NCBI RefSeq assembly: GCF_040538665.1 | Contig: NZ_JBEWXT010000001.1 | Location: 3,374,501 to 3,438,500, forward strand | DNA from: Aureibaculum sp. 2308TA14-22 | GTDB lineage: Bacteria; Bacteroidota; Bacteroidia; Flavobacteriales; Flavobacteriaceae | Length of the DNA: 64,000 bases | Reading direction: 5' to 3' | Shown here: piece after piece, positions 1 to 64,000 of the stretch | Numbering within the stretch: position 1 is the stretch's first letter | How the letters are laid out: every line of letters begins with the position of its first letter | Made by a program: the position numbers and the translations under genes | Notes under the pieces: generated by a model | What the model saw: the letters and a program-made list of their open reading frames with translations, nothing else | What the model was told of the DNA's origin: nothing | Databases searched by the model: none

Positions 1-369
1 ACCTCAACTGATAATGGAAACACTTGGACGACCAGAGCACAAACAGATTTGATTGATCCAGCATGTAATGCTAGCATTATCCGCTATACTTCAATTGAAG
101 ACGGTTATAAGAAAAATAGATTGTTGTTTTCAAATGCCAGTAGCAAAGACAAACGTGAAAACATGACCGTAAAAATAAGTTATGACGAAGGAAAAACTTG
201 GTCAAAAGGAAAAACTATTTATCCTGGAAGTTCTGCATATTCAACGTTAACCGTGCTTAAAAATGGGGATATAGGGTTGTTGTTTGAAAAGGATAATCAT
301 ACAGAAAACCCTTTTGTTAGCTTTTCGTTAGAATGGTTAACGGATGGAGAGGATAAGTTGGAAAAATAA
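1..369 (+). CDS. Exo-alpha-sialidase (GH33), C-terminal fragment
   Basis: The reading frame is open from base 1 and ends at TAA 367-369, so only the last 122 residues of a larger gene are visible. Two Asp-box repeats are present (S-x-D-x-G-x-T-W) at fragment residues 2-9 and 60-67. They mark the six-bladed propeller of GH33 sialidases, which release terminal sialic acid from glycoconjugates. Between and after them are the motifs RLLFSN, RENM (probably an arginine-triad residue) and SAYSTL, whose Tyr fits the family's catalytic nucleophile. The gene converges on the symporter at 467-3064, and the nearby mutarotase-transporter and sulfatase support a sialoglycan-use role. The N-terminus, signal peptide and exact family limits lie outside the window. 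Confidence 0.9.
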   Translation, partial: TSTDNGNTWTTRAQTDLIDPACNASIIRYTSIEDGYKKNRLLFSNASSKDKRENMTVKISYDEGKTWSKGKTIYPGSSAYSTLTVLKNGDIGLLFEKDNHTENPFVSFSLEWLTDGEDKLEK

Positions 370-391
370 GCAATTTGTACTTAAAATTTTT

Positions 392-453
392 AGATTCTTC
401 GCTTCGCTCTGAATGACAGTTTCAAATTTGTCATTCCGAGGTACGAGGAATCT
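392..453. repeat. REP-like imperfect palindrome
   Basis: Two related arms face each other. The left arm starts AGATTCTTCG and ends GAATGACA (392-418); the right arm starts TGTCATTCCGAG and ends GAGGAATCT (429-453). The outer 6 and inner 8 bases of the arms are exactly complementary, with an imperfect middle and a short loop. It fills the gap between the convergent sialidase and symporter genes, where it could also act as a bidirectional terminator. Its G+C-rich arms stand out from the flanking AT-rich sequence. Elements of this TGTCATTC...GAATCT type occur as dispersed repeats in flavobacterial genomes; copy number here is unknown. Confidence 0.6.
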
Positions 454-466
454 GTTTGATTGTAAT

Positions 467-3064
467 TTACTTCTCTTTAAACATCAAACTAAACACATAC
501 CCAAACACAAAACAGGAAGTCAACCCAAAAAAGGCATACATTAAGAAGTTAATGTCAGTATAATTGCTGATGTAGAAAATGGTAATTGCACTTAAAACCA
601 GACCTATCATTGTCCCTTTGGCATTGGCTTTTTTGGTAAGCATGCCTAACAGAAACATTCCACCTAGTCCACCTGTAAAGAGTCCGAGGAATTTATAGAA
701 CTGATCCCAAAGTGATTTAATGTCGGAACTTGCCATCCACAATGCTAAAATCATTCCTATTATACCTGTGGATATGGTTGCGATTCTTGCGATTTTTAAT
801 AATTGTTTATCAGCTACTTTTGGTCTAAAATGCTTATGAAAATCATTACAATAAGCAGTTGAAACGGAGTTAAGACTACTACTGATACTGGACATGGCTG
901 CTGAGAAAATTCCAGCAACTAATAATCCTGAAACGCCAATGGGTAATTCTCTTACAATATACCATGGAAAAATAGAATCATTATTTGAAATAGCAGGAGA
1001 AAGTTTATTTGGCATTTCAGTGTAAAAAATAAATAGTAGGGTGCCTATTCCAAAAAAGATAATGGATGCTGGTAAGGTCAGCACTGCATTTGTATATAAC
1101 GTTTTTTGAGAATCTTTTACATCTGTACTTGTCAAATAGCGTTGCACTATAGTTTGATCGGTACCTTGGGTAACCAAAGCAGAAGCCAATCCACCAATGA
1201 GGACGACCCAAAAGGTGGTATCCGTAAAGTTAAAATCAAAATTGTCCATATTGAACTTGTTATTCTCAGAAGCAAAAGTCACCATTTCGCTAAAGGGCAT
1301 TTCGGTGTGCGTTAATATCCATATTACGGCTAAAACACTTCCACCAAGTAGTACAATTACTTGTAACACATCTGTCCAAATTACGGCTTCTATCCCACCA
1401 AAAGTGGTATAGAGAATACACAAAACACCCATTATCATGATACTGGTATCCACGGGAATACCGGTTACGATTGAAATGGCCAATGAGGGTAATAATAGTA
1501 CGATTCCGATTCTACCTAATTGAAATAAAATAAACGATAAACTACCAAAAGCTCTGGCGGCATAATTAAAACGGTCTTCAAGATATTCGTAAGCAGTTTG
1601 AATTTTCAATTTATTAAAAAACGGAATAAATACAAGGGCGATAACTGGAGTTATCAAAATAGCAGACATATTTAACATAAAATAAGACCAATCTGTTAAA
1701 AATGCCTTTGCCGGAATAGCCATAAACGTAATGGCACTCAATAAAGTCCCAAAAACACTAAGCCCTGCGGCCCACCATGGGATACGGCCGCCACCCACAA
1801 AATAATCATCCGTTGATTTTTGCTTACTTGCAAAATAAACACCAATTAATAAAGAAATTAAAAGATAAGCTGCCAAAACGATATAATTTACCAAACCAAA
1901 AGGTTCTGCAGCATCGGCAACGATGTATTGTTGCACTTTAGGAGTTCTCATACCCGGAGCAACCTCTCCCGAGACTATGGTAAAACCGTCTTTGGTTGAA
2001 AACGCAAGAGCGGTTACGGGTATCTTGGATTCTAGAGTTTCATCGACAAACCATTGTTTAGTTACTGTGTTATAGGCTAAAATATCTTTTGAAAACCCAG
2101 GATGATTATTTAGGGTTTCGTTTCTCTCTGTAATGATTTTATTTGCGATAGAATCATGGGGCTTAGAGGCTAATTGTAACCCATAATTTTCTAATTTGTC
2201 AAACAAAACTTCGTCTGACCCACCATAAACCAGAATATGCATAGAACCTAAAGCTTCCGTTGAAGCACCCATCAATACACTGGGTTTGCCATCAATTAAA
2301 ATATCACCTTCTTCTTGCCAAGTTTGTTTGTTAAGGTCGTACGAAATATAAGAACTCAGTGCTTCAGATTTCTTACCAGCAGTCTCATTTCTACCTCCAA
2401 GTACGAATATTTTTTTAGAATCTCCTGTATTTTGAACAATTGAAGTATGTACCGCCCGGGCCGGGCCGGGAAAATTGTCTAATTTTTCCCAATTTTTGGG
2501 GTTTTTCAAGTCCAAACGGTAAAACGAGTTGGTACTTTTTTTAGGATTTCTACCACCAATAACATAGACATAATCTTCAAAAATTTCGGCAGTTGCAAAA
2601 GCAAGTGGTTGCGGTAAAAATGGGTATTCTGTAATGTTTACTTTTTTACTCTCTTTGTCATAAGAAAGTAATAACACGTTATCGGTATTTCCTGATTCGT
2701 TATTACCACCAATGCTTAAAATGCCTTTTTCAGTAGATACTGAAGCGGAATAACCTAATGGAATAGGCAATTTAGTATCGGAAAGTTGCCATTTCCCATC
2801 ATCAAGAACATAAATATTCTTGGTCCAAACTTTTTTACCGCCTTTCCATGGTAATGCCTCGGGAAAGTTAGCACCTCCAGCAGCAATAATAACATCATTT
2901 TGCAAACCACCCAACATACCTGCATAACCCAAAGAGACATCACTGCCTTGCTCTGCTGGTAAATCTTGTAAATCGGTTATTGTAATTTTAGGAAGTTCTT
3001 GCCCAGAAACCAAAACAACGAACAAAAAAGAAAGAATTATTGCTGCTATTTTTTTTAGTCTCAT
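467..3064 (-). CDS. Sodium:solute symporter fused to a NanM-like kelch mutarotase domain
   Basis: This 865-residue two-part protein has a signal peptide at residues 1-22. Residues about 23-385 form a kelch-type beta-propeller with repeated GG turns (IGGNN, VIGGRN, VLGGRN, VYGGSD) and the closing motif SGEVAPGMRTP (365-375), typical of cyclically permuted sialic-acid mutarotases. From about residue 391 to the end is a full sodium:solute symporter, with first membrane helix 391-411, the DDYFVGGG loop, and a Ser-rich SSISSSLNS helix consistent with sodium binding. The likely role is to equilibrate sialic-acid anomers in the periplasm and hand the sugar to the attached inner-membrane transporter. 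It lies downstream of the sulfatase (106-base gap) and may have its own promoter; a near-consensus -7 box, TATCTTCG, lies at 3087-3094. Sialic acid as substrate is inferred from context. Confidence 0.88.
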   Translation of the reverse strand: MRLKKIAAIILSFLFVVLVSGQELPKITITDLQDLPAEQGSDVSLGYAGMLGGLQNDVIIAAGGANFPEALPWKGGKKVWTKNIYVLDDGKWQLSDTKLPIPLGYSASVSTEKGILSIGGNNESGNTDNVLLLSYDKESKKVNITEYPFLPQPLAFATAEIFEDYVYVIGGRNPKKSTNSFYRLDLKNPKNWEKLDNFPGPARAVHTSIVQNTGDSKKIFVLGGRNETAGKKSEALSSYISYDLNKQTWQEEGDILIDGKPSVLMGASTEALGSMHILVYGGSDEVLFDKLENYGLQLASKPHDSIANKIITERNETLNNHPGFSKDILAYNTVTKQWFVDETLESKIPVTALAFSTKDGFTIVSGEVAPGMRTPKVQQYIVADAAEPFGLVNYIVLAAYLLISLLIGVYFASKQKSTDDYFVGGGRIPWWAAGLSVFGTLLSAITFMAIPAKAFLTDWSYFMLNMSAILITPVIALVFIPFFNKLKIQTAYEYLEDRFNYAARAFGSLSFILFQLGRIGIVLLLPSLAISIVTGIPVDTSIMIMGVLCILYTTFGGIEAVIWTDVLQVIVLLGGSVLAVIWILTHTEMPFSEMVTFASENNKFNMDNFDFNFTDTTFWVVLIGGLASALVTQGTDQTIVQRYLTSTDVKDSQKTLYTNAVLTLPASIIFFGIGTLLFIFYTEMPNKLSPAISNNDSIFPWYIVRELPIGVSGLLVAGIFSAAMSSISSSLNSVSTAYCNDFHKHFRPKVADKQLLKIARIATISTGIIGMILALWMASSDIKSLWDQFYKFLGLFTGGLGGMFLLGMLTKKANAKGTMIGLVLSAITIFYISNYTDINFLMYAFFGLTSCFVFGYVFSLMFKEK

Positions 3065-3170
3065 GTTTTGCAGGTTAAAGGAGATGCGAAGATACTAAAA
3101 TTTGTATTATGTACTACATATCACATCTTTTTTGGAAGGATATAATTTTTTAAAAATCAAAAAGGTAAAA

Positions 3171-4769
3171 TCACTTTCTATTTTTATACAGATTGATATA
3201 ATGATTATCCAATGTTTCAGAATCTTTATACTTGGTTCTTGTGTCTTTCAATTTTTGTTTCATTTCTGCAATTTCATCAGCATACTCTTTATTATTGATA
3301 AGGTTATTCATTTCTTGTGGGTCTTTTTTACGGTCGTAAAATTCCCAAACATCTATATCGTGGTAAAAGTGAATGATTTTGTATTCCTTGGTCGCTATTC
3401 CGTAATGTCGTTTTACCGTATGCTCACCAGGATATTCGTAATAATGGTAGTACACAGCATCTCTATCCCATTTTTCTTTTTCTCCTGTCAACAATGGGAC
3501 AAGACTTTTACCCTGCATATCTTTGGGGGCATTTACACCAGCAATTTCAAGGAAAGTTTGAGCAAAATCTAAGTTTTGTACCATTTCCTCTTCGGTTGTG
3601 CCTGCAGTAATTTTGTTTGGCCACTTAATCAATAAAGGTGTTTTAAACGATTCGTTGTACATAAACCGCTTATCAAACCATCCGTGTTCACCTAAATAAA
3701 AACCTTGATCGGAAGTATAAACAACAATGGTGTTTTCAGCTAATTTTTCTTTATCTAAATAATCCAATACTCTCCCCACATTATCATCAACGGAGGCAAT
3801 GGTACCCAAATAATCTTGCAGGTAACGTTGGTATTTCCACTCCATTAATTGTTTATCATCCATAGTAGGATAACGTTTTTCAAACTCATCAATAATAGGG
3901 TTGTAAACACTATCCCAATTTTCCCTTTGTTCTGGTGTCATTCGTCTAGTTTCTGACCTTGCCAAGCCCTTGAAGATCCCCATTCTTTTTAAAACTTCCT
4001 TATCTACCTTATTGTCGTAAGATAAATGCATGTGCTTTAAAATGCTCATTTCTGCGGTGCTTGCAGCAACTCTGTCTGCATAATCATCAAAAAGTGTTTC
4101 TGGTAATGGAAAGGTTTTTTTGGTAAACTCTTTATAGTGTTTTTCATCAGGATACCATGCTCTGTGTGGTGCTTTATGCAAATACATTAAGAGAAAAGGT
4201 TTGTCTTTTACTCTCCTGTTTTGTAACCAATCTAAGGCTAAGTCAGTGGTAATATCAGTAACGTAGCCAGTTATTGTAGTATCACCTTGTTGAGTAATAA
4301 ACCTTGGGTTGTAATAACTACCCTGCCCAGGCAAGATTTTAAACTCATCAAAGCCCTTGGGATTGTTACCAAAATGCAATTTACCGAACATTACTGTCTG
4401 ATAGCCTGCATTTTGAAGCAGTTGCGGAAAAGTTACATTGGTAGTATCAAATTTGCTGATATTATCAATTTTACCGTTCAAATGACTGTGTTTTCCCGTA
4501 AGGATGACCGCTCGTGAAGGTGCACAGATGGAATTGGTAACGGTGGCATTGTTAAAAAGTATACCTTCATTGGCAATTCGATCTATATTCGGGGTCTGTA
4601 TCAATTTATCAGAATATGCACTTATGGCCTGATAAGCGTGATCATCAGACATGATAAAGACAATATTTGGCTTGGGCTGTTCATCTGTTTTTGGTTTATT
4701 GTTTTTCTGCTGTTTGCTACAGGAAGAAACAAAAAGAATTAAAATTAAAATGAATATTACTTTTCTCAT
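3171..4769 (-). CDS. Type I sulfatase lipoprotein, N-acetylglucosamine-6-sulfatase-like
   Basis: A 532-residue formylglycine-dependent sulfatase. The N-terminus is a lipoprotein signal with lipobox VSSC and lipidated Cys17. The sulfatase signature CAPSRAVILTG begins at Cys82, the residue converted to formylglycine, and SDDHAYQ (41-47) supplies metal-binding Asp residues. The stretch DDHAYQAIS, the NSICxPSR context and the GQGSYYNPRF segment resemble mucin-desulfating GlcNAc-6-sulfatases more than other subfamilies. It probably removes sulfate from host-type or marine glycans at the cell envelope, complementing the neighbouring sialidase. The CxPSR position usually held by Gly is Ala here, which the consensus allows. 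Class is secure; exact substrate is inferred. Confidence 0.88.
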   Translation of the reverse strand: MRKVIFILILILFVSSCSKQQKNNKPKTDEQPKPNIVFIMSDDHAYQAISAYSDKLIQTPNIDRIANEGILFNNATVTNSICAPSRAVILTGKHSHLNGKIDNISKFDTTNVTFPQLLQNAGYQTVMFGKLHFGNNPKGFDEFKILPGQGSYYNPRFITQQGDTTITGYVTDITTDLALDWLQNRRVKDKPFLLMYLHKAPHRAWYPDEKHYKEFTKKTFPLPETLFDDYADRVAASTAEMSILKHMHLSYDNKVDKEVLKRMGIFKGLARSETRRMTPEQRENWDSVYNPIIDEFEKRYPTMDDKQLMEWKYQRYLQDYLGTIASVDDNVGRVLDYLDKEKLAENTIVVYTSDQGFYLGEHGWFDKRFMYNESFKTPLLIKWPNKITAGTTEEEMVQNLDFAQTFLEIAGVNAPKDMQGKSLVPLLTGEKEKWDRDAVYYHYYEYPGEHTVKRHYGIATKEYKIIHFYHDIDVWEFYDRKKDPQEMNNLINNKEYADEIAEMKQKLKDTRTKYKDSETLDNHYINLYKNRK

Positions 4770-4863
4770 GAGATAAATTTAACTTTAAAAATATAAGATT
4801 TCCTTAAATAATCATATAAGTATTTGTAAAATCTGCAAAAAACAAGACAAATCACTAAAAAAA

Positions 4864-4894
4864 TTTGTTTTTTTAAATTTTAAGTATAGCTTTG
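4864..4894 (+). promoter_or_regulatory. Bacteroidota-type promoter of the Phe/Tyr operon leader
   Basis: A -33 element TTTG (4864-4867), a 19-base spacer and a perfect TAnnTTTG -7 element TAGCTTTG (4887-4894) match the primary-sigma promoter consensus of Bacteroidota. Transcription would start near 4899-4901, about 14 bases before the leader-peptide ATG. Confidence 0.7.
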
Positions 4895-4913
4895 TCTTTT
4901 CAATTTGTAAAAA

Positions 4914-5003
4914 ATGAAATTAAATAACACTTGGCAAGCTTATTTTTACTTCTTTTATTTTTATAAGATGAAGCGAGGCTTTGTAAGTGTTTTTAAACAA
5001 TAA
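4914..5003 (+). CDS. Phe/Tyr-rich leader peptide of the aromatic amino acid operon
   Basis: A 29-codon ORF, too short for routine gene calling, runs from ATG 4914 to TAA 5001-5003. Residues 10-17 read YFYFFYFY: four Phe and four Tyr codons in a row (4941-4964), followed by two more Phe. It sits directly downstream of a consensus promoter and upstream of a terminator-like hairpin that precedes pheA. The design is analogous to enterobacterial pheL: low charged tRNA-Phe or tRNA-Tyr would stall the ribosome on this run. The mixed Tyr/Phe composition matches the operon, which makes both amino acids. Codons 21-23 (Arg-Gly-Phe) also form the antiterminator arm. No homologue is recalled; the call rests on composition and position. 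Confidence 0.82.
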   Translation: MKLNNTWQAYFYFFYFYKMKRGFVSVFKQ

Positions 5004-5034
5004 TATGTAAACACAATCATATAGAAGCCTCGTT
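4972..5034 (+). promoter_or_regulatory. Antiterminator pairing of the Phe/Tyr attenuator
   Basis: The octamer CGAGGCTT at 4974-4981, inside the leader ORF, is identical to the 3' arm of the terminator (5039-5046). Both are complementary to AAGCCTCG at 5025-5032. With flanking A-T and G-T pairs the antiterminator helix can span 11 pairs (4972-4982 with 5024-5034). A ribosome held early in the aromatic codon run would leave 4974-4981 free to capture the shared arm and block the terminator. Confidence 0.75.
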
Positions 5035-5051
5035 AATTCGAGGCTTTTTTT
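5024..5051 (+). terminator. Attenuator terminator before pheA
   Basis: A perfect 8-bp stem, AAGCCTCG (5025-5032) with CGAGGCTT (5039-5046), encloses a 6-base TTAATT loop. It runs into seven T residues at 5045-5051, a classical intrinsic terminator. It lies after the leader-peptide stop and 16 bases before the pheA start, so it would abort transcription when the antiterminator does not form. Confidence 0.82.
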
Positions 5052-5067
5052 ATGAACTGATTTAAAA

Positions 5068-5904
5068 ATGAATATAGCAATTCAAGGTATAATGGGTTCG
5101 TTCCACCATATTGTGGCACATCAGTATTTTGGTGAGAACATTACTTTAAAGGAATGTCTGTCTTTTGATGAAATGCCACAAATGCTCAATGACAACAGGG
5201 TAGATGGTGCAGTAATGGCGATTGAAAATACCTTAGCAGGGTCAATTTTATCTAATTATGCATTGATTAACGAATTCGATTTAAAAATTCAAGGCGAGGT
5301 TCATTTGCCTATTCATCATAATTTAATGGGGTTGAAAGGTCAGTCTTTACAGGATATAAAAGAAGTTTGGTCGCATCCAATGGCAATATTGCAGTGTAGA
5401 AAATTCTTTAGAGCTTACCCGCACATAAAATTAGTAGAAGAAACAGATACTGCAGAAGTTGCCAAACAAATTAATGATAAAAAACTGAAAGGAATTGCTG
5501 CCATTGCTAGCAAAAAGGCAGCAGAAATTTATAATTTAAATATTATAGAAAGCGAAATACAAACCAGAAAGCAGAACTATACCCGATTTTTTATTTTGAA
5601 GAAAAGTAACGGAAATATTACAAGACCGAGTAAAGTGAACAAAGCCTCATTGCGTTTTATAACACACCATGAAACAGGAAGTTTATCAGACGTTTTACGT
5701 ATTTTTGCGGACTTCAATATGAATTTATCCAAAATACAGTCACTACCTATTATTGATAACCCTTGGAATTATGCCTTTTTTGCAGATGTGGTATTTGATG
5801 ATTATGATCAGTTTCAAAAAGCAATTGAAACGGTAAATGGAAAAGTAAGTGAGTTAAAAATTTTAGGAGAATACGAACAAAGTAAACGTAAACATGCCAA
5901 CTAA
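5068..5904 (+). CDS. pheA: Prephenate dehydratase
   Basis: Converts prephenate to phenylpyruvate in phenylalanine synthesis. The 278-residue protein has the normal layout: catalytic domain (1-180) with the diagnostic Thr-Arg-Phe motif at 172-174, and a C-terminal ACT domain (about 193-270) for allosteric control. The ACT segment reads GSLSDVL and SKIQSLP, variants of the classical GALAxVL and ESRP phenylalanine-binding motifs. It lacks the chorismate mutase domain found in the enterobacterial PheA P-protein; that activity is fused to DAHP synthase at the end of this operon. It is the first gene after the attenuator and overlaps the aminotransferase gene by 11 bases. Confidence 0.95.
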   Translation: MNIAIQGIMGSFHHIVAHQYFGENITLKECLSFDEMPQMLNDNRVDGAVMAIENTLAGSILSNYALINEFDLKIQGEVHLPIHHNLMGLKGQSLQDIKEVWSHPMAILQCRKFFRAYPHIKLVEETDTAEVAKQINDKKLKGIAAIASKKAAEIYNLNIIESEIQTRKQNYTRFFILKKSNGNITRPSKVNKASLRFITHHETGSLSDVLRIFADFNMNLSKIQSLPIIDNPWNYAFFADVVFDDYDQFQKAIETVNGKVSELKILGEYEQSKRKHAN

Positions 5905-7051
5905 AGCTAATAGATTAAATAGCGTTCAAGAGTATTACTTCTCTAAAAAATTAAGAGAGGTTCGTCAGCTAAAAGCAGAAGGAAAGCCTATAATCAATAT
6001 TGGTATTGGCAGTCCGGATTTAGATCCGCCAATTACGGTGAGCAGGGCTATGCAAAATGCTTTGGAGCAAAATAATATACATGGTTACCAGAGTTACCAA
6101 GGTTTACCTGAATTTAGGACTTCAATTGCTGATTTTTATAATAAATATTACGGTGTTGAAATAAATCCTGAAAATGAAATTTTGCCTTTAATGGGTTCAA
6201 AAGAAGGAATAATGCATATTTCAATGGCTTTTTTAAATGCTGGGGATCAAGTTTTGATTCCCAATCCTGGTTATCCTACTTACACCTCCGTAACTAATTT
6301 GTTGGAGGCTGAACCTGTTTATTATGATTTGAATGATGATACCAATTGGTATCCAGATACAGCGGAATTAGAAAAACACGACTTGTCAAAAGTAAAATTA
6401 ATGTGGGTTAATTATCCACATATGCCAACGGGTAAAAATCCAACTAAAAAGTTATATGAAGATTTAGTAGCTTTTGCTGAGAAACATGGTATTTTATTAA
6501 TTAATGATAATCCATATAGTTTTGTTTTAAATGATAATCCGCTAAGTATTTTAAGCGTAAAAGGGGCTAAAAAAGTTGCCTTAGAACTAAATTCATTGAG
6601 CAAAACCTTTAATATGGCAGGGTGGCGAGTGGGAATGTTATTAGGATCTGCTGAAAATATTACTACAGTTTTGCAAGTAAAAAGCAATATGGATTCTGGC
6701 ATGTTTTACGGAATTCAGCAAGGAGCTATTGCAGCCTTGCAATCTGATCAAAGTTGGTTTGCTAACTTAAATTTGATTTATGAAAAACGTCGAAACGTAG
6801 CTTGGCAGATTGCAGATGCTCTAGGTTGTACTTATGATAAAAATGCTTCCGGGTTATTTGTTTGGGCTAAATTACCTATTGGATTAACAGCAGAGCAAAC
6901 GGCAGATGATTTATTATATACATATGACGTGTTTTTAGCACCGGGAACAATTTTTGGCTCTAATGGTGAAGGTTATATTAGATTGTCACTTTGTGTATCG
7001 GAAGAAATACTAACTCAAGTTTTACAACGAATTTTAACTAAAAGCGTATAA
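5894..7051 (+). CDS. Class I/II PLP-dependent aminotransferase, probably aromatic
   Basis: A 385-residue fold-type I aminotransferase. Substrate and cofactor elements are clear: NPGYPTY (124-130), the Asn-containing NYPHMPTG (173-180), and the PLP lysine in SLSKTFNMAGWR (Lys237). Sequence alone would allow aspartate, LL-diaminopimelate or aromatic specificity. Its place between prephenate dehydratase and prephenate dehydrogenase, with an 11-base overlap upstream and a 1-base stop-start overlap downstream, makes transamination of phenylpyruvate and 4-hydroxyphenylpyruvate the best inference. It would finish both branches of the pathway encoded here. Confidence 0.88.
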   Translation: MPTKANRLNSVQEYYFSKKLREVRQLKAEGKPIINIGIGSPDLDPPITVSRAMQNALEQNNIHGYQSYQGLPEFRTSIADFYNKYYGVEINPENEILPLMGSKEGIMHISMAFLNAGDQVLIPNPGYPTYTSVTNLLEAEPVYYDLNDDTNWYPDTAELEKHDLSKVKLMWVNYPHMPTGKNPTKKLYEDLVAFAEKHGILLINDNPYSFVLNDNPLSILSVKGAKKVALELNSLSKTFNMAGWRVGMLLGSAENITTVLQVKSNMDSGMFYGIQQGAIAALQSDQSWFANLNLIYEKRRNVAWQIADALGCTYDKNASGLFVWAKLPIGLTAEQTADDLLYTYDVFLAPGTIFGSNGEGYIRLSLCVSEEILTQVLQRILTKSV

Positions 7052-7902
7052 TGGAAAAAATAGTTGTAATCGGTTTAGGGTTAATTGGAGGTTCAATGGC
7101 AATTGACTTAAAGAAAAAAGGCAATCGACATATTATTGGCATAGATAAGAATGAGAATCACACCCAAAAAGCATTAGAATTGGGTATTATTGATGTTATT
7201 GGAACTGAAAATGATATTGCTACAGCCGATATTGTTATTGTTGCCGTTCCTGCGGATGCTATTCCAACAGTAACCAAATCAGTTTTGGACGGAATTAATG
7301 AAAATACATTGGTTTTTGATGTTGGCTCGGTAAAGGAACAAGTTTGTAATCAGACAAAAAACCATCCTAATCGAAAAAATTATGTAGCCGTTCATCCTAT
7401 AGCAGGTACGGAATTTTCAGGACCTGAAGCTGCTTTTAGCGGTTTGTTTACCAAAAAAATCAATATTATTTGTGATAAAGAAGCCTCCGACAAGAAAACA
7501 TTAGATAAAGCATTACAAATCTTTGATGAATTACAAATGCGAATTACTTTTATGAATGCCGATGAACACGACAAACATATTGCTTATGTTTCGCATTTAT
7601 CACATATCAGTGCTTTTATGCTTGGGAAAACGGTCTTAGAAATTGAGCCTAACGAAAAAAATATTTTTAATATGGCAGGTAGTGGATTTAGATCTACTGT
7701 ACGTTTGGCAAAAAGTTCTCCAGCAATGTGGACACCTATTTTTCTGCAGAACAAAGAAAACGTACTAAAATCTCTAAATGAGTATATAAAGAACCTAGAA
7801 ACCTTTAAAAATAAGATTGAAAAAGGCTCAAATGAAGAAGTTTATACTATTATGGAGAATACCAACAGGATAAAAAACATACTAGATGGTATTGTTAAGT
7901 AG
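7051..7902 (+). CDS. tyrA: Prephenate dehydrogenase
   Basis: Oxidatively decarboxylates prephenate to 4-hydroxyphenylpyruvate for tyrosine synthesis. The 283-residue protein starts with the dinucleotide-binding motif GLGLIGGS (8-15) and carries the family's HPIAGTEFSGP motif, whose His115 corresponds to the catalytic His. No ACT or chorismate mutase domain is attached, so it is the short monofunctional form. The start overlaps the aminotransferase stop (TAATG), indicating translational coupling. An AT-rich 83-base gap with two AGTATTTAATA copies separates it from the next gene. Confidence 0.94.
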   Translation: MEKIVVIGLGLIGGSMAIDLKKKGNRHIIGIDKNENHTQKALELGIIDVIGTENDIATADIVIVAVPADAIPTVTKSVLDGINENTLVFDVGSVKEQVCNQTKNHPNRKNYVAVHPIAGTEFSGPEAAFSGLFTKKINIICDKEASDKKTLDKALQIFDELQMRITFMNADEHDKHIAYVSHLSHISAFMLGKTVLEIEPNEKNIFNMAGSGFRSTVRLAKSSPAMWTPIFLQNKENVLKSLNEYIKNLETFKNKIEKGSNEEVYTIMENTNRIKNILDGIVK

Positions 7903-7985
7903 ATAAGTATTTAATAATCAATAGATAATAAAAATAAATAATAACAATAGAATACATATTAGTATTTAATAGCAAATAGAAAAAA

Positions 7986-9065
7986 ATGGAAACAACAGAC
8001 TTTTCAACATGGTTAAAAAAGATGGAATTGAGCCATCCTTTAGTAATTGCCGGTCCATGTAGTGCAGAAACTGAAGAACAAGTGCTAAAAATAGCACATC
8101 AATTAAAAGAAACAGATGCCACAGTTTTTAGAGCAGGTATCTGGAAACCCAGAACAAGGCCTGGAAATTTTGAAGGTAATGGTGTAAAAGCATTACCTTG
8201 GATATCCAAGGTTAAAGAGGAAACAGGAATGTTAACTACTGTTGAGGTTGCCAATGCTGAACATGCCAAATTAGCATTAGAATTTGATATTGATATTATT
8301 TGGATTGGAGCCAGAACTACTGTTAACCCATTTGCGGTTCAAGAGATTGCTGATGCTTTACAGGGTACTGACAAAATTGTGTTGGTAAAAAACCCAATTA
8401 ACCCTGATTTGGCCTTATGGATTGGTGCTATTGAGCGTTTACATGCTATGGGCATTAAAAATTTAGGAGCCATCCATCGTGGTTTCTCATCTTTTAAAAA
8501 GACTAAGTATAGAAACATTCCACAATGGCAAATTCCAATTGATTTAAAAAATAGATTCCCAACATTACCTATTATTTGTGATCCTTCACATATTTGTGGT
8601 GAACGTGACGGTATTTTTGATGTATGCCAGAAGGCTTTAGATTTAAAATTTGAAGGATTAATGATTGAAACGCATTACGATCCTGACAATGCTTGGAGCG
8701 ATGCGAAACAACAAATTACGCCAAACAGATTAAAGCAGATTACTGAAGATCTTAAGGTGCGAAAAGATAGAGTTGTAGAAAAGGACTCGCTAAAAAAATT
8801 AACTGGACTGCGTGAAGAGATTACCTCATTAGACAAACAACTAATTACTTTATTATCAGAAAGAATGGACGTTGTAGAGAATATTGGGAAAGTAAAAAAA
8901 GAGAGTAATGTTGCTATTTTGCAAAGAACCAGATGGCAAGAAGTTATTCAAGGGATGCTAAAAGAAGGAGAACAACACGGATTAAGTGAAGGTTTTGTAG
9001 AAAAAATATTCAAATCTATTCATCAGGAATCAATAGCTCATCAAGAAAAAATTGTGAATAGCTAG
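7986..9065 (+). CDS. Bifunctional DAHP synthase/chorismate mutase
   Basis: A 359-residue fusion. Residues about 1-255 form a type I-beta (KDO8P-synthase-like) DAHP synthase with IAGPCSAE (21-28), KPRTRPGNFEG, GAIHRGFSS and the metal-binding CDPSHICG. It condenses phosphoenolpyruvate with erythrose 4-phosphate at the start of the shikimate pathway. Residues about 264-355 form an AroQ-type chorismate mutase helix bundle (LREEITSLDKQLITLLSERM), converting chorismate to prephenate for the pheA and tyrA products. Such fusions are standard in Bacteroidota and let one polypeptide couple pathway entry to the Phe/Tyr branch point. Last gene of the operon, followed by a strong terminator. Confidence 0.95.
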   Translation: METTDFSTWLKKMELSHPLVIAGPCSAETEEQVLKIAHQLKETDATVFRAGIWKPRTRPGNFEGNGVKALPWISKVKEETGMLTTVEVANAEHAKLALEFDIDIIWIGARTTVNPFAVQEIADALQGTDKIVLVKNPINPDLALWIGAIERLHAMGIKNLGAIHRGFSSFKKTKYRNIPQWQIPIDLKNRFPTLPIICDPSHICGERDGIFDVCQKALDLKFEGLMIETHYDPDNAWSDAKQQITPNRLKQITEDLKVRKDRVVEKDSLKKLTGLREEITSLDKQLITLLSERMDVVENIGKVKKESNVAILQRTRWQEVIQGMLKEGEQHGLSEGFVEKIFKSIHQESIAHQEKIVNS

Positions 9066-9096
9066 TATTCAATTTTTGAAATATAATTAACGGATT

Positions 9097-9135
9097 AAGT
9101 CCTATTTTGTTTTCAAAACAAAGTAGGACTTTTTT
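9097..9135 (+). terminator. Intrinsic terminator of the Phe/Tyr operon
   Basis: A long hairpin pairs AAGTCCTATTTTG (9097-9109) with CAAAGTAGGACTT (9119-9131), one G-T wobble, and ends in a run of T to 9135. It lies 31 bases after the DAHP synthase stop. Confidence 0.88.
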
Positions 9136-9232
9136 AATAGTAGCTCTTTTAGTAATTTCATTCAAAGTTTATGAATCGAAAATTACAAATATCAATCTTT
9201 TCAATGGTACAATTTTTGATAATTCAAAACCT

Positions 9233-10087
9233 ATGAAATTATACATTCCTCTTTTAATACTTCTGCTGTTGTCTTGCAAAAAAAAGAACACCAATAAAAC
9301 CCCTTTGGTTTCAGCTATTTCGATTTCTTTACAAGAAAATCTGATAAATCCTGAAGGGAAAACCCTAAAAACTAGATTCAATCCGCCAAAAGGTTATAAA
9401 AGGTATTCGCTAGGAAAAAACTCATTTGGGTATTTTCTGCAAAACTATCCATTAAAGGAACACGGTAAAAAAGTGCATCTATTTAATGGAAATTTAAAAA
9501 ACCGCCAAGATGTACATATTGCTATTTTAGATATGAGCGTAGGTAAACGCGATTTGCAACAATGTGCTGATGCAGCCATGCGTTTGCGAGCAGATTATTT
9601 ATACGAACAAAAAAAATATGACAGCATCCGTTTCAATTTCACTAACGGATTTGATGCCAAATACAGCAAATGGAGAAACGGACAGCGGATTTCAGTAAAA
9701 GGGAACAAAGTAAGCTGGTATAATGGTAATACCAAAACTGACTCTAGAGCTAATTTTGATAAATATTTAACTATGGTCTTTAGTTATGCAGGTACGCTAT
9801 CATTAGAAAAAGAAATGAAAAAAGTTGCTGTTGAAGAGATGCAGATAGGTGATGTTTTTATACAGGGCGGAAGCCCGGGCCATGCGGTAATTATAGTTGA
9901 TATAGCTAAAAATGATAAGGGAGAAAAAGTATTTTTATTGGCACAAAGCTATATGCCAGCACAGGAAATCCATGTGCTGAAGAATTTTAATAACACCGAT
10001 ATTTCCCCTTGGTACAATGCTAAAAATCTGGAGCAACTAAAGACTCCAGAGTGGAATTTCAGCAAAAATAATTTGAGGAGGTTTTAA
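9233..10087 (+). CDS. DUF4846-family lipoprotein
   Basis: The chosen ATG at 9233 gives 284 residues starting with the lipoprotein signal MKLYIPLLILLLLSC (lipidated Cys15). The open frame extends upstream to 9107, but that extension overlaps the preceding terminator and is not credible. The body has the DUF4846 pattern: NSFGYFLQNYPLK, LDMSVGKRDLQQCADAAMRLRAEY-like segment, VKGNKVSWY, GDVFIQGGSPGHAVIIVD and LLAQSYMPAQEIH. The GSPGHAVI and LAQSYMPAQ segments look like active-site loops of a hydrolase or peptidase fold, but no function is established to my knowledge. Expected in the outer or inner membrane leaflet facing the periplasm. Confidence 0.85.
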   Translation: MKLYIPLLILLLLSCKKKNTNKTPLVSAISISLQENLINPEGKTLKTRFNPPKGYKRYSLGKNSFGYFLQNYPLKEHGKKVHLFNGNLKNRQDVHIAILDMSVGKRDLQQCADAAMRLRADYLYEQKKYDSIRFNFTNGFDAKYSKWRNGQRISVKGNKVSWYNGNTKTDSRANFDKYLTMVFSYAGTLSLEKEMKKVAVEEMQIGDVFIQGGSPGHAVIIVDIAKNDKGEKVFLLAQSYMPAQEIHVLKNFNNTDISPWYNAKNLEQLKTPEWNFSKNNLRRF

Positions 10088-10114
10088 CCGCTACAAAAAT
10101 TTATTTTCCTTTCA

Positions 10115-10143
10115 GGCAACTATTTCTAAATTCAATACGTCTA
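10115..10143 (+). promoter_or_regulatory. ECF sigma-type promoter, probable autoregulation
   Basis: GGCAAC (10115-10120) and CGTCTA (10138-10143), 17 bases apart, resemble the GGAAC / CGTC elements used by ECF sigma factors and not the TAnnTTTG housekeeping consensus. It lies just before an ECF sigma gene; the predicted start is about 15 bases upstream of its TTG codon. Confidence 0.65.
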
Positions 10144-10164
10144 TATTTATAGAAAACAAAATCA

Positions 10165-10728
10165 TTGAAGATTATTCCATTTTATACCAACGAAAAGCAA
10201 TTGATTACAAAGGCTGCCTCATCAGATAGGCAAGCACAACAAGCTTTGTATGAAAAGTACGCACCTAAAATGTTGAGTATTTGCAGGCAATATATTAAAG
10301 ATATGCACTTTGCGGAAGATGTTATGATTAATGGATTTGTAAAAGTTTTTAAGCATTTAAGTTCTTTTAGACATGAAGGTAGTTTTGAAGGTTGGGTACG
10401 AAAAATAATGATTAGAGAATCGATATCCTATCTAAGAAAACAACAATTTGTGGTTTACGATGATGACGTTTTTGAACGGAATAATGAATTAAATATATCA
10501 CAATCTTCTGAACTAGATGTTGCTCACATACAACTGTTAATTGATGCCCTACCTACTGGATATAAAGCTGTTTTTATACTTTATACAGTTGAAGGATACA
10601 AGCATCAAGAAATTGCTAAAATGCTTGATATTACAGAAAGCACATCAAAATCGCAATTGTTTAGAGCACGAAAAATGCTTCAAGAAAAATTAAAGCAACA
10701 GAAAATTATAGGCTATGGCACCAAATAA
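10165..10728 (+). CDS. ECF-family RNA polymerase sigma factor
   Basis: A 187-residue extracytoplasmic-function sigma factor. Region 2 (about 24-90) includes YEKYAPKMLSICRQY and FEGWVRKIMIRESISYLRK; region 4 (about 120-177) has the helix-turn-helix EGYKHQEIAKMLDITESTSKSQLFRARKML-type sequence. The start is TTG at 10165: there is a TAG at 10150 in frame and no ATG between, and the resulting N-terminus MKIIPFY resembles flavobacterial relatives. Its stop overlaps the next gene by 14 bases, the usual arrangement with a cognate anti-sigma factor. The promoter just upstream carries ECF-like boxes, so it probably activates itself. Confidence 0.92.
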   Translation: MKIIPFYTNEKQLITKAASSDRQAQQALYEKYAPKMLSICRQYIKDMHFAEDVMINGFVKVFKHLSSFRHEGSFEGWVRKIMIRESISYLRKQQFVVYDDDVFERNNELNISQSSELDVAHIQLLIDALPTGYKAVFILYTVEGYKHQEIAKMLDITESTSKSQLFRARKMLQEKLKQQKIIGYGTK

Positions 10729-11476
10729 ATTTGAACAACATATAAAAGATGCACTAGAGAAGCGGGAAATTAAACCTAATCTCACTGCTTGGGATAAAAT
10801 TTCCGAAAAACTGGATACACCGCAAAAATCTAAAAAAAACAACTATTTATGGTTAGGAATTGCCGCTTGTTTTGCGGGACTGCTTATTATTTCTACAATT
10901 TACTTCAATTATGATAAAACTGATACTAATGCTACTGATACTATTGTTGACACTAATAAAGATAGTACAGAAATAAAAAATGACGAGGCTACTCCATTGC
11001 TAGAAAATATAGAGGAGGTACAAATTGTTAATACAACTAGAGATAAACAAGAAAAAATAGAAGTATCGGATAAGCCCGCACAAATAAAGCCTGAAAAATT
11101 AAACAATTACCCTCAAAAAGATGAAATTATAGAAGTTGCTACGGTTATTCCGAAATTGGAGGTAGAGTTGCAAAAAGAGAAGGTCAGTACGGAAAAAATA
11201 ATCCAACAAAAAATTGCTGAGGTAATTGCCAAAGTAAATAAACTAGAACAAAATGATGAAGATGTAACAGATTCAGAGGTTGATTCATTAATTATAAAAG
11301 CTCAACAAGAACTATTGCAAAATAAAATATTCCGTCAAAACCAATCAATTGATGCTCTTACTTTACTTTACGAAGTGGAAGACGAATTAAATAAACCACT
11401 AAAAGATCAACTTTTCGACTTACTTAAAAAAGGAATATTTGAAACCAAAAATGCTATTGCCGCTAAAGACAATTAA
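10715..11476 (+). CDS. Putative membrane-anchored anti-sigma factor
   Basis: A 253-residue protein with a short cytoplasmic N-terminus (FEQHIKDALEKREIKPNLTAWDKISEKL), one membrane segment (about 44-66, WLGIAACFAGLLIISTIYF), and a long charged periplasmic region rich in Glu, Lys and Thr with predicted coiled-coil stretches. It overlaps the ECF sigma gene by 14 bases, implying translational coupling. No zinc-finger HxxxCxxC motif is visible, so it is not a classical ZAS anti-sigma. The function is inferred from topology and position; the family is known in Bacteroidota only as hypothetical proteins next to sigma factors. Confidence 0.65.
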   Translation: MAPNKFEQHIKDALEKREIKPNLTAWDKISEKLDTPQKSKKNNYLWLGIAACFAGLLIISTIYFNYDKTDTNATDTIVDTNKDSTEIKNDEATPLLENIEEVQIVNTTRDKQEKIEVSDKPAQIKPEKLNNYPQKDEIIEVATVIPKLEVELQKEKVSTEKIIQQKIAEVIAKVNKLEQNDEDVTDSEVDSLIIKAQQELLQNKIFRQNQSIDALTLLYEVEDELNKPLKDQLFDLLKKGIFETKNAIAAKDN

Positions 11477-11553
11477 GCCTCAAATATTTTATTAATCATT
11501 AAAAAATACCTATTCGCCACAAAAGGTGGTTATAACAAATAAATCAATTTATT

Positions 11554-12636
11554 ATGAAAATTATGATACATGTATTAGTAGCTCTTATCTTATTGAGCGT
11601 ACAAAGTTTAACTGCTCAAGAAGATTATCAAAAAACTAAAATAGAAGCCTTAAAAGAGCAGAAAGAGCAAGTGATTTTACAAGAAAAAGAGGCATTGAAA
11701 ATAGAAGTTAAGGCTATCAATAATAAGTTAGAAAAAAAAGAAATAACTGAAGATGAAGCTCAAAGTTTAAAAGAAGAAGTTGCTAAAAAAAGAGCCCTTA
11801 ATATTGAAAACAGGATAGCTATTATTGACAATAAAATTGCTCTATTAGAAAGAAATGCTGGTAAAGTATTAGTGTTAAGTAAAAGAGATTCTTTACCTCC
11901 TGTAAGCGTAGAAATTGGTATTGGAGCAAAAAGCAGAGATAATGATTATGTCTTTGGAATGTTAGTACAAGACAAAAGACCTAAAAAAATAAAATATGAT
12001 CGTAGAACAAACTCAGACCTGATAATCGCTTTTGGCTTAAATAACGCTTTAATTGATAATCAGTCCTTGGATGAATCTCCATACAAAATAGGTGGAAGCC
12101 GTTTTTTTGAAATAGGATGGCAATGGCGGACAAGAGTATTTCAGAACACCAATTTTTTAAGATTTAATTACGGAGTTTCCTTTCAATTTAATGGTTTAAA
12201 ACCTAAAGACAATAACTATTTTGTAGTAGAAAATGGTCAAACTGAATTACAAGAATTTCAGTATGATTTAAAAAAGGCTAAACTACGAATGGATAATTTG
12301 GTTTTCCCTGTTCATTTTGAAATAGGTTCTTCAAAAATTAGAAAAACAGAGCAAAGCATTAGGTATTACACGCACAATAGATTCAAGTTTGGTTTTGGTG
12401 GTTATGCAGGGTTTAATTTAGGTACACGACAAAAACTGAAGTATACTGTGGATGGTAATAAGGTAAAAGACAAAATAAAAAGAGAGTACAATACTCCTAA
12501 TTTTGTTTATGGATTAAGTACATATGCTGGTTTTGGAGATACTATGCTCTATTTGAAATATGATTTAAACCCAATTTTTAAAGATGCTTTAGTAGAGCAG
12601 CATAACATATCATTAGGACTTCGTTTTCATTTATAG
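11554..12636 (+). CDS. Outer-membrane beta-barrel protein with coiled-coil N-terminus
   Basis: A 360-residue secreted protein: signal peptide 1-21 ending LTAQ, then a highly charged helical region (about 22-110) of Glu/Lys heptad-like sequence, then a region alternating aromatic and glycine-rich strands and ending LGLRFHL, like an outer-membrane barrel terminus. It is the third gene after the ECF sigma/anti-sigma pair (77-base gap) and is followed by a terminator, so it is probably a member or direct target of that regulon. A role as envelope-stress sensor or structural partner is speculative. No domain family was recognised. Confidence 0.6.
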   Translation: MKIMIHVLVALILLSVQSLTAQEDYQKTKIEALKEQKEQVILQEKEALKIEVKAINNKLEKKEITEDEAQSLKEEVAKKRALNIENRIAIIDNKIALLERNAGKVLVLSKRDSLPPVSVEIGIGAKSRDNDYVFGMLVQDKRPKKIKYDRRTNSDLIIAFGLNNALIDNQSLDESPYKIGGSRFFEIGWQWRTRVFQNTNFLRFNYGVSFQFNGLKPKDNNYFVVENGQTELQEFQYDLKKAKLRMDNLVFPVHFEIGSSKIRKTEQSIRYYTHNRFKFGFGGYAGFNLGTRQKLKYTVDGNKVKDKIKREYNTPNFVYGLSTYAGFGDTMLYLKYDLNPIFKDALVEQHNISLGLRFHL

Positions 12637-12651
12637 AATTAATTTGAAATT

Positions 12652-12679
12652 AAAAAACCTCCAATAAGGAGGTTTTTTT
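12652..12679. terminator. Bidirectional terminator
   Basis: AAAAAACCTCC (12652-12662) and GGAGGTTTTTT (12668-12678) pair across an AATAA loop. T-runs leave the stem on both strands, so it can serve both convergent neighbours (11554-12636 and 12700-13185). Confidence 0.88.
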
Positions 12680-12699
12680 ACTTTTTATGTTGCGATATT

Positions 12700-13185
12700 T
12701 TAGTCCTCAGCAGGAATACGCAATACTTGACCTGGATAAATTTTATCAGGATGCGTTAACATTGGTTTGTTAGCTTCAAATATTACAGGGTACTTCATAG
12801 CGTTTCCGTAATACGTTTTTGCTATTTTACTCAAAGAATCACCACTAACTACAGTATGAAACTGAGCTTCAGGTTCTTGAACTGCAGTTGTCATTCTATC
12901 GTCAACACTTGCAATACCTTCTGTGTTACCAACAACTAATACTACTTTTTCTCGCGTAGCTTGATTTTCAGCTTCACCATAAATTGTCGCTAAATCACCA
13001 TCAACAGTAATGTCTAAGTCAGTTACTCCAAAGCCTAAAGCTTCAACAGCATTAACAAGTTTGCCCGCTTTTGCCCGACCAAGTTCAGCAGCTTTTGCTG
13101 CATCTTCAGCGGCTTCTTCTTCGGTAGTTTTACCAATGCCAAAAATTTTTGCACCAGCGTTTTTAATAAATGAAAATAATCCCAT
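12700..13185 (-). CDS. BON and LysM domain protein, Kbp-like
   Basis: A 161-residue protein with the architecture of E. coli Kbp (YgaU): a short helical N-terminus (MGLFSFIKNAGAKIFG), a BON domain (about 38-100, VEALGFGVTDLDITVDGDLATIYGEA-type) and a C-terminal LysM domain (about 108-157, HTVVSGDSLSKIAKTYYGNAMKYPVIF). No signal peptide is present, so it is cytoplasmic. Kbp binds potassium, and a similar ion-sensing role is the best guess; the LysM domain need not bind peptidoglycan. Monocistronic, ending at a shared bidirectional terminator. Confidence 0.88.
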   Translation of the reverse strand: MGLFSFIKNAGAKIFGIGKTTEEEAAEDAAKAAELGRAKAGKLVNAVEALGFGVTDLDITVDGDLATIYGEAENQATREKVVLVVGNTEGIASVDDRMTTAVQEPEAQFHTVVSGDSLSKIAKTYYGNAMKYPVIFEANKPMLTHPDKIYPGQVLRIPAED

Positions 13186-13292
13186 AATTTAATTTTGTTT
13201 TAATCGATTAATAATTTGTATTCAGTGCGTCAATATACAATATTTTTAAAAATTGTATTGGTTTTTGGAATTAAAAATTCTGTGGAAAATTG

Positions 13293-13300
13293 TATTTTTG
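13293..13300 (+). promoter_or_regulatory. -7 promoter box for upp
   Basis: TATTTTTG matches TAnnTTTG exactly, 15 bases before the upp ATG. The nearest upstream TTTG (13264-13267) is 25 bases away, longer than usual. Confidence 0.5.
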
Positions 13301-13315
13301 TATAAAGTAATTTTT

Positions 13316-13969
13316 ATGATAATTCACAACCTTGAAGAGAGTAACTCCATTTTAAATCAATTTATAGCAGAGATAAGAGATACTACTATTCAAAAGGATT
13401 CTATGAGATTTAGAAGAAATATTGAACGAATTGGGGAGGTTTTATCATATGAATTGAGCAAAACACTAGACTTTCAGACTAAAAACGTACAGACCCCATT
13501 AGGTGTGAAAGAGGCTGCTGTATTGCAAGATAAATTGGTGTTGTGTTCAATATTACGAGCTGGTTTTCCACTGCATCAAGGCCTGTTAAATTATTTTGAT
13601 AATGCAGAAAATGCTTTTGTTTCTGCTTACAGACACCATCCAGATGGTAGCGATGATTTTCAAGTTATTGTAAATTATTTAGCTTCTCCATCTATTGAAA
13701 ATAAAACTTTATTATTGGCGGACCCCATGTTGGCCACGGGTAAAACATTAGAAAATGTGCTAAAAGCTCTCAAAAATCATGGCGTACCTAAACAGATTCA
13801 TATAGTTTCAGTAATAGGCTCTATAGAGGGTGTAAATTATATTAAAAAGGTTTTTCCTGAAAACTCACATTTGTGGATTGCCGCAATTGATGATGAGTTG
13901 AACTCTAAGGGTTATATTTTACCAGGTCTGGGTGATGCCGGAGACCTTTCCTATGGAGAAAAATTATAA
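13316..13969 (+). CDS. upp: Uracil phosphoribosyltransferase
   Basis: Salvages uracil to UMP using PRPP. The ATG at 13316 gives a 217-residue protein starting MIIHNLEESN; the open frame reaches 21 codons further upstream, but that part covers the -7 box and is Phe/Leu/Ile-rich without family similarity. The PRPP loop is LLADPMLATGKTL, the flexible region is present (CSILRAGFPLHQG), and the C-terminal uracil-binding stretch is YILPGLGDAGDLSYG. The family normally has GG after DPMLAT; Gly-Lys here is a small deviation. Its last 6 bases overlap the convergent DUF6427 gene. Confidence 0.94.
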   Translation: MIIHNLEESNSILNQFIAEIRDTTIQKDSMRFRRNIERIGEVLSYELSKTLDFQTKNVQTPLGVKEAAVLQDKLVLCSILRAGFPLHQGLLNYFDNAENAFVSAYRHHPDGSDDFQVIVNYLASPSIENKTLLLADPMLATGKTLENVLKALKNHGVPKQIHIVSVIGSIEGVNYIKKVFPENSHLWIAAIDDELNSKGYILPGLGDAGDLSYGEKL

Positions 13970-14881
13970 GAAATATCCTATAATTGCTATTATTGAAAAT
14001 AAATACAAAAACACCTCTTTAAACCATTTTTCTTTAATAATTTGTAGATAATTTGTAAAAATTATTGCCAAAGGAAAAAATAGATATAAAAACTCTGAAC
14101 CATCCTTTATTGGTGATAGCACTACAATTAAAATACTTAGAATTAAGTGAGCCATTAGAACATACCAAGAGTTTTTAAGTTCACTTTTAAAGGTTATAAT
14201 TTTAATTGTAGTTGGTATTAGTACCCAAATTAAAAAACCTAGCAATAGGGCTAAAGGTATTAATAGTTGTGGTGAATTATAATTGGTATATAAAAAGCTA
14301 TACGTAAAATCTAAGTTAAAATTTTCAAACCCATCAATTAAAATTAAGTAGGTGCCATAAATAATAAAAGGCGTAATAAGTCCCACTAAAGGTATTATTA
14401 CATTTCTTACAGTACGTTTATTAAAATTAACAATTGCTATATAAGGTAAAATTATGTAAAATATACACCAAGGATATATTAAAGTTGCAATGCCAATGTA
14501 AAAAGAGCTATCAAACAATTTTTCTTTGGGGTTCTTAATCGTTCTTAAGCTGTAAATTCTTCTAAAAGCTAATAACAAAATAAAATGAGATATTATTAAA
14601 GTATAATCAGTAGTCACTTTTGGAAACATAGCAATAAGGACTACCATTAAAAACAAATCGAAAGCATTGTCTTTTATTAAACCATTTTTCTTGGTAATAA
14701 ACTGAACTAAAAAAAGAGTCAGTAAGAGCAATACTAGAATACCCAATCTTTCAAAAAAAAATAAAAGAGTAAAATCAACGGTTGGTAATGAAAAAGTAGT
14801 CACTAAAATTACCAACAATAACAAAATAAAAATAGAAAAAGTAGTTATTGGTGTTGATTTATTAAAAAAATTGGCAATCAT
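13964..14881 (-). CDS. DUF6427-family multi-span membrane protein
   Basis: A 305-residue, very hydrophobic protein with about nine or ten predicted membrane spans and short loops. The opening MIANFFNKSTPIT and the RRIYSLRTIKNPKEKLFDSSF loop fit the flavobacterial DUF6427 family, often found near upp. Function unknown. Its start lies 42 bases from the divergent DUF6341 gene, and its end overlaps upp by 6 bases on the other strand. The family name is from memory of its typical N-terminus and neighbours. Confidence 0.75.
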   Translation of the reverse strand: MIANFFNKSTPITTFSIFILLLLVILVTTFSLPTVDFTLLFFFERLGILVLLLLTLFLVQFITKKNGLIKDNAFDLFLMVVLIAMFPKVTTDYTLIISHFILLLAFRRIYSLRTIKNPKEKLFDSSFYIGIATLIYPWCIFYIILPYIAIVNFNKRTVRNVIIPLVGLITPFIIYGTYLILIDGFENFNLDFTYSFLYTNYNSPQLLIPLALLLGFLIWVLIPTTIKIITFKSELKNSWYVLMAHLILSILIVVLSPIKDGSEFLYLFFPLAIIFTNYLQIIKEKWFKEVFLYLFSIIAIIGYFL

Positions 14882-14902
14882 TGGTAATTATTCATATTTT
14901 TG
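14871..14902 (+). promoter_or_regulatory. Promoter of the DUF6341 gene and trmB
   Basis: TTG at 14871-14873, a 21-base spacer, then TATTTTTG (14895-14902), an exact TAnnTTTG. The expected start is near 14908, about 15 bases before the ATG. The -33 element lies inside the start of the divergent DUF6427 gene. Confidence 0.65.
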
Positions 14903-14923
14903 CCCTGTAAATATACTTAAGTT

Positions 14924-15121
14924 ATGATTGCAAACAATATTTTTAGAGCTTTAGGCGATTTTTTCACTAATGTTTTATTTGTTCCTTATGATTTTTTCAG
15001 ATCTATAGATGGTTGGTGGGCATCTAATATATTTAATACTATAGTTGTACTTATAAGTTTTATTGCAACTTTTTATTGGTTGGGTAAAATGGTTAAGCAT
15101 CAAAGAGAAAATAGTCTTTAA
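14924..15121 (+). CDS. DUF6341-family small membrane protein
   Basis: A 65-residue protein with one clear membrane span (NTIVVLISFIATFYWLGKM, about 37-55) and an amphipathic N-terminal half with FVPYDFFRSIDGWW. Length, the FxPYDxxR-like motif and position next to upp and DUF6427 suit the flavobacterial DUF6341 family. Function unknown. The consensus promoter upstream and a 12-base gap to trmB suggest co-transcription with it. Confidence 0.75.
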   Translation: MIANNIFRALGDFFTNVLFVPYDFFRSIDGWWASNIFNTIVVLISFIATFYWLGKMVKHQRENSL

Positions 15122-15133
15122 CAAAAACATGTT

Positions 15134-15805
15134 TTGGGCAGCAAAAATAAATTAAAACGCTTTCGCGAGAATGAAACGTTTGCAAATGTATTACAGCCCA
15201 CTAGAAAAGAAATTTTTGATGGCTTTCATCTAAAATCTAAATGGCACACTTTTTTTAAAAACACCAATCCTATTATTTTGGAACTTGGTTGTGGTAAAGG
15301 AGAATATACAGTTGCTCTAGCCAAGCAAAATCCACAAATAAATTACATAGGCATTGATATAAAAGGTGCACGTTTTTGGCGTGGAGCTAAAACGGCATTA
15401 GAAGATAACCTTACTAATGTAGCTTTTATGCGTACTCAAATTGAGTTGATAGATTTGTGTTTTGGAATTGATGAAATTAGTGAAATTTGGATAACCTTTC
15501 CTGATCCTCAAATTAAGTTTAAACGGATGAAACATCGTTTAACAAATCCAGATTTTTTAAAAAAATACCAACAGATACTTAAAGACAAGGGTGTGGTTCA
15601 CCTAAAAACAGATAGCGAATTTTTGCACGGATACACATTGGGATTATTACAAGAAGGGAACCATGAGGTTTTATATGCCCATCATAATATCTATAATAAT
15701 CCGCACAGTCCGCTAGAAGTTACTCAGGTTCAAACCTTTTATGAAAAACAATTTTTAGAACAAGAAAAAGCTATTACTTACATTAAATTTAGTACATGCT
15801 ATTAA
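15134..15805 (+). CDS. trmB: tRNA (guanine-N7-)-methyltransferase
   Basis: Methylates N7 of G46 in tRNA using S-adenosylmethionine. The 223-residue product begins at TTG 15134 (MGSKNKLKRF, matching the family N-terminus in flavobacteria); the ATG at 15129 is out of frame. The SAM-binding motif is LELGCGKGEYT, and WITFPDPQIKFKRMKHRLTN corresponds to the conserved FPDPWxKxRHxKRRL region that contacts substrate, here slightly diverged. Follows the small DUF6341 gene by 12 bases. Confidence 0.94.
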   Translation: MGSKNKLKRFRENETFANVLQPTRKEIFDGFHLKSKWHTFFKNTNPIILELGCGKGEYTVALAKQNPQINYIGIDIKGARFWRGAKTALEDNLTNVAFMRTQIELIDLCFGIDEISEIWITFPDPQIKFKRMKHRLTNPDFLKKYQQILKDKGVVHLKTDSEFLHGYTLGLLQEGNHEVLYAHHNIYNNPHSPLEVTQVQTFYEKQFLEQEKAITYIKFSTCY

Positions 15806-15837
15806 AATATTTTTTAAATTAGTATTTTGTCTACCAT

Positions 15838-16158
15838 ATGTCTGAAGATAATTTTTTTGAAAGAGTATACAAAGTTGCCAGAAAGATTCCTTACGGTAGA
15901 GTTACTTCATACGGAGCTATAGCCAAACATTTAGGAGCTGCAAAATCTGCAAGAATGGTAGGATGGGCAATGAATGCGAGTGGCCTTGATGATACCATTC
16001 CGGCACATAGAGTAGTAAATAGAAATGGGGTACTAACAGGTAAGCACCATTTTAATGGAATTAATCTAATGCAGCAGTTATTAGAAAATGAGGGGATTAA
16101 AGTTAAAGACGCTAAAATTTTGAATTTTGAGTCGGTTTTCTGGAATCCAAAAGATTAA
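15838..16158 (+). CDS. Alkyltransferase-like protein (MGMT-fold, no catalytic Cys)
   Basis: A 106-residue MGMT-fold DNA-binding domain. Conserved features are the Tyr in TSYGAIAK (Tyr25) and the arginine-finger region SARMVGWAM (Arg39). The active-site PCHRV of true O6-alkylguanine transferases reads PAHRV, with Ala56 in place of the acceptor Cys. It should therefore bind and flag O6-alkylguanine, as Atl proteins do for nucleotide excision repair, without transferring the alkyl group. Ala at this position is known in the Atl subfamily. Located 32 bases after trmB on the same strand. Confidence 0.9.
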   Translation: MSEDNFFERVYKVARKIPYGRVTSYGAIAKHLGAAKSARMVGWAMNASGLDDTIPAHRVVNRNGVLTGKHHFNGINLMQQLLENEGIKVKDAKILNFESVFWNPKD

Positions 16159-16264
16159 TTGTTAAAAAACAAGCAATATTTTTAATAAAATTAAGTTTTA
16201 ATAGTGTTTTTAAATAAAAGCATTGCATTATTTTTACTAAATTGCGACCCAAAAGGGAGAGTAC

Positions 16265-17062
16265 ATGAAACGATCTTATAAATTACTTACATTAATAATG
16301 TTTTTTTCTTTGACTGGTGCTTTTGCTCAAGTTGAATTTAGTCATGAGTTTGGCATCACTACAGGACCAGTTACCATGCAAACGGATTATGGTGAAAGAC
16401 ATCATTTACCAAGTAGTACTGCAACTAGCTTTGGAGCTGCCGTTGTCCATTACCTCAGTTTTTACGGAAGTAATTATAATTGGAGAAATGGGGCCAGTTA
16501 TTTTTCTGATCATTTTAAACTAAAAACAGAAGTTTCATACTATTTCAACAATAGTTTAGAACACAAAGGGCGTTATGTAGCTGATGGATCTAACAATGCT
16601 GAACTTGCAGAATTAAGAGCCATGAAAGGGAAAACAAAATCAATTAATTTTGGTACGGCTTTAGAATATTATTTTAAAAATCTAGAAGATTACGGACTTT
16701 TGTTTAATGATGATGATAGGTTTGCTCCTTATATAAGTGCTGGGATTCAATTCAATATGTTTACTCCCGAACTGACATCTGACTTAGGTGACTGGATGAC
16801 AAACCCCTCTGTACTGCCTCAAAAATGGCAAGACGAAGTCTATGTTGGTAAGCAAAATGCTCTTTCTATGACTTTGAGTGCTGGAACCCGTTATAAATTA
16901 AATAATTTTGACTTAGTCTTAGATGCCCGTTGGCAATATTTCTTTACCGATAAATTTGATGGTTTAGACGCAAAGGATACATCAAGTAAATTTAACGATA
17001 CCTTAATTTATTTTAGTGTTGGAGTGGTTTTTGACATGGAAACTTTTGCAAGAAAATACTAA
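16265..17062 (+). CDS. Predicted outer-membrane beta-barrel protein, flavobacterial family
   Basis: A 265-residue exported protein: signal peptide 1-21 (ends GAFAQ), then alternating hydrophobic/polar strands with conserved-looking FSHEFGITTGPV, YGERHH, HYLSFYG and DHFKLKTEVSYYF segments. It probably belongs to the family labelled THC0290_0291 in flavobacterial annotations; this match is from memory and not certain. Function unknown; an outer-membrane barrel is inferred from strand pattern and signal peptide. Monocistronic, ending in a 4-base convergent overlap with the cystathionine gamma-synthase gene. Confidence 0.65.
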   Translation: MKRSYKLLTLIMFFSLTGAFAQVEFSHEFGITTGPVTMQTDYGERHHLPSSTATSFGAAVVHYLSFYGSNYNWRNGASYFSDHFKLKTEVSYYFNNSLEHKGRYVADGSNNAELAELRAMKGKTKSINFGTALEYYFKNLEDYGLLFNDDDRFAPYISAGIQFNMFTPELTSDLGDWMTNPSVLPQKWQDEVYVGKQNALSMTLSAGTRYKLNNFDLVLDARWQYFFTDKFDGLDAKDTSSKFNDTLIYFSVGVVFDMETFARKY

Positions 17063-18204
17063 TCTAAAACATTTTTTAGATCCTTTATAAGATCATCAAT
17101 ATCTTCAATACCTACGCTTAATCTTATTAAATTGGTTGTTATGCCTATTTTTTCTCTTTCCTTTTCAGGAATAGAAGCATGTGTCATCGTTTCAGGATGA
17201 TTCACTAAACTTTCTACTCCGCCTAAAGATTCAGCCAAAGTAAACACCTTAAAACTTTCCAATATCTTAAACGTACTCTCTTGGCTTTCATCCTTTAGTT
17301 TAAACGAAACCATTCCACCAAAATTTTTCATTTGCTTTTTAGCGATACTATAATTTTTGCTGTTTTCTAATCCAGGATAAAAAACTTCACTTACTTTTGG
17401 GTGTGAATATAAGTACTGTGCAATTGCCAATCCATTTTCACTATGCCGTTGCACTCTTAAATGTAGGGTTTTTATACCTCTTAAAGCCAAAAAACAATCT
17501 TGTGGTCCAGCTACGGCACCTCCGGCAAATTGTATAAAATGGATTTGTTCTGCTAATTTTTCGTCCTTGACCATCAATGCACCCATAACCAAATCCGAAT
17601 GGCCACCAAGATACTTTGTAGCAGAATGCATCACGATATCAGCTCCTAAATCTAAAGGTTGTTGTAAATAAGGAGTGGCAAATGTATTATCAACCGCTAT
17701 AAGAATATTTTTATCAATAGCTTTAACATTTTTTGAAATTTCCTCAATATCAGCTATTTTCATCAAAGGGTTTGTAGGAGTTTCTAACCAAATCAGTTTT
17801 GTTTTTTCATTTATATATTTTTCGACATTACTAGCATCTTCCATATTTACAAAGTGGAATATCAATCCGTATTTTTCAAATAATTTAGTAAACATTCTAT
17901 ATGAACCTCCATATAAATCATCTCCAGCAATTATTTCATCCCCAGGGCTTAATAACTTTAATACACAATCGGTTGCTGCTAAGCCTGAAGAAAAAGCAAA
18001 ACCGTGAGAGCCGTTTTCAATGGCTGCAAAATTGTTTTCTAACGCTGTGCGTGTTGGGTTTGCAGCCCTAGAATATTCATACCCTTTGTGCTTGCCCGGG
18101 CTACTTTGAGCATATGTAGATGTTTGATATATAGGAGGCATTACTGCTCCAGTTGATGGGTCATTTTGCTGACCTCCATGTATGGTTTTTGTGTTAAATT
18201 TCAT
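17059..18204 (-). CDS. Cystathionine gamma-synthase / trans-sulfuration PLP enzyme
   Basis: A 381-residue Cys/Met-metabolism PLP enzyme. Fold-type I signatures are present: YSRAANPTR (44-52), FSSGLAA (71-77), ETPTNPLMKI (141-150), VDNTFATPY (171-179) and the Schiff-base lysine in HSATKYLGGHSD (Lys197). The close relatives MetB (synthase) and cystathionine gamma-lyase cannot be separated by eye; overall sequence resembles the class annotated as cystathionine gamma-synthase in flavobacteria. No SAM or cobalamin riboswitch is visible in the 43-base upstream gap, and the DinB gene lies immediately upstream on the same strand. Confidence 0.9.
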   Translation of the reverse strand: MKFNTKTIHGGQQNDPSTGAVMPPIYQTSTYAQSSPGKHKGYEYSRAANPTRTALENNFAAIENGSHGFAFSSGLAATDCVLKLLSPGDEIIAGDDLYGGSYRMFTKLFEKYGLIFHFVNMEDASNVEKYINEKTKLIWLETPTNPLMKIADIEEISKNVKAIDKNILIAVDNTFATPYLQQPLDLGADIVMHSATKYLGGHSDLVMGALMVKDEKLAEQIHFIQFAGGAVAGPQDCFLALRGIKTLHLRVQRHSENGLAIAQYLYSHPKVSEVFYPGLENSKNYSIAKKQMKNFGGMVSFKLKDESQESTFKILESFKVFTLAESLGGVESLVNHPETMTHASIPEKEREKIGITTNLIRLSVGIEDIDDLIKDLKNVLD

Positions 18205-18247
18205 GTTCTGTTTTATTGATAAGATATAATTTACAAATGTAACATTA

Positions 18248-18703
18248 TTAAACCATCTTTTTTAAAGCTAAAATATAACCTAAATGAATCCCTTCATGGA
18301 AATTATTAAATTCAATGGCATCAGATATTGAATTTAATGTAACATTTGCACTTGTGGTATAAGATTGGTATGATTTAAAAATATTTTTCCCATAATCGTC
18401 CTCAAATTGATCTACCAAATTGAGCAGAAACTTTTTTGTGTCATTCAATTCCTGTTGGGTTATATCTATTTTAGGAGCTGTTCCTTTTTTGTATTTCTCT
18501 ACCATTTTGTCAGAAACATATAATGGCAGCCCAGAGAATTTATAACATAACAATTGCTGAGTAACCACCAAATGAGCAATGTTCCAAGCGATGTTATTTT
18601 TAAACCCTTCAGGTATTTTATTGAGTTGTTCTAGAGAATAATTATCAATTATTTTTAGAATTAAAAGTCTATTTGCCCTTAAAATATCAAATTGTTTGTC
18701 CAT
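18248..18703 (-). CDS. DinB-family metal-dependent protein
   Basis: A 151-residue four-helix-bundle protein of the DinB/YfiT superfamily. Three histidines match the metal triad: one in WNIAHLV (about residue 43) and two in FHEGIHLGYILALKK near the C-terminus. Members include thiol-dependent transferases and many proteins of unknown function; no specific substrate can be assigned. Same strand as cystathionine gamma-synthase with a 43-base gap, so co-transcription is possible. Confidence 0.85.
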   Translation of the reverse strand: MDKQFDILRANRLLILKIIDNYSLEQLNKIPEGFKNNIAWNIAHLVVTQQLLCYKFSGLPLYVSDKMVEKYKKGTAPKIDITQQELNDTKKFLLNLVDQFEDDYGKNIFKSYQSYTTSANVTLNSISDAIEFNNFHEGIHLGYILALKKMV

Positions 18704-18754
18704 ATTTTTTAATTTAGCGTGAAAATAAAGTATTAATTTTTAAATCCAAATAGA

Positions 18755-19102
18755 ATGAAAAAAATATATTTTTTAAAAACTTGTGATACTTGTCGAAGGA
18801 TTTTAAAAGAAATTAATACTCAAGGATTTATACTACAAGAAATAAAATCCGAACCCATTACTGTTAAGCAATTAGAAGAAATGTATGCCATAACCAATAG
18901 TTATGAAGCACTGTTTAGTAAACGTTCTAAGAAATATGCAGCAATGGATTTAAAAAACCAATCCTTAACAGAAAAAGACTACAAGCAGTTAATTTTAGAG
19001 GAATACACGTTTTTAAAACGACCAGTTATTATCATTGAAAACGACATTTTTGTTGGAAATGCAAAGAAAACCATCGAAGCGTTAAAAAATCACCTTAAAT
19101 AA
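18755..19102 (+). CDS. ArsC/Spx-family thioredoxin-fold protein
   Basis: A 115-residue ArsC-like protein: MKKIYFLKTCDTCRRIL places a CxxC pair at Cys10 and Cys13, and the C-terminal FLKRPVIIIENDIFVGN corresponds to the conserved Arg-Pro cis-proline loop of the family. Arsenate reductase, Spx-type regulator and other redox roles are possible. There is no arsenic-resistance context, and relatives in flavobacteria are annotated simply as ArsC-family proteins. Convergent with the gene at 19129-19836, 26 bases apart. Confidence 0.85.
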   Translation: MKKIYFLKTCDTCRRILKEINTQGFILQEIKSEPITVKQLEEMYAITNSYEALFSKRSKKYAAMDLKNQSLTEKDYKQLILEEYTFLKRPVIIIENDIFVGNAKKTIEALKNHLK

Positions 19103-19128
19103 TCATTTTTTTTATTACAGTATTGGGT

Positions 19129-19836
19129 TTAAGAAAATTTTCTTTCAATTATAGTAATTAACCTCGCTTCATATTCTTCTTTTCCTGTCCAATCATAGTC
19201 AGGTTTTATCTGATTGTATATAAAATCCTTGGCCTCTTTTTCAGTTTTTAAAGTATTTAGTTGTGATAAAACTCTATTGAAATCAGCTTGACTGAAGTTA
19301 AACAGATTTTTCACAAATGCAATTCTATCATTTAAGCCAATTTGGATAGTTTGATTGAACATTTTATCGTTCAATGTTTTTTTCTCGTTTGGTTTGTCAT
19401 CATCAAAAAGGGTAGATGTTTTATCAGCAGAAACAGAATCTCGAAACTCCTCTTTAGAACTTATTTGATTCGCCTTTAGGCCTTTGATGTCAATTTTAAC
19501 CTTATCAAAAGTAGGCTCAAATAAATTTTTCTCTTCAACTTCTTTTTTAGGAGCTTTTGATTTGGTTTCTATTTTTTTTAGGAGGTCAACTTTTTTCTCA
19601 ATTGGAGCGACAACAGTTTTTTTCTCAATTTTTGTCTGGACTTCTTCAATAAGTTCTTCTTTGGTTTTTTGAAGATTTGGTGTAGTTGCCACGTAATCAT
19701 CTACAAAAGCAAGTAAAGAAAGCTTTTCATAAAGCAATCTTGCTTTCTCTTTTAAAGCAGGAGCTTCATCCTTGTTTTTCATTTGTAAAATGCTATGAGC
19801 TAGACTTACTAGCTCGGCTTCCAATTTTTTGTGCAT
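19129..19836 (-). CDS. Conserved flavobacterial hypothetical protein
   Basis: A 235-residue soluble protein with no signal peptide or membrane span. Three parts can be seen: a helical N-terminus (1-45), a low-complexity Lys/Glu-rich linker (about 60-140), and a compact C-terminal domain (about 155-235) with LNDRIAFVKNLFNFSQADFNRVLSQLNTL-type helices and a YDWTGKEEYEARL segment. It lies between the ArsC-like gene and tdk, each on the other strand. Function unknown; no motif suggests an enzyme. Confidence 0.7.
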   Translation of the reverse strand: MHKKLEAELVSLAHSILQMKNKDEAPALKEKARLLYEKLSLLAFVDDYVATTPNLQKTKEELIEEVQTKIEKKTVVAPIEKKVDLLKKIETKSKAPKKEVEEKNLFEPTFDKVKIDIKGLKANQISSKEEFRDSVSADKTSTLFDDDKPNEKKTLNDKMFNQTIQIGLNDRIAFVKNLFNFSQADFNRVLSQLNTLKTEKEAKDFIYNQIKPDYDWTGKEEYEARLITIIERKFS

Positions 19837-19940
19837 AAAATGATAATTTTATATCTATTGTAGGACTAATTTTTAATAGATTTGTTAAGATTCTATAATC
19901 AAAAATAAGTCTATAATATATCAACGCTTAAAATTACAAA

Positions 19941-20576
19941 ATGTTTCTCGAAAATACGGTAAATCAGGCAGAACAATTTGGTTGGATTGAGGTAATCTGT
20001 GGTTCTATGTTTTCGGGTAAAACGGAAGAATTAATACGCAGATTAAAAAGAGCACAGTTTGCTAAACAAAAAGTTGAGATTTTTAAACCAGAAGTAGATA
20101 AGCGTTATGATGATGATAATGTGGTCTCGCACGATGCCAACGAAATCCGTTCAACACCTGTGCCCGCAGCTGCAAATATCAGGATTTTGGCTAATGATGT
20201 TGACGTAGTTGGTATAGATGAAGCACAGTTCTTTGATGATGAGATCGTAGCCGTTTGTAACGATTTAGCCAATAGGGGTGTTAGGGTTATTATTGCTGGT
20301 TTAGATATGGATTTTAAAGGAAATCCTTTTGGACCTATGCCGGCACTTATGGCTACAGCTGAGTATGTTACCAAAGTACATGCGGTATGCACTAAAACAG
20401 GTAATTTAGCCCATTATAGTCATAGAAAGGTAAAAAATGATAAGGTTGTATTTCTTGGGGAAACAGAAGAATATGAGCCTTTGAGCAGAGCTGCTTATTA
20501 TAAAGAAATGATTCAGGAGAAAGTAAAGCATATAGAAGTAAAAGATGCAGAAAAAATTACACCTAAATCAAAATAG
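19941..20576 (+). CDS. tdk: Thymidine kinase
   Basis: Phosphorylates thymidine to dTMP in pyrimidine salvage. The 211-residue type II enzyme has the P-loop GSMFSGKT (21-28), the Walker-B-like GIDEAQFF, and the lasso-domain [16 protein letters not shown]. The four zinc-binding Cys/His positions of the classical lasso are largely lost: VCTKTG keeps one Cys, and the second pair is replaced by Ser-Arg-Ala-Ala, a variation I recall from other Bacteroidota. Three bases separate it from alr, so the two are co-transcribed. Confidence 0.95.
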
Positions 20577-20579
20577 CAG

Positions 20580-21683
20580 ATGGCTCAAGTTCAAGAAACT
20601 GTTTTAGAAATTGATTTAAATGCTCTTCAGCATAATTTTGAATACCTAAAGTCAAAGCTTAAAGAGAAAACAAAGACTCTAGCAGTTGTTAAGGCTTTTG
20701 GTTACGGTACTGATGCCTGTATCGTTGCCAAACATTTAGAAAAGCTAAATGTAGATTATTTTGCTGTAGCTTACGTTAATGAAGGTGTTGCTTTACGAGA
20801 GGCTGGAATAAAAACTCCCATTCTAGTCTTACACCCACAAGTTGTAAATTTTAAAACGCTTATAAATTACTGTTTAGAGCCCAACTTATACTGCAAACAG
20901 GTGTTAGAAGCTTTTGAAGAAATAGCTAAAACTGAGAATCAAAAAGATTATCCTATACATATCAAATTCAATTCAGGTTTAAATAGATTAGGGTTTTCTG
21001 AAGATGACACTAATGATGTTATTGATATATTAAATGAAACAAATGCTATAAAAGTAGCCTCAATCTTCTCGCATTTGGCAGCCAGTGAAGATTTGAAGGA
21101 AAAAGAATTTTCTGAACGTCAAATTGAGGTCTTTGAAGAAATTATTGAAAAATTTAAATCAAATCTAAATTATCAACCACTGTCTCATATGGCGAACACT
21201 TCAGGAATTTTAAATTATCCTGAAACTCATTTTGATATGGTCAGAATGGGAATTGGTTTATACGGTTTTGCCAATGATGAAGAATTTACCAAACAGTTTA
21301 GGAATGTAGCTTCTTTAAAATCGATTATTTCTCAGATTCATACCATAAAAAAAGGGCAATCTGTTGGATATAACAGAGCTTATAAAGCTGAAAAAAAAAT
21401 AAAAACTGCAACAATACCAATAGGCCATGCCGATGGAATTCATAGAGCATTTGGGAATGGTAAAGGATATGTTCACATTAACGGGGTCAAAGCTCCAATC
21501 GTTGGTAATGTTTGTATGGATATGCTTATGGTAAATGTGAGTAACATAAATTGTGAAGAAGGAGATGAAGTGATAATTTTTGACAATCAGGAAACCGTAA
21601 ACGATTTAAGTATAAGCATAAATACTATTCCGTACGAGATTTTGACCGCAATTTCCCGAAGGGTGAGAAGAATTGTTAAGTAA
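20580..21683 (+). CDS. alr: Alanine racemase
   Basis: Interconverts L- and D-alanine for peptidoglycan. The 367-residue fold-type III protein carries the PLP lysine in VVKAFGYGTD (about residue 39), the LYGF and GYNRAY segments, and the C-terminal GNVCMDMLMVNVS with the family's CMD motif. The lysine loop reads KAFGYG in place of the common KANAYG; Bacteroidota racemases often differ here. Many Bacteroidota have this domain fused behind MurF; here it is free-standing and follows tdk by 3 bases. The mscL promoter begins inside its last codons. Confidence 0.93.
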   Translation: MAQVQETVLEIDLNALQHNFEYLKSKLKEKTKTLAVVKAFGYGTDACIVAKHLEKLNVDYFAVAYVNEGVALREAGIKTPILVLHPQVVNFKTLINYCLEPNLYCKQVLEAFEEIAKTENQKDYPIHIKFNSGLNRLGFSEDDTNDVIDILNETNAIKVASIFSHLAASEDLKEKEFSERQIEVFEEIIEKFKSNLNYQPLSHMANTSGILNYPETHFDMVRMGIGLYGFANDEEFTKQFRNVASLKSIISQIHTIKKGQSVGYNRAYKAEKKIKTATIPIGHADGIHRAFGNGKGYVHINGVKAPIVGNVCMDMLMVNVSNINCEEGDEVIIFDNQETVNDLSISINTIPYEILTAISRRVRRIVK

Positions 21684-21704
21684 ATGTTAATTTTTGTATA
21701 TTTG
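21673..21704 (+). promoter_or_regulatory. mscL promoter
   Basis: TTG (21673-21675), a 21-base spacer and TATATTTG (21697-21704), an exact TAnnTTTG. The expected start near 21710 leaves about 24 bases before the mscL ATG. The -33 box overlaps the end of alr. Confidence 0.7.
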
Positions 21705-21733
21705 TCGTTATTAACCTATTAAACAAAACTAAA

Positions 21734-22132
21734 ATGTTAAAAGAGTTCAAGAATTTTATTATGACCGGCAACGTTATTGATTTTGCCGTTGCTGTTATTT
21801 TAGCAGGTGCTGTTGGCCTTGTGGTTAACGGATTTGTAAATGACATTATTATGCCTATTGTTGGTCATTTTGCCGGCGGAATGGATTTTGCCGCTATGAA
21901 ACATGTTTTATCTCCGGCGGAATTAGCTGCAGATGGTACGGTAGTTAAGGCTGAAAATACCATAAGATATGGTGCATGGATCAACACAATTATCAATTTA
22001 ATTATTGTTGGCTTTGTAATGTTTATGATGGTAAAGGCATACAATAAGACGAAAGCCCCAGTAGAAGAAGCTCCTGCAGGTCCATCTCAAGAAGATCTTT
22101 TGGCAGAAATCAGAGATTTATTGAAAAAATAA
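21734..22132 (+). CDS. mscL: Large-conductance mechanosensitive channel
   Basis: A 132-residue inner-membrane channel that opens under membrane tension to release solutes during hypo-osmotic shock. It shows the MscL pattern: amphipathic N-terminus KEFKNFIMTGNVIDFAVAVILAGAVG with the first membrane helix, NDIIMPIVG at the pore end, a periplasmic loop extended by ADGTVVKAENTIRYG, second helix (INLIIVGFVMFMMVKAYN), and a cytoplasmic bundle ending EDLLAEIRDLLKK. It has its own promoter and terminator, so it is a separate unit behind alr. Confidence 0.96.
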   Translation: MLKEFKNFIMTGNVIDFAVAVILAGAVGLVVNGFVNDIIMPIVGHFAGGMDFAAMKHVLSPAELAADGTVVKAENTIRYGAWINTIINLIIVGFVMFMMVKAYNKTKAPVEEAPAGPSQEDLLAEIRDLLKK

Positions 22133-22168
22133 TAATATTCGTAATAACCAAAATCAATTACCCTTAAG

Positions 22169-22195
22169 ACCCGAGTTGAAAAGCTCGGGTTTTTT
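22169..22195 (+). terminator. mscL terminator
   Basis: A 7-bp stem, ACCCGAG (22169-22175) with CTCGGGT (22184-22190), encloses an 8-base loop and is followed by six T residues. It sits 37 bases after the mscL stop, just before the end of the convergent lipoprotein gene. Confidence 0.88.
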
Positions 22196-22200
22196 GTTTT

Positions 22201-22422
22201 TTATAATTTTACATAAACATAACCTTTTCTGGTTTTTCTATAATGTTTACCACCCCAAGCGTAATATCTTTTTCCTTTTACATAAACCACTTTATGATAT
22301 TTCGGTGCTTTTTTAATAAAAACGGTTTTTGTACGCACATGTGTTGGTCTAACAGTAGTTACACAAGATGTACTAAATAGTAGTAAGGAAACTCCTAGTA
22401 GAATTGTAAATAAATTTTTCAT
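22201..22422 (-). CDS. Small basic lipoprotein, unknown function
   Basis: About 73 residues from the ATG at 22422 (another in-frame ATG lies two codons upstream at 22428). A lipoprotein signal ends at the lipobox LFSTSC. The mature part is small, strongly basic and tyrosine-rich (KVVYVKGKRYYAWGGKHYRKTRKGY). The aromatic and basic repeats resemble small surface lipoproteins of Bacteroidota, but no function is known. Monocistronic; its 3' end lies next to the mscL terminator. Confidence 0.75.
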   Translation of the reverse strand: MKNLFTILLGVSLLLFSTSCVTTVRPTHVRTKTVFIKKAPKYHKVVYVKGKRYYAWGGKHYRKTRKGYVYVKL

Positions 22423-22481
22423 AATCATAGTTTTTGGTATTTAAACTATTTGACTAGATGATTATAAAAAGGTTTAAATTA

Positions 22482-23027
22482 CTAAGGTTTTTTACTGTGA
22501 TATGCTTCAGCTATAGTGGGATTATCGTTGGCTGTTTCTAGCAAAATCAATTCATCACCAATAGTTACATTGCCACTTTGGAGAACTTTAAAATAAACAC
22601 CGCATTTGGTGGAATTCCAAAACTGTTTTACAATGGATTGGTCATTAAATCGAATACCTAGTTTAAAACAGGGTTGCCTTGACTTGCTTACTTGTATTTT
22701 AGCTCGGCCTAGTTGATAAATTTCACCAATATGAATTTCAGTTTCTTCTAAATTACTGAATGTTATGTTTTCGCCAAAAATACCATATTGCCAATCTAAA
22801 TTGGGGTGTAGCTCTTTAAAATAATGGTAGTGGTTCTCTCCATAGGCATAAACGGCTTTTTCAACACCGCCATGGCTTTTTCTGTTTACAATAGTATCGT
22901 TCTTTACATTTTCAGTATCTAAAAAAATGGCTTCTTGCACAGGGTATTTAAAAATGCCGGTTTCAAAAGTTTTATTTCGCCATTGAATAGTCTTTTTTTT
23001 GCCTATATTTACAGATACAATTTTCAA
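22482..23027 (-). CDS. MOSC-domain protein
   Basis: A 181-residue MOSC-domain protein. Family landmarks are the KSHGGVEKAVYAYGENHY segment, FGENITFSNLEETE, and the cysteine region KSRQPCFKLGIRF, where Cys is the presumed sulfur carrier or molybdenum ligand. The domain is related to the molybdenum-cofactor sulfurase C-terminus and to YiiM-type enzymes that reduce N-hydroxylated compounds; substrate unknown. It overlaps the GH3-family gene by 4 bases and is the last gene of the operon that starts with the M23 peptidase. Confidence 0.9.
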   Translation of the reverse strand: MKIVSVNIGKKKTIQWRNKTFETGIFKYPVQEAIFLDTENVKNDTIVNRKSHGGVEKAVYAYGENHYHYFKELHPNLDWQYGIFGENITFSNLEETEIHIGEIYQLGRAKIQVSKSRQPCFKLGIRFNDQSIVKQFWNSTKCGVYFKVLQSGNVTIGDELILLETANDNPTIAEAYHSKKP

Positions 23028-24523
23028 GGTTTTTTATTTTTAATTAAAACATTCGCAATTTTCCTATCGTTGGACAATCTAGGTATTTTGTTTTGCCCTC
23101 CTAATTTACCAATAGATTTCATATAATTTTGAAAACCACCTTTTTTTATTTTAATAACCTTTAAAGTTTGCAAAATGTTTCCTACAATTAAATCATAGTA
23201 ATAAGAATTTTGTTGTTGCATACTGGAATCTACTTTTGCAATAAAATCAAGCATATCCTTTGGTTCTTTTTCAAACTCTATAAACCATTCGTGATAAGGT
23301 AATCCGTTTTCTGGATTAGTTTGCGGTGCTACTGTAAATTCATTTACGGCTATATCCGTTCCTGTAGTAGCGTCTTGTAAAGCCTGTTCTACTTCTTTTG
23401 CGATGACGTGTTCACCAAAAGCAGAAATAAAATGTTTTATCCTGCCCGAAACAATAACTCTGTGTGGTTTTAAGGTAGTAAATTGAACGGTATCGCCAAT
23501 ATTGTAAGCCCAAAGCCCTGCATTGGTAGAAATTAGTATTACGTAATTTACACCTAATTCTACATCGGCTACGGTAATCCTTTCGGGATTTTCATCAAAA
23601 AATTCATCCGCTTTAATAAATTCGTAAAAAATGCCGCTCTTTAGGAGCAGTAACATTCCCTTTTCGTCTTGTTTGTCTTGATAAGCAAAAAACCCTTCAG
23701 AAGCGGGGAACAGTTCAATGGAATCCACTTTTTTACCGATCATTTTTTCAAACTTATTCCGGTACGGTTCATAATTAACACCGCCATAAACGAATAAATT
23801 GAAATTAGGAAAAATCTCGCTGATATTTTTTCCGGTTTTGGCCATCAATTTTTCAAAATACATCTGTACCCAAGAAGGAATACCACTAATGAGCGTCATA
23901 TCTTCTTGTAAGGTTTCTTCAACAATGGCATCCACTTTGGTCTCCCAATCTTCGATACAATTGGTTTCCCAGCTGGGCATTCTGTTTTTTTGTAAATAGT
24001 TAGGCACATAATGAGCCACAATACCCGAAAGTCGTCCAGTTTTGATGCTATTTTTTTCATCAATAATGGGGCTTCCTTGTAAAAATATCATTTTGCCATT
24101 TACAAAGTCGGCATTGCCTGTTTCTGCAATGTACATTAACAATGCATTCCTTGCTGCTTTAATATGAAACGGCATGGATTCCTTAGTAAGTGGAATATAT
24201 TTGGCACCTGAAGTAGTTCCAGAAGTTTTTGCAAAATAGAGAGGTTTACCCTGCCAAAGTACATCAGGTTTACCCTGCAAAATCTGTTCAATGTAAGGTT
24301 TTAAATCCTCGTAATCTCTAACAGGAACTTGTTGTTTAAAATCTTGGTACGAATTGATGTTACCAAAGTTGTGATCCTTGCCAAATGAAGTATTTTTAGC
24401 ATGAGCGATTAATTTTTTAAAGACTTTGTTTTGTGTTTTCTCGGGTTCATTTGCCCATTTATAGATTCGTTTTTGAATACGTTTAGCAATAGGTTTCGCT
24501 AAAATAGATTTAATCTTCATCAT
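23024..24523 (-). CDS. GH3-family acyl-adenylate/amide synthetase-like protein
   Basis: A 499-residue member of the GH3 fold of ANL-type adenylating enzymes. The ATP-binding motif KTSGTTSGAKYIPLT, the FVYGGVNYEPYR region, and the AYNIGDTVQF and VSGRIKHFISAFGEHV motifs fit this family. Plant GH3 enzymes join acyl acids to amino acids; the bacterial branch is widespread in Bacteroidota and uncharacterised. Overlaps of 4 bases with both neighbours (M23 peptidase upstream, MOSC protein downstream) show tight translational coupling. Confidence 0.92.
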   Translation of the reverse strand: MMKIKSILAKPIAKRIQKRIYKWANEPEKTQNKVFKKLIAHAKNTSFGKDHNFGNINSYQDFKQQVPVRDYEDLKPYIEQILQGKPDVLWQGKPLYFAKTSGTTSGAKYIPLTKESMPFHIKAARNALLMYIAETGNADFVNGKMIFLQGSPIIDEKNSIKTGRLSGIVAHYVPNYLQKNRMPSWETNCIEDWETKVDAIVEETLQEDMTLISGIPSWVQMYFEKLMAKTGKNISEIFPNFNLFVYGGVNYEPYRNKFEKMIGKKVDSIELFPASEGFFAYQDKQDEKGMLLLLKSGIFYEFIKADEFFDENPERITVADVELGVNYVILISTNAGLWAYNIGDTVQFTTLKPHRVIVSGRIKHFISAFGEHVIAKEVEQALQDATTGTDIAVNEFTVAPQTNPENGLPYHEWFIEFEKEPKDMLDFIAKVDSSMQQQNSYYYDLIVGNILQTLKVIKIKKGGFQNYMKSIGKLGGQNKIPRLSNDRKIANVLIKNKKP

Positions 24524-25389
24524 TCAAAATCTATAAAATTTACTGGATTTACAGGAAAACCATCGTTCCAGAGTTCAAAGTGCAAATGTGGTCCGGTAGA
24601 GAGTTCGCCCGTAGAACCTGCATTGGCAATGGCTTCTCCGGATTTTACAATATCCCCTTGTTCTTTATGTAAGGAGGAATTGTGTTTGTAAACCGACAAA
24701 AACCCTTTTTGATGTTCTAAGATTATCACAAATCCAGTTTCTGCGGTAAACCCGGTAAAAATAACCGTACCGTCGGCCACAGCCTTTACTGGAGAATCTT
24801 TTTCAACGGCAATATCAATGGCATAATGTTTTTCTTCAGGATTATATACATCGGTAATTTTGCCCGAGATAGGGGCAAAGAAAACCAAATCCGTTTTTTT
24901 AGTAGCTTTTTCAAAAACACTAAACCGATCTTCACGTTCCACTTCTTCTCTAAAGGCAGAATCAACGGGAGAAATGGTATTGTCTAAACTTACGTCTTCA
25001 ATACGCAACTGTTCTTCAATGGAATCTCTATTTATGGCAATGTCTTTTACCTTGCCCGAAAGCACTTGTTGAATGTTTTGCAGGTACACGTCGTTAACCG
25101 CTAATTTTTGTTCCAGGGAGTCTACTTTGTAAACTAAATCGGTTGCTTTTTTCTTTAAGGCTGTAGATGAATAACCAGGAACATATTCTTTTAATGGCGT
25201 AAAAGCAATTAAAAAAATAGTTGACCCTACCAGCAAAACAGAAAATAAAGAACTTAAAATAAGTACGTTAAGCCTATTGAGCTTAAAAGAAAAACGTTCT
25301 TCAAATGTATCTTCGTTTAACACCACAAAGCGGTATTTAAACGTTAGCTTTTCTTTGATTTTTGCCTTATTTACTTTTTGTTTAGCCAT
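24520..25389 (-). CDS. M23-family metallopeptidase (membrane-anchored)
   Basis: A LytM/lysostaphin-type endopeptidase of 289 residues from the ATG at 25389 (the frame opens two codons earlier with TTG). A cytoplasmic N-terminus is followed by one membrane anchor (about 43-65), a coiled coil (about 85-130), and a C-terminal M23 domain with HYAID and HLHFE zinc motifs; the domain ends LWNDGFPVNPVNF. It should act on peptide cross-links of periplasmic peptidoglycan during growth or division. A TATATTTG -7 box puts the transcript start only a few bases before the ATG. First gene of an operon with GH3 and MOSC. Confidence 0.92.
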   Translation of the reverse strand: MAKQKVNKAKIKEKLTFKYRFVVLNEDTFEERFSFKLNRLNVLILSSLFSVLLVGSTIFLIAFTPLKEYVPGYSSTALKKKATDLVYKVDSLEQKLAVNDVYLQNIQQVLSGKVKDIAINRDSIEEQLRIEDVSLDNTISPVDSAFREEVEREDRFSVFEKATKKTDLVFFAPISGKITDVYNPEEKHYAIDIAVEKDSPVKAVADGTVIFTGFTAETGFVIILEHQKGFLSVYKHNSSLHKEQGDIVKSGEAIANAGSTGELSTGPHLHFELWNDGFPVNPVNFIDFE

Positions 25390-25399
25390 ACGCAAGAAA

Positions 25400-25407
25400 C
25401 AAATATA
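25400..25407 (-). promoter_or_regulatory. -7 box of the M23-GH3-MOSC operon
   Basis: On the minus strand this reads TATATTTG, an exact TAnnTTTG, ending 10 bases before the ATG at 25389. The implied 5' leader is about 4-6 bases, close to leaderless. No TTG is seen at normal -33 spacing. Confidence 0.5.
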
Positions 25408-25465
25408 CGACTGTTTTTTGAGTTTGGAACGGTTAAGAAAATTTCAAGTCAATAGAATTAATCAA

Positions 25466-26047
25466 CTATCTATAAAAATTCATTTCATCCACATATTTCC
25501 AAACTTTACAAGGTAATAAGGGTTGTATGTTCTTTTTATCGGCAATGGCTTTTCGGATAAACGTAGCCGAAATTTCCATAATCGGGGCGTCAACGATATG
25601 GATTTTAGGATGGTTGTCAAATCGGGTTTCTGGTTTTTTGTCTTTATAAATTCGAGGATAAACGTAGATATTGTAATCTTCTAAAATAACCTCATAATTT
25701 TTCCATTTATGGAACGAGGCCAAATTGTCCTCGCCCATAATCAAGTTAAACTTGTGTTGAGGATATTTTTCAGCTAAATGAACAAGTGTGTTTATAGTAT
25801 AGTTGGGTTGAGGTAAATCAAACTCAATGGTAGAGGGTTTTAGTTTTGGATAGTCTTCAGTTGCAATTTGTACCAACTGGTATCGATGATTGTCCGTCAA
25901 TAAAGTAGATTTCTTTTTAAATGGGGAGTGTGGGGTAATGACAAACCAAACCTCGTCTAGCTCTGAAAATTCTGCCATATGATTGGCAATGGCTAAATGT
26001 CCAATATGAATAGGGTTGAAAGTCCCAAAATACAAGCCGACTTTCAT
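25466..26047 (-). CDS. nadD: Nicotinate-nucleotide adenylyltransferase
   Basis: Adenylates nicotinate mononucleotide to deamido-NAD in NAD synthesis. The 193-residue protein has the nucleotidyltransferase motif GTFNPIHIGH (8-17), the YPQHKFNLIMGEDNL substrate segment and the C-terminal ISATFIRKAI (ISSTxxR-type) motif. Length is typical. The start overlaps the guanylate kinase stop by 4 bases, the usual flavobacterial gmk-nadD pairing. Confidence 0.96.
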   Translation of the reverse strand: MKVGLYFGTFNPIHIGHLAIANHMAEFSELDEVWFVITPHSPFKKKSTLLTDNHRYQLVQIATEDYPKLKPSTIEFDLPQPNYTINTLVHLAEKYPQHKFNLIMGEDNLASFHKWKNYEVILEDYNIYVYPRIYKDKKPETRFDNHPKIHIVDAPIMEISATFIRKAIADKKNIQPLLPCKVWKYVDEMNFYR

Positions 26048-26655
26048 TTTTTTTTCTTTTTTACACCCACAAAATCAGCTACCAACTCTTCAGCTTCTTT
26101 TTGGGCCACATCCAAATCGTAATTTTTTATAACCTTATCAAATTGTGGTGCGGTTGCCAGTTCTACCGAAGCTTTGGCAATTCGCATATTAATGCGGTCG
26201 TCACTTTCAGTCTTACGTTTTTTAAGCCTTATTTTAAGTTCATCAATACTGGGCGGTTTAACAAAAACGGCTAAGGTTTCTTCAGGGAACTTCTTTTTTA
26301 TACGTAAACCACCAGCTACATCAATATCAAAAATTACATGTTTACCTAATGCCCAAATCCGCTCTACTTCTTTTTTAAGTGTGCCGTAAAAATTATCCCT
26401 GTACACTTCTTCCCATTCTAAAAAATCATCATTCTTAATATGATTTTTGAATTTTTTTGCGCTTATAAAATAATAGTCTTTGCCATCAATTTCTTTGCCT
26501 CGAGGTTCACGAGAAGTGGCAGAAATAGAGAATTCTAAGTTTAAATTTTCTAGACCTAATAAATGCTTTACAATGGTAGTTTTACCCGAACCAGAAGGAG
26601 CGGAAAACACAATAAGTTTACCTTTTTTCTGCTTAGAATTTTTATTTGAAGGCAT
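26044..26655 (-). CDS. gmk: Guanylate kinase
   Basis: Phosphorylates GMP to GDP. The 203-residue enzyme has P-loop SGSGKTT (21-27), SATSREPRGKEIDGKDYYF for GMP binding, and lid region RLKKRKTESDDRI. The N-terminal extension of Lys-rich residues (1-12) is short. It overlaps nadD by 4 bases. Upstream (126 bases to yicC) lies an AT-rich gap with a 14-bp palindrome. An internal ATG at position 1 fits family length, so the start is accepted. Confidence 0.96.
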   Translation of the reverse strand: MPSNKNSKQKKGKLIVFSAPSGSGKTTIVKHLLGLENLNLEFSISATSREPRGKEIDGKDYYFISAKKFKNHIKNDDFLEWEEVYRDNFYGTLKKEVERIWALGKHVIFDIDVAGGLRIKKKFPEETLAVFVKPPSIDELKIRLKKRKTESDDRINMRIAKASVELATAPQFDKVIKNYDLDVAQKEAEELVADFVGVKKKKK

Positions 26656-26748
26656 AAATTGCTTTTTCTTTTATAAATACTGTTTGGTGTTTTAACAATT
26701 GCTGTAATTCTAATCTTACACTGACTATCAAATAATTATAAAAAACAA

Positions 26749-26762
26749 ATACTAATTAGTAT
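26749..26762. repeat. 14-bp perfect palindrome between yicC and gmk
   Basis: ATACTAATTAGTAT reads the same on both strands. It lies 94 bases upstream of gmk and 20 bases after the yicC stop. T-rich tracts flank both sides. It could be an operator or a weak terminator of yicC; the 5-bp arms would make a poor hairpin. Confidence 0.45.
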
Positions 26763-26781
26763 GTTTTTTTATAAATATCGT

Positions 26782-27639
26782 TTATAAAACATTTAGTAAT
26801 TGTTCCTTAATTTTCTCTAATTCATCTTTCATTTGTACTACTACCTTTTGCATTGGAGCAAAATTAGATTTTGAACCCGTAGTATTAATTTCCCTACCAA
26901 TTTCTTGACAGATAAAACCTAGTTTTTTCCCATTGGAATCTTTACTCAGCAAAGCTTCTAAAAAATAATCTAAATGATTATTCAAACGCACTTTTTCTTC
27001 TGTAATATCTAACTTTTCTAAATAATAAATGAGCTCTTGCTCAAATCTGTTTTCATCAACATTTTGCTTTAAATCTAATACCGCTTTTTCTAAACGTTCT
27101 CGGACTTGAGCTATACGTTGTTCATCTAATGTACTAACCTCTTTGGACAATTGTTGAATATTTTTGATACGTGTAGTAAAATCGAGTGCTAAAACAGCAC
27201 CTTCGTCAGCTCTAAATCCTTGCACTTCGTCTATAGCTTCATCAATTGTTTTCTCAATTTCAGACCATTCAGTTTCATCAAATTCTTCACGCTGCGTTTT
27301 TAAAACATCAGGCAAACGCATTGCAATTTCTAATAAACTTTCAGATGAGACCTCGGTAACACTTCTTAATTGATCTATATAATTATTAACCACCTCTTGG
27401 TTAATGGTTGAAGTGGTTTCGCTTCCAGTACTTTCAATATAAATTGTAAAATCTACTTTTCCTCTAAATAATTGTTGTGATAATTTGCTTCTAATTTCTA
27501 ACTCTTTTTCTCGATACATTGAAGGCACCCTAACATTCAAGTCTAAATTTTTACTGTTTAGCGTTTTAATTTCTACAGTTACTTTTTTTTGAGATAGTTC
27601 AGTTACGGCTTTACCGTAGCCTGTCATAGATTGTATCAT
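26782..27639 (-). CDS. YicC-family endoribonuclease
   Basis: A 285-residue protein with both YicC signatures: N-terminal MIQSMTGYGKAVTEL with EIKTLNSKNLDLNVRVP, and C-terminal GKKLGFICQEIGREINTTGSKSN. E. coli YicC is an endoribonuclease; a similar RNA-processing role is likely. It lies just upstream of gmk-nadD, as in many Bacteroidota, and 37 bases after the EamA transporter gene. A perfect -7 box (TAAATTTG) and a tandem 10-bp repeat lie immediately upstream. Confidence 0.92.
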   Translation of the reverse strand: MIQSMTGYGKAVTELSQKKVTVEIKTLNSKNLDLNVRVPSMYREKELEIRSKLSQQLFRGKVDFTIYIESTGSETTSTINQEVVNNYIDQLRSVTEVSSESLLEIAMRLPDVLKTQREEFDETEWSEIEKTIDEAIDEVQGFRADEGAVLALDFTTRIKNIQQLSKEVSTLDEQRIAQVRERLEKAVLDLKQNVDENRFEQELIYYLEKLDITEEKVRLNNHLDYFLEALLSKDSNGKKLGFICQEIGREINTTGSKSNFAPMQKVVVQMKDELEKIKEQLLNVL

Positions 27640-27655
27640 ATAATATCAGGGTAAG

Positions 27656-27675
27656 ATTTACGCAAATTTACGCAA
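27656..27675. repeat. Tandem 10-bp repeat over the yicC promoter
   Basis: Two exact adjacent copies of ATTTACGCAA (27656-27665, 27666-27675). On the minus strand the repeat includes TAAATTTG (27663-27670), an exact TAnnTTTG -7 box for yicC. The overlap could be chance in AT-rich DNA or an operator. Confidence 0.45.
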
Positions 27676-27676
27676 A

Positions 27677-28573
27677 TTATGTTATTTGTTTAGGTTGACT
27701 AACGATAGTTACCATATAAACTCCAGTAAAAATTAACAACGTAGCTAAAATTTTAACAATACTTAGGGTGTCACTGTTTGTTAACAAAGCATAAATACTA
27801 GCAATTACAGGCTGCAAATAGATAAAAATACTAAGTGTAGTAGGTTTTAATTTTGTTAAGGCAAACAAATTGAAGAGATAAGTAAAGAAGGTAGTAAAAA
27901 CAATTATAAACCCCGTTTTTAATAAAATATCCGTTGACATAGATTCCCATTGTATTTCTTGCAGCTCGGAAAGACCAAAGGGTATTACCATTAATAACCC
28001 AAATGTGTAAATCCATTTTACAAAGGTCAAAGGATGGTATTTATCAGTTAAGCGTTTTACGATAATCAAATAAAAACTATATAACGAAGCATTTATAAAT
28101 ACTAAAAAATTTCCCAACAGTGGATTTTCACCACTATTTATGCTCTGACCATAGACTATCAAAATAAACGCTCCGCACAACCCTATAGCTATGCCTATAA
28201 TTTTTTTAAGATTTACTTTTTCCTTTAAAATAATTGTAGAAAGCAGTAACACAACAATGGGCACGGTAAGCATAATTACCGAAGCATTAATTGGGCTTGT
28301 TAAGCTTAATCCCTTAAAAAAAGTAAGCATATTGAATGCCACTCCGAAAATGGCGGCTAAAAAAATTCTGATATAATCTTGGCGTTCAATTTTTTCTTTT
28401 TTTGCAAAGAAGCTTATTGCCCAAAATAGAACGGTTGCTCCCAAAACCCTCAATATAATAAAGGCATAAGGTTTTACATATATGGGCATTACATCCTTGG
28501 CCACAGTATAACTAACACCGTAAATCAATGCTGCCAGAAAGGCAAGTAGTAAGGCGGCATTTCTAGGGTTCAT
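27677..28573 (-). CDS. EamA/DMT-superfamily transporter
   Basis: A 298-residue inner-membrane transporter with ten predicted helices in two EamA repeats (for example AALLLAFLAALIYGVSYTVAK at the start, and LLGNFLVFINASLYSFYLIIVK in the middle). The family exports amino acids, nucleotides or other metabolites; the substrate cannot be read from sequence. A TAAATTTG -7 box lies 22 bases upstream, and a strong terminator separates it from sod. Confidence 0.9.
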   Translation of the reverse strand: MNPRNAALLLAFLAALIYGVSYTVAKDVMPIYVKPYAFIILRVLGATVLFWAISFFAKKEKIERQDYIRIFLAAIFGVAFNMLTFFKGLSLTSPINASVIMLTVPIVVLLLSTIILKEKVNLKKIIGIAIGLCGAFILIVYGQSINSGENPLLGNFLVFINASLYSFYLIIVKRLTDKYHPLTFVKWIYTFGLLMVIPFGLSELQEIQWESMSTDILLKTGFIIVFTTFFTYLFNLFALTKLKPTTLSIFIYLQPVIASIYALLTNSDTLSIVKILATLLIFTGVYMVTIVSQPKQIT

Positions 28574-28594
28574 TTGTGGTTAGTCGATTTTTGA

Positions 28595-28602
28595 CAAATT
28601 TA
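28595..28602 (-). promoter_or_regulatory. -7 box of the EamA transporter gene
   Basis: Reads TAAATTTG on the minus strand, an exact TAnnTTTG, about 22 bases before the ATG at 28573. No clear -33 element. Confidence 0.5.
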
Positions 28603-28610
28603 CTGAAAAC

Positions 28611-28648
28611 AAAAAAGTAATGACTTGACATAATCAAATCATTACTTT
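28611..28648 (-). terminator. Terminator of the superoxide dismutase gene
   Basis: On the minus strand AAAGTAATGA pairs with TCATTACTTT (28639-28648 with 28614-28623) around a 15-base loop that itself contains TTGA/TCAA complementarity, followed by a T-run. It lies about 28 bases after the sod stop. Confidence 0.85.
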
Positions 28649-28676
28649 ATAAATAATATTCGGAATTTATTGCTAA

Positions 28677-29285
28677 TTATTTGGCAGCATCATAACGTCT
28701 TTCAACCTCGTTCCAATTGATAACGTTAAAAAAAGCATTGATATAATCAGGTCTTCTATTTTGATAGTTTAGGTAATATGCATGTTCCCAAACATCAAGA
28801 CCTAAAATTGGTGTACCACCACAACTTACGCCTGGCATTAATGGATTATCTTGGTTAGGTGTAGAGCAGATTTCAACTTTTCCGCCTTTATGAACACAAA
28901 GCCACGCCCAACCAGAACCAAAACGTGTTGCTGCTGCCTTAGAAAAAGCATCTTTAAATTCGTCAAAAGAACCGTATGCAGCTTCAATAGCATCTTTTAA
29001 AGGACCAGATAAACGGCCTTTATCTTCAGGACTCATAATTTCCCAAAATAAACTGTGGTTGTAAAATCCGCCACCATTATTTCTAACACCACCATTATCC
29101 ATATCTAAATTGGCTAGAATATCTTCTATAGATTTTCCTTCAAGGTTAGTGCCTTCAATGGCTGCATTTAATTTATTGGTATATCCTGCATGATGTTTAG
29201 AATGATGTATTTCCATTGTTCTTGCATCGATATGTGGTTCTAACGCGTCATAAGCGTAAGATAATTTTGGTAATTCAAAAGCCAT
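28677..29285 (-). CDS. Superoxide dismutase, manganese-type features
   Basis: Dismutates superoxide to oxygen and hydrogen peroxide; 202 residues, cytoplasmic, no signal peptide. Metal ligands are His27, His77 (NHSLFW), Asp164 and His168 (DVWEHAYY). The active-site glutamine lies in NQDNPLM (Gln145), the Mn-type position, and [11 protein letters not shown] and GSGWAWL also look Mn-like. A cambialistic enzyme cannot be excluded. Monocistronic, with a TATATTTG -7 box upstream and its own terminator. Confidence 0.94.
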
Positions 29286-29331
29286 AATTTTATGATTTTA
29301 GATGTTAAACTTCTTTAGTTTTAATTGAATT

Positions 29332-29339
29332 CAAATATA
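29332..29339 (-). promoter_or_regulatory. -7 box of the superoxide dismutase gene
   Basis: Reads TATATTTG on the minus strand, an exact TAnnTTTG, 46 bases before the ATG. No TTG at standard -33 spacing. Confidence 0.5.
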
Positions 29340-29408
29340 AATATTTTGAATCTAAAAGTCTATCGATTCAGATAGAATGTTTTTATTAGGTAATAGATTA
29401 ACGTTATT

Positions 29409-30677
29409 TTAATTTCTTAATTGATGTAATGCTTTGCTGACCGAGTTGTAGGTAATTTGTCTACCGTTCAATTCTTTAATTAATGTTGTTTTCTCTTCCT
29501 TAGACGCCTCAAGCTGATTTAAAATATTGTTTAAATGCATTTTCATGTGACCTTGTTGTATACCTGTTGTAGTCAAGGCTCTTAAAGCAGCAAAATTTTG
29601 AGCTAACCCAGCAACCGCAACAATTTGCATTAATTCCTTTGCGGATGGGTTTTGCAATAAGTTTAAGGATAGTTTTGACAAAGGGTGTAAAGAGGTTAGA
29701 CCTCCTACAGTACCTAAAGCTAATGGAATCTCTATCCAAAAGTTAAAAACACCGTCATCAATAGAACAATCACTTAGGCTTTTATAAGTTCCACTTTTTG
29801 AAGCGTATGCATGCACCCCAGCTTCAACAGCCCTAAAATCATTTCCAGTAGCTATAACAACCGCGTCAATACCATTCATAATACCTTTGTTATGGGTAAC
29901 TGCTCTATGAGGCTCTACTTTTGCAATTTGAACCGCTTGATAAAATTTTTGTGCAAATTCTAATCCATTTTCACCTAGATCTTCTATGTTACAAGAAACT
30001 TCAGCTTTAACTAAACAATCGGGTATGTAATTAGATAAAATACTCATTACAATCTCAATACTGTCCTTTCTAAAAGTTTTGGCGATAGTCTCTAAACAAG
30101 AATTTATAAAATTAGCCCCCATACTATTTTTGGTCTCAAAAGTAACATGGAGTTGATAGTAATTTTTTAAATCGGCAGTTTTATTTCTAAGTTCTATATC
30201 TAAAATCCCACCACCACGTTTTCGCATATTTTTAGTTATGGATTCAGTAGCTTCTATTAATTTTGGTTTTACAGAATTGAAATAGTTTTGCAATTCTTCA
30301 AAATTTTCATCACACATAAAATGTACCTGACCAATTTTGGTAGTAGAAATTACCTCAGCTTTAAAGCCACCTCTTTTGCTCCAAAATTTCGCAACTAATG
30401 AAGCAGCAGCTACAACCGAGCTTTCCTCAATTGCCATAGGTATAGCATAAGGTTTGCCGTTAATTATAAAATTAGGGGCAACGGCAAAAGGTATATAGAA
30501 ATTGGAAATGGTGTTCTCTATAAACTCGTCATGAAGTTGTTGTATTTTAATATCAGGGTTGAGATATTGATTTAAAACCGAGTGCGACTCTGGACAATCT
30601 ATTAAAAAATTATCCACCAGCCATGCTATTTTTTCTTTTTTATCAAGTTTAGAAAATCCACTTATAGTTTTAGACAT
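29409..30677 (-). CDS. Hydroxymethylglutaryl-CoA reductase, class II
   Basis: Reduces HMG-CoA to mevalonate (class II enzymes are named degradative, but flavobacteria use them for isoprenoid synthesis by the mevalonate pathway). The 422-residue protein has the catalytic Glu in AIEESSVVAAAS, the Lys in HNKGIMNGID, the Asp in NDFRAVEAGVHAYA or the preceding IDAVVIATGND stretch, and the His in QQGHMKMHL. Length matches the soluble class II form; no membrane anchor is present. Divergent from the POT transporter gene across 151 bases. Confidence 0.93.
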   Translation of the reverse strand: MSKTISGFSKLDKKEKIAWLVDNFLIDCPESHSVLNQYLNPDIKIQQLHDEFIENTISNFYIPFAVAPNFIINGKPYAIPMAIEESSVVAAASLVAKFWSKRGGFKAEVISTTKIGQVHFMCDENFEELQNYFNSVKPKLIEATESITKNMRKRGGGILDIELRNKTADLKNYYQLHVTFETKNSMGANFINSCLETIAKTFRKDSIEIVMSILSNYIPDCLVKAEVSCNIEDLGENGLEFAQKFYQAVQIAKVEPHRAVTHNKGIMNGIDAVVIATGNDFRAVEAGVHAYASKSGTYKSLSDCSIDDGVFNFWIEIPLALGTVGGLTSLHPLSKLSLNLLQNPSAKELMQIVAVAGLAQNFAALRALTTTGIQQGHMKMHLNNILNQLEASKEEKTTLIKELNGRQITYNSVSKALHQLRN

Positions 30678-30828
30678 ATATCAAATTGCATTTAATTCTG
30701 TTGTAAAGATACCATTCAAACTCAAATTATCTATATTTTAAGCCAATTTTTGCTGAAATTTCCGTAAACTTGAAACACTTTTAAAAAATGACTATTTTTA
30801 ACAAAATTTAATGTAAACCCATCAACTT

Positions 30829-32334
30829 ATGTCAGAAATTTCCAATCAACCCCAAGAAAAACAAATGTTTGGACACCCTGTAGGACTATTTTATCTGTTT
30901 TTTGCTGAATTATGGGAGCGTTTTAGTTTCTATGGAATGAGAGCGTTGCTAACGCTTTATATGGTTGAACATATTTTCAAAGCAATTGTTGAGCGTGATA
31001 CAGCAACTGCTGTTGTATATGCTTCTTACGGTTCTTTGGTCTATGCATCAACTGTAATTGGTGGTCAAATTTCTGATAAAATTTTAGGAATGAGAGCGTC
31101 TATTTTCTTAGGAGGGATTTTAATGGCTTTAGGTCATTTTGTGTTGGCTATAGAAAATGATATTGCTTTCTTTTTGGCATTAGCTTTTATTGTGGTAGGT
31201 AATGGGTTCTTTAAGCCAAACATATCAGCTTTTGTTGGTACATTATATAAAGATGGAGATGTAAGAAAAGATTCTGGTTTCACCATTTTCTATATGGGAA
31301 TTAATATTGGAGGCATGGTTGCTCCTTTTTTATGTGGATTGTTAGCTCTAAGATATGGTTATCATTATGGGTTTGGTTTGGCAGGAATTGGAATGTTAAC
31401 TGGTTTAATTTTCTTTTGGAGTGGCATAAAGAAGAATGTTTTTGGAGATAAGGGCATGCCGCCAAGCCAAGAAGTTTATGAAAAGAAAGTCCTAGGGATG
31501 CCTCAAAAAACTCTAATTCCAATCATTGCATTTTTATCTGCTCCTGGAATAGCATGGTTATTAGCTTCGTGGAAAGACAATTATGTCTCTGGAATATTTA
31601 TATTTATTGGAATTGCTGTTTTGGTTTATCTTGCCTATATAATTTATAATTTAAAAGACAATGTTGCCCGAAAAAAATTGGTAATGGCGGTCTTAATTAC
31701 TTTCTTTATGACATGTTTTTGGGGTTTTCATGAGTTATCAGGTAGTGTAATTACGTTATTTGCTTCCAGAAATGTGGCTTTAGATGGTATTATGACTGCA
31801 AGTCAAACTAACGGACTAAACTCTATGTTTATTATCATTTTGGCGATTCCTATTTCTCTATTATGGGGGTATTTAACTAAAAAGAAATTAAACCCAAGAA
31901 CACCTTTTAAGTTTGGTTTAGGGTTAGTATTTGCAGGTTTAAGTTTTTATATTCTTTCAATAAGCGGTGGGAGTGCTAATGAAAATGGAATGGTCCCATT
32001 TTATTATTTATTTATAATGTATTTTATCATTTCAATTGGGGAGCTATTTATGTCACCAGTAGGATTGTCAAAAATTACAGATTTATCACCAAAAAACATT
32101 GTATCGTTTATGATGGGTGTTTGGTTTTTATCATCTGCTTTTGCTTTTCAAATCGTAGGATTTATTGGTAAGCAACTTGCAATTGAAAGTACCGATGTAA
32201 ATGTTGGTGGGTTGGAAACATTAGGAATTTATACCGATGGTTTTGGGCTTATTGCAAATTATGCACTTGGTGCAGGTTTAATTGTATTGCTATTCTCACC
32301 CTTAATGAAGAAATTAATGGGGAATGTACATTAG
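30829..32334 (+). CDS. POT-family proton-dependent oligopeptide transporter
   Basis: A 501-residue MFS-fold symporter with about 12-14 membrane helices. The family signature ELWERFSFYGMRALLTLYM lies in helix 1, and FYMGINIGGMVAPFLCG matches the second signature. Substrates are usually di- or tripeptides taken up with protons. It has a single-gene layout: 126 bases before the thioredoxin gene and divergent from HMG-CoA reductase. TAAACTTG at 30765-30772 is one base from the -7 consensus but lacks a matching -33 element. Confidence 0.93.
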   Translation: MSEISNQPQEKQMFGHPVGLFYLFFAELWERFSFYGMRALLTLYMVEHIFKAIVERDTATAVVYASYGSLVYASTVIGGQISDKILGMRASIFLGGILMALGHFVLAIENDIAFFLALAFIVVGNGFFKPNISAFVGTLYKDGDVRKDSGFTIFYMGINIGGMVAPFLCGLLALRYGYHYGFGLAGIGMLTGLIFFWSGIKKNVFGDKGMPPSQEVYEKKVLGMPQKTLIPIIAFLSAPGIAWLLASWKDNYVSGIFIFIGIAVLVYLAYIIYNLKDNVARKKLVMAVLITFFMTCFWGFHELSGSVITLFASRNVALDGIMTASQTNGLNSMFIIILAIPISLLWGYLTKKKLNPRTPFKFGLGLVFAGLSFYILSISGGSANENGMVPFYYLFIMYFIISIGELFMSPVGLSKITDLSPKNIVSFMMGVWFLSSAFAFQIVGFIGKQLAIESTDVNVGGLETLGIYTDGFGLIANYALGAGLIVLLFSPLMKKLMGNVH

Positions 32335-32436
32335 ACAATTTAAAATAAACAATAGAATACATCGTTTTGTAATTTAGGCATATTATTTGCGTCGTATGTT
32401 ATAGAATAAATAATTAGAAGTAAAACTTAAAAGATA

Positions 32437-32460
32437 CTCCGCTCTGGGCGGAGGATAACA
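32437..32460 (+). promoter_or_regulatory. GC-rich hairpin covering a Shine-Dalgarno sequence
   Basis: CTCCGC (32437-32442) and GCGGAG (32448-32453) can form a 6-bp G+C-rich stem with a 5-base loop. The 3' arm contains GGAGG (32450-32454), a strong Shine-Dalgarno sequence 6 bases before the ATG at 32461. Such a strong site is unusual for Bacteroidota, and here it would be hidden in the stem, allowing translational control. Confidence 0.5.
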
Positions 32461-33015
32461 ATGAAAAAATTTATAATATTTATTGCAATACTAGGATATT
32501 CTTTTAACGGGATAGCACAAGAAAAAGGGGAAATCAACTGGATAACGGTTGAGGAAGCTATTGCTGCTCAAGAGAAAGAGCCCCGTAAAATAATGATAGA
32601 TATGTACACTACATGGTGTGGTCCTTGCAAACTATTGGATAGAAACACTTTTCAGAATAAAGATGTTGCCGATTACGTCAACGAAAATTATTACGCCGTA
32701 AAATTTAATGCTGAAGGTGGTGGGACAGTCAATTTTAAAGATAAAGAATACGGAAACCCAAACTATGATGCCTCTAAAAAAGGAAGAAATTCTCAACATC
32801 AGTTTGCCCAATATTTGAGGGTACAAGCTTATCCAACTATAGTTTTTTTAGATGAGAAAGCTGACTTGTTGGCTCCAGTAACGGGATACCATGCTCCTAA
32901 TCAGCTAGAAATTTTCTTAAAATTATTCGCCACTGACAAACATAAAGAAGTTACTACAAAAGAACAATGGGAGACCTATCAAAAAGAGTTTAAGGCAGAG
33001 TTCAAGGCCGATTAA
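32461..33015 (+). CDS. Exported thioredoxin-family protein
   Basis: A 184-residue periplasmic thioredoxin-fold protein. Signal peptide 1-19 (ends GIAQ); active-site motif TTWCGPCKLLD with the CGPC pair, and the cis-Pro region VQAYPTIVFLDEKA. An inserted stretch after the active site (FNAEGGGTVNFKDKEYGNPNYDASK) is typical of the DUF255-like or YyaL-like thioredoxins of Bacteroidota. It probably reduces or isomerises disulfides of exported proteins. The strong Shine-Dalgarno sequence before it sits in a hairpin. Confidence 0.9.
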   Translation: MKKFIIFIAILGYSFNGIAQEKGEINWITVEEAIAAQEKEPRKIMIDMYTTWCGPCKLLDRNTFQNKDVADYVNENYYAVKFNAEGGGTVNFKDKEYGNPNYDASKKGRNSQHQFAQYLRVQAYPTIVFLDEKADLLAPVTGYHAPNQLEIFLKLFATDKHKEVTTKEQWETYQKEFKAEFKAD

Positions 33016-33083
33016 CTTTTATTTACTTAAACCCAAAAGGGTTACAAAACTTTCCTTACTTTGCAACACTTTAAAAACTTGTT

Positions 33084-34949
33084 GTGAACTACCTATCTGT
33101 TGAAAATATTTCTAAATCCTATGGAGAGCGTATACTCTTCGAAGATATTTCTTTTGGCATCAATAAAGACCAAAAAATTGCTTTTATAGCTAAAAACGGT
33201 ACTGGTAAAACTTCCATATTAAATATAATAACAAACAACGATAGTCCCGATAATGGGCAGGTAGTCTCAAGAAAGGATTTACGAATTGCTTATTTGTCTC
33301 AAACCGATGAACTAAATGCTGAGCAAACAATTGAGGAAGCTATTTTTAGTTCTGAAAACCCTATTTTGAAAGTAATACATCAATATGAAAATGCGATAAA
33401 AAACCCCGATGATTCTGAAACCTATCAGAAAGCATTTGATTTGATGGACCAACATCAGGCTTGGGATTTTGAAACACAGTACAGTCAAATCTTATACAGG
33501 CTAAAATTAGAAGACTTGAGTCTAAAAGTGGGTAATCTTTCGGGTGGGCAGCGAAAACGGCTTTCTCTAGCAATAATTCTAATCAGTAAACCTGATTTAT
33601 TGATTTTAGACGAGCCGACCAATCATTTAGATTTGGAAATGATAGAATGGTTGGAAAACTACTTTAAAAAAGAGAAAATTACACTGTTTATGGTTACACA
33701 CGATCGGTATTTTCTGGAACGTGTCTGTAATGAGATTATTGAATTAGATGGAGGTAAATTATATACCTATAAAGGTAATTATTCCTATTATTTAGAGAAA
33801 AAAGAAGAACGCATAGCTATTGAGCAAACGACTATCGGTAAAGCTAAAAACCTATTTAAAAAGGAATTAGATTGGATGCGTCGCCAACCAAAGGCAAGAA
33901 CAACAAAATCCAAATCGAGAATAGACGATTTTTATCAAATAAAGGAGAAAGCAAGTCAACGCAGAAAAAACCATGAGGTACAGTTGGAAATCAATATGGA
34001 ACGTTTGGGAAGTAAGATTCTTGAACTGCACAACATTTCCAAATCCTATGGAGATAAAAAGGTGCTTGACAAATTTGATTACGTCTTTAAACGTGGTGAA
34101 CGTATTGGTATTATTGGTAAAAACGGAACAGGTAAATCTACTTTCTTGAATATCATAACGGGTAATACTCCCGTAGATTCTGGTAAGGTGGTTATTGGTG
34201 AGACTATTAAATTTGGATATTATACGCAATCTGGAATTGAGGTAAAGCAGGGTCAAAAGGTTATTGAGGTCATTAAGGAATTTGGTGAGTACATTCCCTT
34301 GACTAAAGGGCAAAAAATATCAGCGGGCGGCTTGTTAGAGCGTTTCTTGTTCGACAGGAAAAAACAGTACGACTATGTTGAAAAATTGTCTGGAGGTGAG
34401 CTAAAACGCCTTTATTTATGTACGGTTTTAATCCAAAACCCTAATTTTTTGATATTGGATGAGCCTACCAACGATTTGGATGTTTTAACCCTAAATGTAT
34501 TAGAAAATTTCCTGTTAGACTATCCCGGTAACCTATTGGTAGTTTCACACGATAGGTACTTTATGGATAAAATCGTGGATCATTTGTTTGTATTTGAAGC
34601 AGAAGGTCAGATAATGGATTTTCCTGGTAATTATTCCGATTACCGCGTTTATGAAGATTCACAACCTTCAGGTACTAAAAATGATTTACCAGAAACGCCC
34701 GAAATCCTTGTAACTGATGAAAAACACCAAAAACAAAAATTATCTTACAACGAAAAACAAGAATTCCGCCAATTAGAAAAGGATATTGCCAAACTGGAAA
34801 AACAAAAAGCTACTATAGAAAAACAATTTGCAAATAATGAAATTGAAAATGAGAAAATTGATGAAACTTCTCAGCAATTACAACAACTAATTGATAGTAT
34901 TTCTAATAAAGAAGAACGGTGGTTAGAAATTTCTATGAAGATGGAATAG
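33084..34949 (+). CDS. ABC-F family ATPase, Uup-like
   Basis: A 621-residue protein of two ABC domains without membrane spans. The first has AKNGTGKTS (36-44), LSGGQRKRLSL and DEPTNHLDLEM; the second has GKNGTGKST, LSGGELKRLYL and DEPTNDLDVLTL. A linker of about 70 residues joins them (TTIGKAKNLFKKELDWMRRQPKARTTKSK-like), and a C-terminal coiled coil (about 555-615) is the Uup feature. ABC-F proteins act on ribosomes; a housekeeping role in translation or DNA stability is more likely than antibiotic resistance. The start is GTG 33084. The 3' end overlaps the convergent exonuclease gene by 17 bases. Confidence 0.92.
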   Translation: MNYLSVENISKSYGERILFEDISFGINKDQKIAFIAKNGTGKTSILNIITNNDSPDNGQVVSRKDLRIAYLSQTDELNAEQTIEEAIFSSENPILKVIHQYENAIKNPDDSETYQKAFDLMDQHQAWDFETQYSQILYRLKLEDLSLKVGNLSGGQRKRLSLAIILISKPDLLILDEPTNHLDLEMIEWLENYFKKEKITLFMVTHDRYFLERVCNEIIELDGGKLYTYKGNYSYYLEKKEERIAIEQTTIGKAKNLFKKELDWMRRQPKARTTKSKSRIDDFYQIKEKASQRRKNHEVQLEINMERLGSKILELHNISKSYGDKKVLDKFDYVFKRGERIGIIGKNGTGKSTFLNIITGNTPVDSGKVVIGETIKFGYYTQSGIEVKQGQKVIEVIKEFGEYIPLTKGQKISAGGLLERFLFDRKKQYDYVEKLSGGELKRLYLCTVLIQNPNFLILDEPTNDLDVLTLNVLENFLLDYPGNLLVVSHDRYFMDKIVDHLFVFEAEGQIMDFPGNYSDYRVYEDSQPSGTKNDLPETPEILVTDEKHQKQKLSYNEKQEFRQLEKDIAKLEKQKATIEKQFANNEIENEKIDETSQQLQQLIDSISNKEERWLEISMKME

Positions 34950-35655
34950 TAACAATTTCATTTTCTCGCAACAAATCTAAATTATTAAAACGTAATAATA
35001 ATTGTGCTACGGCAATGGTATCTCGTTCACAATAGCTGACAATTCTTTCCAAATCATTTTCATCATAAAACACCTTGGCTACTTGACTACCATCAATATC
35101 TTGCTTTGGTGATGGAATTCCTAAAATATTGGTCAATAAATTTAAAGAGGTATAGTGCTTATAATCACCAAACTTCCATAACTCTAGCGTATCTAAGTGG
35201 GCAACTTCCCAAGGTTTTTTACCAAATAAGTTTAATTTTGGAGGCAAAGTTATGTTGTTGATAATCATTCTGCGAGCGATATATGGAAAGTCAAACTCTT
35301 TACCGTTATGGGCACATAATAACTGATTACTTTTATTAAAATGAATCTCTAACAAATTTTTAAAATTGACTAAAATTTGTTTTTCACCTCCAGAAAAAGA
35401 GGCGATTCTAAAACTTCTATCATTTTCAAAATCAACAAAATAACCAACAGAAATACAGATTATTTTACCAAATTCCGCCCATATTCCAGCACGTTCATAA
35501 AAATCTTCTGGAGAAATTTCACCTTTACGCTGGTATTCAGTTTTCTTAGCAAATAACTCTTTTTTTAAATCAGAAAGTTCATCAAAAGTAGCTACTTCTG
35601 GTACAGTTTCAATATCTAAAAATAAGATATTTTCCAATTTAATTTTATTGAGCAT
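34933..35655 (-). CDS. DEDD-type 3'-5' exonuclease, PolB-exonuclease-like
   Basis: A 240-residue ribonuclease H-like exonuclease. Catalytic acids follow the DEDDy order: FLDIET (Asp and Glu near the N-terminus), HNGKEFDFPYIA (second Asp), and YCERDTIAV (final Tyr and Asp). The family (predicted PolB-like 3'-5' exonuclease) is found alone, without a polymerase, in Bacteroidota. It probably degrades single-stranded or mismatched DNA. Its 3' end overlaps the ABC-F gene by 17 bases on the opposite strand. Confidence 0.9.
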   Translation of the reverse strand: MLNKIKLENILFLDIETVPEVATFDELSDLKKELFAKKTEYQRKGEISPEDFYERAGIWAEFGKIICISVGYFVDFENDRSFRIASFSGGEKQILVNFKNLLEIHFNKSNQLLCAHNGKEFDFPYIARRMIINNITLPPKLNLFGKKPWEVAHLDTLELWKFGDYKHYTSLNLLTNILGIPSPKQDIDGSQVAKVFYDENDLERIVSYCERDTIAVAQLLLRFNNLDLLRENEIVTIPSS

Positions 35656-35702
35656 TTTATTTGTATTTACATAAAGTGATTATAAATATAGTAAATTATA
35701 AC

Positions 35703-35733
35703 AAAAAAAGTGAGCTAATTAAAGTTCACTTTT
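35703..35733 (-). terminator. Terminator of the T9SS sorting-domain gene
   Basis: On the minus strand AAAAGTGAAC (35733-35724) pairs with GCTCACTTTT (35715-35706), a 10-bp stem with one wobble and an 8-base loop, followed by a T-run. It lies about 21 bases after the gene's stop codon. Confidence 0.82.
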
Positions 35734-35754
35734 GTAAATCGGGTTGGGGTTGTG

Positions 35755-36096
35755 TTATTTTACAACCAATTTGCGAATGGAAGTATTTCCCTTTTCATAA
35801 ACTTTTAGAATATAAACGCCTGAATCAAATTTGGAAACGTTTAATTCCTTACCTCTTAAAGTAATATTCAGCACTTCTTTACCTAATAAATTGTAGAGCT
35901 GTACTCTCTTGTCTGCATTGTAAAAAGTATGTATATAGATTTTGCCATTAACCACAGGATTAGGATAAACTTTAAAATTTTTTATTTCAGTAGACTTTTG
36001 AACTGAACTGTTTTTGCTGGAATCAATATCGGTGTTTTGCCCGTAAAAACAAGTAGTTGCAAGCAATAATAATAAAAAAAAGTAATTTTTTTTCAT
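35755..36096 (-). CDS. Minimal T9SS type A sorting-domain protein
   Basis: A 113-residue exported protein made almost only of a signal peptide (1-20, ends CFYGQ), a short linker and a type IX secretion C-terminal sorting domain (about 43-113): VYPNPVVNGKI, RVQLYNLLGKEV, LNVSKFDSGVYILKVYEKG and RKLVVK. In normal cargo this domain directs a large enzyme or adhesin through the outer membrane and is cleaved off. Here no cargo is present, so the protein may be a decoy, a remnant, or a small secreted factor. A strong terminator follows it. Confidence 0.85.
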   Translation of the reverse strand: MKKNYFFLLLLLATTCFYGQNTDIDSSKNSSVQKSTEIKNFKVYPNPVVNGKIYIHTFYNADKRVQLYNLLGKEVLNITLRGKELNVSKFDSGVYILKVYEKGNTSIRKLVVK

Positions 36097-36299
36097 GCTT
36101 ATAGATTTAATTCGGCAAAAATGGTTGATTGACTCTTAGTCGGTTAGTTGAACAAATTTAGACAAATATTGTGCTCAATTGTGTTAATTACTCTAATTGT
36201 GAATAACTTTAGCAATTGTTGAAAAGCTTTTTTAGTCTTAACTTACATTTAGCAGATACTTAACCTTCAATAAATCAGTACATTAAAAATAATTTAGAA

Positions 36300-36362
36300 C
36301 TTAATGTTAACTTAATATTGGCAAGTTAAAATAATGTTAAGTTTATAAAATTATTACTTTTG
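36300..36362 (+). promoter_or_regulatory. 11-bp direct repeats and promoter of the response-regulator gene
   Basis: Four 11-base units follow each other: CTTAATGTTAA (36300), CTTAATATTGG (36311), CAAGTTAAAAT (36322) and AATGTTAAGTT (36333). CTTAA recurs at 11-bp spacing in the first pair and GTTAA in the last pair, the spacing of PhoB-family half sites. Twelve bases downstream is TACTTTTG (36355-36362), an exact TAnnTTTG -7 box with no -33 TTG, as expected for an activated promoter. Confidence 0.55.
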
Positions 36363-36380
36363 ATGAATTTATAGTTTAAA

Positions 36381-37070
36381 ATGAAGAAAAAAAACATAAA
36401 AATATTGTTGGTAGATGATGAACCAGATGTCCTAGAAATAGTTGGTTATAATTTAATAAACGAAGGCTATCAAATTTTTACAGCTAATAATGGATTAGAA
36501 GCTATCGATAAAGCTAAAGAGGTAATCCCACATTTAATTCTTTTAGATGTAATGATGCCTAAAATGGATGGTGTTGAGGCTTGCGAAAAAATTAGAAAAA
36601 TTGATAAACTGAGAGATGTTATTGTAGCCTTTTTCACTGCTAGAGGTGAGGATTATTCTCAATTGGCTGGTTTTGATGCAGGTGCTGATGATTATATAAC
36701 CAAACCTGTAAAACCCAAAGTGCTGGTAAGTAAAGTTAACTCATTGTTAAGACGTGTAAGGCAAAATGAAGAAGAGATAAAGACTATCATAACCATCGGA
36801 GATATTACTATTAATAGGGAAGAGTATTTTGTCCAAAAAAACAAAACAAAGATAATTTTGCCTCGTAAAGAGTTTGAATTAATGGCTTTGTTGGCTTCCA
36901 AACCAAATAAGGTTTTTGAACGCGATGTTATTTTACATAGCGTTTGGGGCAATGATGTTGTAGTTGGTGGCAGAACTATAGACGTTCATATTAGAAAACT
37001 TAGAGAAAAAATAGGTGACAACTATTTTAAAACAGTTAAAGGGGTTGGTTATAAATTTACTACTAAGTGA
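36381..37070 (+). CDS. PhoB/OmpR-family response regulator
   Basis: A 229-residue DNA-binding response regulator. The receiver domain (1-125) has acidic residues Asp12-Asp13, phospho-acceptor Asp56 (ILLDVMMPKMDG) and the Lys of DYITKPVKP; the C-terminal winged helix (about 132-228) ends HIRKLREKIGDNYFKTVKGVGYKF. It overlaps the kinase gene by 4 bases (GTGA) and was probably made with it. Phosphate-type sensing is suggested by similarity to PhoB; the stimulus is unproven. Repeats at 36300-36343 suggest autoregulation. Confidence 0.93.
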   Translation: MKKKNIKILLVDDEPDVLEIVGYNLINEGYQIFTANNGLEAIDKAKEVIPHLILLDVMMPKMDGVEACEKIRKIDKLRDVIVAFFTARGEDYSQLAGFDAGADDYITKPVKPKVLVSKVNSLLRRVRQNEEEIKTIITIGDITINREEYFVQKNKTKIILPRKEFELMALLASKPNKVFERDVILHSVWGNDVVVGGRTIDVHIRKLREKIGDNYFKTVKGVGYKFTTK

Positions 37071-38107
37071 AGCCAAAACAAACATATAAATTTGCATTTA
37101 AGTCCTCTTTATACATTGCATTTTTCTCATTTCTTGTCGCCTTAGGGTTAGCATATTTTTTAACTCAAAAGATTAATTTACTTGTTAATGTACTTGCCGC
37201 ATTTGCTATTTTCATTTTTTCATTTCTTGTTATACAATATAGAGTAGAGCATTTTATTTATAAAAGAGTAAAGAAAATATATGAAGATGTTTCTATGTCT
37301 AAAATGGACAACCTAGACAAGAAAAATATTACAACCGATATGGAAACATTATCTAAAAGAGTAAAGAAATTTGCCGAAGATAAACACTTAGAAATAGAAA
37401 TGTTACAACTAAGAGAGGAGTATAGAAGAGAGTTTTTAGGAAATGTTTCGCATGAGCTAAAAACACCGTTATTCACTGTTCAAGGGTATTTGTTAACCTT
37501 GTCAGATGGGGCTATTAATGATAAATTAATTAGGGACAAATACTTAAAAAGAGCTAATATTGGTTTGGAAAGGTTGGTTAGTATAGTTGAAGATTTAGAT
37601 ATGATTAATCAATTAGAATCTGGAAACCTAAACTTGTCAATTAAGCAGTTTGATATTGTTAAGCTAATTAAAAATGTATTTGAATTGTTAGAATTCAAGG
37701 CTAAAAAACGAAATATTTCATTGCAACTTGATAAGATATATAACACACCCATTTTAGTTAAAGCTGATAGAAAACGTATTGAACAAGTAGTTACAAATTT
37801 AATTGAGAATTCAATTAAATATGGTAAAATTGAGAGTAAAAACACCGTAAGTATTAAAAACTATTCAGATTCTCAAATTATAATTGACATTAACGATGAA
37901 GGTGATGGTATACCTGAGCACAATCTTCCAAGAATATTTGAGCGTTTTTATAGAGTAGAACAAAGCAGATCTAGAGAGCAGGGCGGTTCAGGATTAGGTT
38001 TGTCTATTGTAAAACATATTATTGAAGCACATCAGCAAAAGGTATTTGCTAAAAGTGAATTGGGCAAAGGCTCTACATTTTCGTTTACTTTAGAAAAGTT
38101 TAAATAA
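37067..38107 (+). CDS. Sensor histidine kinase, PhoR-like
   Basis: A 346-residue kinase with GTG start at 37067, overlapping the regulator stop by 4 bases. Two membrane helices (about 12-31 and 37-57) are joined by a very short loop, so there is no periplasmic sensor domain. HisKA has GNVSHELKTPL with phospho-acceptor His129; the ATPase domain has NLIENSIKYG (N box), DEGDGIPEHNL (G1), FERFYRVEQSRS (F box) and GGSGLGLSIVKHI (G2). The lack of a sensor domain suggests that it reads a membrane or partner signal, as PhoR does through PhoU/Pst. The 3' end overlaps the convergent gene by 18 bases. Confidence 0.93.
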   Translation: MKPKQTYKFAFKSSLYIAFFSFLVALGLAYFLTQKINLLVNVLAAFAIFIFSFLVIQYRVEHFIYKRVKKIYEDVSMSKMDNLDKKNITTDMETLSKRVKKFAEDKHLEIEMLQLREEYRREFLGNVSHELKTPLFTVQGYLLTLSDGAINDKLIRDKYLKRANIGLERLVSIVEDLDMINQLESGNLNLSIKQFDIVKLIKNVFELLEFKAKKRNISLQLDKIYNTPILVKADRKRIEQVVTNLIENSIKYGKIESKNTVSIKNYSDSQIIIDINDEGDGIPEHNLPRIFERFYRVEQSRSREQGGSGLGLSIVKHIIEAHQQKVFAKSELGKGSTFSFTLEKFK

Positions 38108-39139
38108 ATCAGAATTAAATTTGTCTTCTTTTGCTTTGGAGTTTGCAGGTTTAAAACCTTTATACTCATCTACCAAATTAAGCATTTCAATTTTAAAATC
38201 ATCTTGCTTTGCGTAAGGGGCAATATTCAAATTAGATATCCTATCAGCTAAATATTCCTGTTCATATTGTCCTGGAGTAGGTATAAAAAATGCCTTTTTA
38301 CCCAACTTAGCTAAATCCAACAATGTTGAATAACCAGATCTTGCTAAAACGACTTCACTTTCATTAATGGTTTGTTCCAATTCTTGACTTAACATATAGT
38401 CGACTATGGTAACGTTACCGTTAATTTCAGAGATTTTTTTATCGGTAAACAAACCTCTAACCAATATTATTTTTTTAGGATAGTTTTCAAGTTGGGCTAT
38501 AAGTAATTCTTCTAAAAAACTACGTTGAGGTTCTGGACCGGACAGGACAACAGCCAAATCGTATTTTTTGGAAATTTTCCTTTTTTCAAATCTACTTATA
38601 GCACCAACATATTTAATATTCAACTTATCATTTTTTGTTAAGGATAATTTTCCTGTAAGTTGCAAATCATCAATGTCAGGAATCCAACACTGATCAAATT
38701 TTTCAATGATTTTTTGATGTATTTTTGAAGTAACCGCAGTTGTATTGCCTGACAGCACGTTAATTTGATGTGTAATATAGACCGATGGGACTTCAGACAG
38801 TCGCACTCCGAACCTATTATCAGAAATAATGCCCGAAAGCTTTTCATTTTTGTGTATATCACCAACTATTTTTTGCTCTTTGATACTTGCTTTAATAATA
38901 GTTGGACCACCCAAAAGTAACTGCAATTTTTGTGAGTTTCCCTTGCTGTAGCTGATATTGTAACTTGGGAGTTTGTACGATTTTAATTCTGGAAATTCTT
39001 TTTGAAGAAAGGTTAATGCAGCACCATCACTTGCCATAATAGGGGTGAAGTTGTTTTTAACTAAGGCCTTAATAATAGGTATGCAACGACTTGCATGGCC
39101 TAAGCCCCAATTTAAAGGTGCAACCAGTATTTTTTTCAT
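38090..39139 (-). CDS. Glycosyltransferase-like protein (GT28-type C-terminus)
   Basis: A 349-residue GT-B fold protein. The N-terminus APLNWGLGHASRCIPI is the MurG/GT28-like glycine-rich donor loop; the C-terminal half has VVLSGPEPQRS, ILVRGLFTDK, and LARSGYSTLLDLAKLGKKAFFIPTPGQYEQEYLA, which fit a nucleotide-sugar site. The acceptor is unknown. It follows purD by 47 bases on the minus strand and ends in an 18-base overlap with the histidine kinase gene. A hairpin sits in the gap before it. Confidence 0.85.
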   Translation of the reverse strand: MKKILVAPLNWGLGHASRCIPIIKALVKNNFTPIMASDGAALTFLQKEFPELKSYKLPSYNISYSKGNSQKLQLLLGGPTIIKASIKEQKIVGDIHKNEKLSGIISDNRFGVRLSEVPSVYITHQINVLSGNTTAVTSKIHQKIIEKFDQCWIPDIDDLQLTGKLSLTKNDKLNIKYVGAISRFEKRKISKKYDLAVVLSGPEPQRSFLEELLIAQLENYPKKIILVRGLFTDKKISEINGNVTIVDYMLSQELEQTINESEVVLARSGYSTLLDLAKLGKKAFFIPTPGQYEQEYLADRISNLNIAPYAKQDDFKIEMLNLVDEYKGFKPANSKAKEDKFNSDLFKLF

Positions 39140-39156
39140 TTTTTATGTAAGAACTT

Positions 39157-39179
39157 AGAAGGAGTTTCTGCCTCCTTCT
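39157..39179. repeat. Hairpin between purD and the glycosyltransferase gene
   Basis: AGAAGGAG (39157-39164) and CTCCTTCT (39172-39179) form an 8-bp stem with a 7-base loop. No T-run follows on the minus strand, so it is not a standard terminator. The minus-strand RNA carries AGAAGGAG, a Shine-Dalgarno-like sequence, but about 33 bases from the ATG. Confidence 0.45.
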
Positions 39180-39186
39180 GGGTATG

Positions 39187-40461
39187 CTATATTAAATCAA
39201 AGCCAATATCCTTTCGGTAATTCATGCTATCCCAATGGATATGGTCAATACTATCATAAGATTTTTTGAGGGCTTCTTCAATGGTATTACCAAAAGAGGT
39301 TATGGCCATGACACGACCGCCGTTGGTTACTATTTTATCATCTTTTGTCGTTGTCCCAGCATGAAAAACGGTTGAATTCTTTACCTTTTCCAACCCTAAT
39401 ATTTCTTTTCCTTTTTCATAACTTTCAGGATAACCTCCAGCAACTAACATTACGGTTGTAGCTGTTTGTGGATTAACCAAAAATGACTTTTCATGCAAGT
39501 TTTGATTGGCTACACCTTCAAATAATTCTAAAAGATCAGATTCTATTCTCGGTAACACCACTTCGGTTTCGGGATCGCCCATCCTTACGTTGTATTCCAC
39601 TACAAAAGGGTCTCCTTTTATATTCATCAATCCAATAAAGATAAATCCACGGTAATCAATACCGTCTTTTTGTAAGCCGTTTATTGTAGGTTTAATTACA
39701 CGTTCTTCAACTTTATGTAGGAAGTTTTCATCCGCAAACGGAACGGGAGATATAGCTCCCATGCCACCTGTATTTAATCCGGTATCACCTTCGCCAATTC
39801 GTTTATAATCTTTTGCCGATGGTAGAATTTTGTAACTCTTTCCATCAGTCAATACAAAAACGGAGAGTTCAATGCCATCCAAAAATTCCTCTATGACCAC
39901 TTTGCTTGAAGCTTGGCCAAATTTTTGATTTGTAAGCATGTCGGTGAGTTCTGTTTTTGCCTCTTTAAGTGAATTTAAGATCAAAACGCCTTTTCCTCCA
40001 GCTAAACCGTCCGCTTTCAGTACATATGGAGGGTTTAAATTATCTAAGAAATTTTTGCCACCTTCCAAGGTCTCCTTGGTAAAAGATTTATATTTTGCTG
40101 TAGGAATACAGTGTTTTTCCATAAAGATTTTGGAAAAATCCTTACTACCCTCTAAGGTTGCTCCGTCTCTTTTAGGACCGATAACCGGAATATTTTGCAA
40201 TTGCCCATCCTCCAAGAAAAAATCGTGTACACCAGCTACTAATGGTGCCTCAGGTCCAACAACAACCATATTTATTTTTTCGGAAATTACCAACTGCTTA
40301 ACGGCATGGAAATCCGTTGAATCCAAGGCAATGTTTTTAGCAATTGACGCTGTACCTGCATTACCAGGAGCTACAAAAAGTTGGTTTATTTTTTTACTTT
40401 CTGAAAGTTTAGCAGCAAAAGCGTGTTCTCTTCCTCCAGAACCTAAAATCAAAATGTTCAT
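39187..40461 (-). CDS. purD: Phosphoribosylamine--glycine ligase
   Basis: The second step of purine synthesis: joins glycine to phosphoribosylamine using ATP. The 424-residue ATP-grasp protein has the N-terminal GSGGREHAFA motif, KADGLAGGKGVLIL, GDTGLNTGGMGAISP and VRMGDPETEVVLPR. Length is standard. It overlaps the GT2 glycosyltransferase gene by 4 bases and precedes the gene at 38090 by 47 bases, so a core purine gene sits inside a polysaccharide operon. Confidence 0.96.
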   Translation of the reverse strand: MNILILGSGGREHAFAAKLSESKKINQLFVAPGNAGTASIAKNIALDSTDFHAVKQLVISEKINMVVVGPEAPLVAGVHDFFLEDGQLQNIPVIGPKRDGATLEGSKDFSKIFMEKHCIPTAKYKSFTKETLEGGKNFLDNLNPPYVLKADGLAGGKGVLILNSLKEAKTELTDMLTNQKFGQASSKVVIEEFLDGIELSVFVLTDGKSYKILPSAKDYKRIGEGDTGLNTGGMGAISPVPFADENFLHKVEERVIKPTINGLQKDGIDYRGFIFIGLMNIKGDPFVVEYNVRMGDPETEVVLPRIESDLLELFEGVANQNLHEKSFLVNPQTATTVMLVAGGYPESYEKGKEILGLEKVKNSTVFHAGTTTKDDKIVTNGGRVMAITSFGNTIEEALKKSYDSIDHIHWDSMNYRKDIGFDLI

Positions 40462-41252
40462 TTTTTTCGTTTTTTAATATTCCATTTGTAAAAATACTGA
40501 AATACAGAAATGGTATGATAGGTAAATAATTTTAAATTTTTTAATGATCGCTTTTTAAGTACATGGACAATTTCCACATCGGGAAAATACAGTTTTTTAA
40601 ATCCATGCTCATCCATTTTTTTACAAATATCGACATCTTCCATGTATAAAAAATACCTTTCGTCAAATCCTTTTAGTTTAATAAATACTTCCGTTTTAAA
40701 TAACAGAAAACATCCATGTAAAAAATCAGGTTCAAAGGGCTGAGATAAATCGCTATCTCTATACTCACCTTCTTTAATAATTGAAGGGAAAACACTATTT
40801 AAAAAAGAAATTCTTCTTATAATTAATTCAGATAACGTTGGATATTTTCTACTTGTATATTGATGGTCTCCATTAGGAAATAATACCCTTGGGGATATCA
40901 TTGCCGTTTTTTTATTTTCTTTAATTTTATCAATTAAGTTGGGAATTACATGAGGTTGAAAAGTAACATCAGGGTTTAAAACCAAATGATAATTAGAAAG
41001 ATTTTTTATAGTATTAATTACTTTGTTGTGGGCTGCACCAAAACCAATGTTTTTGCCTATAAAGATGTAATCAATATCAGGGTGTATGAATTTTTCTTTT
41101 AACACATTCGTGGGTGAATTATCTACCAAAAATAATTTTTTAGACTGGGTAATACCCATAAAACTATCAATTGTCTTTGAAAGTTCAGCTACATTCTCAT
41201 TGTATAAAACAATTGTAGCGGTTATAGTTTTATTTTTAGTGCTTTTGGCCAT
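40458..41252 (-). CDS. Family 2 glycosyltransferase
   Basis: A 264-residue GT-A fold enzyme. N-terminal TATIVLYNENVAELSKTIDSF with a VDNSP nucleotide-binding strand, the metal-binding region NYHLVLNPDVTF, and the C-terminal RYFLYMEDVDICKKM acceptor-site motif fit GT2 (for example rhamnosyl- or glucosyltransferases of surface polysaccharides). No membrane segment is present. It follows the initiating phosphoglycosyltransferase by 10 bases and overlaps purD by 4 bases. Confidence 0.92.
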   Translation of the reverse strand: MAKSTKNKTITATIVLYNENVAELSKTIDSFMGITQSKKLFLVDNSPTNVLKEKFIHPDIDYIFIGKNIGFGAAHNKVINTIKNLSNYHLVLNPDVTFQPHVIPNLIDKIKENKKTAMISPRVLFPNGDHQYTSRKYPTLSELIIRRISFLNSVFPSIIKEGEYRDSDLSQPFEPDFLHGCFLLFKTEVFIKLKGFDERYFLYMEDVDICKKMDEHGFKKLYFPDVEIVHVLKKRSLKNLKLFTYHTISVFQYFYKWNIKKRKK

Positions 41253-41262
41253 TAGTAGTTGC

Positions 41263-42621
41263 TTAATACGCTCTTTCTTCTAATTTAAAAAGGTTTAAGA
41301 TGGTTTGAAATATAATTTTTAAATCTAAAAAAAATGACCAATTTTCAATATAATAAATATCTAAGCGTATCCTGTTTTCCATGTCTTTTTTATTTTGTAT
41401 TTCACCTCTATATCCTCTTGCTTGTGCCAAACCAGTAATACCAGGTTTTACAAAATGCCTAACCATATATTTATCAATTTCTTTAGAATATTTTTTAGTA
41501 TGTATTAGCATATGCGGTCTAGGACCAACCACACTCATATCACCAATAAGAACGTTAAAAAATTGTGGAAGCTCATCAATACTGGTTTTTCGAATAAACC
41601 TGCCCACTTTGGTAATTCGCCGGTCTTCTTTTTGTACTTGGACAATGTTAGCTTCTCGATTCATCTTCATGGAACGAAATTTATAACAATAAAAAACATT
41701 ACCGTCTAACCCATCTCTTTCTTGCTTAAAAAATAAAGGGCCTTTTGATTCTAGTTTAATAATTATAAATAATATAGGTATAAGCCAAGTCATTACAAAT
41801 ATGATTATAAACAATGCAAAAACAATGTCAAAAATTCGTTTAATATATCTGATAATGGGCTTGTCAAATGGCAATTTTCTCAATGAAAGAACAGGGGTGT
41901 AATCAAAATACTCCAAGAACATTTCTTTACTAAATACATCTGTTACATCAGGAATCAATTTGAAAATTATCAGATTGTTTTCAGCAAAGTCAATAAATTT
42001 TTTAATTTGTTTTTGGCTCAATTCTGTGGTAGAACAATAAAGCTCATGTATCCCTTCACTTTTAATATAGTCAAAAGCATCGTTTATTTGACCTAAGTAG
42101 TTCTTTTGATTAGAGTTTTTATCTGAAAAATACCCCAATAATCTATAACCATATTCTGATCGTTCATTCAAAAAGCTAATAATTTTTTTTACATTTTCAT
42201 TTTCACCAATAACAACTACTTTTCTATAATTACCTCCACCAACTCTATATTTTTTTAGAGCAAATAAAAACAACGTTCTAAAAAATGCAATTAAAATATA
42301 TACAATAAGTAATATTTTAAGGTGATAAACAGTAACGCCAATTGTGTTAAAAACATTAATAAAGGCAAAATATGCCAAAGAAAAAATAATAATTTGACTA
42401 AAAAAACGAGTAATTACTTTTGGAGCTTTTAAAAGACGATGAAAGTTGTAAAATTTAGTAAAATAGCTAATACACAACCAACTGAAATTTATATAAAGAA
42501 GATGATAAAATTCAATTTTTTCTCTAAAAAAATAATACAGAATACCATTTATTATGATTAAATGGGCTAATGCTGATATGGGTTTTATAAATTTAGAGTA
42601 TCTTTTTTTTTGTAACGGCAT
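41263..42621 (-). CDS. Undecaprenyl-phosphate sugar phosphotransferase (WcaJ-like)
   Basis: A 452-residue polyprenyl glycosylphosphotransferase that starts repeat-unit assembly by moving a sugar-1-phosphate to undecaprenyl phosphate. It has an N-terminal block of about four membrane helices, a CoA-binding-like central region (KVVVIGENENVKKII), and a C-terminal PF02397 catalytic domain with KRIFDIVFAL, FFKQERDGLDG, YKFRSMKM, TSIDELPQFFNVL, GPRPHM and KPGITGLAQARGYRG. Glucose or a related sugar is typical, but the specificity is not readable here. It sits 4 bases after the O-antigen ligase-like gene. Confidence 0.93.
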   Translation of the reverse strand: MPLQKKRYSKFIKPISALAHLIIINGILYYFFREKIEFYHLLYINFSWLCISYFTKFYNFHRLLKAPKVITRFFSQIIIFSLAYFAFINVFNTIGVTVYHLKILLIVYILIAFFRTLFLFALKKYRVGGGNYRKVVVIGENENVKKIISFLNERSEYGYRLLGYFSDKNSNQKNYLGQINDAFDYIKSEGIHELYCSTTELSQKQIKKFIDFAENNLIIFKLIPDVTDVFSKEMFLEYFDYTPVLSLRKLPFDKPIIRYIKRIFDIVFALFIIIFVMTWLIPILFIIIKLESKGPLFFKQERDGLDGNVFYCYKFRSMKMNREANIVQVQKEDRRITKVGRFIRKTSIDELPQFFNVLIGDMSVVGPRPHMLIHTKKYSKEIDKYMVRHFVKPGITGLAQARGYRGEIQNKKDMENRIRLDIYYIENWSFFLDLKIIFQTILNLFKLEERAY

Positions 42622-42625
42622 TAGT

Positions 42626-43864
42626 TCAGTTTAGCTCGTCAAAATTAAAGCTATTTTTATGATTTTTAATGTTGATAAAGGCAAAAAAGTTGATAATTAA
42701 GGAAAATAAGATTACACCTGACTGTTGTTCTAGAATGTTATCAAATAGCATAAGTATACTAAAGAATGATAATAGACTGAAGAAAAGTATGTTTTTTTGA
42801 CCTAATGCTAGTTTAAAATTAACAAAAAGAAATAGGAAAAAGATGATAAGTCCAATTATTCCACAATCCAACCAAACACCAAGATATTGATTATGAGAAT
42901 GATAAGATTTTTCCAATAATACATCTGAAGTTTGTGCGTAACAGTTGGCCAATTCATTTCTTACATCACCAATGCCATGACCAAATATGGGTTTTTCTTT
43001 TATCTTTTCGATGGCACATTTATAAATGCCAAAACGGATACTTGTAGAATTTGTATTTTCAATCTGGTTATAACTACGAGCAATAAAAACTTCTTTAAAT
43101 CTTTTTTGAGTTACTGGTGCAACTAAAATCATTAACCCAACTGCTACTAGCCCAATCAGTACATATTTTTTCTGTTTTAGGCTTTTCACCCGATATACCA
43201 TATAAACTACTGATGCTAAAACTAAAGCCAATAAAACCCCTTTTCTTGATAGGAATAAAAGCATGGAAAACAATAGGAATATCCCAACGAGTATCCCCAT
43301 TTTATGCAATTTTCTTTTTAAAGTAAAAAGTAATTCTATCCCAAATAAAACTGAAATTGAAATAAACAAAGATGCATATATAGGGTGCTGACTTATGCCC
43401 CACATTTCGTGATTAAGGTGCGAATAATATAAATTAATATTCGTGTTTTGAGTTAGAAACCCAAGTTGATAAAAAAACAGTAGAATTAGATAGCAGTAAA
43501 TAATTGAAACAACAAAATAGGTTGTTAAAAACAATCGGATTTGTTTAGGTGTAATATAAATCTTTGTAGTTGAAACCAAACCAAAAAGTATTGGAAAAAT
43601 CAAAATAGAAAGCCTAGTTGTTAGGGTTTTATCAATATCTACAAAATTGTCAGTAAAAAATAGGCTTAGAATATAAAGTATGTACAAAGAGGCATAAAAA
43701 ATAACTTTTTTAAAATTAAACGCTTGCTTTTTATTAGTAATAAAAGTGAAAAGAGCAATTGCAAAAAGTAAAATTACAGGCAATCCTTTTAGCCTATTGG
43801 GTGTTATGGGGAAAAAGGCAAAAAGTAGCAATCCATACAAAAAGAGGTTCTTTACTTTTTTCAT
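42626..43864 (-). CDS. O-antigen ligase-family membrane protein
   Basis: A 412-residue inner-membrane protein with about 11-12 helices and a large periplasmic loop carrying KSYHSHNQYLGVWLDCGIIG, the conserved His region of the Wzy_C/WaaL family. It could ligate the completed polymer to lipid A core or act as polymerase. A second Wzy-like protein is at 46713-47975, so the division of labour is unclear. It begins immediately after the WcaI-like gene, with no gap. Confidence 0.87.
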   Translation of the reverse strand: MKKVKNLFLYGLLLFAFFPITPNRLKGLPVILLFAIALFTFITNKKQAFNFKKVIFYASLYILYILSLFFTDNFVDIDKTLTTRLSILIFPILFGLVSTTKIYITPKQIRLFLTTYFVVSIIYCYLILLFFYQLGFLTQNTNINLYYSHLNHEMWGISQHPIYASLFISISVLFGIELLFTLKRKLHKMGILVGIFLLFSMLLFLSRKGVLLALVLASVVYMVYRVKSLKQKKYVLIGLVAVGLMILVAPVTQKRFKEVFIARSYNQIENTNSTSIRFGIYKCAIEKIKEKPIFGHGIGDVRNELANCYAQTSDVLLEKSYHSHNQYLGVWLDCGIIGLIIFFLFLFVNFKLALGQKNILFFSLLSFFSILMLFDNILEQQSGVILFSLIINFFAFINIKNHKNSFNFDELN

Positions 43865-45091
43865 TTAATTTGAACTTTCAATAACTTTATCAAAACTCAC
43901 CTTAAAATCACTTAATATTTTTTGGCTAGAAAAATGAGTAGTAACATATTCTCTTGCATTTACACCCAATTCAGTTCCAAGTGCTGTATTATACATTAAT
44001 TTTTCAATTGTAAATAAAACACCTTTTAAGTCATCTGATTTAAAATAATATCCGCCTTTGGATTCTTGTATTACTTCAGCAACCTCTGATTCTAGATTCC
44101 CAGTTATTATAGATGGTTTTTGACTAGCCATCATGGCTAAAATTTTAGAGGGCATAACTGTGTCAATACTATTTTCTTTTTGAAATAAGATATGAACGTC
44201 TGCACTACATAATAAATCAGAAAGTTCTCGATAAGAAACAGGATCATAGCATTTTACATGATTAAGCTTATGTAATTCTAAAATTAGCTTATCTTTTTTG
44301 GCACCATCTCCAACTACTACAAGTTCAACATTATTAAATCTTTTAAGCTCTTCGGCAAATTTTAAAAAGAAGTCCCAATCTTGTTTTTCACCTATATTGC
44401 CAGAATATAAAATTTTAAATTTATCGGATGACAAATATTTATGTTTCTGGTTTTTTTCAGGACCAATAAAATCAATATCTACCCAGTTTGGTAATAAATG
44501 GGTAGAAATATTTTTTGATTTTCTTTTAACTTTATTATACATGGCATTACTAATGGTGCTAATGGCATCTGCACGATTCAAGAGAAACCTTTCTATTTTG
44601 AACAATATTTTTAAAAAGAGATTGTTTTTCTTGATTAGATTTGATTCAATTGCGGCGTCTAACTCAAAATCTTGAATGTGAACCCACAATTTAGCTCTTT
44701 TTAATTTAGACAATAGTTTAGCAGGAATAATAGTGCTTGTAAATGGTATGATACATAGCACTAAATCAGTTTTCTTAATTTTTAAGATATTTATTAAACT
44801 TCCTAAAGTAAAATCAATTAAATGCAGAACTCTTTTAAAAAATGTGGGATTATTGGGGACATATTGTTTATATCGATAAACTTTAATGTTATTTATTGTT
44901 TCTTTAATAAACCTACTCTTTTTTAGATAATTTTTATTTATTTCCCATGCAGGATAATAGGGAAAACCAGTAATTATATTAACTTCAAATCCATTTTCAG
45001 ATAAGTATTCTGCCAACTGTGTTGTGTATAAACCTATGGCAGTATCTTCAGGGTAGTAATTGACACCAATAATTGTGATCGTTTTATTCAA
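43865..45091 (-). CDS. WcaI-like glycosyltransferase (GT4)
   Basis: A 408-residue GT-B glycosyltransferase. The N-terminus IIGVNYYPEDTAIGLYTTQLAEYLSENG resembles colanic-acid WcaI, and the C-terminal half carries KILYSGNIGEKQDWDFFLKFA and the donor-site CSADVHILFQKENSIDTVMPSKILAMMASQKP with a conserved Glu region. Not membrane-spanning. It overlaps the WcaF-like gene by 8 bases and is contiguous with the ligase-like gene. Confidence 0.9.
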   Translation of the reverse strand: MNKTITIIGVNYYPEDTAIGLYTTQLAEYLSENGFEVNIITGFPYYPAWEINKNYLKKSRFIKETINNIKVYRYKQYVPNNPTFFKRVLHLIDFTLGSLINILKIKKTDLVLCIIPFTSTIIPAKLLSKLKRAKLWVHIQDFELDAAIESNLIKKNNLFLKILFKIERFLLNRADAISTISNAMYNKVKRKSKNISTHLLPNWVDIDFIGPEKNQKHKYLSSDKFKILYSGNIGEKQDWDFFLKFAEELKRFNNVELVVVGDGAKKDKLILELHKLNHVKCYDPVSYRELSDLLCSADVHILFQKENSIDTVMPSKILAMMASQKPSIITGNLESEVAEVIQESKGGYYFKSDDLKGVLFTIEKLMYNTALGTELGVNAREYVTTHFSSQKILSDFKVSFDKVIESSN

Positions 45092-45626
45092 GCCGTTTTT
45101 TTATTGGTTTTGAAGGGTTTCCATAACAAACCCAGCCTTCAGGCATATCTTCAAAAACGTTACTTCTTGCTCCAATAACACATTGCTTATTAACTTTTAC
45201 ACCTGGAGCAACAAAGACGTCAGTAGCTAACCAACATTCATCAGATATCTCAATTCTTTCTTCAAAAATTGGAAAATCGACTTTTGTATAATCGTGTGAT
45301 GCTGCACATAAATAAGATTTTTGAGAAATAACGGTATTTGAACCTATGATTATTTCGCCAAGGCTATATAATACAACATTATCTCCAATCCAGCTATAAT
45401 CTCCAATTTGTATTTTCCACGGATAGGTTATTGTTGCAGATGGCCTTATAATAACTTTTTTCCCAATTTTAGCTCCAAATAACCTCAATAAAAATCTACG
45501 CCAACCATACAAAAATTGTGGTGATAGTTTGAAAAACAATGCATTGACAAACCTCCATAACTGCACGGTAAGAATACTTTTACCCCTGAAATTAGATGGG
45601 AGTTTGAAAAGATTTAGGTTCTGCAT
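45084..45626 (-). CDS. WcaF-like colanic acid acetyltransferase
   Basis: A 180-residue hexapeptide-repeat O-acetyltransferase, probably trimeric, using acetyl-CoA. The left-handed helix repeats are visible (IGKKVIIRPSATITYPWKIQIGDYSWIGDNVVLYSL; IIIGSNTVISQKSYLCAASHDY) with the catalytic-type His in AASHDYTK, and the C-terminal GWVCYGNPSKPIKKR. It would decorate a sugar of the repeat unit. Five bases after the preceding GT4 gene and overlapping the WcaI-like gene by 8 bases. Confidence 0.92.
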   Translation of the reverse strand: MQNLNLFKLPSNFRGKSILTVQLWRFVNALFFKLSPQFLYGWRRFLLRLFGAKIGKKVIIRPSATITYPWKIQIGDYSWIGDNVVLYSLGEIIIGSNTVISQKSYLCAASHDYTKVDFPIFEERIEISDECWLATDVFVAPGVKVNKQCVIGARSNVFEDMPEGWVCYGNPSKPIKKRLE

Positions 45627-45631
45627 TATAT

Positions 45632-46720
45632 TTAGTCTTCAAAGATATTTATTAGTGATTGTAAGAATACTTTTTCTGTAAAATTATTTTTAATATAATT
45701 AAAGTTATTAATCATAAGAGGTTCAAATTTAATCAAATTATCAGACACTATTTTTAATTTGTCTGCTATGTCTTCGGGTGAGTTTTTCTTTATATAAAAA
45801 CCGTTTTTGTCGGAAAAAAAATCGGAAATTCCAGCGTGATTGGTTGTTAAGATTAGGTTTCCTGTTGCCATTGCCTCTAACAATGATATGGGTTGACCTT
45901 CCATTTTATAATAGGTTGGGAAGACAAACACATTAGATTCCAACAATAGTTTTTTCTTGTTTTCTCCCTTAACTACTCCTAAATAATCACAATTTTTAAT
46001 TTTTGAAATTCTATTTAAAATTTCATCTTTTGTATTGTTAGCTATATTTCCAGCAAATTGAGCTGTAAATTTTATTTTTCTTTGTTGTAATATTTCCAAA
46101 GCATTCAACAAATCGAAAACACCTTTCTCGGTCATTAAATTACTAAGATAAACTATTCTTAACTCATCTTTGTATTTATTAAAAATGTTTTCATTGGTAT
46201 TTTCAAGTAAATAATTATCGACATAATTATTTAAAATAGATATTTTCTGATTTGGTAAAAAAGGAGTGAGATTATCTTTTAATTTTTCTGACAAAACAAT
46301 GCCTTTATCGGCTTTTTTTAAAATATTATAAAATATCTTTTTCTTAAGCCCTGATAGTAAATCGTATTGCGTCTTTAAATAATTACCATGTATATGAACA
46401 ATAACTTTTTTATTTAAAAGTTTTGCAAAATAGATAAACGGTGCATATTTTAAAACACCATAAAAAGTTTGCCCAATAGTTAAATAAACGATATCAACTT
46501 TTATTATTTTATATAAGTAAAAGTAATTTATTAATTGACTAATTATTTTTGTAAAAGAAAATTTTCCAACTTTTTCAGTAAAAATGTTCCCTGAAGTGTT
46601 TAAATATGTAACGTTAATATTATACTTTACAGGTAATTCGTTAATAATTTTATCATTACAAATACTAACACCAGTTATGGGAGGTGATAAAGGGCCAATT
46701 AATAATAATGTTTTACTCAT
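45632..46720 (-). CDS. Family 4 glycosyltransferase
   Basis: A GT-B glycosyltransferase of about 362 residues from ATG 46720 (MSKTLLLIGPLSPPITG); the frame also opens three codons earlier (46729), inside the upstream gene. The C-terminal half has VYLSNLMTEKGVFDLLNALEIL, NCDYLGVVKGENKKKLL and SNVFVFPTYYKMEGQPISLLEAMATGN, the GT4 donor-binding motif with the EXFG-like Glu region. Acceptor unknown. It overlaps the Wzy-like gene by 8 bases. Confidence 0.9.
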   Translation of the reverse strand: MSKTLLLIGPLSPPITGVSICNDKIINELPVKYNINVTYLNTSGNIFTEKVGKFSFTKIISQLINYFYLYKIIKVDIVYLTIGQTFYGVLKYAPFIYFAKLLNKKVIVHIHGNYLKTQYDLLSGLKKKIFYNILKKADKGIVLSEKLKDNLTPFLPNQKISILNNYVDNYLLENTNENIFNKYKDELRIVYLSNLMTEKGVFDLLNALEILQQRKIKFTAQFAGNIANNTKDEILNRISKIKNCDYLGVVKGENKKKLLLESNVFVFPTYYKMEGQPISLLEAMATGNLILTTNHAGISDFFSDKNGFYIKKNSPEDIADKLKIVSDNLIKFEPLMINNFNYIKNNFTEKVFLQSLINIFED

Positions 46721-47975
46721 ATAATACATTTTGATTTCTTTTCATAGCCATAGTTACCCAAAAGAGTGCTGAAGTCCAAAGAAATGAAGCCGCAGGAATT
46801 GAATATATGAAGATTAATACAAAGAGTATATTCCAAAAATTATGAATAGTGCTTGAGCCATAACGGATACTTTTTTTTATTGAGTTAAAGAAATCTACAA
46901 TCAATAAAATCATAATAATTAGACCTAAAAATCCATATTTATGAATAAAAGCAAATGGCAATAGATGTATATTATGGATGGATTTTTCTCCCAACAAGGC
47001 TGAGCTAATAACAGCATTGTCTATAAAATATTTTCCATCAATTACCCCACCCAAGCCTGAGCCAAAAATAAAAGAAAATATATTTTCTGTCCATAAAGAA
47101 ATTACTATCTGAGCCTCAATTAAGCGTTGAGATACAGATATATGGTAAGGGCTGGAATAATCTATACCTTCATTAATAATATCTAGCATTTGGCTTAGCC
47201 TAAAATAGATTTCAGAATTTTCAGAGAAAAAATTTAGAGAAAGAGTTATGATTTCTTGATAAGTCGTCAGTATTAAGATTAAAATTAAAGTGATAATAAT
47301 GATACGATCCAATTTTTTAAAATATATAGATAATCTGTAAATAAAATATAATAATAGCATTGCCATAAAAACCAATAGCAAAGCTCTATTTGAATTAGAT
47401 ACTTCTAAAAAAAAAGGAATTAGGGCTATGATGGATTTCAAATATTTTTTTTCAATCAAATAAAAATAAGACAAGCTTATTAAAACTATAAATAAAATAG
47501 ACGGGACTGTTAAGTCAAAAAGTATTACCAGATAACTTAAAATAATAATTACAGTTGCATACCAGTTAATTGTGTCAAAATCTAACTTTTTTTTAAATTT
47601 TAACATATTGGAAATTATAATGTATATCAATATTCCAAATGCAATATATACAAAATCAGCTATTAAATAAACTAATGGGTTTGCCAGCAAAATACCGTAT
47701 AACAGCTCTATACAAGTAAATCCGAACCATAAAGATACAATTATGTCCTCAATAAACATGACACTTGTATTCTTTAAAGTCAATTTTTTTAAAAGAATTT
47801 CAGTAAGAAAATAGAAAAAAGTAAAAATAATATTCGACAGTCTATAATAGGGAATTGCCGCAAAACCTGATATACCAAATAGATCAAAAACCTGTATGGC
47901 TATTATTTGAAAAATAAATAATGAAACTATATAATTAAATATCTTATTATTTATTTTTTTTACTTTCAAAAGCAC
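46713..47975 (-). CDS. Wzy-like oligosaccharide repeat-unit polymerase (putative)
   Basis: A 420-residue, very hydrophobic protein with about 11-12 predicted helices and one larger periplasmic loop (SENSEIYFRLSQMLDIINEGIDYSSPYH then GSGLGGVIDGKYFIDNAVISSALLGEKSIHNIHLLPFAF). This layout and the adjacent flippase gene fit a Wzy polymerase; Wzy sequences are too diverged for motif proof. It starts directly after the flippase stop with no gap and overlaps the next GT4 gene by 8 bases. The AT richness is visibly higher than in core genes, common for such loci. Confidence 0.75.
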   Translation of the reverse strand: MLLKVKKINNKIFNYIVSLFIFQIIAIQVFDLFGISGFAAIPYYRLSNIIFTFFYFLTEILLKKLTLKNTSVMFIEDIIVSLWFGFTCIELLYGILLANPLVYLIADFVYIAFGILIYIIISNMLKFKKKLDFDTINWYATVIIILSYLVILFDLTVPSILFIVLISLSYFYLIEKKYLKSIIALIPFFLEVSNSNRALLLVFMAMLLLYFIYRLSIYFKKLDRIIIITLILILILTTYQEIITLSLNFFSENSEIYFRLSQMLDIINEGIDYSSPYHISVSQRLIEAQIVISLWTENIFSFIFGSGLGGVIDGKYFIDNAVISSALLGEKSIHNIHLLPFAFIHKYGFLGLIIMILLIVDFFNSIKKSIRYGSSTIHNFWNILFVLIFIYSIPAASFLWTSALFWVTMAMKRNQNVLYE

Positions 47976-49238
47976 TTATTTTATTGAATTAGTAAATATT
48001 TTACGCTTAAAAGTATAATATAACCTGATGCTAACTAGGGCAAAATCAGAAATAATCCTTAAATAGACTAAATTCCAGAAAGTAACTTTGTCTAACACTG
48101 TTAAAATTGCCACAAAGGCAATATACAAAATGGACGATAGAATTAAAGAATAATTGAATTCTTTATGGAAATCAAATGCAACAAGCGTACAAGTGCCCAA
48201 CATAAAAGTAACGGCAACCATTGGGGTAATTAAAGCCAAAGCCCTTAAAACATCTGCATATTTTGTCATTTCCTGCCCACCGAACAGACCCAACAATTGT
48301 TCAGAAAACTGATAGAGAACTGCCATAAAAATAAGCCCTAATACAAAACTGCCCCAAATTAATTTTTTTAATACATTTTTATTTTTATTTCGCGATATGG
48401 TAGGAAATACGGCCTGTTGCAACATATCAAACGGAATAATGGATACTAGCACTATTTTTAGTGCTACATCAAAACCCGTAACATAATCCATTGTAAAATA
48501 AATTCCGATTAAAAAAATGGTGGCAAAGTTAAAGGTAAGTGATAAAAATCGACCTAAAAAGAACATATAAGCCTCTTGGACAAATTGTCTTAACACCTCA
48601 AATTTGACCCGTATAAATTTAAAATTATACTTTTTTAACAGGGTAACATAACCCAAAAAACCCATAATACTATTGGAAATGACAATTAGTATGACATGAA
48701 GTATTAGATCACTACTCGATTTAACCAATAAAATAGTACCTATTATCAACAATACCCTTGAAAACACTACGATAAATGTGGCGGGTTTTAACTTTTCAAT
48801 GCCCTGAAAATACCATATTGGAAAAAACACTTCGCCAATACCCATTAACAACATCAAAAATAAAATACTTTTATGTAGGGCGAAAGGATTAAAAAAAGAG
48901 AGTATAAAAAGGGTTGTGAAACTTAAAATCAGTAATAAAAGTTTTATGGTAAAAATGGAAGATGTAATTTGATTTATTTTTTCGTTATTATCCTTGTTTT
49001 CAACAATATACTTAGCCGCATAAATGTTAAATCCAAAATTGACAAACATTATAAAATATTGTATAACGGCATCCGACCAAGTTAAGATACCATAGCTGAA
49101 TTCGCCTAACACACGAACCAAGTAGGCAACCAACAGAAATTTTATACCAATATTAAAAACTCTTAAAAAAGTTAAATAGGAAAGGTTTTTTAGAATAATG
49201 GAATTATCAGGCGATATTGATTTAATTTTTTTAATCAC
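47976..49238 (-). CDS. Wzx-type oligosaccharide flippase
   Basis: A 420-residue MATE/PST-superfamily membrane protein with about 12 helices. The N-terminus NSIILKNLSYLTFLRVFNIGIKFLLVAYLVRVLGEFSYG and FPIWYFQGIEKLKPAT are characteristic of Wzx flippases, which move lipid-linked repeat units across the inner membrane. Followed with no gap by the Wzy-like gene and preceded by an 82-base gap behind the Wzz-like gene, which holds a 9-bp inverted repeat. Confidence 0.92.
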   Translation of the reverse strand: MIKKIKSISPDNSIILKNLSYLTFLRVFNIGIKFLLVAYLVRVLGEFSYGILTWSDAVIQYFIMFVNFGFNIYAAKYIVENKDNNEKINQITSSIFTIKLLLLILSFTTLFILSFFNPFALHKSILFLMLLMGIGEVFFPIWYFQGIEKLKPATFIVVFSRVLLIIGTILLVKSSSDLILHVILIVISNSIMGFLGYVTLLKKYNFKFIRVKFEVLRQFVQEAYMFFLGRFLSLTFNFATIFLIGIYFTMDYVTGFDVALKIVLVSIIPFDMLQQAVFPTISRNKNKNVLKKLIWGSFVLGLIFMAVLYQFSEQLLGLFGGQEMTKYADVLRALALITPMVAVTFMLGTCTLVAFDFHKEFNYSLILSSILYIAFVAILTVLDKVTFWNLVYLRIISDFALVSIRLYYTFKRKIFTNSIK

Positions 49239-49320
49239 AGAACTTATGCTTCAAAATAGTTTTAAAAACCAGATGAGAATCATTCCAAGTATAAGTTCTA
49301 ACATAAAGGAATTGAGATTA

Positions 49321-50364
49321 TCATTTGCTCTCAACGAAATTCTTTAAATACTTATTCCATTGCCTAAACAAAATAAACAACAACATCAGTAAACCAAACC
49401 CAACTCCTAGTAAAAAAGTATATTTTTTTAAAAGATCTCTTTCTTTCACGCCTACTTTACTAAAAGCTGAAACCACATTTAAAATATCTGTAGTTTCAGC
49501 TTTGGCCTTATTGTTACTGATTAAGTCTTTATTAAGCTCTAAACTTTCATTAAATAACTCTAGCTCGTTTGTTTTTTTAGCACCTTGAGCTAAGGTTATA
49601 TTAGTTCCCGTTTCTGATTTTTTAGCTTCAGTGATTAAAACCTCATTGTAAATATTTCTCAACGTATCAACTTCACTTAAAGATTTGATTAAAACATTTT
49701 CATTTTGCTGTAAGTTTTGATCGTTAATCTTTTTTTGATTTTTAAAATAAGGATTACTCTCAACAGAGTTTATGATAGGCACACTCAATTTTTCAAAAAT
49801 ACCATTGTTTAAAGATTTAACTTTAATCTGATGATATTTATAATCAAAATCCGTAAATCCTTTTTTAAATTCCTTAAAATCTACTCTACTAACAGTGGCT
49901 GTATCTACCTCATCAATAAATTTATCGAAAAGCTCATATTTTTCATTTTCGTTTCTAATAGGTTTGATGTAGAAGCCCTTCAATTTAGCTGCTTCACTTA
50001 CAGAAATATTCAAAGCTTCTGCCAATAAAACAGAATCTTTTTGTTTTACTAATTCATGATAGAATTCAATGTTTTTATACAATTGCTGTGCACTATTAAA
50101 ATTGTGTTCAACAATCATGGTAGAGGAGTATTTTTGGGGCTGAGTCAAGTCTAAAGCCAAACCTGCAATAGCACCGATTAAAATAGCTGCTCCTAATTTT
50201 ACAGCATTATTTCTTATAAATACCAAAGCTAAAATCAGTAAATTAAAAATACTAATAAAGAATCTGCCTATAGCGTTAAAAAGATTTTGAAACCCTTTCC
50301 CAATTACTTTAAATAGACTCCCTAAATCTACTTCTTCATCCTTTTGTATATTTTGCTTGCTCAT
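49321..50364 (-). CDS. Wzz-like chain-length determinant protein
   Basis: A 347-residue protein with two membrane helices (about 57-77, VKLGAAILIGAIAGLALDL, and 322-342, FLLGVGFGLLMLLFILF) flanking a large coiled-coil-rich periplasmic domain, the Wzz/PCP topology. Motifs are weak: the Pro-rich segment of classical Wzz near the second helix is not clear. The start of the protein has a further hydrophobic stretch (residues 34-50). It follows DUF6909 by 11 bases, linking the polysaccharide genes to the rnpA unit. Confidence 0.8.
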   Translation of the reverse strand: MSKQNIQKDEEVDLGSLFKVIGKGFQNLFNAIGRFFISIFNLLILALVFIRNNAVKLGAAILIGAIAGLALDLTQPQKYSSTMIVEHNFNSAQQLYKNIEFYHELVKQKDSVLLAEALNISVSEAAKLKGFYIKPIRNENEKYELFDKFIDEVDTATVSRVDFKEFKKGFTDFDYKYHQIKVKSLNNGIFEKLSVPIINSVESNPYFKNQKKINDQNLQQNENVLIKSLSEVDTLRNIYNEVLITEAKKSETGTNITLAQGAKKTNELELFNESLELNKDLISNNKAKAETTDILNVVSAFSKVGVKERDLLKKYTFLLGVGFGLLMLLFILFRQWNKYLKNFVESK

Positions 50365-50375
50365 TTTTACTAAAT

Positions 50376-52061
50376 TTAAGCTGAAAAAATTTGTTCTAAT
50401 ATTTTTTGGGTAATTGCGTATGTTGGTCTTACTCCGCTAGTTCCTAGTCCCCCAGAGGCTAATGTACTTCCAGTTTCCAAAGGATTGTCCGAAGCGTAGT
50501 ATGCGTATCTTACTTTTACGTTTTCAGATATATTTCCCCTAATTTTTGACGCAGATTGTATTGCTTTCTGATAATGAGCCCCTTCCATTTCCAAACCAAT
50601 AGCCCGCCAAGTAGAGTTGTGAAAAAATTCTAGTAAGTCTTTATTTTGCAAGGAAGTTCCCAGTACGGTAACCATTGATCCCTCATAAACATTTACACCA
50701 AAACCTTCTAAATCTTGTTTTTTAAGCTCGTTGGTAAACGGATAATTATCTGCAGTACCTTCAAAAATATGTGCGGACGGAATCATAATGTCACCTTTTC
50801 CACCTTTTAAGATGCCGGCTTTACCCATTATGGAAACAGACTCTATATTTAAATGATGTAATTTACCTTTCTCACAACTGTATGGTTTTAACAATTCGTC
50901 CATAGTTTCAAAAGCCTGTTCGCCAAAAGCATAATCCATTACAATAAGAATAGGTTTATTGTTTTTAGTTAAATTTTTGGGAAAAGAATACCCTGAGTTT
51001 TTAAAATCAATTTTTGCAGTATCTATAATCTGAACATTAATATTGGTACCAGAAGTGTCTTTTACATAAATCAACCCTTTTTTAGAGGCTTGTTCTTTTA
51101 CTTTTTTTTGTAACTCTGAATTTACCTCATTGCTCAAAAGCTCAAACAAAGCTACGTCTTTATGTTCTTTAGCTTCTTTGGCTAGTATAATGGGTGCGTA
51201 AATGGAATTCATAACACTATGCATATTAGCACTAATAATATGAATGGGTCTGTCCAATAATGCGTTTTTATCCAATACCTTTTTAATATTCTGTGCCCAT
51301 TTATCACCATAGATATGATGTCCTATGCGTTCTCTCAAAAAGGAACTAAATATAATCGTTCTTTTTTTGTTTAATAGTGTTTCGTTCAGTGCCAATTTGC
51401 CCATCCAAAAAATACAATTGAAAAATTTATTAGGGTTTTTGGTTGTTGAAAAACTGTCGGCTATTTTTTTTACCTCTTTAAAGGTTCTTCCTAAAATGTT
51501 GGCTAAATGTGTAATCAGTACTTCCCTTTCATTGTCAGATAGCTTTTTATTATTGATAACGACATTTTCCAAATGTTCCCATTCTCTAATAGTAATGCCT
51601 TCTTCATCAATAAGAATATTATTTTTTATTTTATGCGATTCAATAAAAAGAAAGGTCAAATGTGTCAAAACATCGTAAATATCAGAACGCCCTCGGGTAA
51701 TTTCGATATTCATTTGGTCTTTATCAATTCTGTAGCAATTTCTACGTCTTTTTTTTGGTATTATAGGTGTAAAATGTGAATTTTTATAACCTTCATCAGA
51801 AGTTAGGTTTATAAACTGACACTCTTCAATACCTTCAGGTAGCCTTTCAATTACATATAATAAACCGTCTAGCTCTATATTTACATCGGCAACTGAACCA
51901 TATATTTCTGGTCTTAATAGAAGTAACGACTCACGCAAGGTTTGCCCAGAAATGCCCATAGGTTTGTAAAAACCGCGATTGAACAAGTGCCGCATAGCAG
52001 TGTACATGCGTTCAATGGCATTAGAAGATTCTTGTGATTTGGTTGGTTTTAAGGTAGTCAT
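50376..52061 (-). CDS. DUF6909-family protein with phosphorylase-like C-terminus
   Basis: A 561-residue soluble protein. The N-terminal half (about 1-250) is helical (MYTAMRHLFNRGFYKPMGISGQTLRESLLLL). The C-terminal half (about 260-560) shows GKAGILKGGKGDIMIPSAHIFEGT, GEQAFETMDELL and GLEMEGAHYQKA, which resemble purine nucleoside phosphorylase/nucleosidase folds, where EMEGA binds the ribose. No function is known to me. It lies in one run with rnpA and the S41 protease. A TATCTTTG -7 box 15 bases before the ATG gives it a possible own promoter. Confidence 0.75.
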   Translation of the reverse strand: MTTLKPTKSQESSNAIERMYTAMRHLFNRGFYKPMGISGQTLRESLLLLRPEIYGSVADVNIELDGLLYVIERLPEGIEECQFINLTSDEGYKNSHFTPIIPKKRRRNCYRIDKDQMNIEITRGRSDIYDVLTHLTFLFIESHKIKNNILIDEEGITIREWEHLENVVINNKKLSDNEREVLITHLANILGRTFKEVKKIADSFSTTKNPNKFFNCIFWMGKLALNETLLNKKRTIIFSSFLRERIGHHIYGDKWAQNIKKVLDKNALLDRPIHIISANMHSVMNSIYAPIILAKEAKEHKDVALFELLSNEVNSELQKKVKEQASKKGLIYVKDTSGTNINVQIIDTAKIDFKNSGYSFPKNLTKNNKPILIVMDYAFGEQAFETMDELLKPYSCEKGKLHHLNIESVSIMGKAGILKGGKGDIMIPSAHIFEGTADNYPFTNELKKQDLEGFGVNVYEGSMVTVLGTSLQNKDLLEFFHNSTWRAIGLEMEGAHYQKAIQSASKIRGNISENVKVRYAYYASDNPLETGSTLASGGLGTSGVRPTYAITQKILEQIFSA

Positions 52062-52075
52062 TCAAAATATTTGAA

Positions 52076-52083
52076 CAAAGATA
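52076..52083 (-). promoter_or_regulatory. -7 box of the DUF6909 gene
   Basis: Reads TATCTTTG on the minus strand, an exact TAnnTTTG, 14 bases upstream of the ATG at 52061, implying a very short leader. It may allow the polysaccharide genes to be expressed separately from rnpA. Confidence 0.5.
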
Positions 52084-52103
52084 CCAAAATACTTACTAAA
52101 AAA

Positions 52104-53738
52104 TTATTTTAATATGTTTTGATATTTGCTTTCATCCTTTAAGATTTGCAAGGCCTCAATAATTGCCTTGTCATGAGTTGCTTTATGGATATATTCTCCT
52201 TTTTTATAATAATATCGTCTTACAATTTCGTTGGTTAAAGCATCTTTAATTTCAGATTTATTTTGTGATAATTCTTTAATTTTTTCACTATTAATTTTTG
52301 AAATTAGGTTTTGATATTCTTTGTTTATACTAGTGCTATAGCCCTCCTTTTCAGCAGTTTTTATAACATCTGCTAGCTTACCATCAGTAGCCGTTTTGAA
52401 AACATCCTTATTCTCGGACAAGAAGTCAATAAAATTTTGATAATCAGAATCTTTAAGGATAAATTCTTCGGTACTTTCAATAGTTTTATTTTCGTTTGCA
52501 AAAATAGTAGCAAATTTAAAAATAGCATCAGATTTTAATAGAGCATCAGTAGCATTGGTCCTTTTCATTTTAGCTAATTTAATGTCGGGTTCTATACCTC
52601 CACCATCGTAAACTGTTCTGCCATTTTGAGTTTTAAAAGCATTCCGCTTAATTTCTGAAAATTTAGGAACTTCTCCATTTTCATTTTTATGTGTATAATC
52701 TAATTCTTGAATACACCTTCCACTAGGAGTATAATATTTTGATATAGTCAATTTTAATTGCGTTCCATAAGTTAGTTTTCTATATCGTTGCACTAACCCT
52801 TTTCCAAAAGAACGCTCACCAATGATTACGGCTCTGTCTAAATCTTGCAATGAGCCTGCAACAATTTCTGAAGCGGAAGCAGAATAACGGTCAATTAAAA
52901 CTGCAATAGGAATTTCTAAATCTATTGGTTCTCTTTTAGTTTTATAGGTATCACTCCATTTTTTTACTTTGGCTTTAGTAGTTACAACAACTTCATTCTT
53001 TGGCACAAAAAAGTTAGTAATTTCAACTGCTTCGTTTAATAGCCCCCCTAGGTTTCCTCTAATGTCCAACACCAATTTGGTCATACCCTGTGTTTTTAAA
53101 TCTTCAAATGCTGCTTTAACACTAGAAGATGCCTTGGTGTTAAATTTAATAAACGAAATATAACCTACTTGATCATCTAGCATTCTATAGTGAGGTACGG
53201 GGTCAAATTCATTTGCTTCTCTTGTAATAGTCGCTGTAACAGTTTTGTCTTGCCTTTTTAATTGTAAGGTAACTTTAGAATTGGGATTTCCGTTAAGCAT
53301 AGATATGGCATCTATTGCAGGGACTTTACTCAAAGCAAGTTCGTTAATCTTTATAATTTCATCACCAGCTTTTAAACCCGCTTTGTCGGCTGCGGCACCT
53401 TCATAGGGTTCAGCAATATATAATTTATCATCTATTATTTTAGTACTAGCACCAATGCCGCCATTATCAGATGCTGCATTTATTCTTGCCTTTTCCACGC
53501 CTTGTTCATCATAGAACCGAGTATAAGGATCTAGCTCCTTTAACATATTGTCAATAGCTGTTTCTGTCAACTCCGCAGGATTGGTTTCGTCTATATAATA
53601 CATGTTCAATTCTTTGAACAATGTGGTGTAGATTTCAATTTGTTTGGCGACTTCAAAAAAGTCGGATTTATATCCTACCGAAACTGTTAAAACAGTAATC
53701 AGTATGGCGATAATTCCTAGTTGTTTAATCTTCTTCAT
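52104..53738 (-). CDS. S41-family C-terminal processing peptidase
   Basis: A 544-residue periplasmic serine protease of the CtpA/Prc type. Signal anchor 1-22; PDZ domain about 95-165 (GGIGASTKIIDDKLYIAEPYEGAAADKAGLKAGDEI); S41 catalytic domain with the nucleophile in RYSASASEIVAG (284-294) and the general-base lysine in SFGKGLVQ (Lys313). It trims C-termini of envelope proteins, for example lipoproteins or sorting-domain proteins. Four bases from rnpA, so co-transcribed. Confidence 0.94.
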   Translation of the reverse strand: MKKIKQLGIIAILITVLTVSVGYKSDFFEVAKQIEIYTTLFKELNMYYIDETNPAELTETAIDNMLKELDPYTRFYDEQGVEKARINAASDNGGIGASTKIIDDKLYIAEPYEGAAADKAGLKAGDEIIKINELALSKVPAIDAISMLNGNPNSKVTLQLKRQDKTVTATITREANEFDPVPHYRMLDDQVGYISFIKFNTKASSSVKAAFEDLKTQGMTKLVLDIRGNLGGLLNEAVEITNFFVPKNEVVVTTKAKVKKWSDTYKTKREPIDLEIPIAVLIDRYSASASEIVAGSLQDLDRAVIIGERSFGKGLVQRYRKLTYGTQLKLTISKYYTPSGRCIQELDYTHKNENGEVPKFSEIKRNAFKTQNGRTVYDGGGIEPDIKLAKMKRTNATDALLKSDAIFKFATIFANENKTIESTEEFILKDSDYQNFIDFLSENKDVFKTATDGKLADVIKTAEKEGYSTSINKEYQNLISKINSEKIKELSQNKSEIKDALTNEIVRRYYYKKGEYIHKATHDKAIIEALQILKDESKYQNILK

Positions 53739-53742
53739 GTTA

Positions 53743-54117
53743 TCAAGACTTGATTTTTTCTAAAAACTTTTTTAATAAAAATATTAATTTTTCTTCTATT
53801 TCAACGTATTTTAACTCGTTTTCGTCTGTATAGGTAAACATAATGATATGCTTTTCTTCAATGCCATTGTGCAATAGGTGCTTATTTTTGCGATATGCTT
53901 CTCTCATCAAGCGTTTTATTCTGTTTCTGTCAACTGCTTTTTTAAACTTGCGTTTTGGAGCAGAAAACGCAACTTGAATTGGGTAGTTTGAAGAATGTTC
54001 CATTTGCAGATAAACCAACCGTAACGGAAATTTTGACAAGGATTTTCCTTCTTCAAATAATGTTTCGATTAACCTTTTATTTTTAAGCTTTTCTTCTTTT
54101 TTTAGTGTATGTCTCAC
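53743..54117 (-). CDS. rnpA: Ribonuclease P protein component
   Basis: Binds RNase P RNA and helps to cut the 5' leader from pre-tRNA. It has the family core VDRNRIKRLMREAYR and FPLRLVYL. The start is taken as GTG 54117 (124 residues, MRHTLKKEEKL...), which matches other flavobacterial RnpA N-termini; an ATG at 54135 would add six residues. A TACTTTTG -7 box at 54123-54130 would place the transcript start beside the GTG, giving an almost leaderless mRNA. Gene order rnpA then the S41 protease, 4 bases apart. Confidence 0.93.
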   Translation of the reverse strand: MRHTLKKEEKLKNKRLIETLFEEGKSLSKFPLRLVYLQMEHSSNYPIQVAFSAPKRKFKKAVDRNRIKRLMREAYRKNKHLLHNGIEEKHIIMFTYTDENELKYVEIEEKLIFLLKKFLEKIKS

Positions 54118-54122
54118 ATAAA

Positions 54123-54130
54123 CAAAAGTA
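54123..54130 (-). promoter_or_regulatory. -7 box of rnpA
   Basis: Reads TACTTTTG on the minus strand, an exact TAnnTTTG. It overlaps the upstream candidate start codon and supports the GTG at 54117 as the true start. No -33 TTG at standard spacing. Confidence 0.45.
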
Positions 54131-54177
54131 GTCAATAAACAATTTAGAAAAAAACTTAATAAAATGACTTAAATCGT

Positions 54178-54185
54178 TACTTTTG
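54178..54185 (+). promoter_or_regulatory. -7 box of the acyl-CoA dehydrogenase gene
   Basis: TACTTTTG, an exact TAnnTTTG, 20 bases before the ATG at 54205. No -33 TTG at standard spacing. Confidence 0.5.
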
Positions 54186-54204
54186 AATATTAAAATTTAA
54201 GCCA

Positions 54205-55383
54205 ATGTCACAAGATTTATTTCAAGCTCCCGATTATTACCAATTGGACGATTTATTAGAAGATGAGCATAAATTAGTAAGAGATGCTGCTAGGGAATGG
54301 GTAAAACGAGAGGTTTCTCCGATTATTGAAGAATATGCACAAAAAGCTGAATTCCCAGAACAAATTATTAATGGATTGGCAGAAATAGGTGCTTTTGGCC
54401 CTTATATTCCCGAAGAATACGGAGGTGCAGGCTTAGATCAGATCTCTTATGGACTAATAATGCAAGAAATTGAACGAGGTGATTCTGGAGTACGTTCTAC
54501 CGCGTCGGTACAATCATCATTAGTGATGTACCCTATCTGGAAATATGGCACTGAAGAACAATGCAAAAAATACCTACCAAAATTAGCTTCAGGTGAATTT
54601 ATGGGTTGTTTTGGACTGACCGAGCCTGATCATGGCTCAAACCCATCAGGAATGGTAACCAATTTTAAAGATAAAGGAGATCATTATCTATTAAACGGTG
54701 CTAAAATGTGGATTTCCAATGCTCCATTTGCAGGTATAGCAGTAGTTTGGGCTAAAGATGAAACGGGAAGAATTCATGGACTTATTGTTGAGCGTGGCAT
54801 GGAAGGCTTCACAACACCAGAAACACATAATAAATGGTCACTACGAGCTTCAGCAACGGGCGAATTGATTTTTGATAACGTGAAAGTGCCAAAAGAAAAT
54901 ATATTGCCAAAAAAATCGGGCCTTGGTGCTCCTTTAGGGTGTCTAGATTCTGCTAGATATGGTATTGCTTGGGGAGCTATAGGTGCAGCTATGGATTGTT
55001 ATGATACTGCTTTAAGATATTCAAAAGAACGTATGCAGTTTGGTAAACCTATTGGTGCATTTCAATTACAACAAAAAAAATTGGCCGAAATGATTACCGA
55101 AATTACCAAAGCACAATTATTGGCTTGGCGACTGGGTGTATTGCGTAATGAAGGTAAAGCCACATCTGCCCAAATATCTATGGCAAAACGGAATAATGTT
55201 CATATGGCTTTGAAAATTACCAGACAAGCAAGACAAATGTTGGGCGGTATGGGCATTACTGGAGAATATTCTATTATGCGGCATATGATGAATCTGGAAT
55301 CGGTAATAACCTATGAAGGCACACATGATATCCATTTACTTATTACCGGTCTGGATGTAACAGGATTGAATGCTTTCAAATAA
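54205..55383 (+). CDS. Acyl-CoA dehydrogenase, glutaryl-CoA dehydrogenase-like
   Basis: A 392-residue flavoenzyme that oxidises an acyl-CoA, passing electrons to ETF. FAD and substrate motifs are intact: YIPEEYGGAGLDQ, CFGLTEPDHGSN, GAKMWISNAP and the catalytic-base region VITYEGTHDIH (Glu). The subtype with EYGGAGL and GERG-like RGMEGF region resembles glutaryl-CoA dehydrogenases of lysine and tryptophan breakdown. No other degradation genes are nearby. Single gene facing away from rnpA, with 20 bases before the next ORF. Confidence 0.92.
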   Translation: MSQDLFQAPDYYQLDDLLEDEHKLVRDAAREWVKREVSPIIEEYAQKAEFPEQIINGLAEIGAFGPYIPEEYGGAGLDQISYGLIMQEIERGDSGVRSTASVQSSLVMYPIWKYGTEEQCKKYLPKLASGEFMGCFGLTEPDHGSNPSGMVTNFKDKGDHYLLNGAKMWISNAPFAGIAVVWAKDETGRIHGLIVERGMEGFTTPETHNKWSLRASATGELIFDNVKVPKENILPKKSGLGAPLGCLDSARYGIAWGAIGAAMDCYDTALRYSKERMQFGKPIGAFQLQQKKLAEMITEITKAQLLAWRLGVLRNEGKATSAQISMAKRNNVHMALKITRQARQMLGGMGITGEYSIMRHMMNLESVITYEGTHDIHLLITGLDVTGLNAFK

Positions 55384-55403
55384 TTTTGTTATATATTTGA
55401 TAA

Positions 55404-55787
55404 GTGAAGTATATTATCATTTCAACCGTATTCTTTCTAAGTTATCAACTAAATGCTCAACCCCTTTTTTCCGAGAATGGACATCCAGAACACGTTATTG
55501 TCGGAGCAATAATAGGGGGAGGTACTTCCTATTTAGTTTACAGAAAAACAAACAACAAATTTAAAGCTTGGTTAATAGGGGCAGCAACTGCTGCTACAAT
55601 AGGTTATATAAAAGAGGCTGTTGACCCTAAATGGTTTAACGGTGTTAGAAGTAAAAAAGATTTTCAGTACAGTGTATTAGGTGGTGTAATCGGTGCAAGT
55701 ATAGTTATACCGTTAAAACGCAGAAAGCCGAAAAAAACGCCAAATATAGATGCGGCTTTTAATCAAGAAAAACCAGTTTTTGATTAA
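55404..55787 (+). CDS. Small exported glycine-zipper-like protein, unknown
   Basis: A 127-residue protein starting at GTG 55404 with signal peptide (about 1-18, ends LNAQ). Three hydrophobic, Gly/Ala-rich stretches follow (HVIVGAIIGGGTSYLVY, AWLIGAATAATIGYIKEAV, YSVLGGVIGASIVIPL), resembling glycine-zipper or small multi-span envelope proteins. The C-terminus is basic and hydrophilic. Function unknown. Convergent with rfbB at a 12-base distance, no clear terminator between. Confidence 0.7.
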   Translation: MKYIIISTVFFLSYQLNAQPLFSENGHPEHVIVGAIIGGGTSYLVYRKTNNKFKAWLIGAATAATIGYIKEAVDPKWFNGVRSKKDFQYSVLGGVIGASIVIPLKRRKPKKTPNIDAAFNQEKPVFD

Positions 55788-55799
55788 AGGTTAGGTTAG

Positions 55800-56846
55800 T
55801 TACTCATACATTTTTTTGTAATAATCTTTATAAGCACCTGAAGTAACATTATTTAACCACTCTTCATTTTCTAAATACCAATCAATAGTTTTAGACAAAC
55901 CTTCTTCAAAAGTAACCGAAGGTTTCCACCCTAATTCTTTATTAAGTTTTGATGCATCAATAGCGTAGCGTTTATCGTGCCCAGCTCTATCTTTTACAAA
56001 AGTAATCAATTTTGCGGCAGTGCCTTCTGGTTGATTCAATTTTGTGTCCATTTGCTCACATAAAACCTTAATTAAGTTGAGGTTTGTCCACTCGTTAAAC
56101 CCACCGATATTATAGGTGTCACCCAATTTACCTTTATGAAAAATTAAATCTATCGCTTTTGCATGATCTTCTACAAAAAGCCAATCTCTGATATAATTCC
56201 CATCTCCATAAACGGGCAAATTTTTACCTGTTTTAATATTGTGAATAAATAAAGGAATTAACTTCTCGGGAAATTGGTTTGCCCCATAATTATTAGAGCA
56301 ATTGCTTATTACATAAGGTAGTTTGTAGGTGTTACCAAAAGATCTAACCACATGGTCTGAAGCCGCTTTTGATGCAGCATACGGTGATTGTGGATCATAA
56401 GGTGTAGTTTCTGTAAACAATCCTGTTTGTCCTAACGAACCGTAAACTTCATCCGTGGAAACGTGATAAAACAGCTTACCTTTAAAATTGTCTTTCCACA
56501 AATCGCGAAAAGCGTTTAACAAATTAGCCGTACCCAACACATTTGTTTCAATAAAATCGTTAGGATTTGTAATAGATCTATCCACATGACTTTCGGCCGC
56601 CAAGTGAATTACACTGTCAAACTTATGTTCTCTAAACAGATTATTAATAAAATCAATATCTTTAATATTGCCTTTAACAAAATTATAATTTGGGGCATCA
56701 GAAATATCGGCAATATTCTCTAAATTTCCAGCATAGGTTAGTGCATCTAAATTGAAGACGTGATAGTTAGGATAATTTTTTACAAATAATCGAACAACGT
56801 GTGCCCCAATAAAACCAGCACCACCTGTAATTAATATATTTTTCAT
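55800..56846 (-). CDS. rfbB: dTDP-glucose 4,6-dehydratase
   Basis: Makes dTDP-4-keto-6-deoxyglucose, precursor of dTDP-rhamnose and amino-deoxy sugars. The 348-residue SDR enzyme has GGAGFIGAHVVR (7-18), the dehydratase triplet region VSTDEVYGSLG, and the catalytic YAASKAASDH (YxxxK). Rhamnose-pathway partners (rfbA, rfbC, rfbD) are not in the window. Last gene of the nucleotide-sugar operon, 48 bases after galE; that gap has an 8-bp inverted repeat. Confidence 0.94.
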   Translation of the reverse strand: MKNILITGGAGFIGAHVVRLFVKNYPNYHVFNLDALTYAGNLENIADISDAPNYNFVKGNIKDIDFINNLFREHKFDSVIHLAAESHVDRSITNPNDFIETNVLGTANLLNAFRDLWKDNFKGKLFYHVSTDEVYGSLGQTGLFTETTPYDPQSPYAASKAASDHVVRSFGNTYKLPYVISNCSNNYGANQFPEKLIPLFIHNIKTGKNLPVYGDGNYIRDWLFVEDHAKAIDLIFHKGKLGDTYNIGGFNEWTNLNLIKVLCEQMDTKLNQPEGTAAKLITFVKDRAGHDKRYAIDASKLNKELGWKPSVTFEEGLSKTIDWYLENEEWLNNVTSGAYKDYYKKMYE

Positions 56847-56863
56847 ATTCTTTACTTGTCATT

Positions 56864-56884
56864 ATTCCTATGCAAAATAGGAAT
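56864..56884. repeat. Inverted repeat between galE and rfbB
   Basis: ATTCCTAT (56864-56871) and ATAGGAAT (56877-56884) form an 8-bp stem with a 5-base loop. With the flanking TTGTCATT and following CTTTTTT on the plus strand it loosely resembles the REP-like repeat at 392-453 (TTGTCATTCC...GGAATCT). It could be a degenerate copy or chance. Confidence 0.4.
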
Positions 56885-56894
56885 CTTTTTTATT

Positions 56895-57908
56895 TTACTT
56901 TAACGTTTGCTGCCATTTCCAAGCAGAAGCTAAGGCATCTTCCAAACTAAGTTCAGCTTTCCATTTTAGCTCGTTTTGAGCAAAGGTAGTATCGGCATAA
57001 GCTTCAGTAATATCACCTTCACGACGGTCAACAATTTTATATTTTAATTTTTGATTTGATACTTTTTCAAAAGCCTGAATAACTTCTAATACAGTACTTC
57101 CTTTACCTGTACCAATATTAAACACTTCAAAACTAGATTTATTATCTTCATTTAAGAGTCTTTTCATGGCTACAGTATGGGCTTTCGCCAAATCGACCAC
57201 ATGAATATAATCTCTAACAGCCGTGCCGTCTGGTGTGGGATAATCTCCGCCAAAAACAGAAAGTTCTTGTCTTATGCCAGCTGCGGTTTGGGTAACATAG
57301 GGAATTAAATTTTGTGGCACACCAATAGGCAATTCACCGATTTTAGCAGTTTCATGAGCACCAATAGGGTTAAAATAACGCAATGCAATAGCTTTTAAAT
57401 CGGAAACTTTTGAACTATCCGAGATTATTTCTTCGCCAATTTGTTTGGTGTTTCCGTAGGGAGATTCGGCTGTTTTAAAAGGAGCACTTTCTGTAATCGG
57501 CATAACATCCGCTTGACCGTAAACAGTGCAAGAAGAACTGAAAATAAAGTTATTAACCTTGTGGACAGTCATTTCTTCCAATAAATAAATAAGTGTAGAA
57601 ATATTATTGTGATAATACTTTAAAGGCTCTTCAACACTTTCCCCAACTGCTTTAGAAGCTGCAAAATGTATAACTCCTCTAATATTCTCATGTTTCGCAA
57701 AAAATTGTTGAATTGAGGCCTTGTCTTTCAAGTCTAACTTTTCAAACAAAGGTTTTTTTCCAGTTATTGAAGTTATTTTATCTAAAACCTCAATGGTAGT
57801 GTTAGAAAGGTCATCAATAATGACCACTTCAAAACCTTCATTTTGAAGTTCTACAACCGTGTGTGATCCTATATAACCTAAACCTCCTGTAACTAAAATT
57901 TTACTCAT
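56895..57908 (-). CDS. galE: UDP-glucose 4-epimerase
   Basis: Interconverts UDP-glucose and UDP-galactose (or the GlcNAc/GalNAc forms). The 337-residue SDR protein has GGLGYIGSH (8-16), the SSSCTVYG catalytic strand and YGNTKQIGEE (YxxxK), plus ALRYFNPIGAHETAKIGE typical of GalE. Active-site size was not assessed, so GlcNAc epimerase activity is possible. Eight bases after the UDP-sugar dehydrogenase gene. Confidence 0.94.
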   Translation of the reverse strand: MSKILVTGGLGYIGSHTVVELQNEGFEVVIIDDLSNTTIEVLDKITSITGKKPLFEKLDLKDKASIQQFFAKHENIRGVIHFAASKAVGESVEEPLKYYHNNISTLIYLLEEMTVHKVNNFIFSSSCTVYGQADVMPITESAPFKTAESPYGNTKQIGEEIISDSSKVSDLKAIALRYFNPIGAHETAKIGELPIGVPQNLIPYVTQTAAGIRQELSVFGGDYPTPDGTAVRDYIHVVDLAKAHTVAMKRLLNEDNKSSFEVFNIGTGKGSTVLEVIQAFEKVSNQKLKYKIVDRREGDITEAYADTTFAQNELKWKAELSLEDALASAWKWQQTLK

Positions 57909-57916
57909 ATTAACAA

Positions 57917-59230
57917 TTATAATTCCACTATTTTTCTTCCAACAGACTCATAATGAAAACCGTTATGTTTCATTGCTTCCAAATCAAACATATTTCTGCC
58001 ATCAAAAATTATAGGATTTTTTAAAAGGGTCTTCATTCTATTGAAACTTGGTTGTGTAAATTCACTCCACTCAGTACAAATTAACAAACACTCTGCATCT
58101 TCTAAAATGTCATAAGCGTTTTTACCATACTTGATTTTATCACCATAGATGCGTTTGATATTTGACATCGCTTCCGGATCATACGCTGTAATTTCAACAT
58201 CTTGCAATAATAATTCGTTAATAACATCAATAGCAGGTGCTTCTCTTATGTCATCTGTATTGGGTTTAAATGCCAATCCCCATATGGCCATTTTTTTGCC
58301 CTTTAGATAGTTATTGAAATAACGGGATACTTTGGGTACTAAAGATTTTTTTTGTTTTACATTAATATCTAAAACTGATTTTAATATTTTAAAATCGTAA
58401 TTAGCTTCATCACTCGATTTTACTAATGCATTTACATCTTTTGGAAAGCAAGAACCACCATAACCGATACCAGGATACAAAAAACGATTTCCAATTCTAG
58501 AATCTGAACCCATACCAATTCTAACCATGTCTACATCAGAACCTATGATTTCGCAAAGATTGGCAACTTCGTTCATAAATGTAATTTTAGTCGCTAAAAA
58601 ACAATTGGAAGCATATTTGGTAAGTTCGGACGAACGCTCGTCCATAAAGATAATAGGACGTTTAGTATTGATAAATGGTTTGTAGAGTTTAGATAAAATT
58701 GATTTTGCTTTTTCACTTTTTGAACCGATAATAATTCGTTCTGGTTCCATAAAATCCTTTACGGCGTAGCCTTCACGTAAAAATTCTGGATTTGAAACCA
58801 CATCAAATTCAACATTGGTATGACTAGAAATAATATCTTTTACTATATCTGAAGTACCTACTGGCACCGTACTTTTATTGATTATGATTTTATAATCTTT
58901 AATCATTTTACCCAAATCATGGGCTACAGCTTCTACATAAGACAAATCTGCAGAACCGTCTTCATCTTGTGGGGTAGGCAACGCCAAGAATATCACGGTA
59001 GAGTTTTGAATTGCTTCTTCTAAATTGGTTGTAAAATGCAATCTGTTCCCCGCTATGTTTTTATGAAAAAGTTCTTCCAAATTAGGCTCATAAATAGGAA
59101 CCTTACCATTCTTCATGGTTCTTACTTTTTCTTCATTTATATCAACACAAGTGACATTATTACCCATATCTGAAAGGCAGGTTCCTGTTACCAAACCTAC
59201 ATAACCTGTACCTATTACTGTTAAATTCAT
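57917..59230 (-). CDS. UDP-sugar 6-dehydrogenase (UDP-glucose or UDP-GlcNAc)
   Basis: A 437-residue NAD-dependent dehydrogenase oxidising the C6 hydroxyl of a UDP-hexose in two steps. It has GTGYVGLVTGTCL (7-19), the STVPVGTS motif, and the catalytic cysteine in GYGGSCFPKD (Cys261). UDP-glucose 6-dehydrogenase (Ugd) and UDP-GlcNAc dehydrogenase (WbpA) are alike here. The adjacent WbpE-like aminotransferase favours the GlcNAc route, but WbpB and WbpD homologues are not in the window. Two bases separate it from the aminotransferase gene. Confidence 0.92.
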   Translation of the reverse strand: MNLTVIGTGYVGLVTGTCLSDMGNNVTCVDINEEKVRTMKNGKVPIYEPNLEELFHKNIAGNRLHFTTNLEEAIQNSTVIFLALPTPQDEDGSADLSYVEAVAHDLGKMIKDYKIIINKSTVPVGTSDIVKDIISSHTNVEFDVVSNPEFLREGYAVKDFMEPERIIIGSKSEKAKSILSKLYKPFINTKRPIIFMDERSSELTKYASNCFLATKITFMNEVANLCEIIGSDVDMVRIGMGSDSRIGNRFLYPGIGYGGSCFPKDVNALVKSSDEANYDFKILKSVLDINVKQKKSLVPKVSRYFNNYLKGKKMAIWGLAFKPNTDDIREAPAIDVINELLLQDVEITAYDPEAMSNIKRIYGDKIKYGKNAYDILEDAECLLICTEWSEFTQPSFNRMKTLLKNPIIFDGRNMFDLEAMKHNGFHYESVGRKIVEL

Positions 59231-59232
59231 GC

Positions 59233-60363
59233 TTATTTATTTATAAAATTCAATATTGTTCTAGTGATAAACTCTTGCTGTTCTTCTTCCAACTCAGTGT
59301 GCATCGGTAAAGAAATCACTGATTTTACCAACTGATTGGTTATGGGGAAATCCGATTCGTTATAGCGTTTATCAACATATGCTTTTTGACTGTGCAACGG
59401 AACGGGATAATAAATTGCACATGGTATGTTGTTGTCAATTAAATGTTTGTGCAGTGCATCTCTGTCAACATCAATTAGCCTCAATGTATATTGATGGAAT
59501 ACATGTGTGGTAAAACTACTTGTAATTGGGGTTATGATCTTATCGGATTTGGATAGGGCTTCATTATAATATTCAGCAGCTTTTCTTCTGGCGTTACAAT
59601 AGGCATCTAAATGAGGAAGTTTTGCACTTAATACAACTGCTTGAAGACTATCCAATCTTGAATTCACACCAACCTCATCATGATAATAGCGTTTGTACAT
59701 TCCGTGATTGACGATTCCTCGTAATTTATGTGCTAAACCATCATCATTAGTAAAAATTGCTCCACCATCTCCATAACAACCTAAATTTTTTGAAGGAAAA
59801 AAAGATGTTGTACCAACATTACCTATTGTTCCAGCTTTTTTTGATGTACCATTTGCAAAAGTATAATCTGCACCAATAGCTTGTGCATTGTCCTCAATAA
59901 CATAAAGGTTGTGCTCCTTAGCAACCTCCAAAACAGCCTCCATATTAGCACATTGTCCAAATAAATGTACAGGTATAATAGCTTTAGTTTTTGGAGTAAT
60001 AGCATTCTTCAATGCTTCAATATCTATATTAAACGTATCCGCTTCAACATCAACCAACACAGGTGTAAGTTTCAACAAGGCAATTACTTCAACGGTGGCT
60101 GCAAAAGTAAAGTCGGCCGTAATAACTTCGTCACCTTGCTCAAGTCCTAAACCCATCATGGCAATTTGCAAAGCATCGGTACCGTTGCCACACGGAATTA
60201 CATGCTTAACGTCTAAATAATTTTCTAAGTCTTTTTGGAATTGTTTTACTTGAGGACCGTTGATAAAAGATGTGTTATCAATTACATTTTGAATGGATGA
60301 ATCAATTTCACCTTTTATTTTTTGATATTGACTCTTTAAGTCAACCATTTGAATTGGTTTCAT
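59233..60363 (-). CDS. DegT/DnrJ/EryC1-family sugar aminotransferase
   Basis: A 376-residue PLP aminotransferase that adds an amino group to a keto-sugar nucleotide. Internal aldimine lysine is in FFPSKNLGCYGDGG (Lys192); other landmarks are CGNGTDALQIAMMGL, VHLFGQCANM and EDNAQAIGA. It resembles WbpE, which makes a diamino uronic acid, but no partner genes confirm it. First gene of the operon with ugd-type, galE and rfbB. A perfect -7 box lies in the 329-base upstream gap. Confidence 0.9.
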   Translation of the reverse strand: MKPIQMVDLKSQYQKIKGEIDSSIQNVIDNTSFINGPQVKQFQKDLENYLDVKHVIPCGNGTDALQIAMMGLGLEQGDEVITADFTFAATVEVIALLKLTPVLVDVEADTFNIDIEALKNAITPKTKAIIPVHLFGQCANMEAVLEVAKEHNLYVIEDNAQAIGADYTFANGTSKKAGTIGNVGTTSFFPSKNLGCYGDGGAIFTNDDGLAHKLRGIVNHGMYKRYYHDEVGVNSRLDSLQAVVLSAKLPHLDAYCNARRKAAEYYNEALSKSDKIITPITSSFTTHVFHQYTLRLIDVDRDALHKHLIDNNIPCAIYYPVPLHSQKAYVDKRYNESDFPITNQLVKSVISLPMHTELEEEQQEFITRTILNFINK

Positions 60364-60692
60364 TTAATCTGGTTTTTTTACAATAAACGCACAAAATTAC
60401 AAATTATTTAACGGCTAGTCATACAAATTCATATTTTAGCAAACTCTTTTGTATTTTCTATATAGCAGAGAGGTATATGTTGCAGTTTTTTTTGTTAAAA
60501 TTATTGCGATTTTTAGTAAAGAAATGACTCTTTTTACTGAAGATTATTAGAGGTGTTTTTGCTAAATTAAGAGCTACTATTAATTTAGAAATTTAAGCCA
60601 TTTGGCTTCATTTTATTTGCTTTAGTGAGTTTGAACAAGTAAGACAACTTATTGCAAAAGACCAAAAAACATATTTTGTAAAACTGAAAATT
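60364..60692. other. Divergent intergenic region
   Basis: This 329-base gap separates the divergent sugar-nucleotide operon and the Stealth/TupA genes. It holds the minus-strand -7 box at 60392-60399, a short 5-bp hairpin AAGCC/GGCTT (60595-60608) without a T-run, and TATTTTG (60672-60678) with a TTG 17 bases upstream as a weak candidate plus-strand promoter. No gene or RNA was recognised in the remainder, which is AT-rich. Confidence 0.6.
60392..60399 (-). promoter_or_regulatory. -7 box of the sugar-nucleotide operon
   Basis: Reads TAATTTTG on the minus strand, an exact TAnnTTTG, 28 bases before the aminotransferase ATG. A TTTG (60424-60427) lies 24 bases further, slightly longer than usual. 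Confidence 0.55.
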
Positions 60693-61607
60693 ATGTCAAT
60701 GAAAATGCGTAAATTCTTTCTAAGAATTCTAAAAGAAATGAATTTTTTACCACCAAAAAAATATGTTCATTACTTATATGAATATAAAACAGGTAAAAAA
60801 CTAAATTTAAAGAATCCAATAGAGTTTAATGAAAAGATTCAATGGTATAAAGTTTTTTACCATCCTAAAATTTTGAATCAGTTAGTTGATAAATATGCTG
60901 TTAGAACTTATGTTGAAGATAAAATTGGATCACAATTTTTGAATGAGATTTATGGTGTTTATAATTCTGCTGATGAAGTTGATTTTGATGAACTTCCAAA
61001 CCAATTTGTAATAAAAGCTGTTCATTCAAGTGGCGATAATTTAATTTGTGAAGATAAATCAAAACTCAATGTAAAAAAATGCCGTAAACTTTTTAAAAAA
61101 TGGTTAAATAAAAATCAATATTATAGAACAGGTCAAGAATGGGCATATAAGGATGTAAAACCTAGATTGATGGCAGAGAAATTCATGAAGGATGGAGATA
61201 GAAGTTCTTTGTTGGATTACAAGTTTTATTGTTTTAACGGAAAAGCAAAGTTTGTTGAAATTCATTTAGATAGAGAGCTTAACCATAAAAGAGCTTTTTT
61301 TGACTTGGACTTTAAAAAATTACCATATAGATATGTGGCTGTTGAAGAAGTAATAACAGAAAAGATTGAAAAACCGAGTAATTTTGATGAAATGATTTTA
61401 TTAGCTGAAGACCTCTCAAATAAACTTCCTTTTGTTAGGGTTGACTTTTATTCAATTCATGGGAAAACTATATTTGGTGAGATGACTTTTTACCCATCGG
61501 ACGGGAGAAAAGATTTTTACCCTGATGAGTATAATAAAATTATTGGTGATATGTTTGTGTTGCCTGAAATACCTAAAGGTCAAAAATATATTACTGAAGT
61601 AATATAG
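60693..61607 (+). CDS. TupA-like ATP-grasp protein
   Basis: A 304-residue protein similar to the ATP-grasp TupA of teichuronopeptide synthesis and to related capsule proteins. The N-terminal FNEKIQWYKVFYHP and the central FVIKAVHSSGDNLICEDKS segment, the KPRLMAEKFM and DYKFYCFNGKAKFVEIHLDR regions, and the C-terminal FVRVDFYSIHGKTIFGEMTFYPSDG are characteristic. Such enzymes join an amino acid or peptide-like group to a sugar carboxylate using ATP; others act as glycosyltransferase-like proteins. Upstream of two Stealth genes on the same strand. Confidence 0.85.
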   Translation: MSMKMRKFFLRILKEMNFLPPKKYVHYLYEYKTGKKLNLKNPIEFNEKIQWYKVFYHPKILNQLVDKYAVRTYVEDKIGSQFLNEIYGVYNSADEVDFDELPNQFVIKAVHSSGDNLICEDKSKLNVKKCRKLFKKWLNKNQYYRTGQEWAYKDVKPRLMAEKFMKDGDRSSLLDYKFYCFNGKAKFVEIHLDRELNHKRAFFDLDFKKLPYRYVAVEEVITEKIEKPSNFDEMILLAEDLSNKLPFVRVDFYSIHGKTIFGEMTFYPSDGRKDFYPDEYNKIIGDMFVLPEIPKGQKYITEVI

Positions 61608-61619
61608 GTTTATATAGTC

Positions 61620-61627
61620 TAGTTTTG
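61620..61627 (+). promoter_or_regulatory. -7 box before the first Stealth gene
   Basis: TAGTTTTG is an exact TAnnTTTG, 23 bases before the GTG at 61651. No -33 TTG at standard spacing. Confidence 0.45.
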
Positions 61628-61650
61628 AATATTCTTTAAGCAAACTATTA

Positions 61651-62610
61651 GTGGTAAATAATTTAAAAAATAACTTTCCAATTGATGCTGTCATTGCTTG
61701 GGTTGATGGAAATGATAAAGCTCATCAAGAGAAAATGTTACCTTTTGTTGAAAAAAGGCAATTAAATTTAAAAGAATTTAGAATAAGATTTAATCAAGTT
61801 GATGAGATAAAATTTACATTAGATTCAATACTAAAATTTGCACCATTTATTAGACATATATATATAGTAACAGATAATCAAACTCCATCATTTCTAAAAT
61901 TTGAAAGTAATCAATCAAAATATTCAAATATTTCAATAGTAGATCATAAAATTATTTTTTCTGGAGTGGAAGAGTATTTGCCTACTTTTAATAGCAGATC
62001 GATAGAAACCCGTCTATATAAAATACCTGACTTATCAGAGTATTTTATTTATTTTAATGATGATATGTTTTTAATAAATCCAGTAACACCAACTGACTTT
62101 TTTATTGATGGTTTTCCTGTTTTAAGAGGAAAATGGAAGAAGCTTGATGAAGATAAAAAGTTTAAAACATTTAAGGAAAAGTATTTAAAGAAAACAAAGC
62201 AAGGTAATCACAGAAAGGCACAACAAAAAGGAGCTAAAATTGCAGGTTTTAAAAAATATTATAAATTTCATCACACTCCAAAACCACTTAGAAAATCAAC
62301 CTTCGAAAGGTTTTTTGAATCTAACAAAGATATTGAAACTGAAAATATTAGATATAAATTTAGAAACTTACACCAATTTACACCTCAAGGCTTAGTTAAT
62401 CATATAGAAATTAAGAATAAAACATGTGTATTAAGCGACAATCTTCAACTTATTTATATGAAGCCGTTTAGATATTTTTTATGGCAACTTAAATATAAGT
62501 TGAATAATTCTGATAATAAATTATTCTTATGTTTACAAAGTTTAGATCGGTGCAAACCGAAAAAATTAGAGTACATCTTAAACTGGCTTGCCGTTTTAGT
62601 TAAGAAATAA
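61651..62610 (+). CDS. Stealth-family sugar-phosphate transferase, first copy
   Basis: A 319-residue Stealth protein from GTG 61651. The conserved regions appear in order: CR1 DAVIAWVDGNDKAH near the N-terminus; CR2 KFAPFIRHIYIVTDNQTPSF and NSRSIETRLYKIPDLSEYFIYFNDDMFLINPV; a CR3-like FHHTPKPLRKSTFERFFE; CR4-like FRNLHQFTPQGLVNH. The YFNDD residues fit the metal/nucleotide site. Stealth enzymes transfer hexose-1-phosphate units in capsules, giving phosphodiester-linked polymers. The donor sugar is unknown. A related gene follows 82 bases downstream. Confidence 0.9.
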   Translation: MVNNLKNNFPIDAVIAWVDGNDKAHQEKMLPFVEKRQLNLKEFRIRFNQVDEIKFTLDSILKFAPFIRHIYIVTDNQTPSFLKFESNQSKYSNISIVDHKIIFSGVEEYLPTFNSRSIETRLYKIPDLSEYFIYFNDDMFLINPVTPTDFFIDGFPVLRGKWKKLDEDKKFKTFKEKYLKKTKQGNHRKAQQKGAKIAGFKKYYKFHHTPKPLRKSTFERFFESNKDIETENIRYKFRNLHQFTPQGLVNHIEIKNKTCVLSDNLQLIYMKPFRYFLWQLKYKLNNSDNKLFLCLQSLDRCKPKKLEYILNWLAVLVKK

Positions 62611-62656
62611 TTTTAATTTGTAAATCAATAGAATTATTTAATAGTTTTTAAAACCA

Positions 62657-62664
62657 TATTTTTG
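62657..62664 (+). promoter_or_regulatory. -7 box before the second Stealth gene
   Basis: TATTTTTG is an exact TAnnTTTG, 28 bases before the ATG at 62693. No -33 TTG at standard spacing. Confidence 0.5.
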
Positions 62665-62692
62665 CCTAAAATCATTTTTTAACAATTAAACA

Positions 62693-63685
62693 ATGGAAAT
62701 AGATTTTGTAGTTTCATGGGTTGATATGGACGATCCTAAGTGGAAAGAAGAGTTTTATAAATATTCTGGGAAAATTGACAATACTGTTAATGAAATGTCA
62801 GAAGCTCGTTTTAGAGATTACGGGTTTTTAAAATACTGGTTTAGAGGTGTTGATAAATTTGCTCCTTGGGTTAGAAAAATTCACTTTGTTACTTGTGGTC
62901 AAAAACCAGAATGGCTTGATGATACCAACCCTAAAATAAATCTAGTTAATCATTCTGACTACATTCCAAACAAATATCTACCTATATTTAATTCCTCTTT
63001 AATTGAAATACATTTGCATCGTATTCCAGATCTTGCTGAGCATTTTGTTTATTTTAATGATGATTTTTATATTATAAATAAATTAAAACCTGAAAGATTT
63101 TTCACGAACGGATTGCCTAATGATATTGCTGCTTTTAGACACAATTTAGGACTTAGCCTTTGGAATAAGTGTTTAAAAAATAATATTAGGGTAATTAATA
63201 GTAAATTTAACAAAAAGGAAGTATTCAAAAGAGATGCCGAAAAATGGTATCATCCAAGTTATGGTAGTAGAGGTAGATTAGCTAAGTTGTTAAAATGGTA
63301 TCCAAAATTTATTACACTTCGCACACCCCATAATGCACAACCTTATTTAAAAGAAACATTTAAAGAAGTTTGGGAGTATGCAGGTGATAAATTATGGGAG
63401 GTTTCTAAAAATAGGTTTAGAAATAAAAAAGATTTTACGCAAGAGTTATTCAGAACTTGGCAAATTTGTCAATCTAATTTCATGCCATATAACACTTATA
63501 AAGACACCAAAATGTTTCCTTTATTAATTAAATCTAAACAAGCTATTAAAGCTGTTAAAGATCAATCATATTCACTTGTGTGTTTAAATGATAACTCAAA
63601 TGTGCGAAATTATGAACAGGTTATAAAAGAACTTGATAATTCATTTAAAACAATATTACCTGAAAAATCATCTTTTGAGTTATAA
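62693..63685 (+). CDS. Stealth-family sugar-phosphate transferase, second copy
   Basis: A 330-residue Stealth protein, clearly diverged from its neighbour. CR1 reads DFVVSWVDMDDPKWK; CR2 includes RDYGFLKYWFRGVDKFAPWVRKIHFVTCGQKPEWL and NSSLIEIHLHRIPDLAEHFVYFNDDFYIIN; CR3-like RTPHNAQPYLKETF and CR4-like LFRTWQICQSNFMPY follow. It probably adds a second phosphate-linked sugar or acts on a different acceptor than the first copy. A TATTTTTG -7 box suggests it can be transcribed alone. Confidence 0.9.
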   Translation: MEIDFVVSWVDMDDPKWKEEFYKYSGKIDNTVNEMSEARFRDYGFLKYWFRGVDKFAPWVRKIHFVTCGQKPEWLDDTNPKINLVNHSDYIPNKYLPIFNSSLIEIHLHRIPDLAEHFVYFNDDFYIINKLKPERFFTNGLPNDIAAFRHNLGLSLWNKCLKNNIRVINSKFNKKEVFKRDAEKWYHPSYGSRGRLAKLLKWYPKFITLRTPHNAQPYLKETFKEVWEYAGDKLWEVSKNRFRNKKDFTQELFRTWQICQSNFMPYNTYKDTKMFPLLIKSKQAIKAVKDQSYSLVCLNDNSNVRNYEQVIKELDNSFKTILPEKSSFEL

Positions 63686-63821
63686 AATATAAATCTAAAG
63701 CAATAATTTTTTTTCAAATTCGGCTTTTGTAGGAATTGGAGATTATCAGTTGTCAATTGTAAAAACTGCATTTAAGGAGTTTGATTTAACCATTTTGGGC
63801 GTTGTAATATTTAAATTAATT

Positions 63822-64000
63822 ATGAAGAATATACTTTTACGAGAAAAGTTAACATCCTATTTCAACGTAGTTTTTGAAGAAGAATTGATTGACGAAATAA
63901 TCCGTGTAGGTATATATAAAAAAGTTAAGAAAAATGAACTATTGTTGGATTTAGGTGATAAATTCGATAAGATTCCACTTATTCTTTCTGGAGCCATAAA
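63822..64000 (+). CDS. Crp/Fnr-family regulator, N-terminal fragment
   Basis: The first 59 codons of a gene that continues past the window end. The visible N-terminus has YFNVVFEEELIDEIIRVGIYKKVKKNELLLDLGDKFDKIPLILSGAI, in line with the cyclic-nucleotide-binding beta-barrel of Bacteroidota Crp/Fnr regulators (compare the GDxxxxIPLLxxGxI pattern). The DNA-binding domain and any ligand site are outside the window. The frame is also open upstream of the ATG to 63699, but with no start codon in a convincing context, so the ATG is preferred. Confidence 0.72.
   Translation, partial: MKNILLREKLTSYFNVVFEEELIDEIIRVGIYKKVKKNELLLDLGDKFDKIPLILSGAI

Follow-up and report, generated by a model that had tools for sequence, protein, structure and literature searches.

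A probable ribosome-mediated attenuator with a phenylalanine–tyrosine leader upstream of the pheA operon in Aureibaculum and its relatives

In the enterobacterial pheL leader, which stands before pheA, the control codons are for phenylalanine alone, and trpL-type attenuators stand before trp operons. In a comparative study, Vitreschak and colleagues (2004) reportedly touched on the Bacteroidetes. According to passages of a 2010 paper, the Proteobacteria and Actinobacteria were the only groups with leader-peptide systems known to its authors until the Firmicutes case that it described (PMC2965389), and passages of another describe short ORFs in Bacteroides thetaiotaomicron that resemble attenuation leader peptides (PMC7366714). 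For Flavobacterium psychrophilum, passages of a 2021 study report 64 structured 5′ regions, a conserved structured element before pheA that occurs in other Flavobacteriaceae genera and gave no Rfam hits, the absence of Shine–Dalgarno sequences in the family and, separately, strong hints that leader peptides attenuate amino-acid operons (PMC9723704). That pheA element shares its gene and its bacterial family with the locus described here; the amino acids read and covariation are not given in those passages. The initial annotation of the locus knew of no described flavobacterial case, which needs correcting for the pheA element and the hints of attenuation already in that study. In the available parts of the open-access literature no description of mixed Phe/Tyr sensing, or of a codon switch, was found.

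The window analyzed here is a stretch of 64,000 nucleotides whose nearest named relatives are Aureibaculum species. On the evidence of its sequence and of comparison with related genomes, the region 4864-5051 of the window is very probably a ribosome-mediated transcription attenuator of the pheA operon, and a predicted switch of the same kind is widespread in the family.

The leader and its alternative pairings

The features of the locus are collected in Table 1. They include those by which attenuators are recognized, namely a short ORF rich in codons for the amino acids of its operon, an intrinsic terminator (5023-5051) and an antiterminator that excludes it. The promoter, whose −7 box ends 19 nt upstream of the leader ATG, the 29-codon ORF with its eight successive Tyr and Phe codons (four of each), and the octamer CGAGGCTT at 4974-4981, with its second copy at 5039-5046, its complement AAGCCTCG at 5025-5032 and the T-run, had all been reported in the initial annotation, and each was found again exactly where it had been placed. 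Absent from that annotation were the Trp codon directly upstream of the aromatic run and the 1:2 helix formed by segments 1 and 2b.

Table 1. Features assigned to the leader region and to the operon that follows it in the window.
Feature	Position	Strand	Basis
Promoter, Bacteroidota sigma-A type: TTTG (4864-4867), 19 nt, TAGCTTTG (4887-4894)	4864-4894	+	0 mismatches to TTTG-N-TANNTTTG
Leader peptide ORF MKLNNTWQAYFYFFYFYKMKRGFVSVFKQ, 29 codons and stop	4914-5003	+	Sequence; conservation before pheA
Segment 1, 5′ arm of 1:2 helix (partner 4984-4991)	4926-4933	+	Folds of full leader and of RNA to 4995
Trp codon directly upstream of aromatic run	4932-4934	+	Sequence
Eight control codons in a row, Tyr Phe Tyr Phe Phe Tyr Phe Tyr (codons 10-17)	4941-4964	+	Sequence
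Segment 2, 5′ arm of antiterminator 2:3	4972-4982	+	11 pairs with 5023-5034
Segment 2b, 3′ arm of 1:2 helix	4984-4991	+	Folds
Segment 3, common to antiterminator 2:3 and terminator 3:4	5023-5034	+	Conservation, folds
Segment 4 (5039-5048) and T-run (5045-5051), 3′ side of intrinsic terminator	5039-5051	+	3:4 helix
pheA, prephenate dehydratase (PDT), with ACT domain	5068-5904	+	Pfam PF00800, PF01842
Aminotransferase class I/II	5894-7051	+	Pfam PF00155
tyrA, prephenate dehydrogenase	7051-7902	+	Pfam PF02153, PF20463
DAHP synthase fused to chorismate mutase	7986-9065	+	Pfam PF00793, PF01817
Terminator-like hairpin 3′ of operon	9097-9131	+	Consensus scan

A run of eight Phe or Tyr codons is little proof alone, since a scan of the whole genome for eight-codon TWY runs found two sites on the forward strand and none on the reverse, against one and none in the backwards control. 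A five-codon TWY pattern was dropped as a search tool, being too common (208 forward and 230 reverse matches). Four terminator-like hairpins were counted in 4.5 kb, against 2.0 in shuffles.

The terminator helix 3:4 joins 5023-5032 to 5039-5048 in 10 pairs, and for the competing antiterminator 2:3 none of 200 dinucleotide shuffles of the window's leader was as good. RNA from 4914 to 5055 was calculated to fold at −37.4 kcal/mol, against −20.5 (SD 3.5) in dinucleotide shuffles (z −4.85; 0 of 200 as good). Each helix taken alone, the energies are near equal, with E(2:3) at −14.4 and E(3:4) at −14.7 kcal/mol. RNA that begins at 4956, as it would if a ribosome sat on the first aromatic codon, and ends with segment 3 (5035) folds as 2:3; when segment 2 is hidden the RNA folds as 3:4, and the full leader without a ribosome forms 1:2 together with 3:4. 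Note, however, that two folds are at odds with a simple equilibrium: without a ribosome, RNA ending at segment 3 has 2:3 and not 1:2 as its best fold, and the full RNA from 4956 prefers 3:4 over 2:3. Given the latter, the antiterminator must win by earlier synthesis, and the switch must therefore be kinetic, as it is in classical attenuators.

Conservation in the family and beyond

Regions upstream of pheA were taken from 100 related genomes (a match was found in 74, and regions were fetched for some of these) and from 80 named or MAG loci, two sets that overlap in part. Removal of three short regions (L019, L043, L061) and 11 duplicates from the 158 obtained left 144 distinct regions. The initial annotation had made its reading depend on conservation of the leader ORF and of the alternative pairing in relatives. 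An ORF with at least seven aromatic codons in 10 was found before pheA in 129 of the 144, a count that includes L143, whose ORF reaches into the start of pheA and is probably not genuine. The remaining 15 comprise six regions before tandem pheA paralogs, two with five in 10 (L016 and L017) and seven with none. The alternative pairing was recovered as well, with covariation in both stems, as described below. Counts over single leaders refer to a set of 127 rows, for which both the ORF (at least five aromatic codons in 10) and a terminator were required. The gene order pheA–aminotransferase–tyrA–DAHP synthase was kept in 58 of the 60 loci where 3500 nt or more followed pheA.

In 105 of the 127 leaders, 10-15 nt separate the last aromatic codon from the start of segment 2, a spacing close to that between the A site of a ribosome and its leading edge. 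The leader ORF of the window covers segment 2 and stops 21 nt past its end, so that a ribosome at the stop codon would barely cover the segment; the ORF ends nearer to segment 2 in 122 of the 127 leaders and as far or farther in five, the window included, while in L020, L041, L044, L048 and L056 (two of them named Lutimonas) it ends before segment 2 starts. A promoter with no more than one mismatch was present in 78% of the 122 rows with enough upstream DNA, compared with 4.5% of mononucleotide shuffles.

Tested region by region against dinucleotide shuffles, the 2:3 duplex reached p 0.05 in 87 of the 127 regions, 44 of which also reached p 0.005, and the other 40 fell short of p 0.05 singly. 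The terminator stems of the relatives form several sequence classes, and the segment 3 of the same region is a closer fit to segment 2 than are the segments 3 of the other classes (AUC 0.901), the fit to its own lying above the other-class mean in 124 of 127 cases. The helices were further studied in an unfitted MAFFT alignment of 76 leaders, drawn from the 102 that clustering had left. Here, 2:3 was paired in 79.4% of cells, against at most 53.3% for slid versions, and its covariation score was 0.264, against 0.198 (SD 0.010) in shuffles, none of 500 being as high. Two of the five measures applied to 2:3 did not rise above shuffles, these being pairs changed on both sides (191 of 500 as high) and further pair types (240 of 500 as high). 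By eye, the alignment seems to place segment 2 one column off in rows of the GTCCCG type, which would lower the paired count for 2:3. Across the same 76 leaders, 3:4 was paired in 96.2% of cells, with change on both sides in nine of its 10 pairs, and both its paired cells and its covariation score were higher than those of shuffles or slid versions. The 1:2 helix alone was not significant in the window (p 0.26); with p ≤0.05 against shuffles in 23 of 127 regions, it is weakly supported singly.

The 76 leaders, that of the window among them, also served to build a covariance model of the complete element. This model matched the window site with an E value of 2.5e-11, and the two other matches listed in the same genome were partial (model positions 72-138 and 52-138, E 0.0015 and 0.005). 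At E ≤1e-4, 66 of the 80 family genomes had a match, one of which (G049) stands before DAHP synthase; the figure is partly circular because the model was built from the same leaders. In a class-wide draw, with the window's own locus (L165) excluded and three of 33 PDT genomes yielding no locus, an ORF with at least five aromatic codons in 10 was present at 20 of 29 PDT loci, two of which lie in the window's family, and a terminator (stem of at least five) was present in 14 of those 20. By our criteria, an aromatic ORF without a terminator occurs in six of the 20 class-level regions and in four of the 144.

Some further arrangements were met in these searches. In G002, G004 and G005 (L011-L013), three prephenate dehydratase copies stand in tandem, with the aromatic leader before the last and most window-like copy and none, at seven in 10, before the middle one. 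A second prephenate dehydratase match in another genome (G010:C1:2208335-2209051) lies within a 599-residue open frame, perhaps a fusion. The leader-model search yielded 20 regions for inspection, 19 of them model hits and one a TWY-run site. Three of these (L243, L248, L253) stand before aromatic-pathway genes, and two (L252 and L256, from G037 and G042) carry short ORFs with Cys-containing ends (WICRC, RCFCI) and a hairpin before a transporter-like gene, which Pfam, run on L252 only, assigned to MFS_1; these ORFs possibly belong to another leader-peptide attenuator. No aromatic leader was seen in the other 15 of the 20 regions. A strongly alike stretch is found in L245, L246 and L250 (G045, G025, G217), consisting of TTTGTTCATCATTGC, a T-run, GAGTTTGTTT and, farther on, GGTCAAA.CCTAAAACCACA, with a terminator-like hairpin at its end and two minus-strand genes beside it. 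It could be that this stretch is a small RNA.

Leaders of genomes without PDT and TyrA

By Pfam, 10 of 100 family genomes lack PDT. Two were added on the strength of a protein comparison that gave no pheA match, G038 (88% complete) and G057 (93% complete). A TyrA match was found in none of these 12 genomes, and TrpA was over the cut-off in eight, lying below it in G038, G057, G223 and G258. A Trp-Trp leader with a terminator was first seen before the DAHP synthase/chorismate mutase gene in G043, G049, G239, G240 and G244. Of four further genomes looked at afterwards, G224, which has TrpA, carries MYNTSLYWWHPYKL and a terminator, and G260, also with TrpA, has a terminator and a single Trp codon. 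Neither a Trp-Trp leader nor a terminator was present upstream of DAHP synthase/chorismate mutase in the other two, G223 and G258, which fall below the TrpA cut-off. Before DAHP synthase, a Trp-Trp leader with a terminator thus occurs in six of eight genomes with TrpA and in none of four below the cut-off, and a terminator in seven of eight and none of four (one-sided Fisher tests by hand, with kinship ignored, p 0.030 and 0.010), the sample being small and partly kin. When the two less complete genomes are left out, the Trp-Trp comparison becomes six of eight against none of two and loses significance (p 0.13).

The exception among the genomes with TrpA is G058, which has a second DAHP synthase match near trpA. 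In this genome a leader, MKNLNNTYYYYPILTRRIGQ (YYYY), and a terminator stand directly before a phenylalanine hydroxylase gene (Biopterin_H; L248:196-327), an arrangement that is likely a Tyr-only attenuator.

On a DAHP synthase tree, set against the six other PDT-less rows, the Trp-Trp leaders required three changes, at least two of them forced by supported branches; 94 of 500 shuffles of the label were as low, and gain and loss were indistinguishable. In the six Trp-Trp leaders, 22-32 nt lie between the end of the last Trp codon and segment 2, which places that codon where a Phe/Tyr run would have its upstream portion; four of the six miss p 0.05 singly for 2:3 (0.09-0.47). These sequences are most simply read as recoded aromatic leaders. 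One interpretation is that the aromatic attenuator of the Bacteroidota is a single old and recodable device, which in much of the Bacteroidia would act through Phe and Tyr codons, often with Trp, on a joint Phe–Tyr–DAHP operon, would be kept on DAHP synthase with Trp-Trp codons where the Phe/Tyr branch is missing, and may occur in a Tyr-only form before phenylalanine hydroxylase. We consider the chances of this interpretation evenly balanced; they would stand slightly higher if the Trp-Trp comparison had kept its significance when the two less complete genomes were left out. Were it true, the codons of the attenuator would be a record of the amino acids that a genome still makes, and the switch of codons in genomes without the Phe/Tyr branch is a computational check of what the attenuator senses.

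Proposed mechanism, alternatives and known systems

The pheL/pheA type of attenuation proposed in the initial annotation draws support from the conserved ORF, from the mutually exclusive 2:3 and 3:4 pairings with their conservation, and from covariation in both stems; to these is added the change of codons with pathway content. In such a scheme, RNA polymerase would start shortly before 4914 and a ribosome would translate the leader. With charged Phe-tRNA and Tyr-tRNA plentiful, the ribosome would clear the aromatic run and unwind segment 2, whereupon segments 3 and 4 would pair and transcription would end at 5045-5051. If Phe or Tyr were short, the ribosome would stall at 4941-4964 and leave segment 2 free to take segment 3 before segment 4 exists, with read-through into pheA, the aminotransferase gene, tyrA and the DAHP synthase/chorismate mutase gene. 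Shortage of either amino acid should suffice, as in an OR gate, because both codons alternate in one run. In a leader that is not translated, the 1:2 helix may hold segment 2. Translation of the leader, stalling of the ribosome, a sufficiently tight coupling of transcription and translation, and the direction of the response are what the scheme would predict.

A different possibility is that the peptide itself, together with a free amino acid, stalls the ribosome, TnaC being an example of such nascent-peptide arrest. Parts of the peptide are indeed near identical by letter within the genus of the window, but Phe and Tyr swap positions in the run, the C-terminal part varies by terminator class (RGF, ETL, SGL, GPL) and tracks the RNA pairing, and a Trp-Trp pair replaces the run in PDT-less genomes in varied peptide contexts; we regard arrest of this kind as very improbable. 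It is scarcely credible that an ordinary terminator is all that the hairpin represents and that the short ORF is there by accident. Such hairpins, and runs of Phe and Tyr codons, are not rare in this AT-rich genome; however, the leader hairpin sits between a promoter and pheA, where the upstream gene (3171-4769, minus strand) needs no terminator because it is divergent from the operon, and the ORF, its spacing and the antiterminator are conserved jointly.

A question of another sort is which amino acids are read. The initial annotation had described a leader of Tyr and Phe codons, and this holds for the runs, 125 of 127 of which have at least two Phe and at least two Tyr codons (591 Phe and 352 Tyr in total), and falls short for the leaders, since 66 of 127 also contain a Trp codon, as do all 16 rows of the clade with the window's genus on the pheA tree. 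It could be that the leader is a general aromatic sensor that reads Phe, Tyr and Trp alike on behalf of the DAHP synthase encoded last in the operon, and the Trp-Trp versions, found where PDT and TyrA are missing and TrpA is retained, also speak for this. On the other hand, Trp is missing from about half of the leaders; the frame by which the runs were picked counted W as aromatic, which favours it somewhat; and the Trp codon underwent 18 changes on the 96-row pheA tree, at least eight of them forced by supported branches, which makes a role for Trp optional; in the window, one Trp codon stands against eight for Phe and Tyr. Among pheA-containing genomes a comparison of the Trp codon with TrpA content had no power, TrpA being present in 63 of 64. 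Equal sensing of all three amino acids is, in our judgment, rather unlikely, and the Trp codon may act as a weak third input to an attenuator that reads Phe and Tyr.

Attenuation through Phe and Tyr codons, as preferred here, points to classical ribosome-mediated control of a central aromatic operon across the family. If the attenuator works, coupling in these bacteria would be tight enough for a ribosome to steer the polymerase.

The locus resembles enterobacterial pheL/pheA (RF01859, Phe_leader) in its aromatic leader ORF, its alternative pairings and its intrinsic terminator before pheA. RF01859 was the best of nine Rfam matches listed in a search of 301 bases (33.6 bits, E 4.5e-4), a score below the gathering score of 55 bits for that family, and the window gave no Rfam match at the gathering threshold. 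In contrast to pheL, the leader of the window mixes Phe and Tyr codons; in contrast to the pheL/pheA system as a whole, its operon holds both branches and DAHP synthase, its promoter is of the Bacteroidota type and its ORF runs through segment 2. With trpL-type attenuators, the DAHP synthase leaders of PDT-less genomes share tandem Trp codons and a terminator, but these leaders precede DAHP synthase/chorismate mutase rather than a trp operon.
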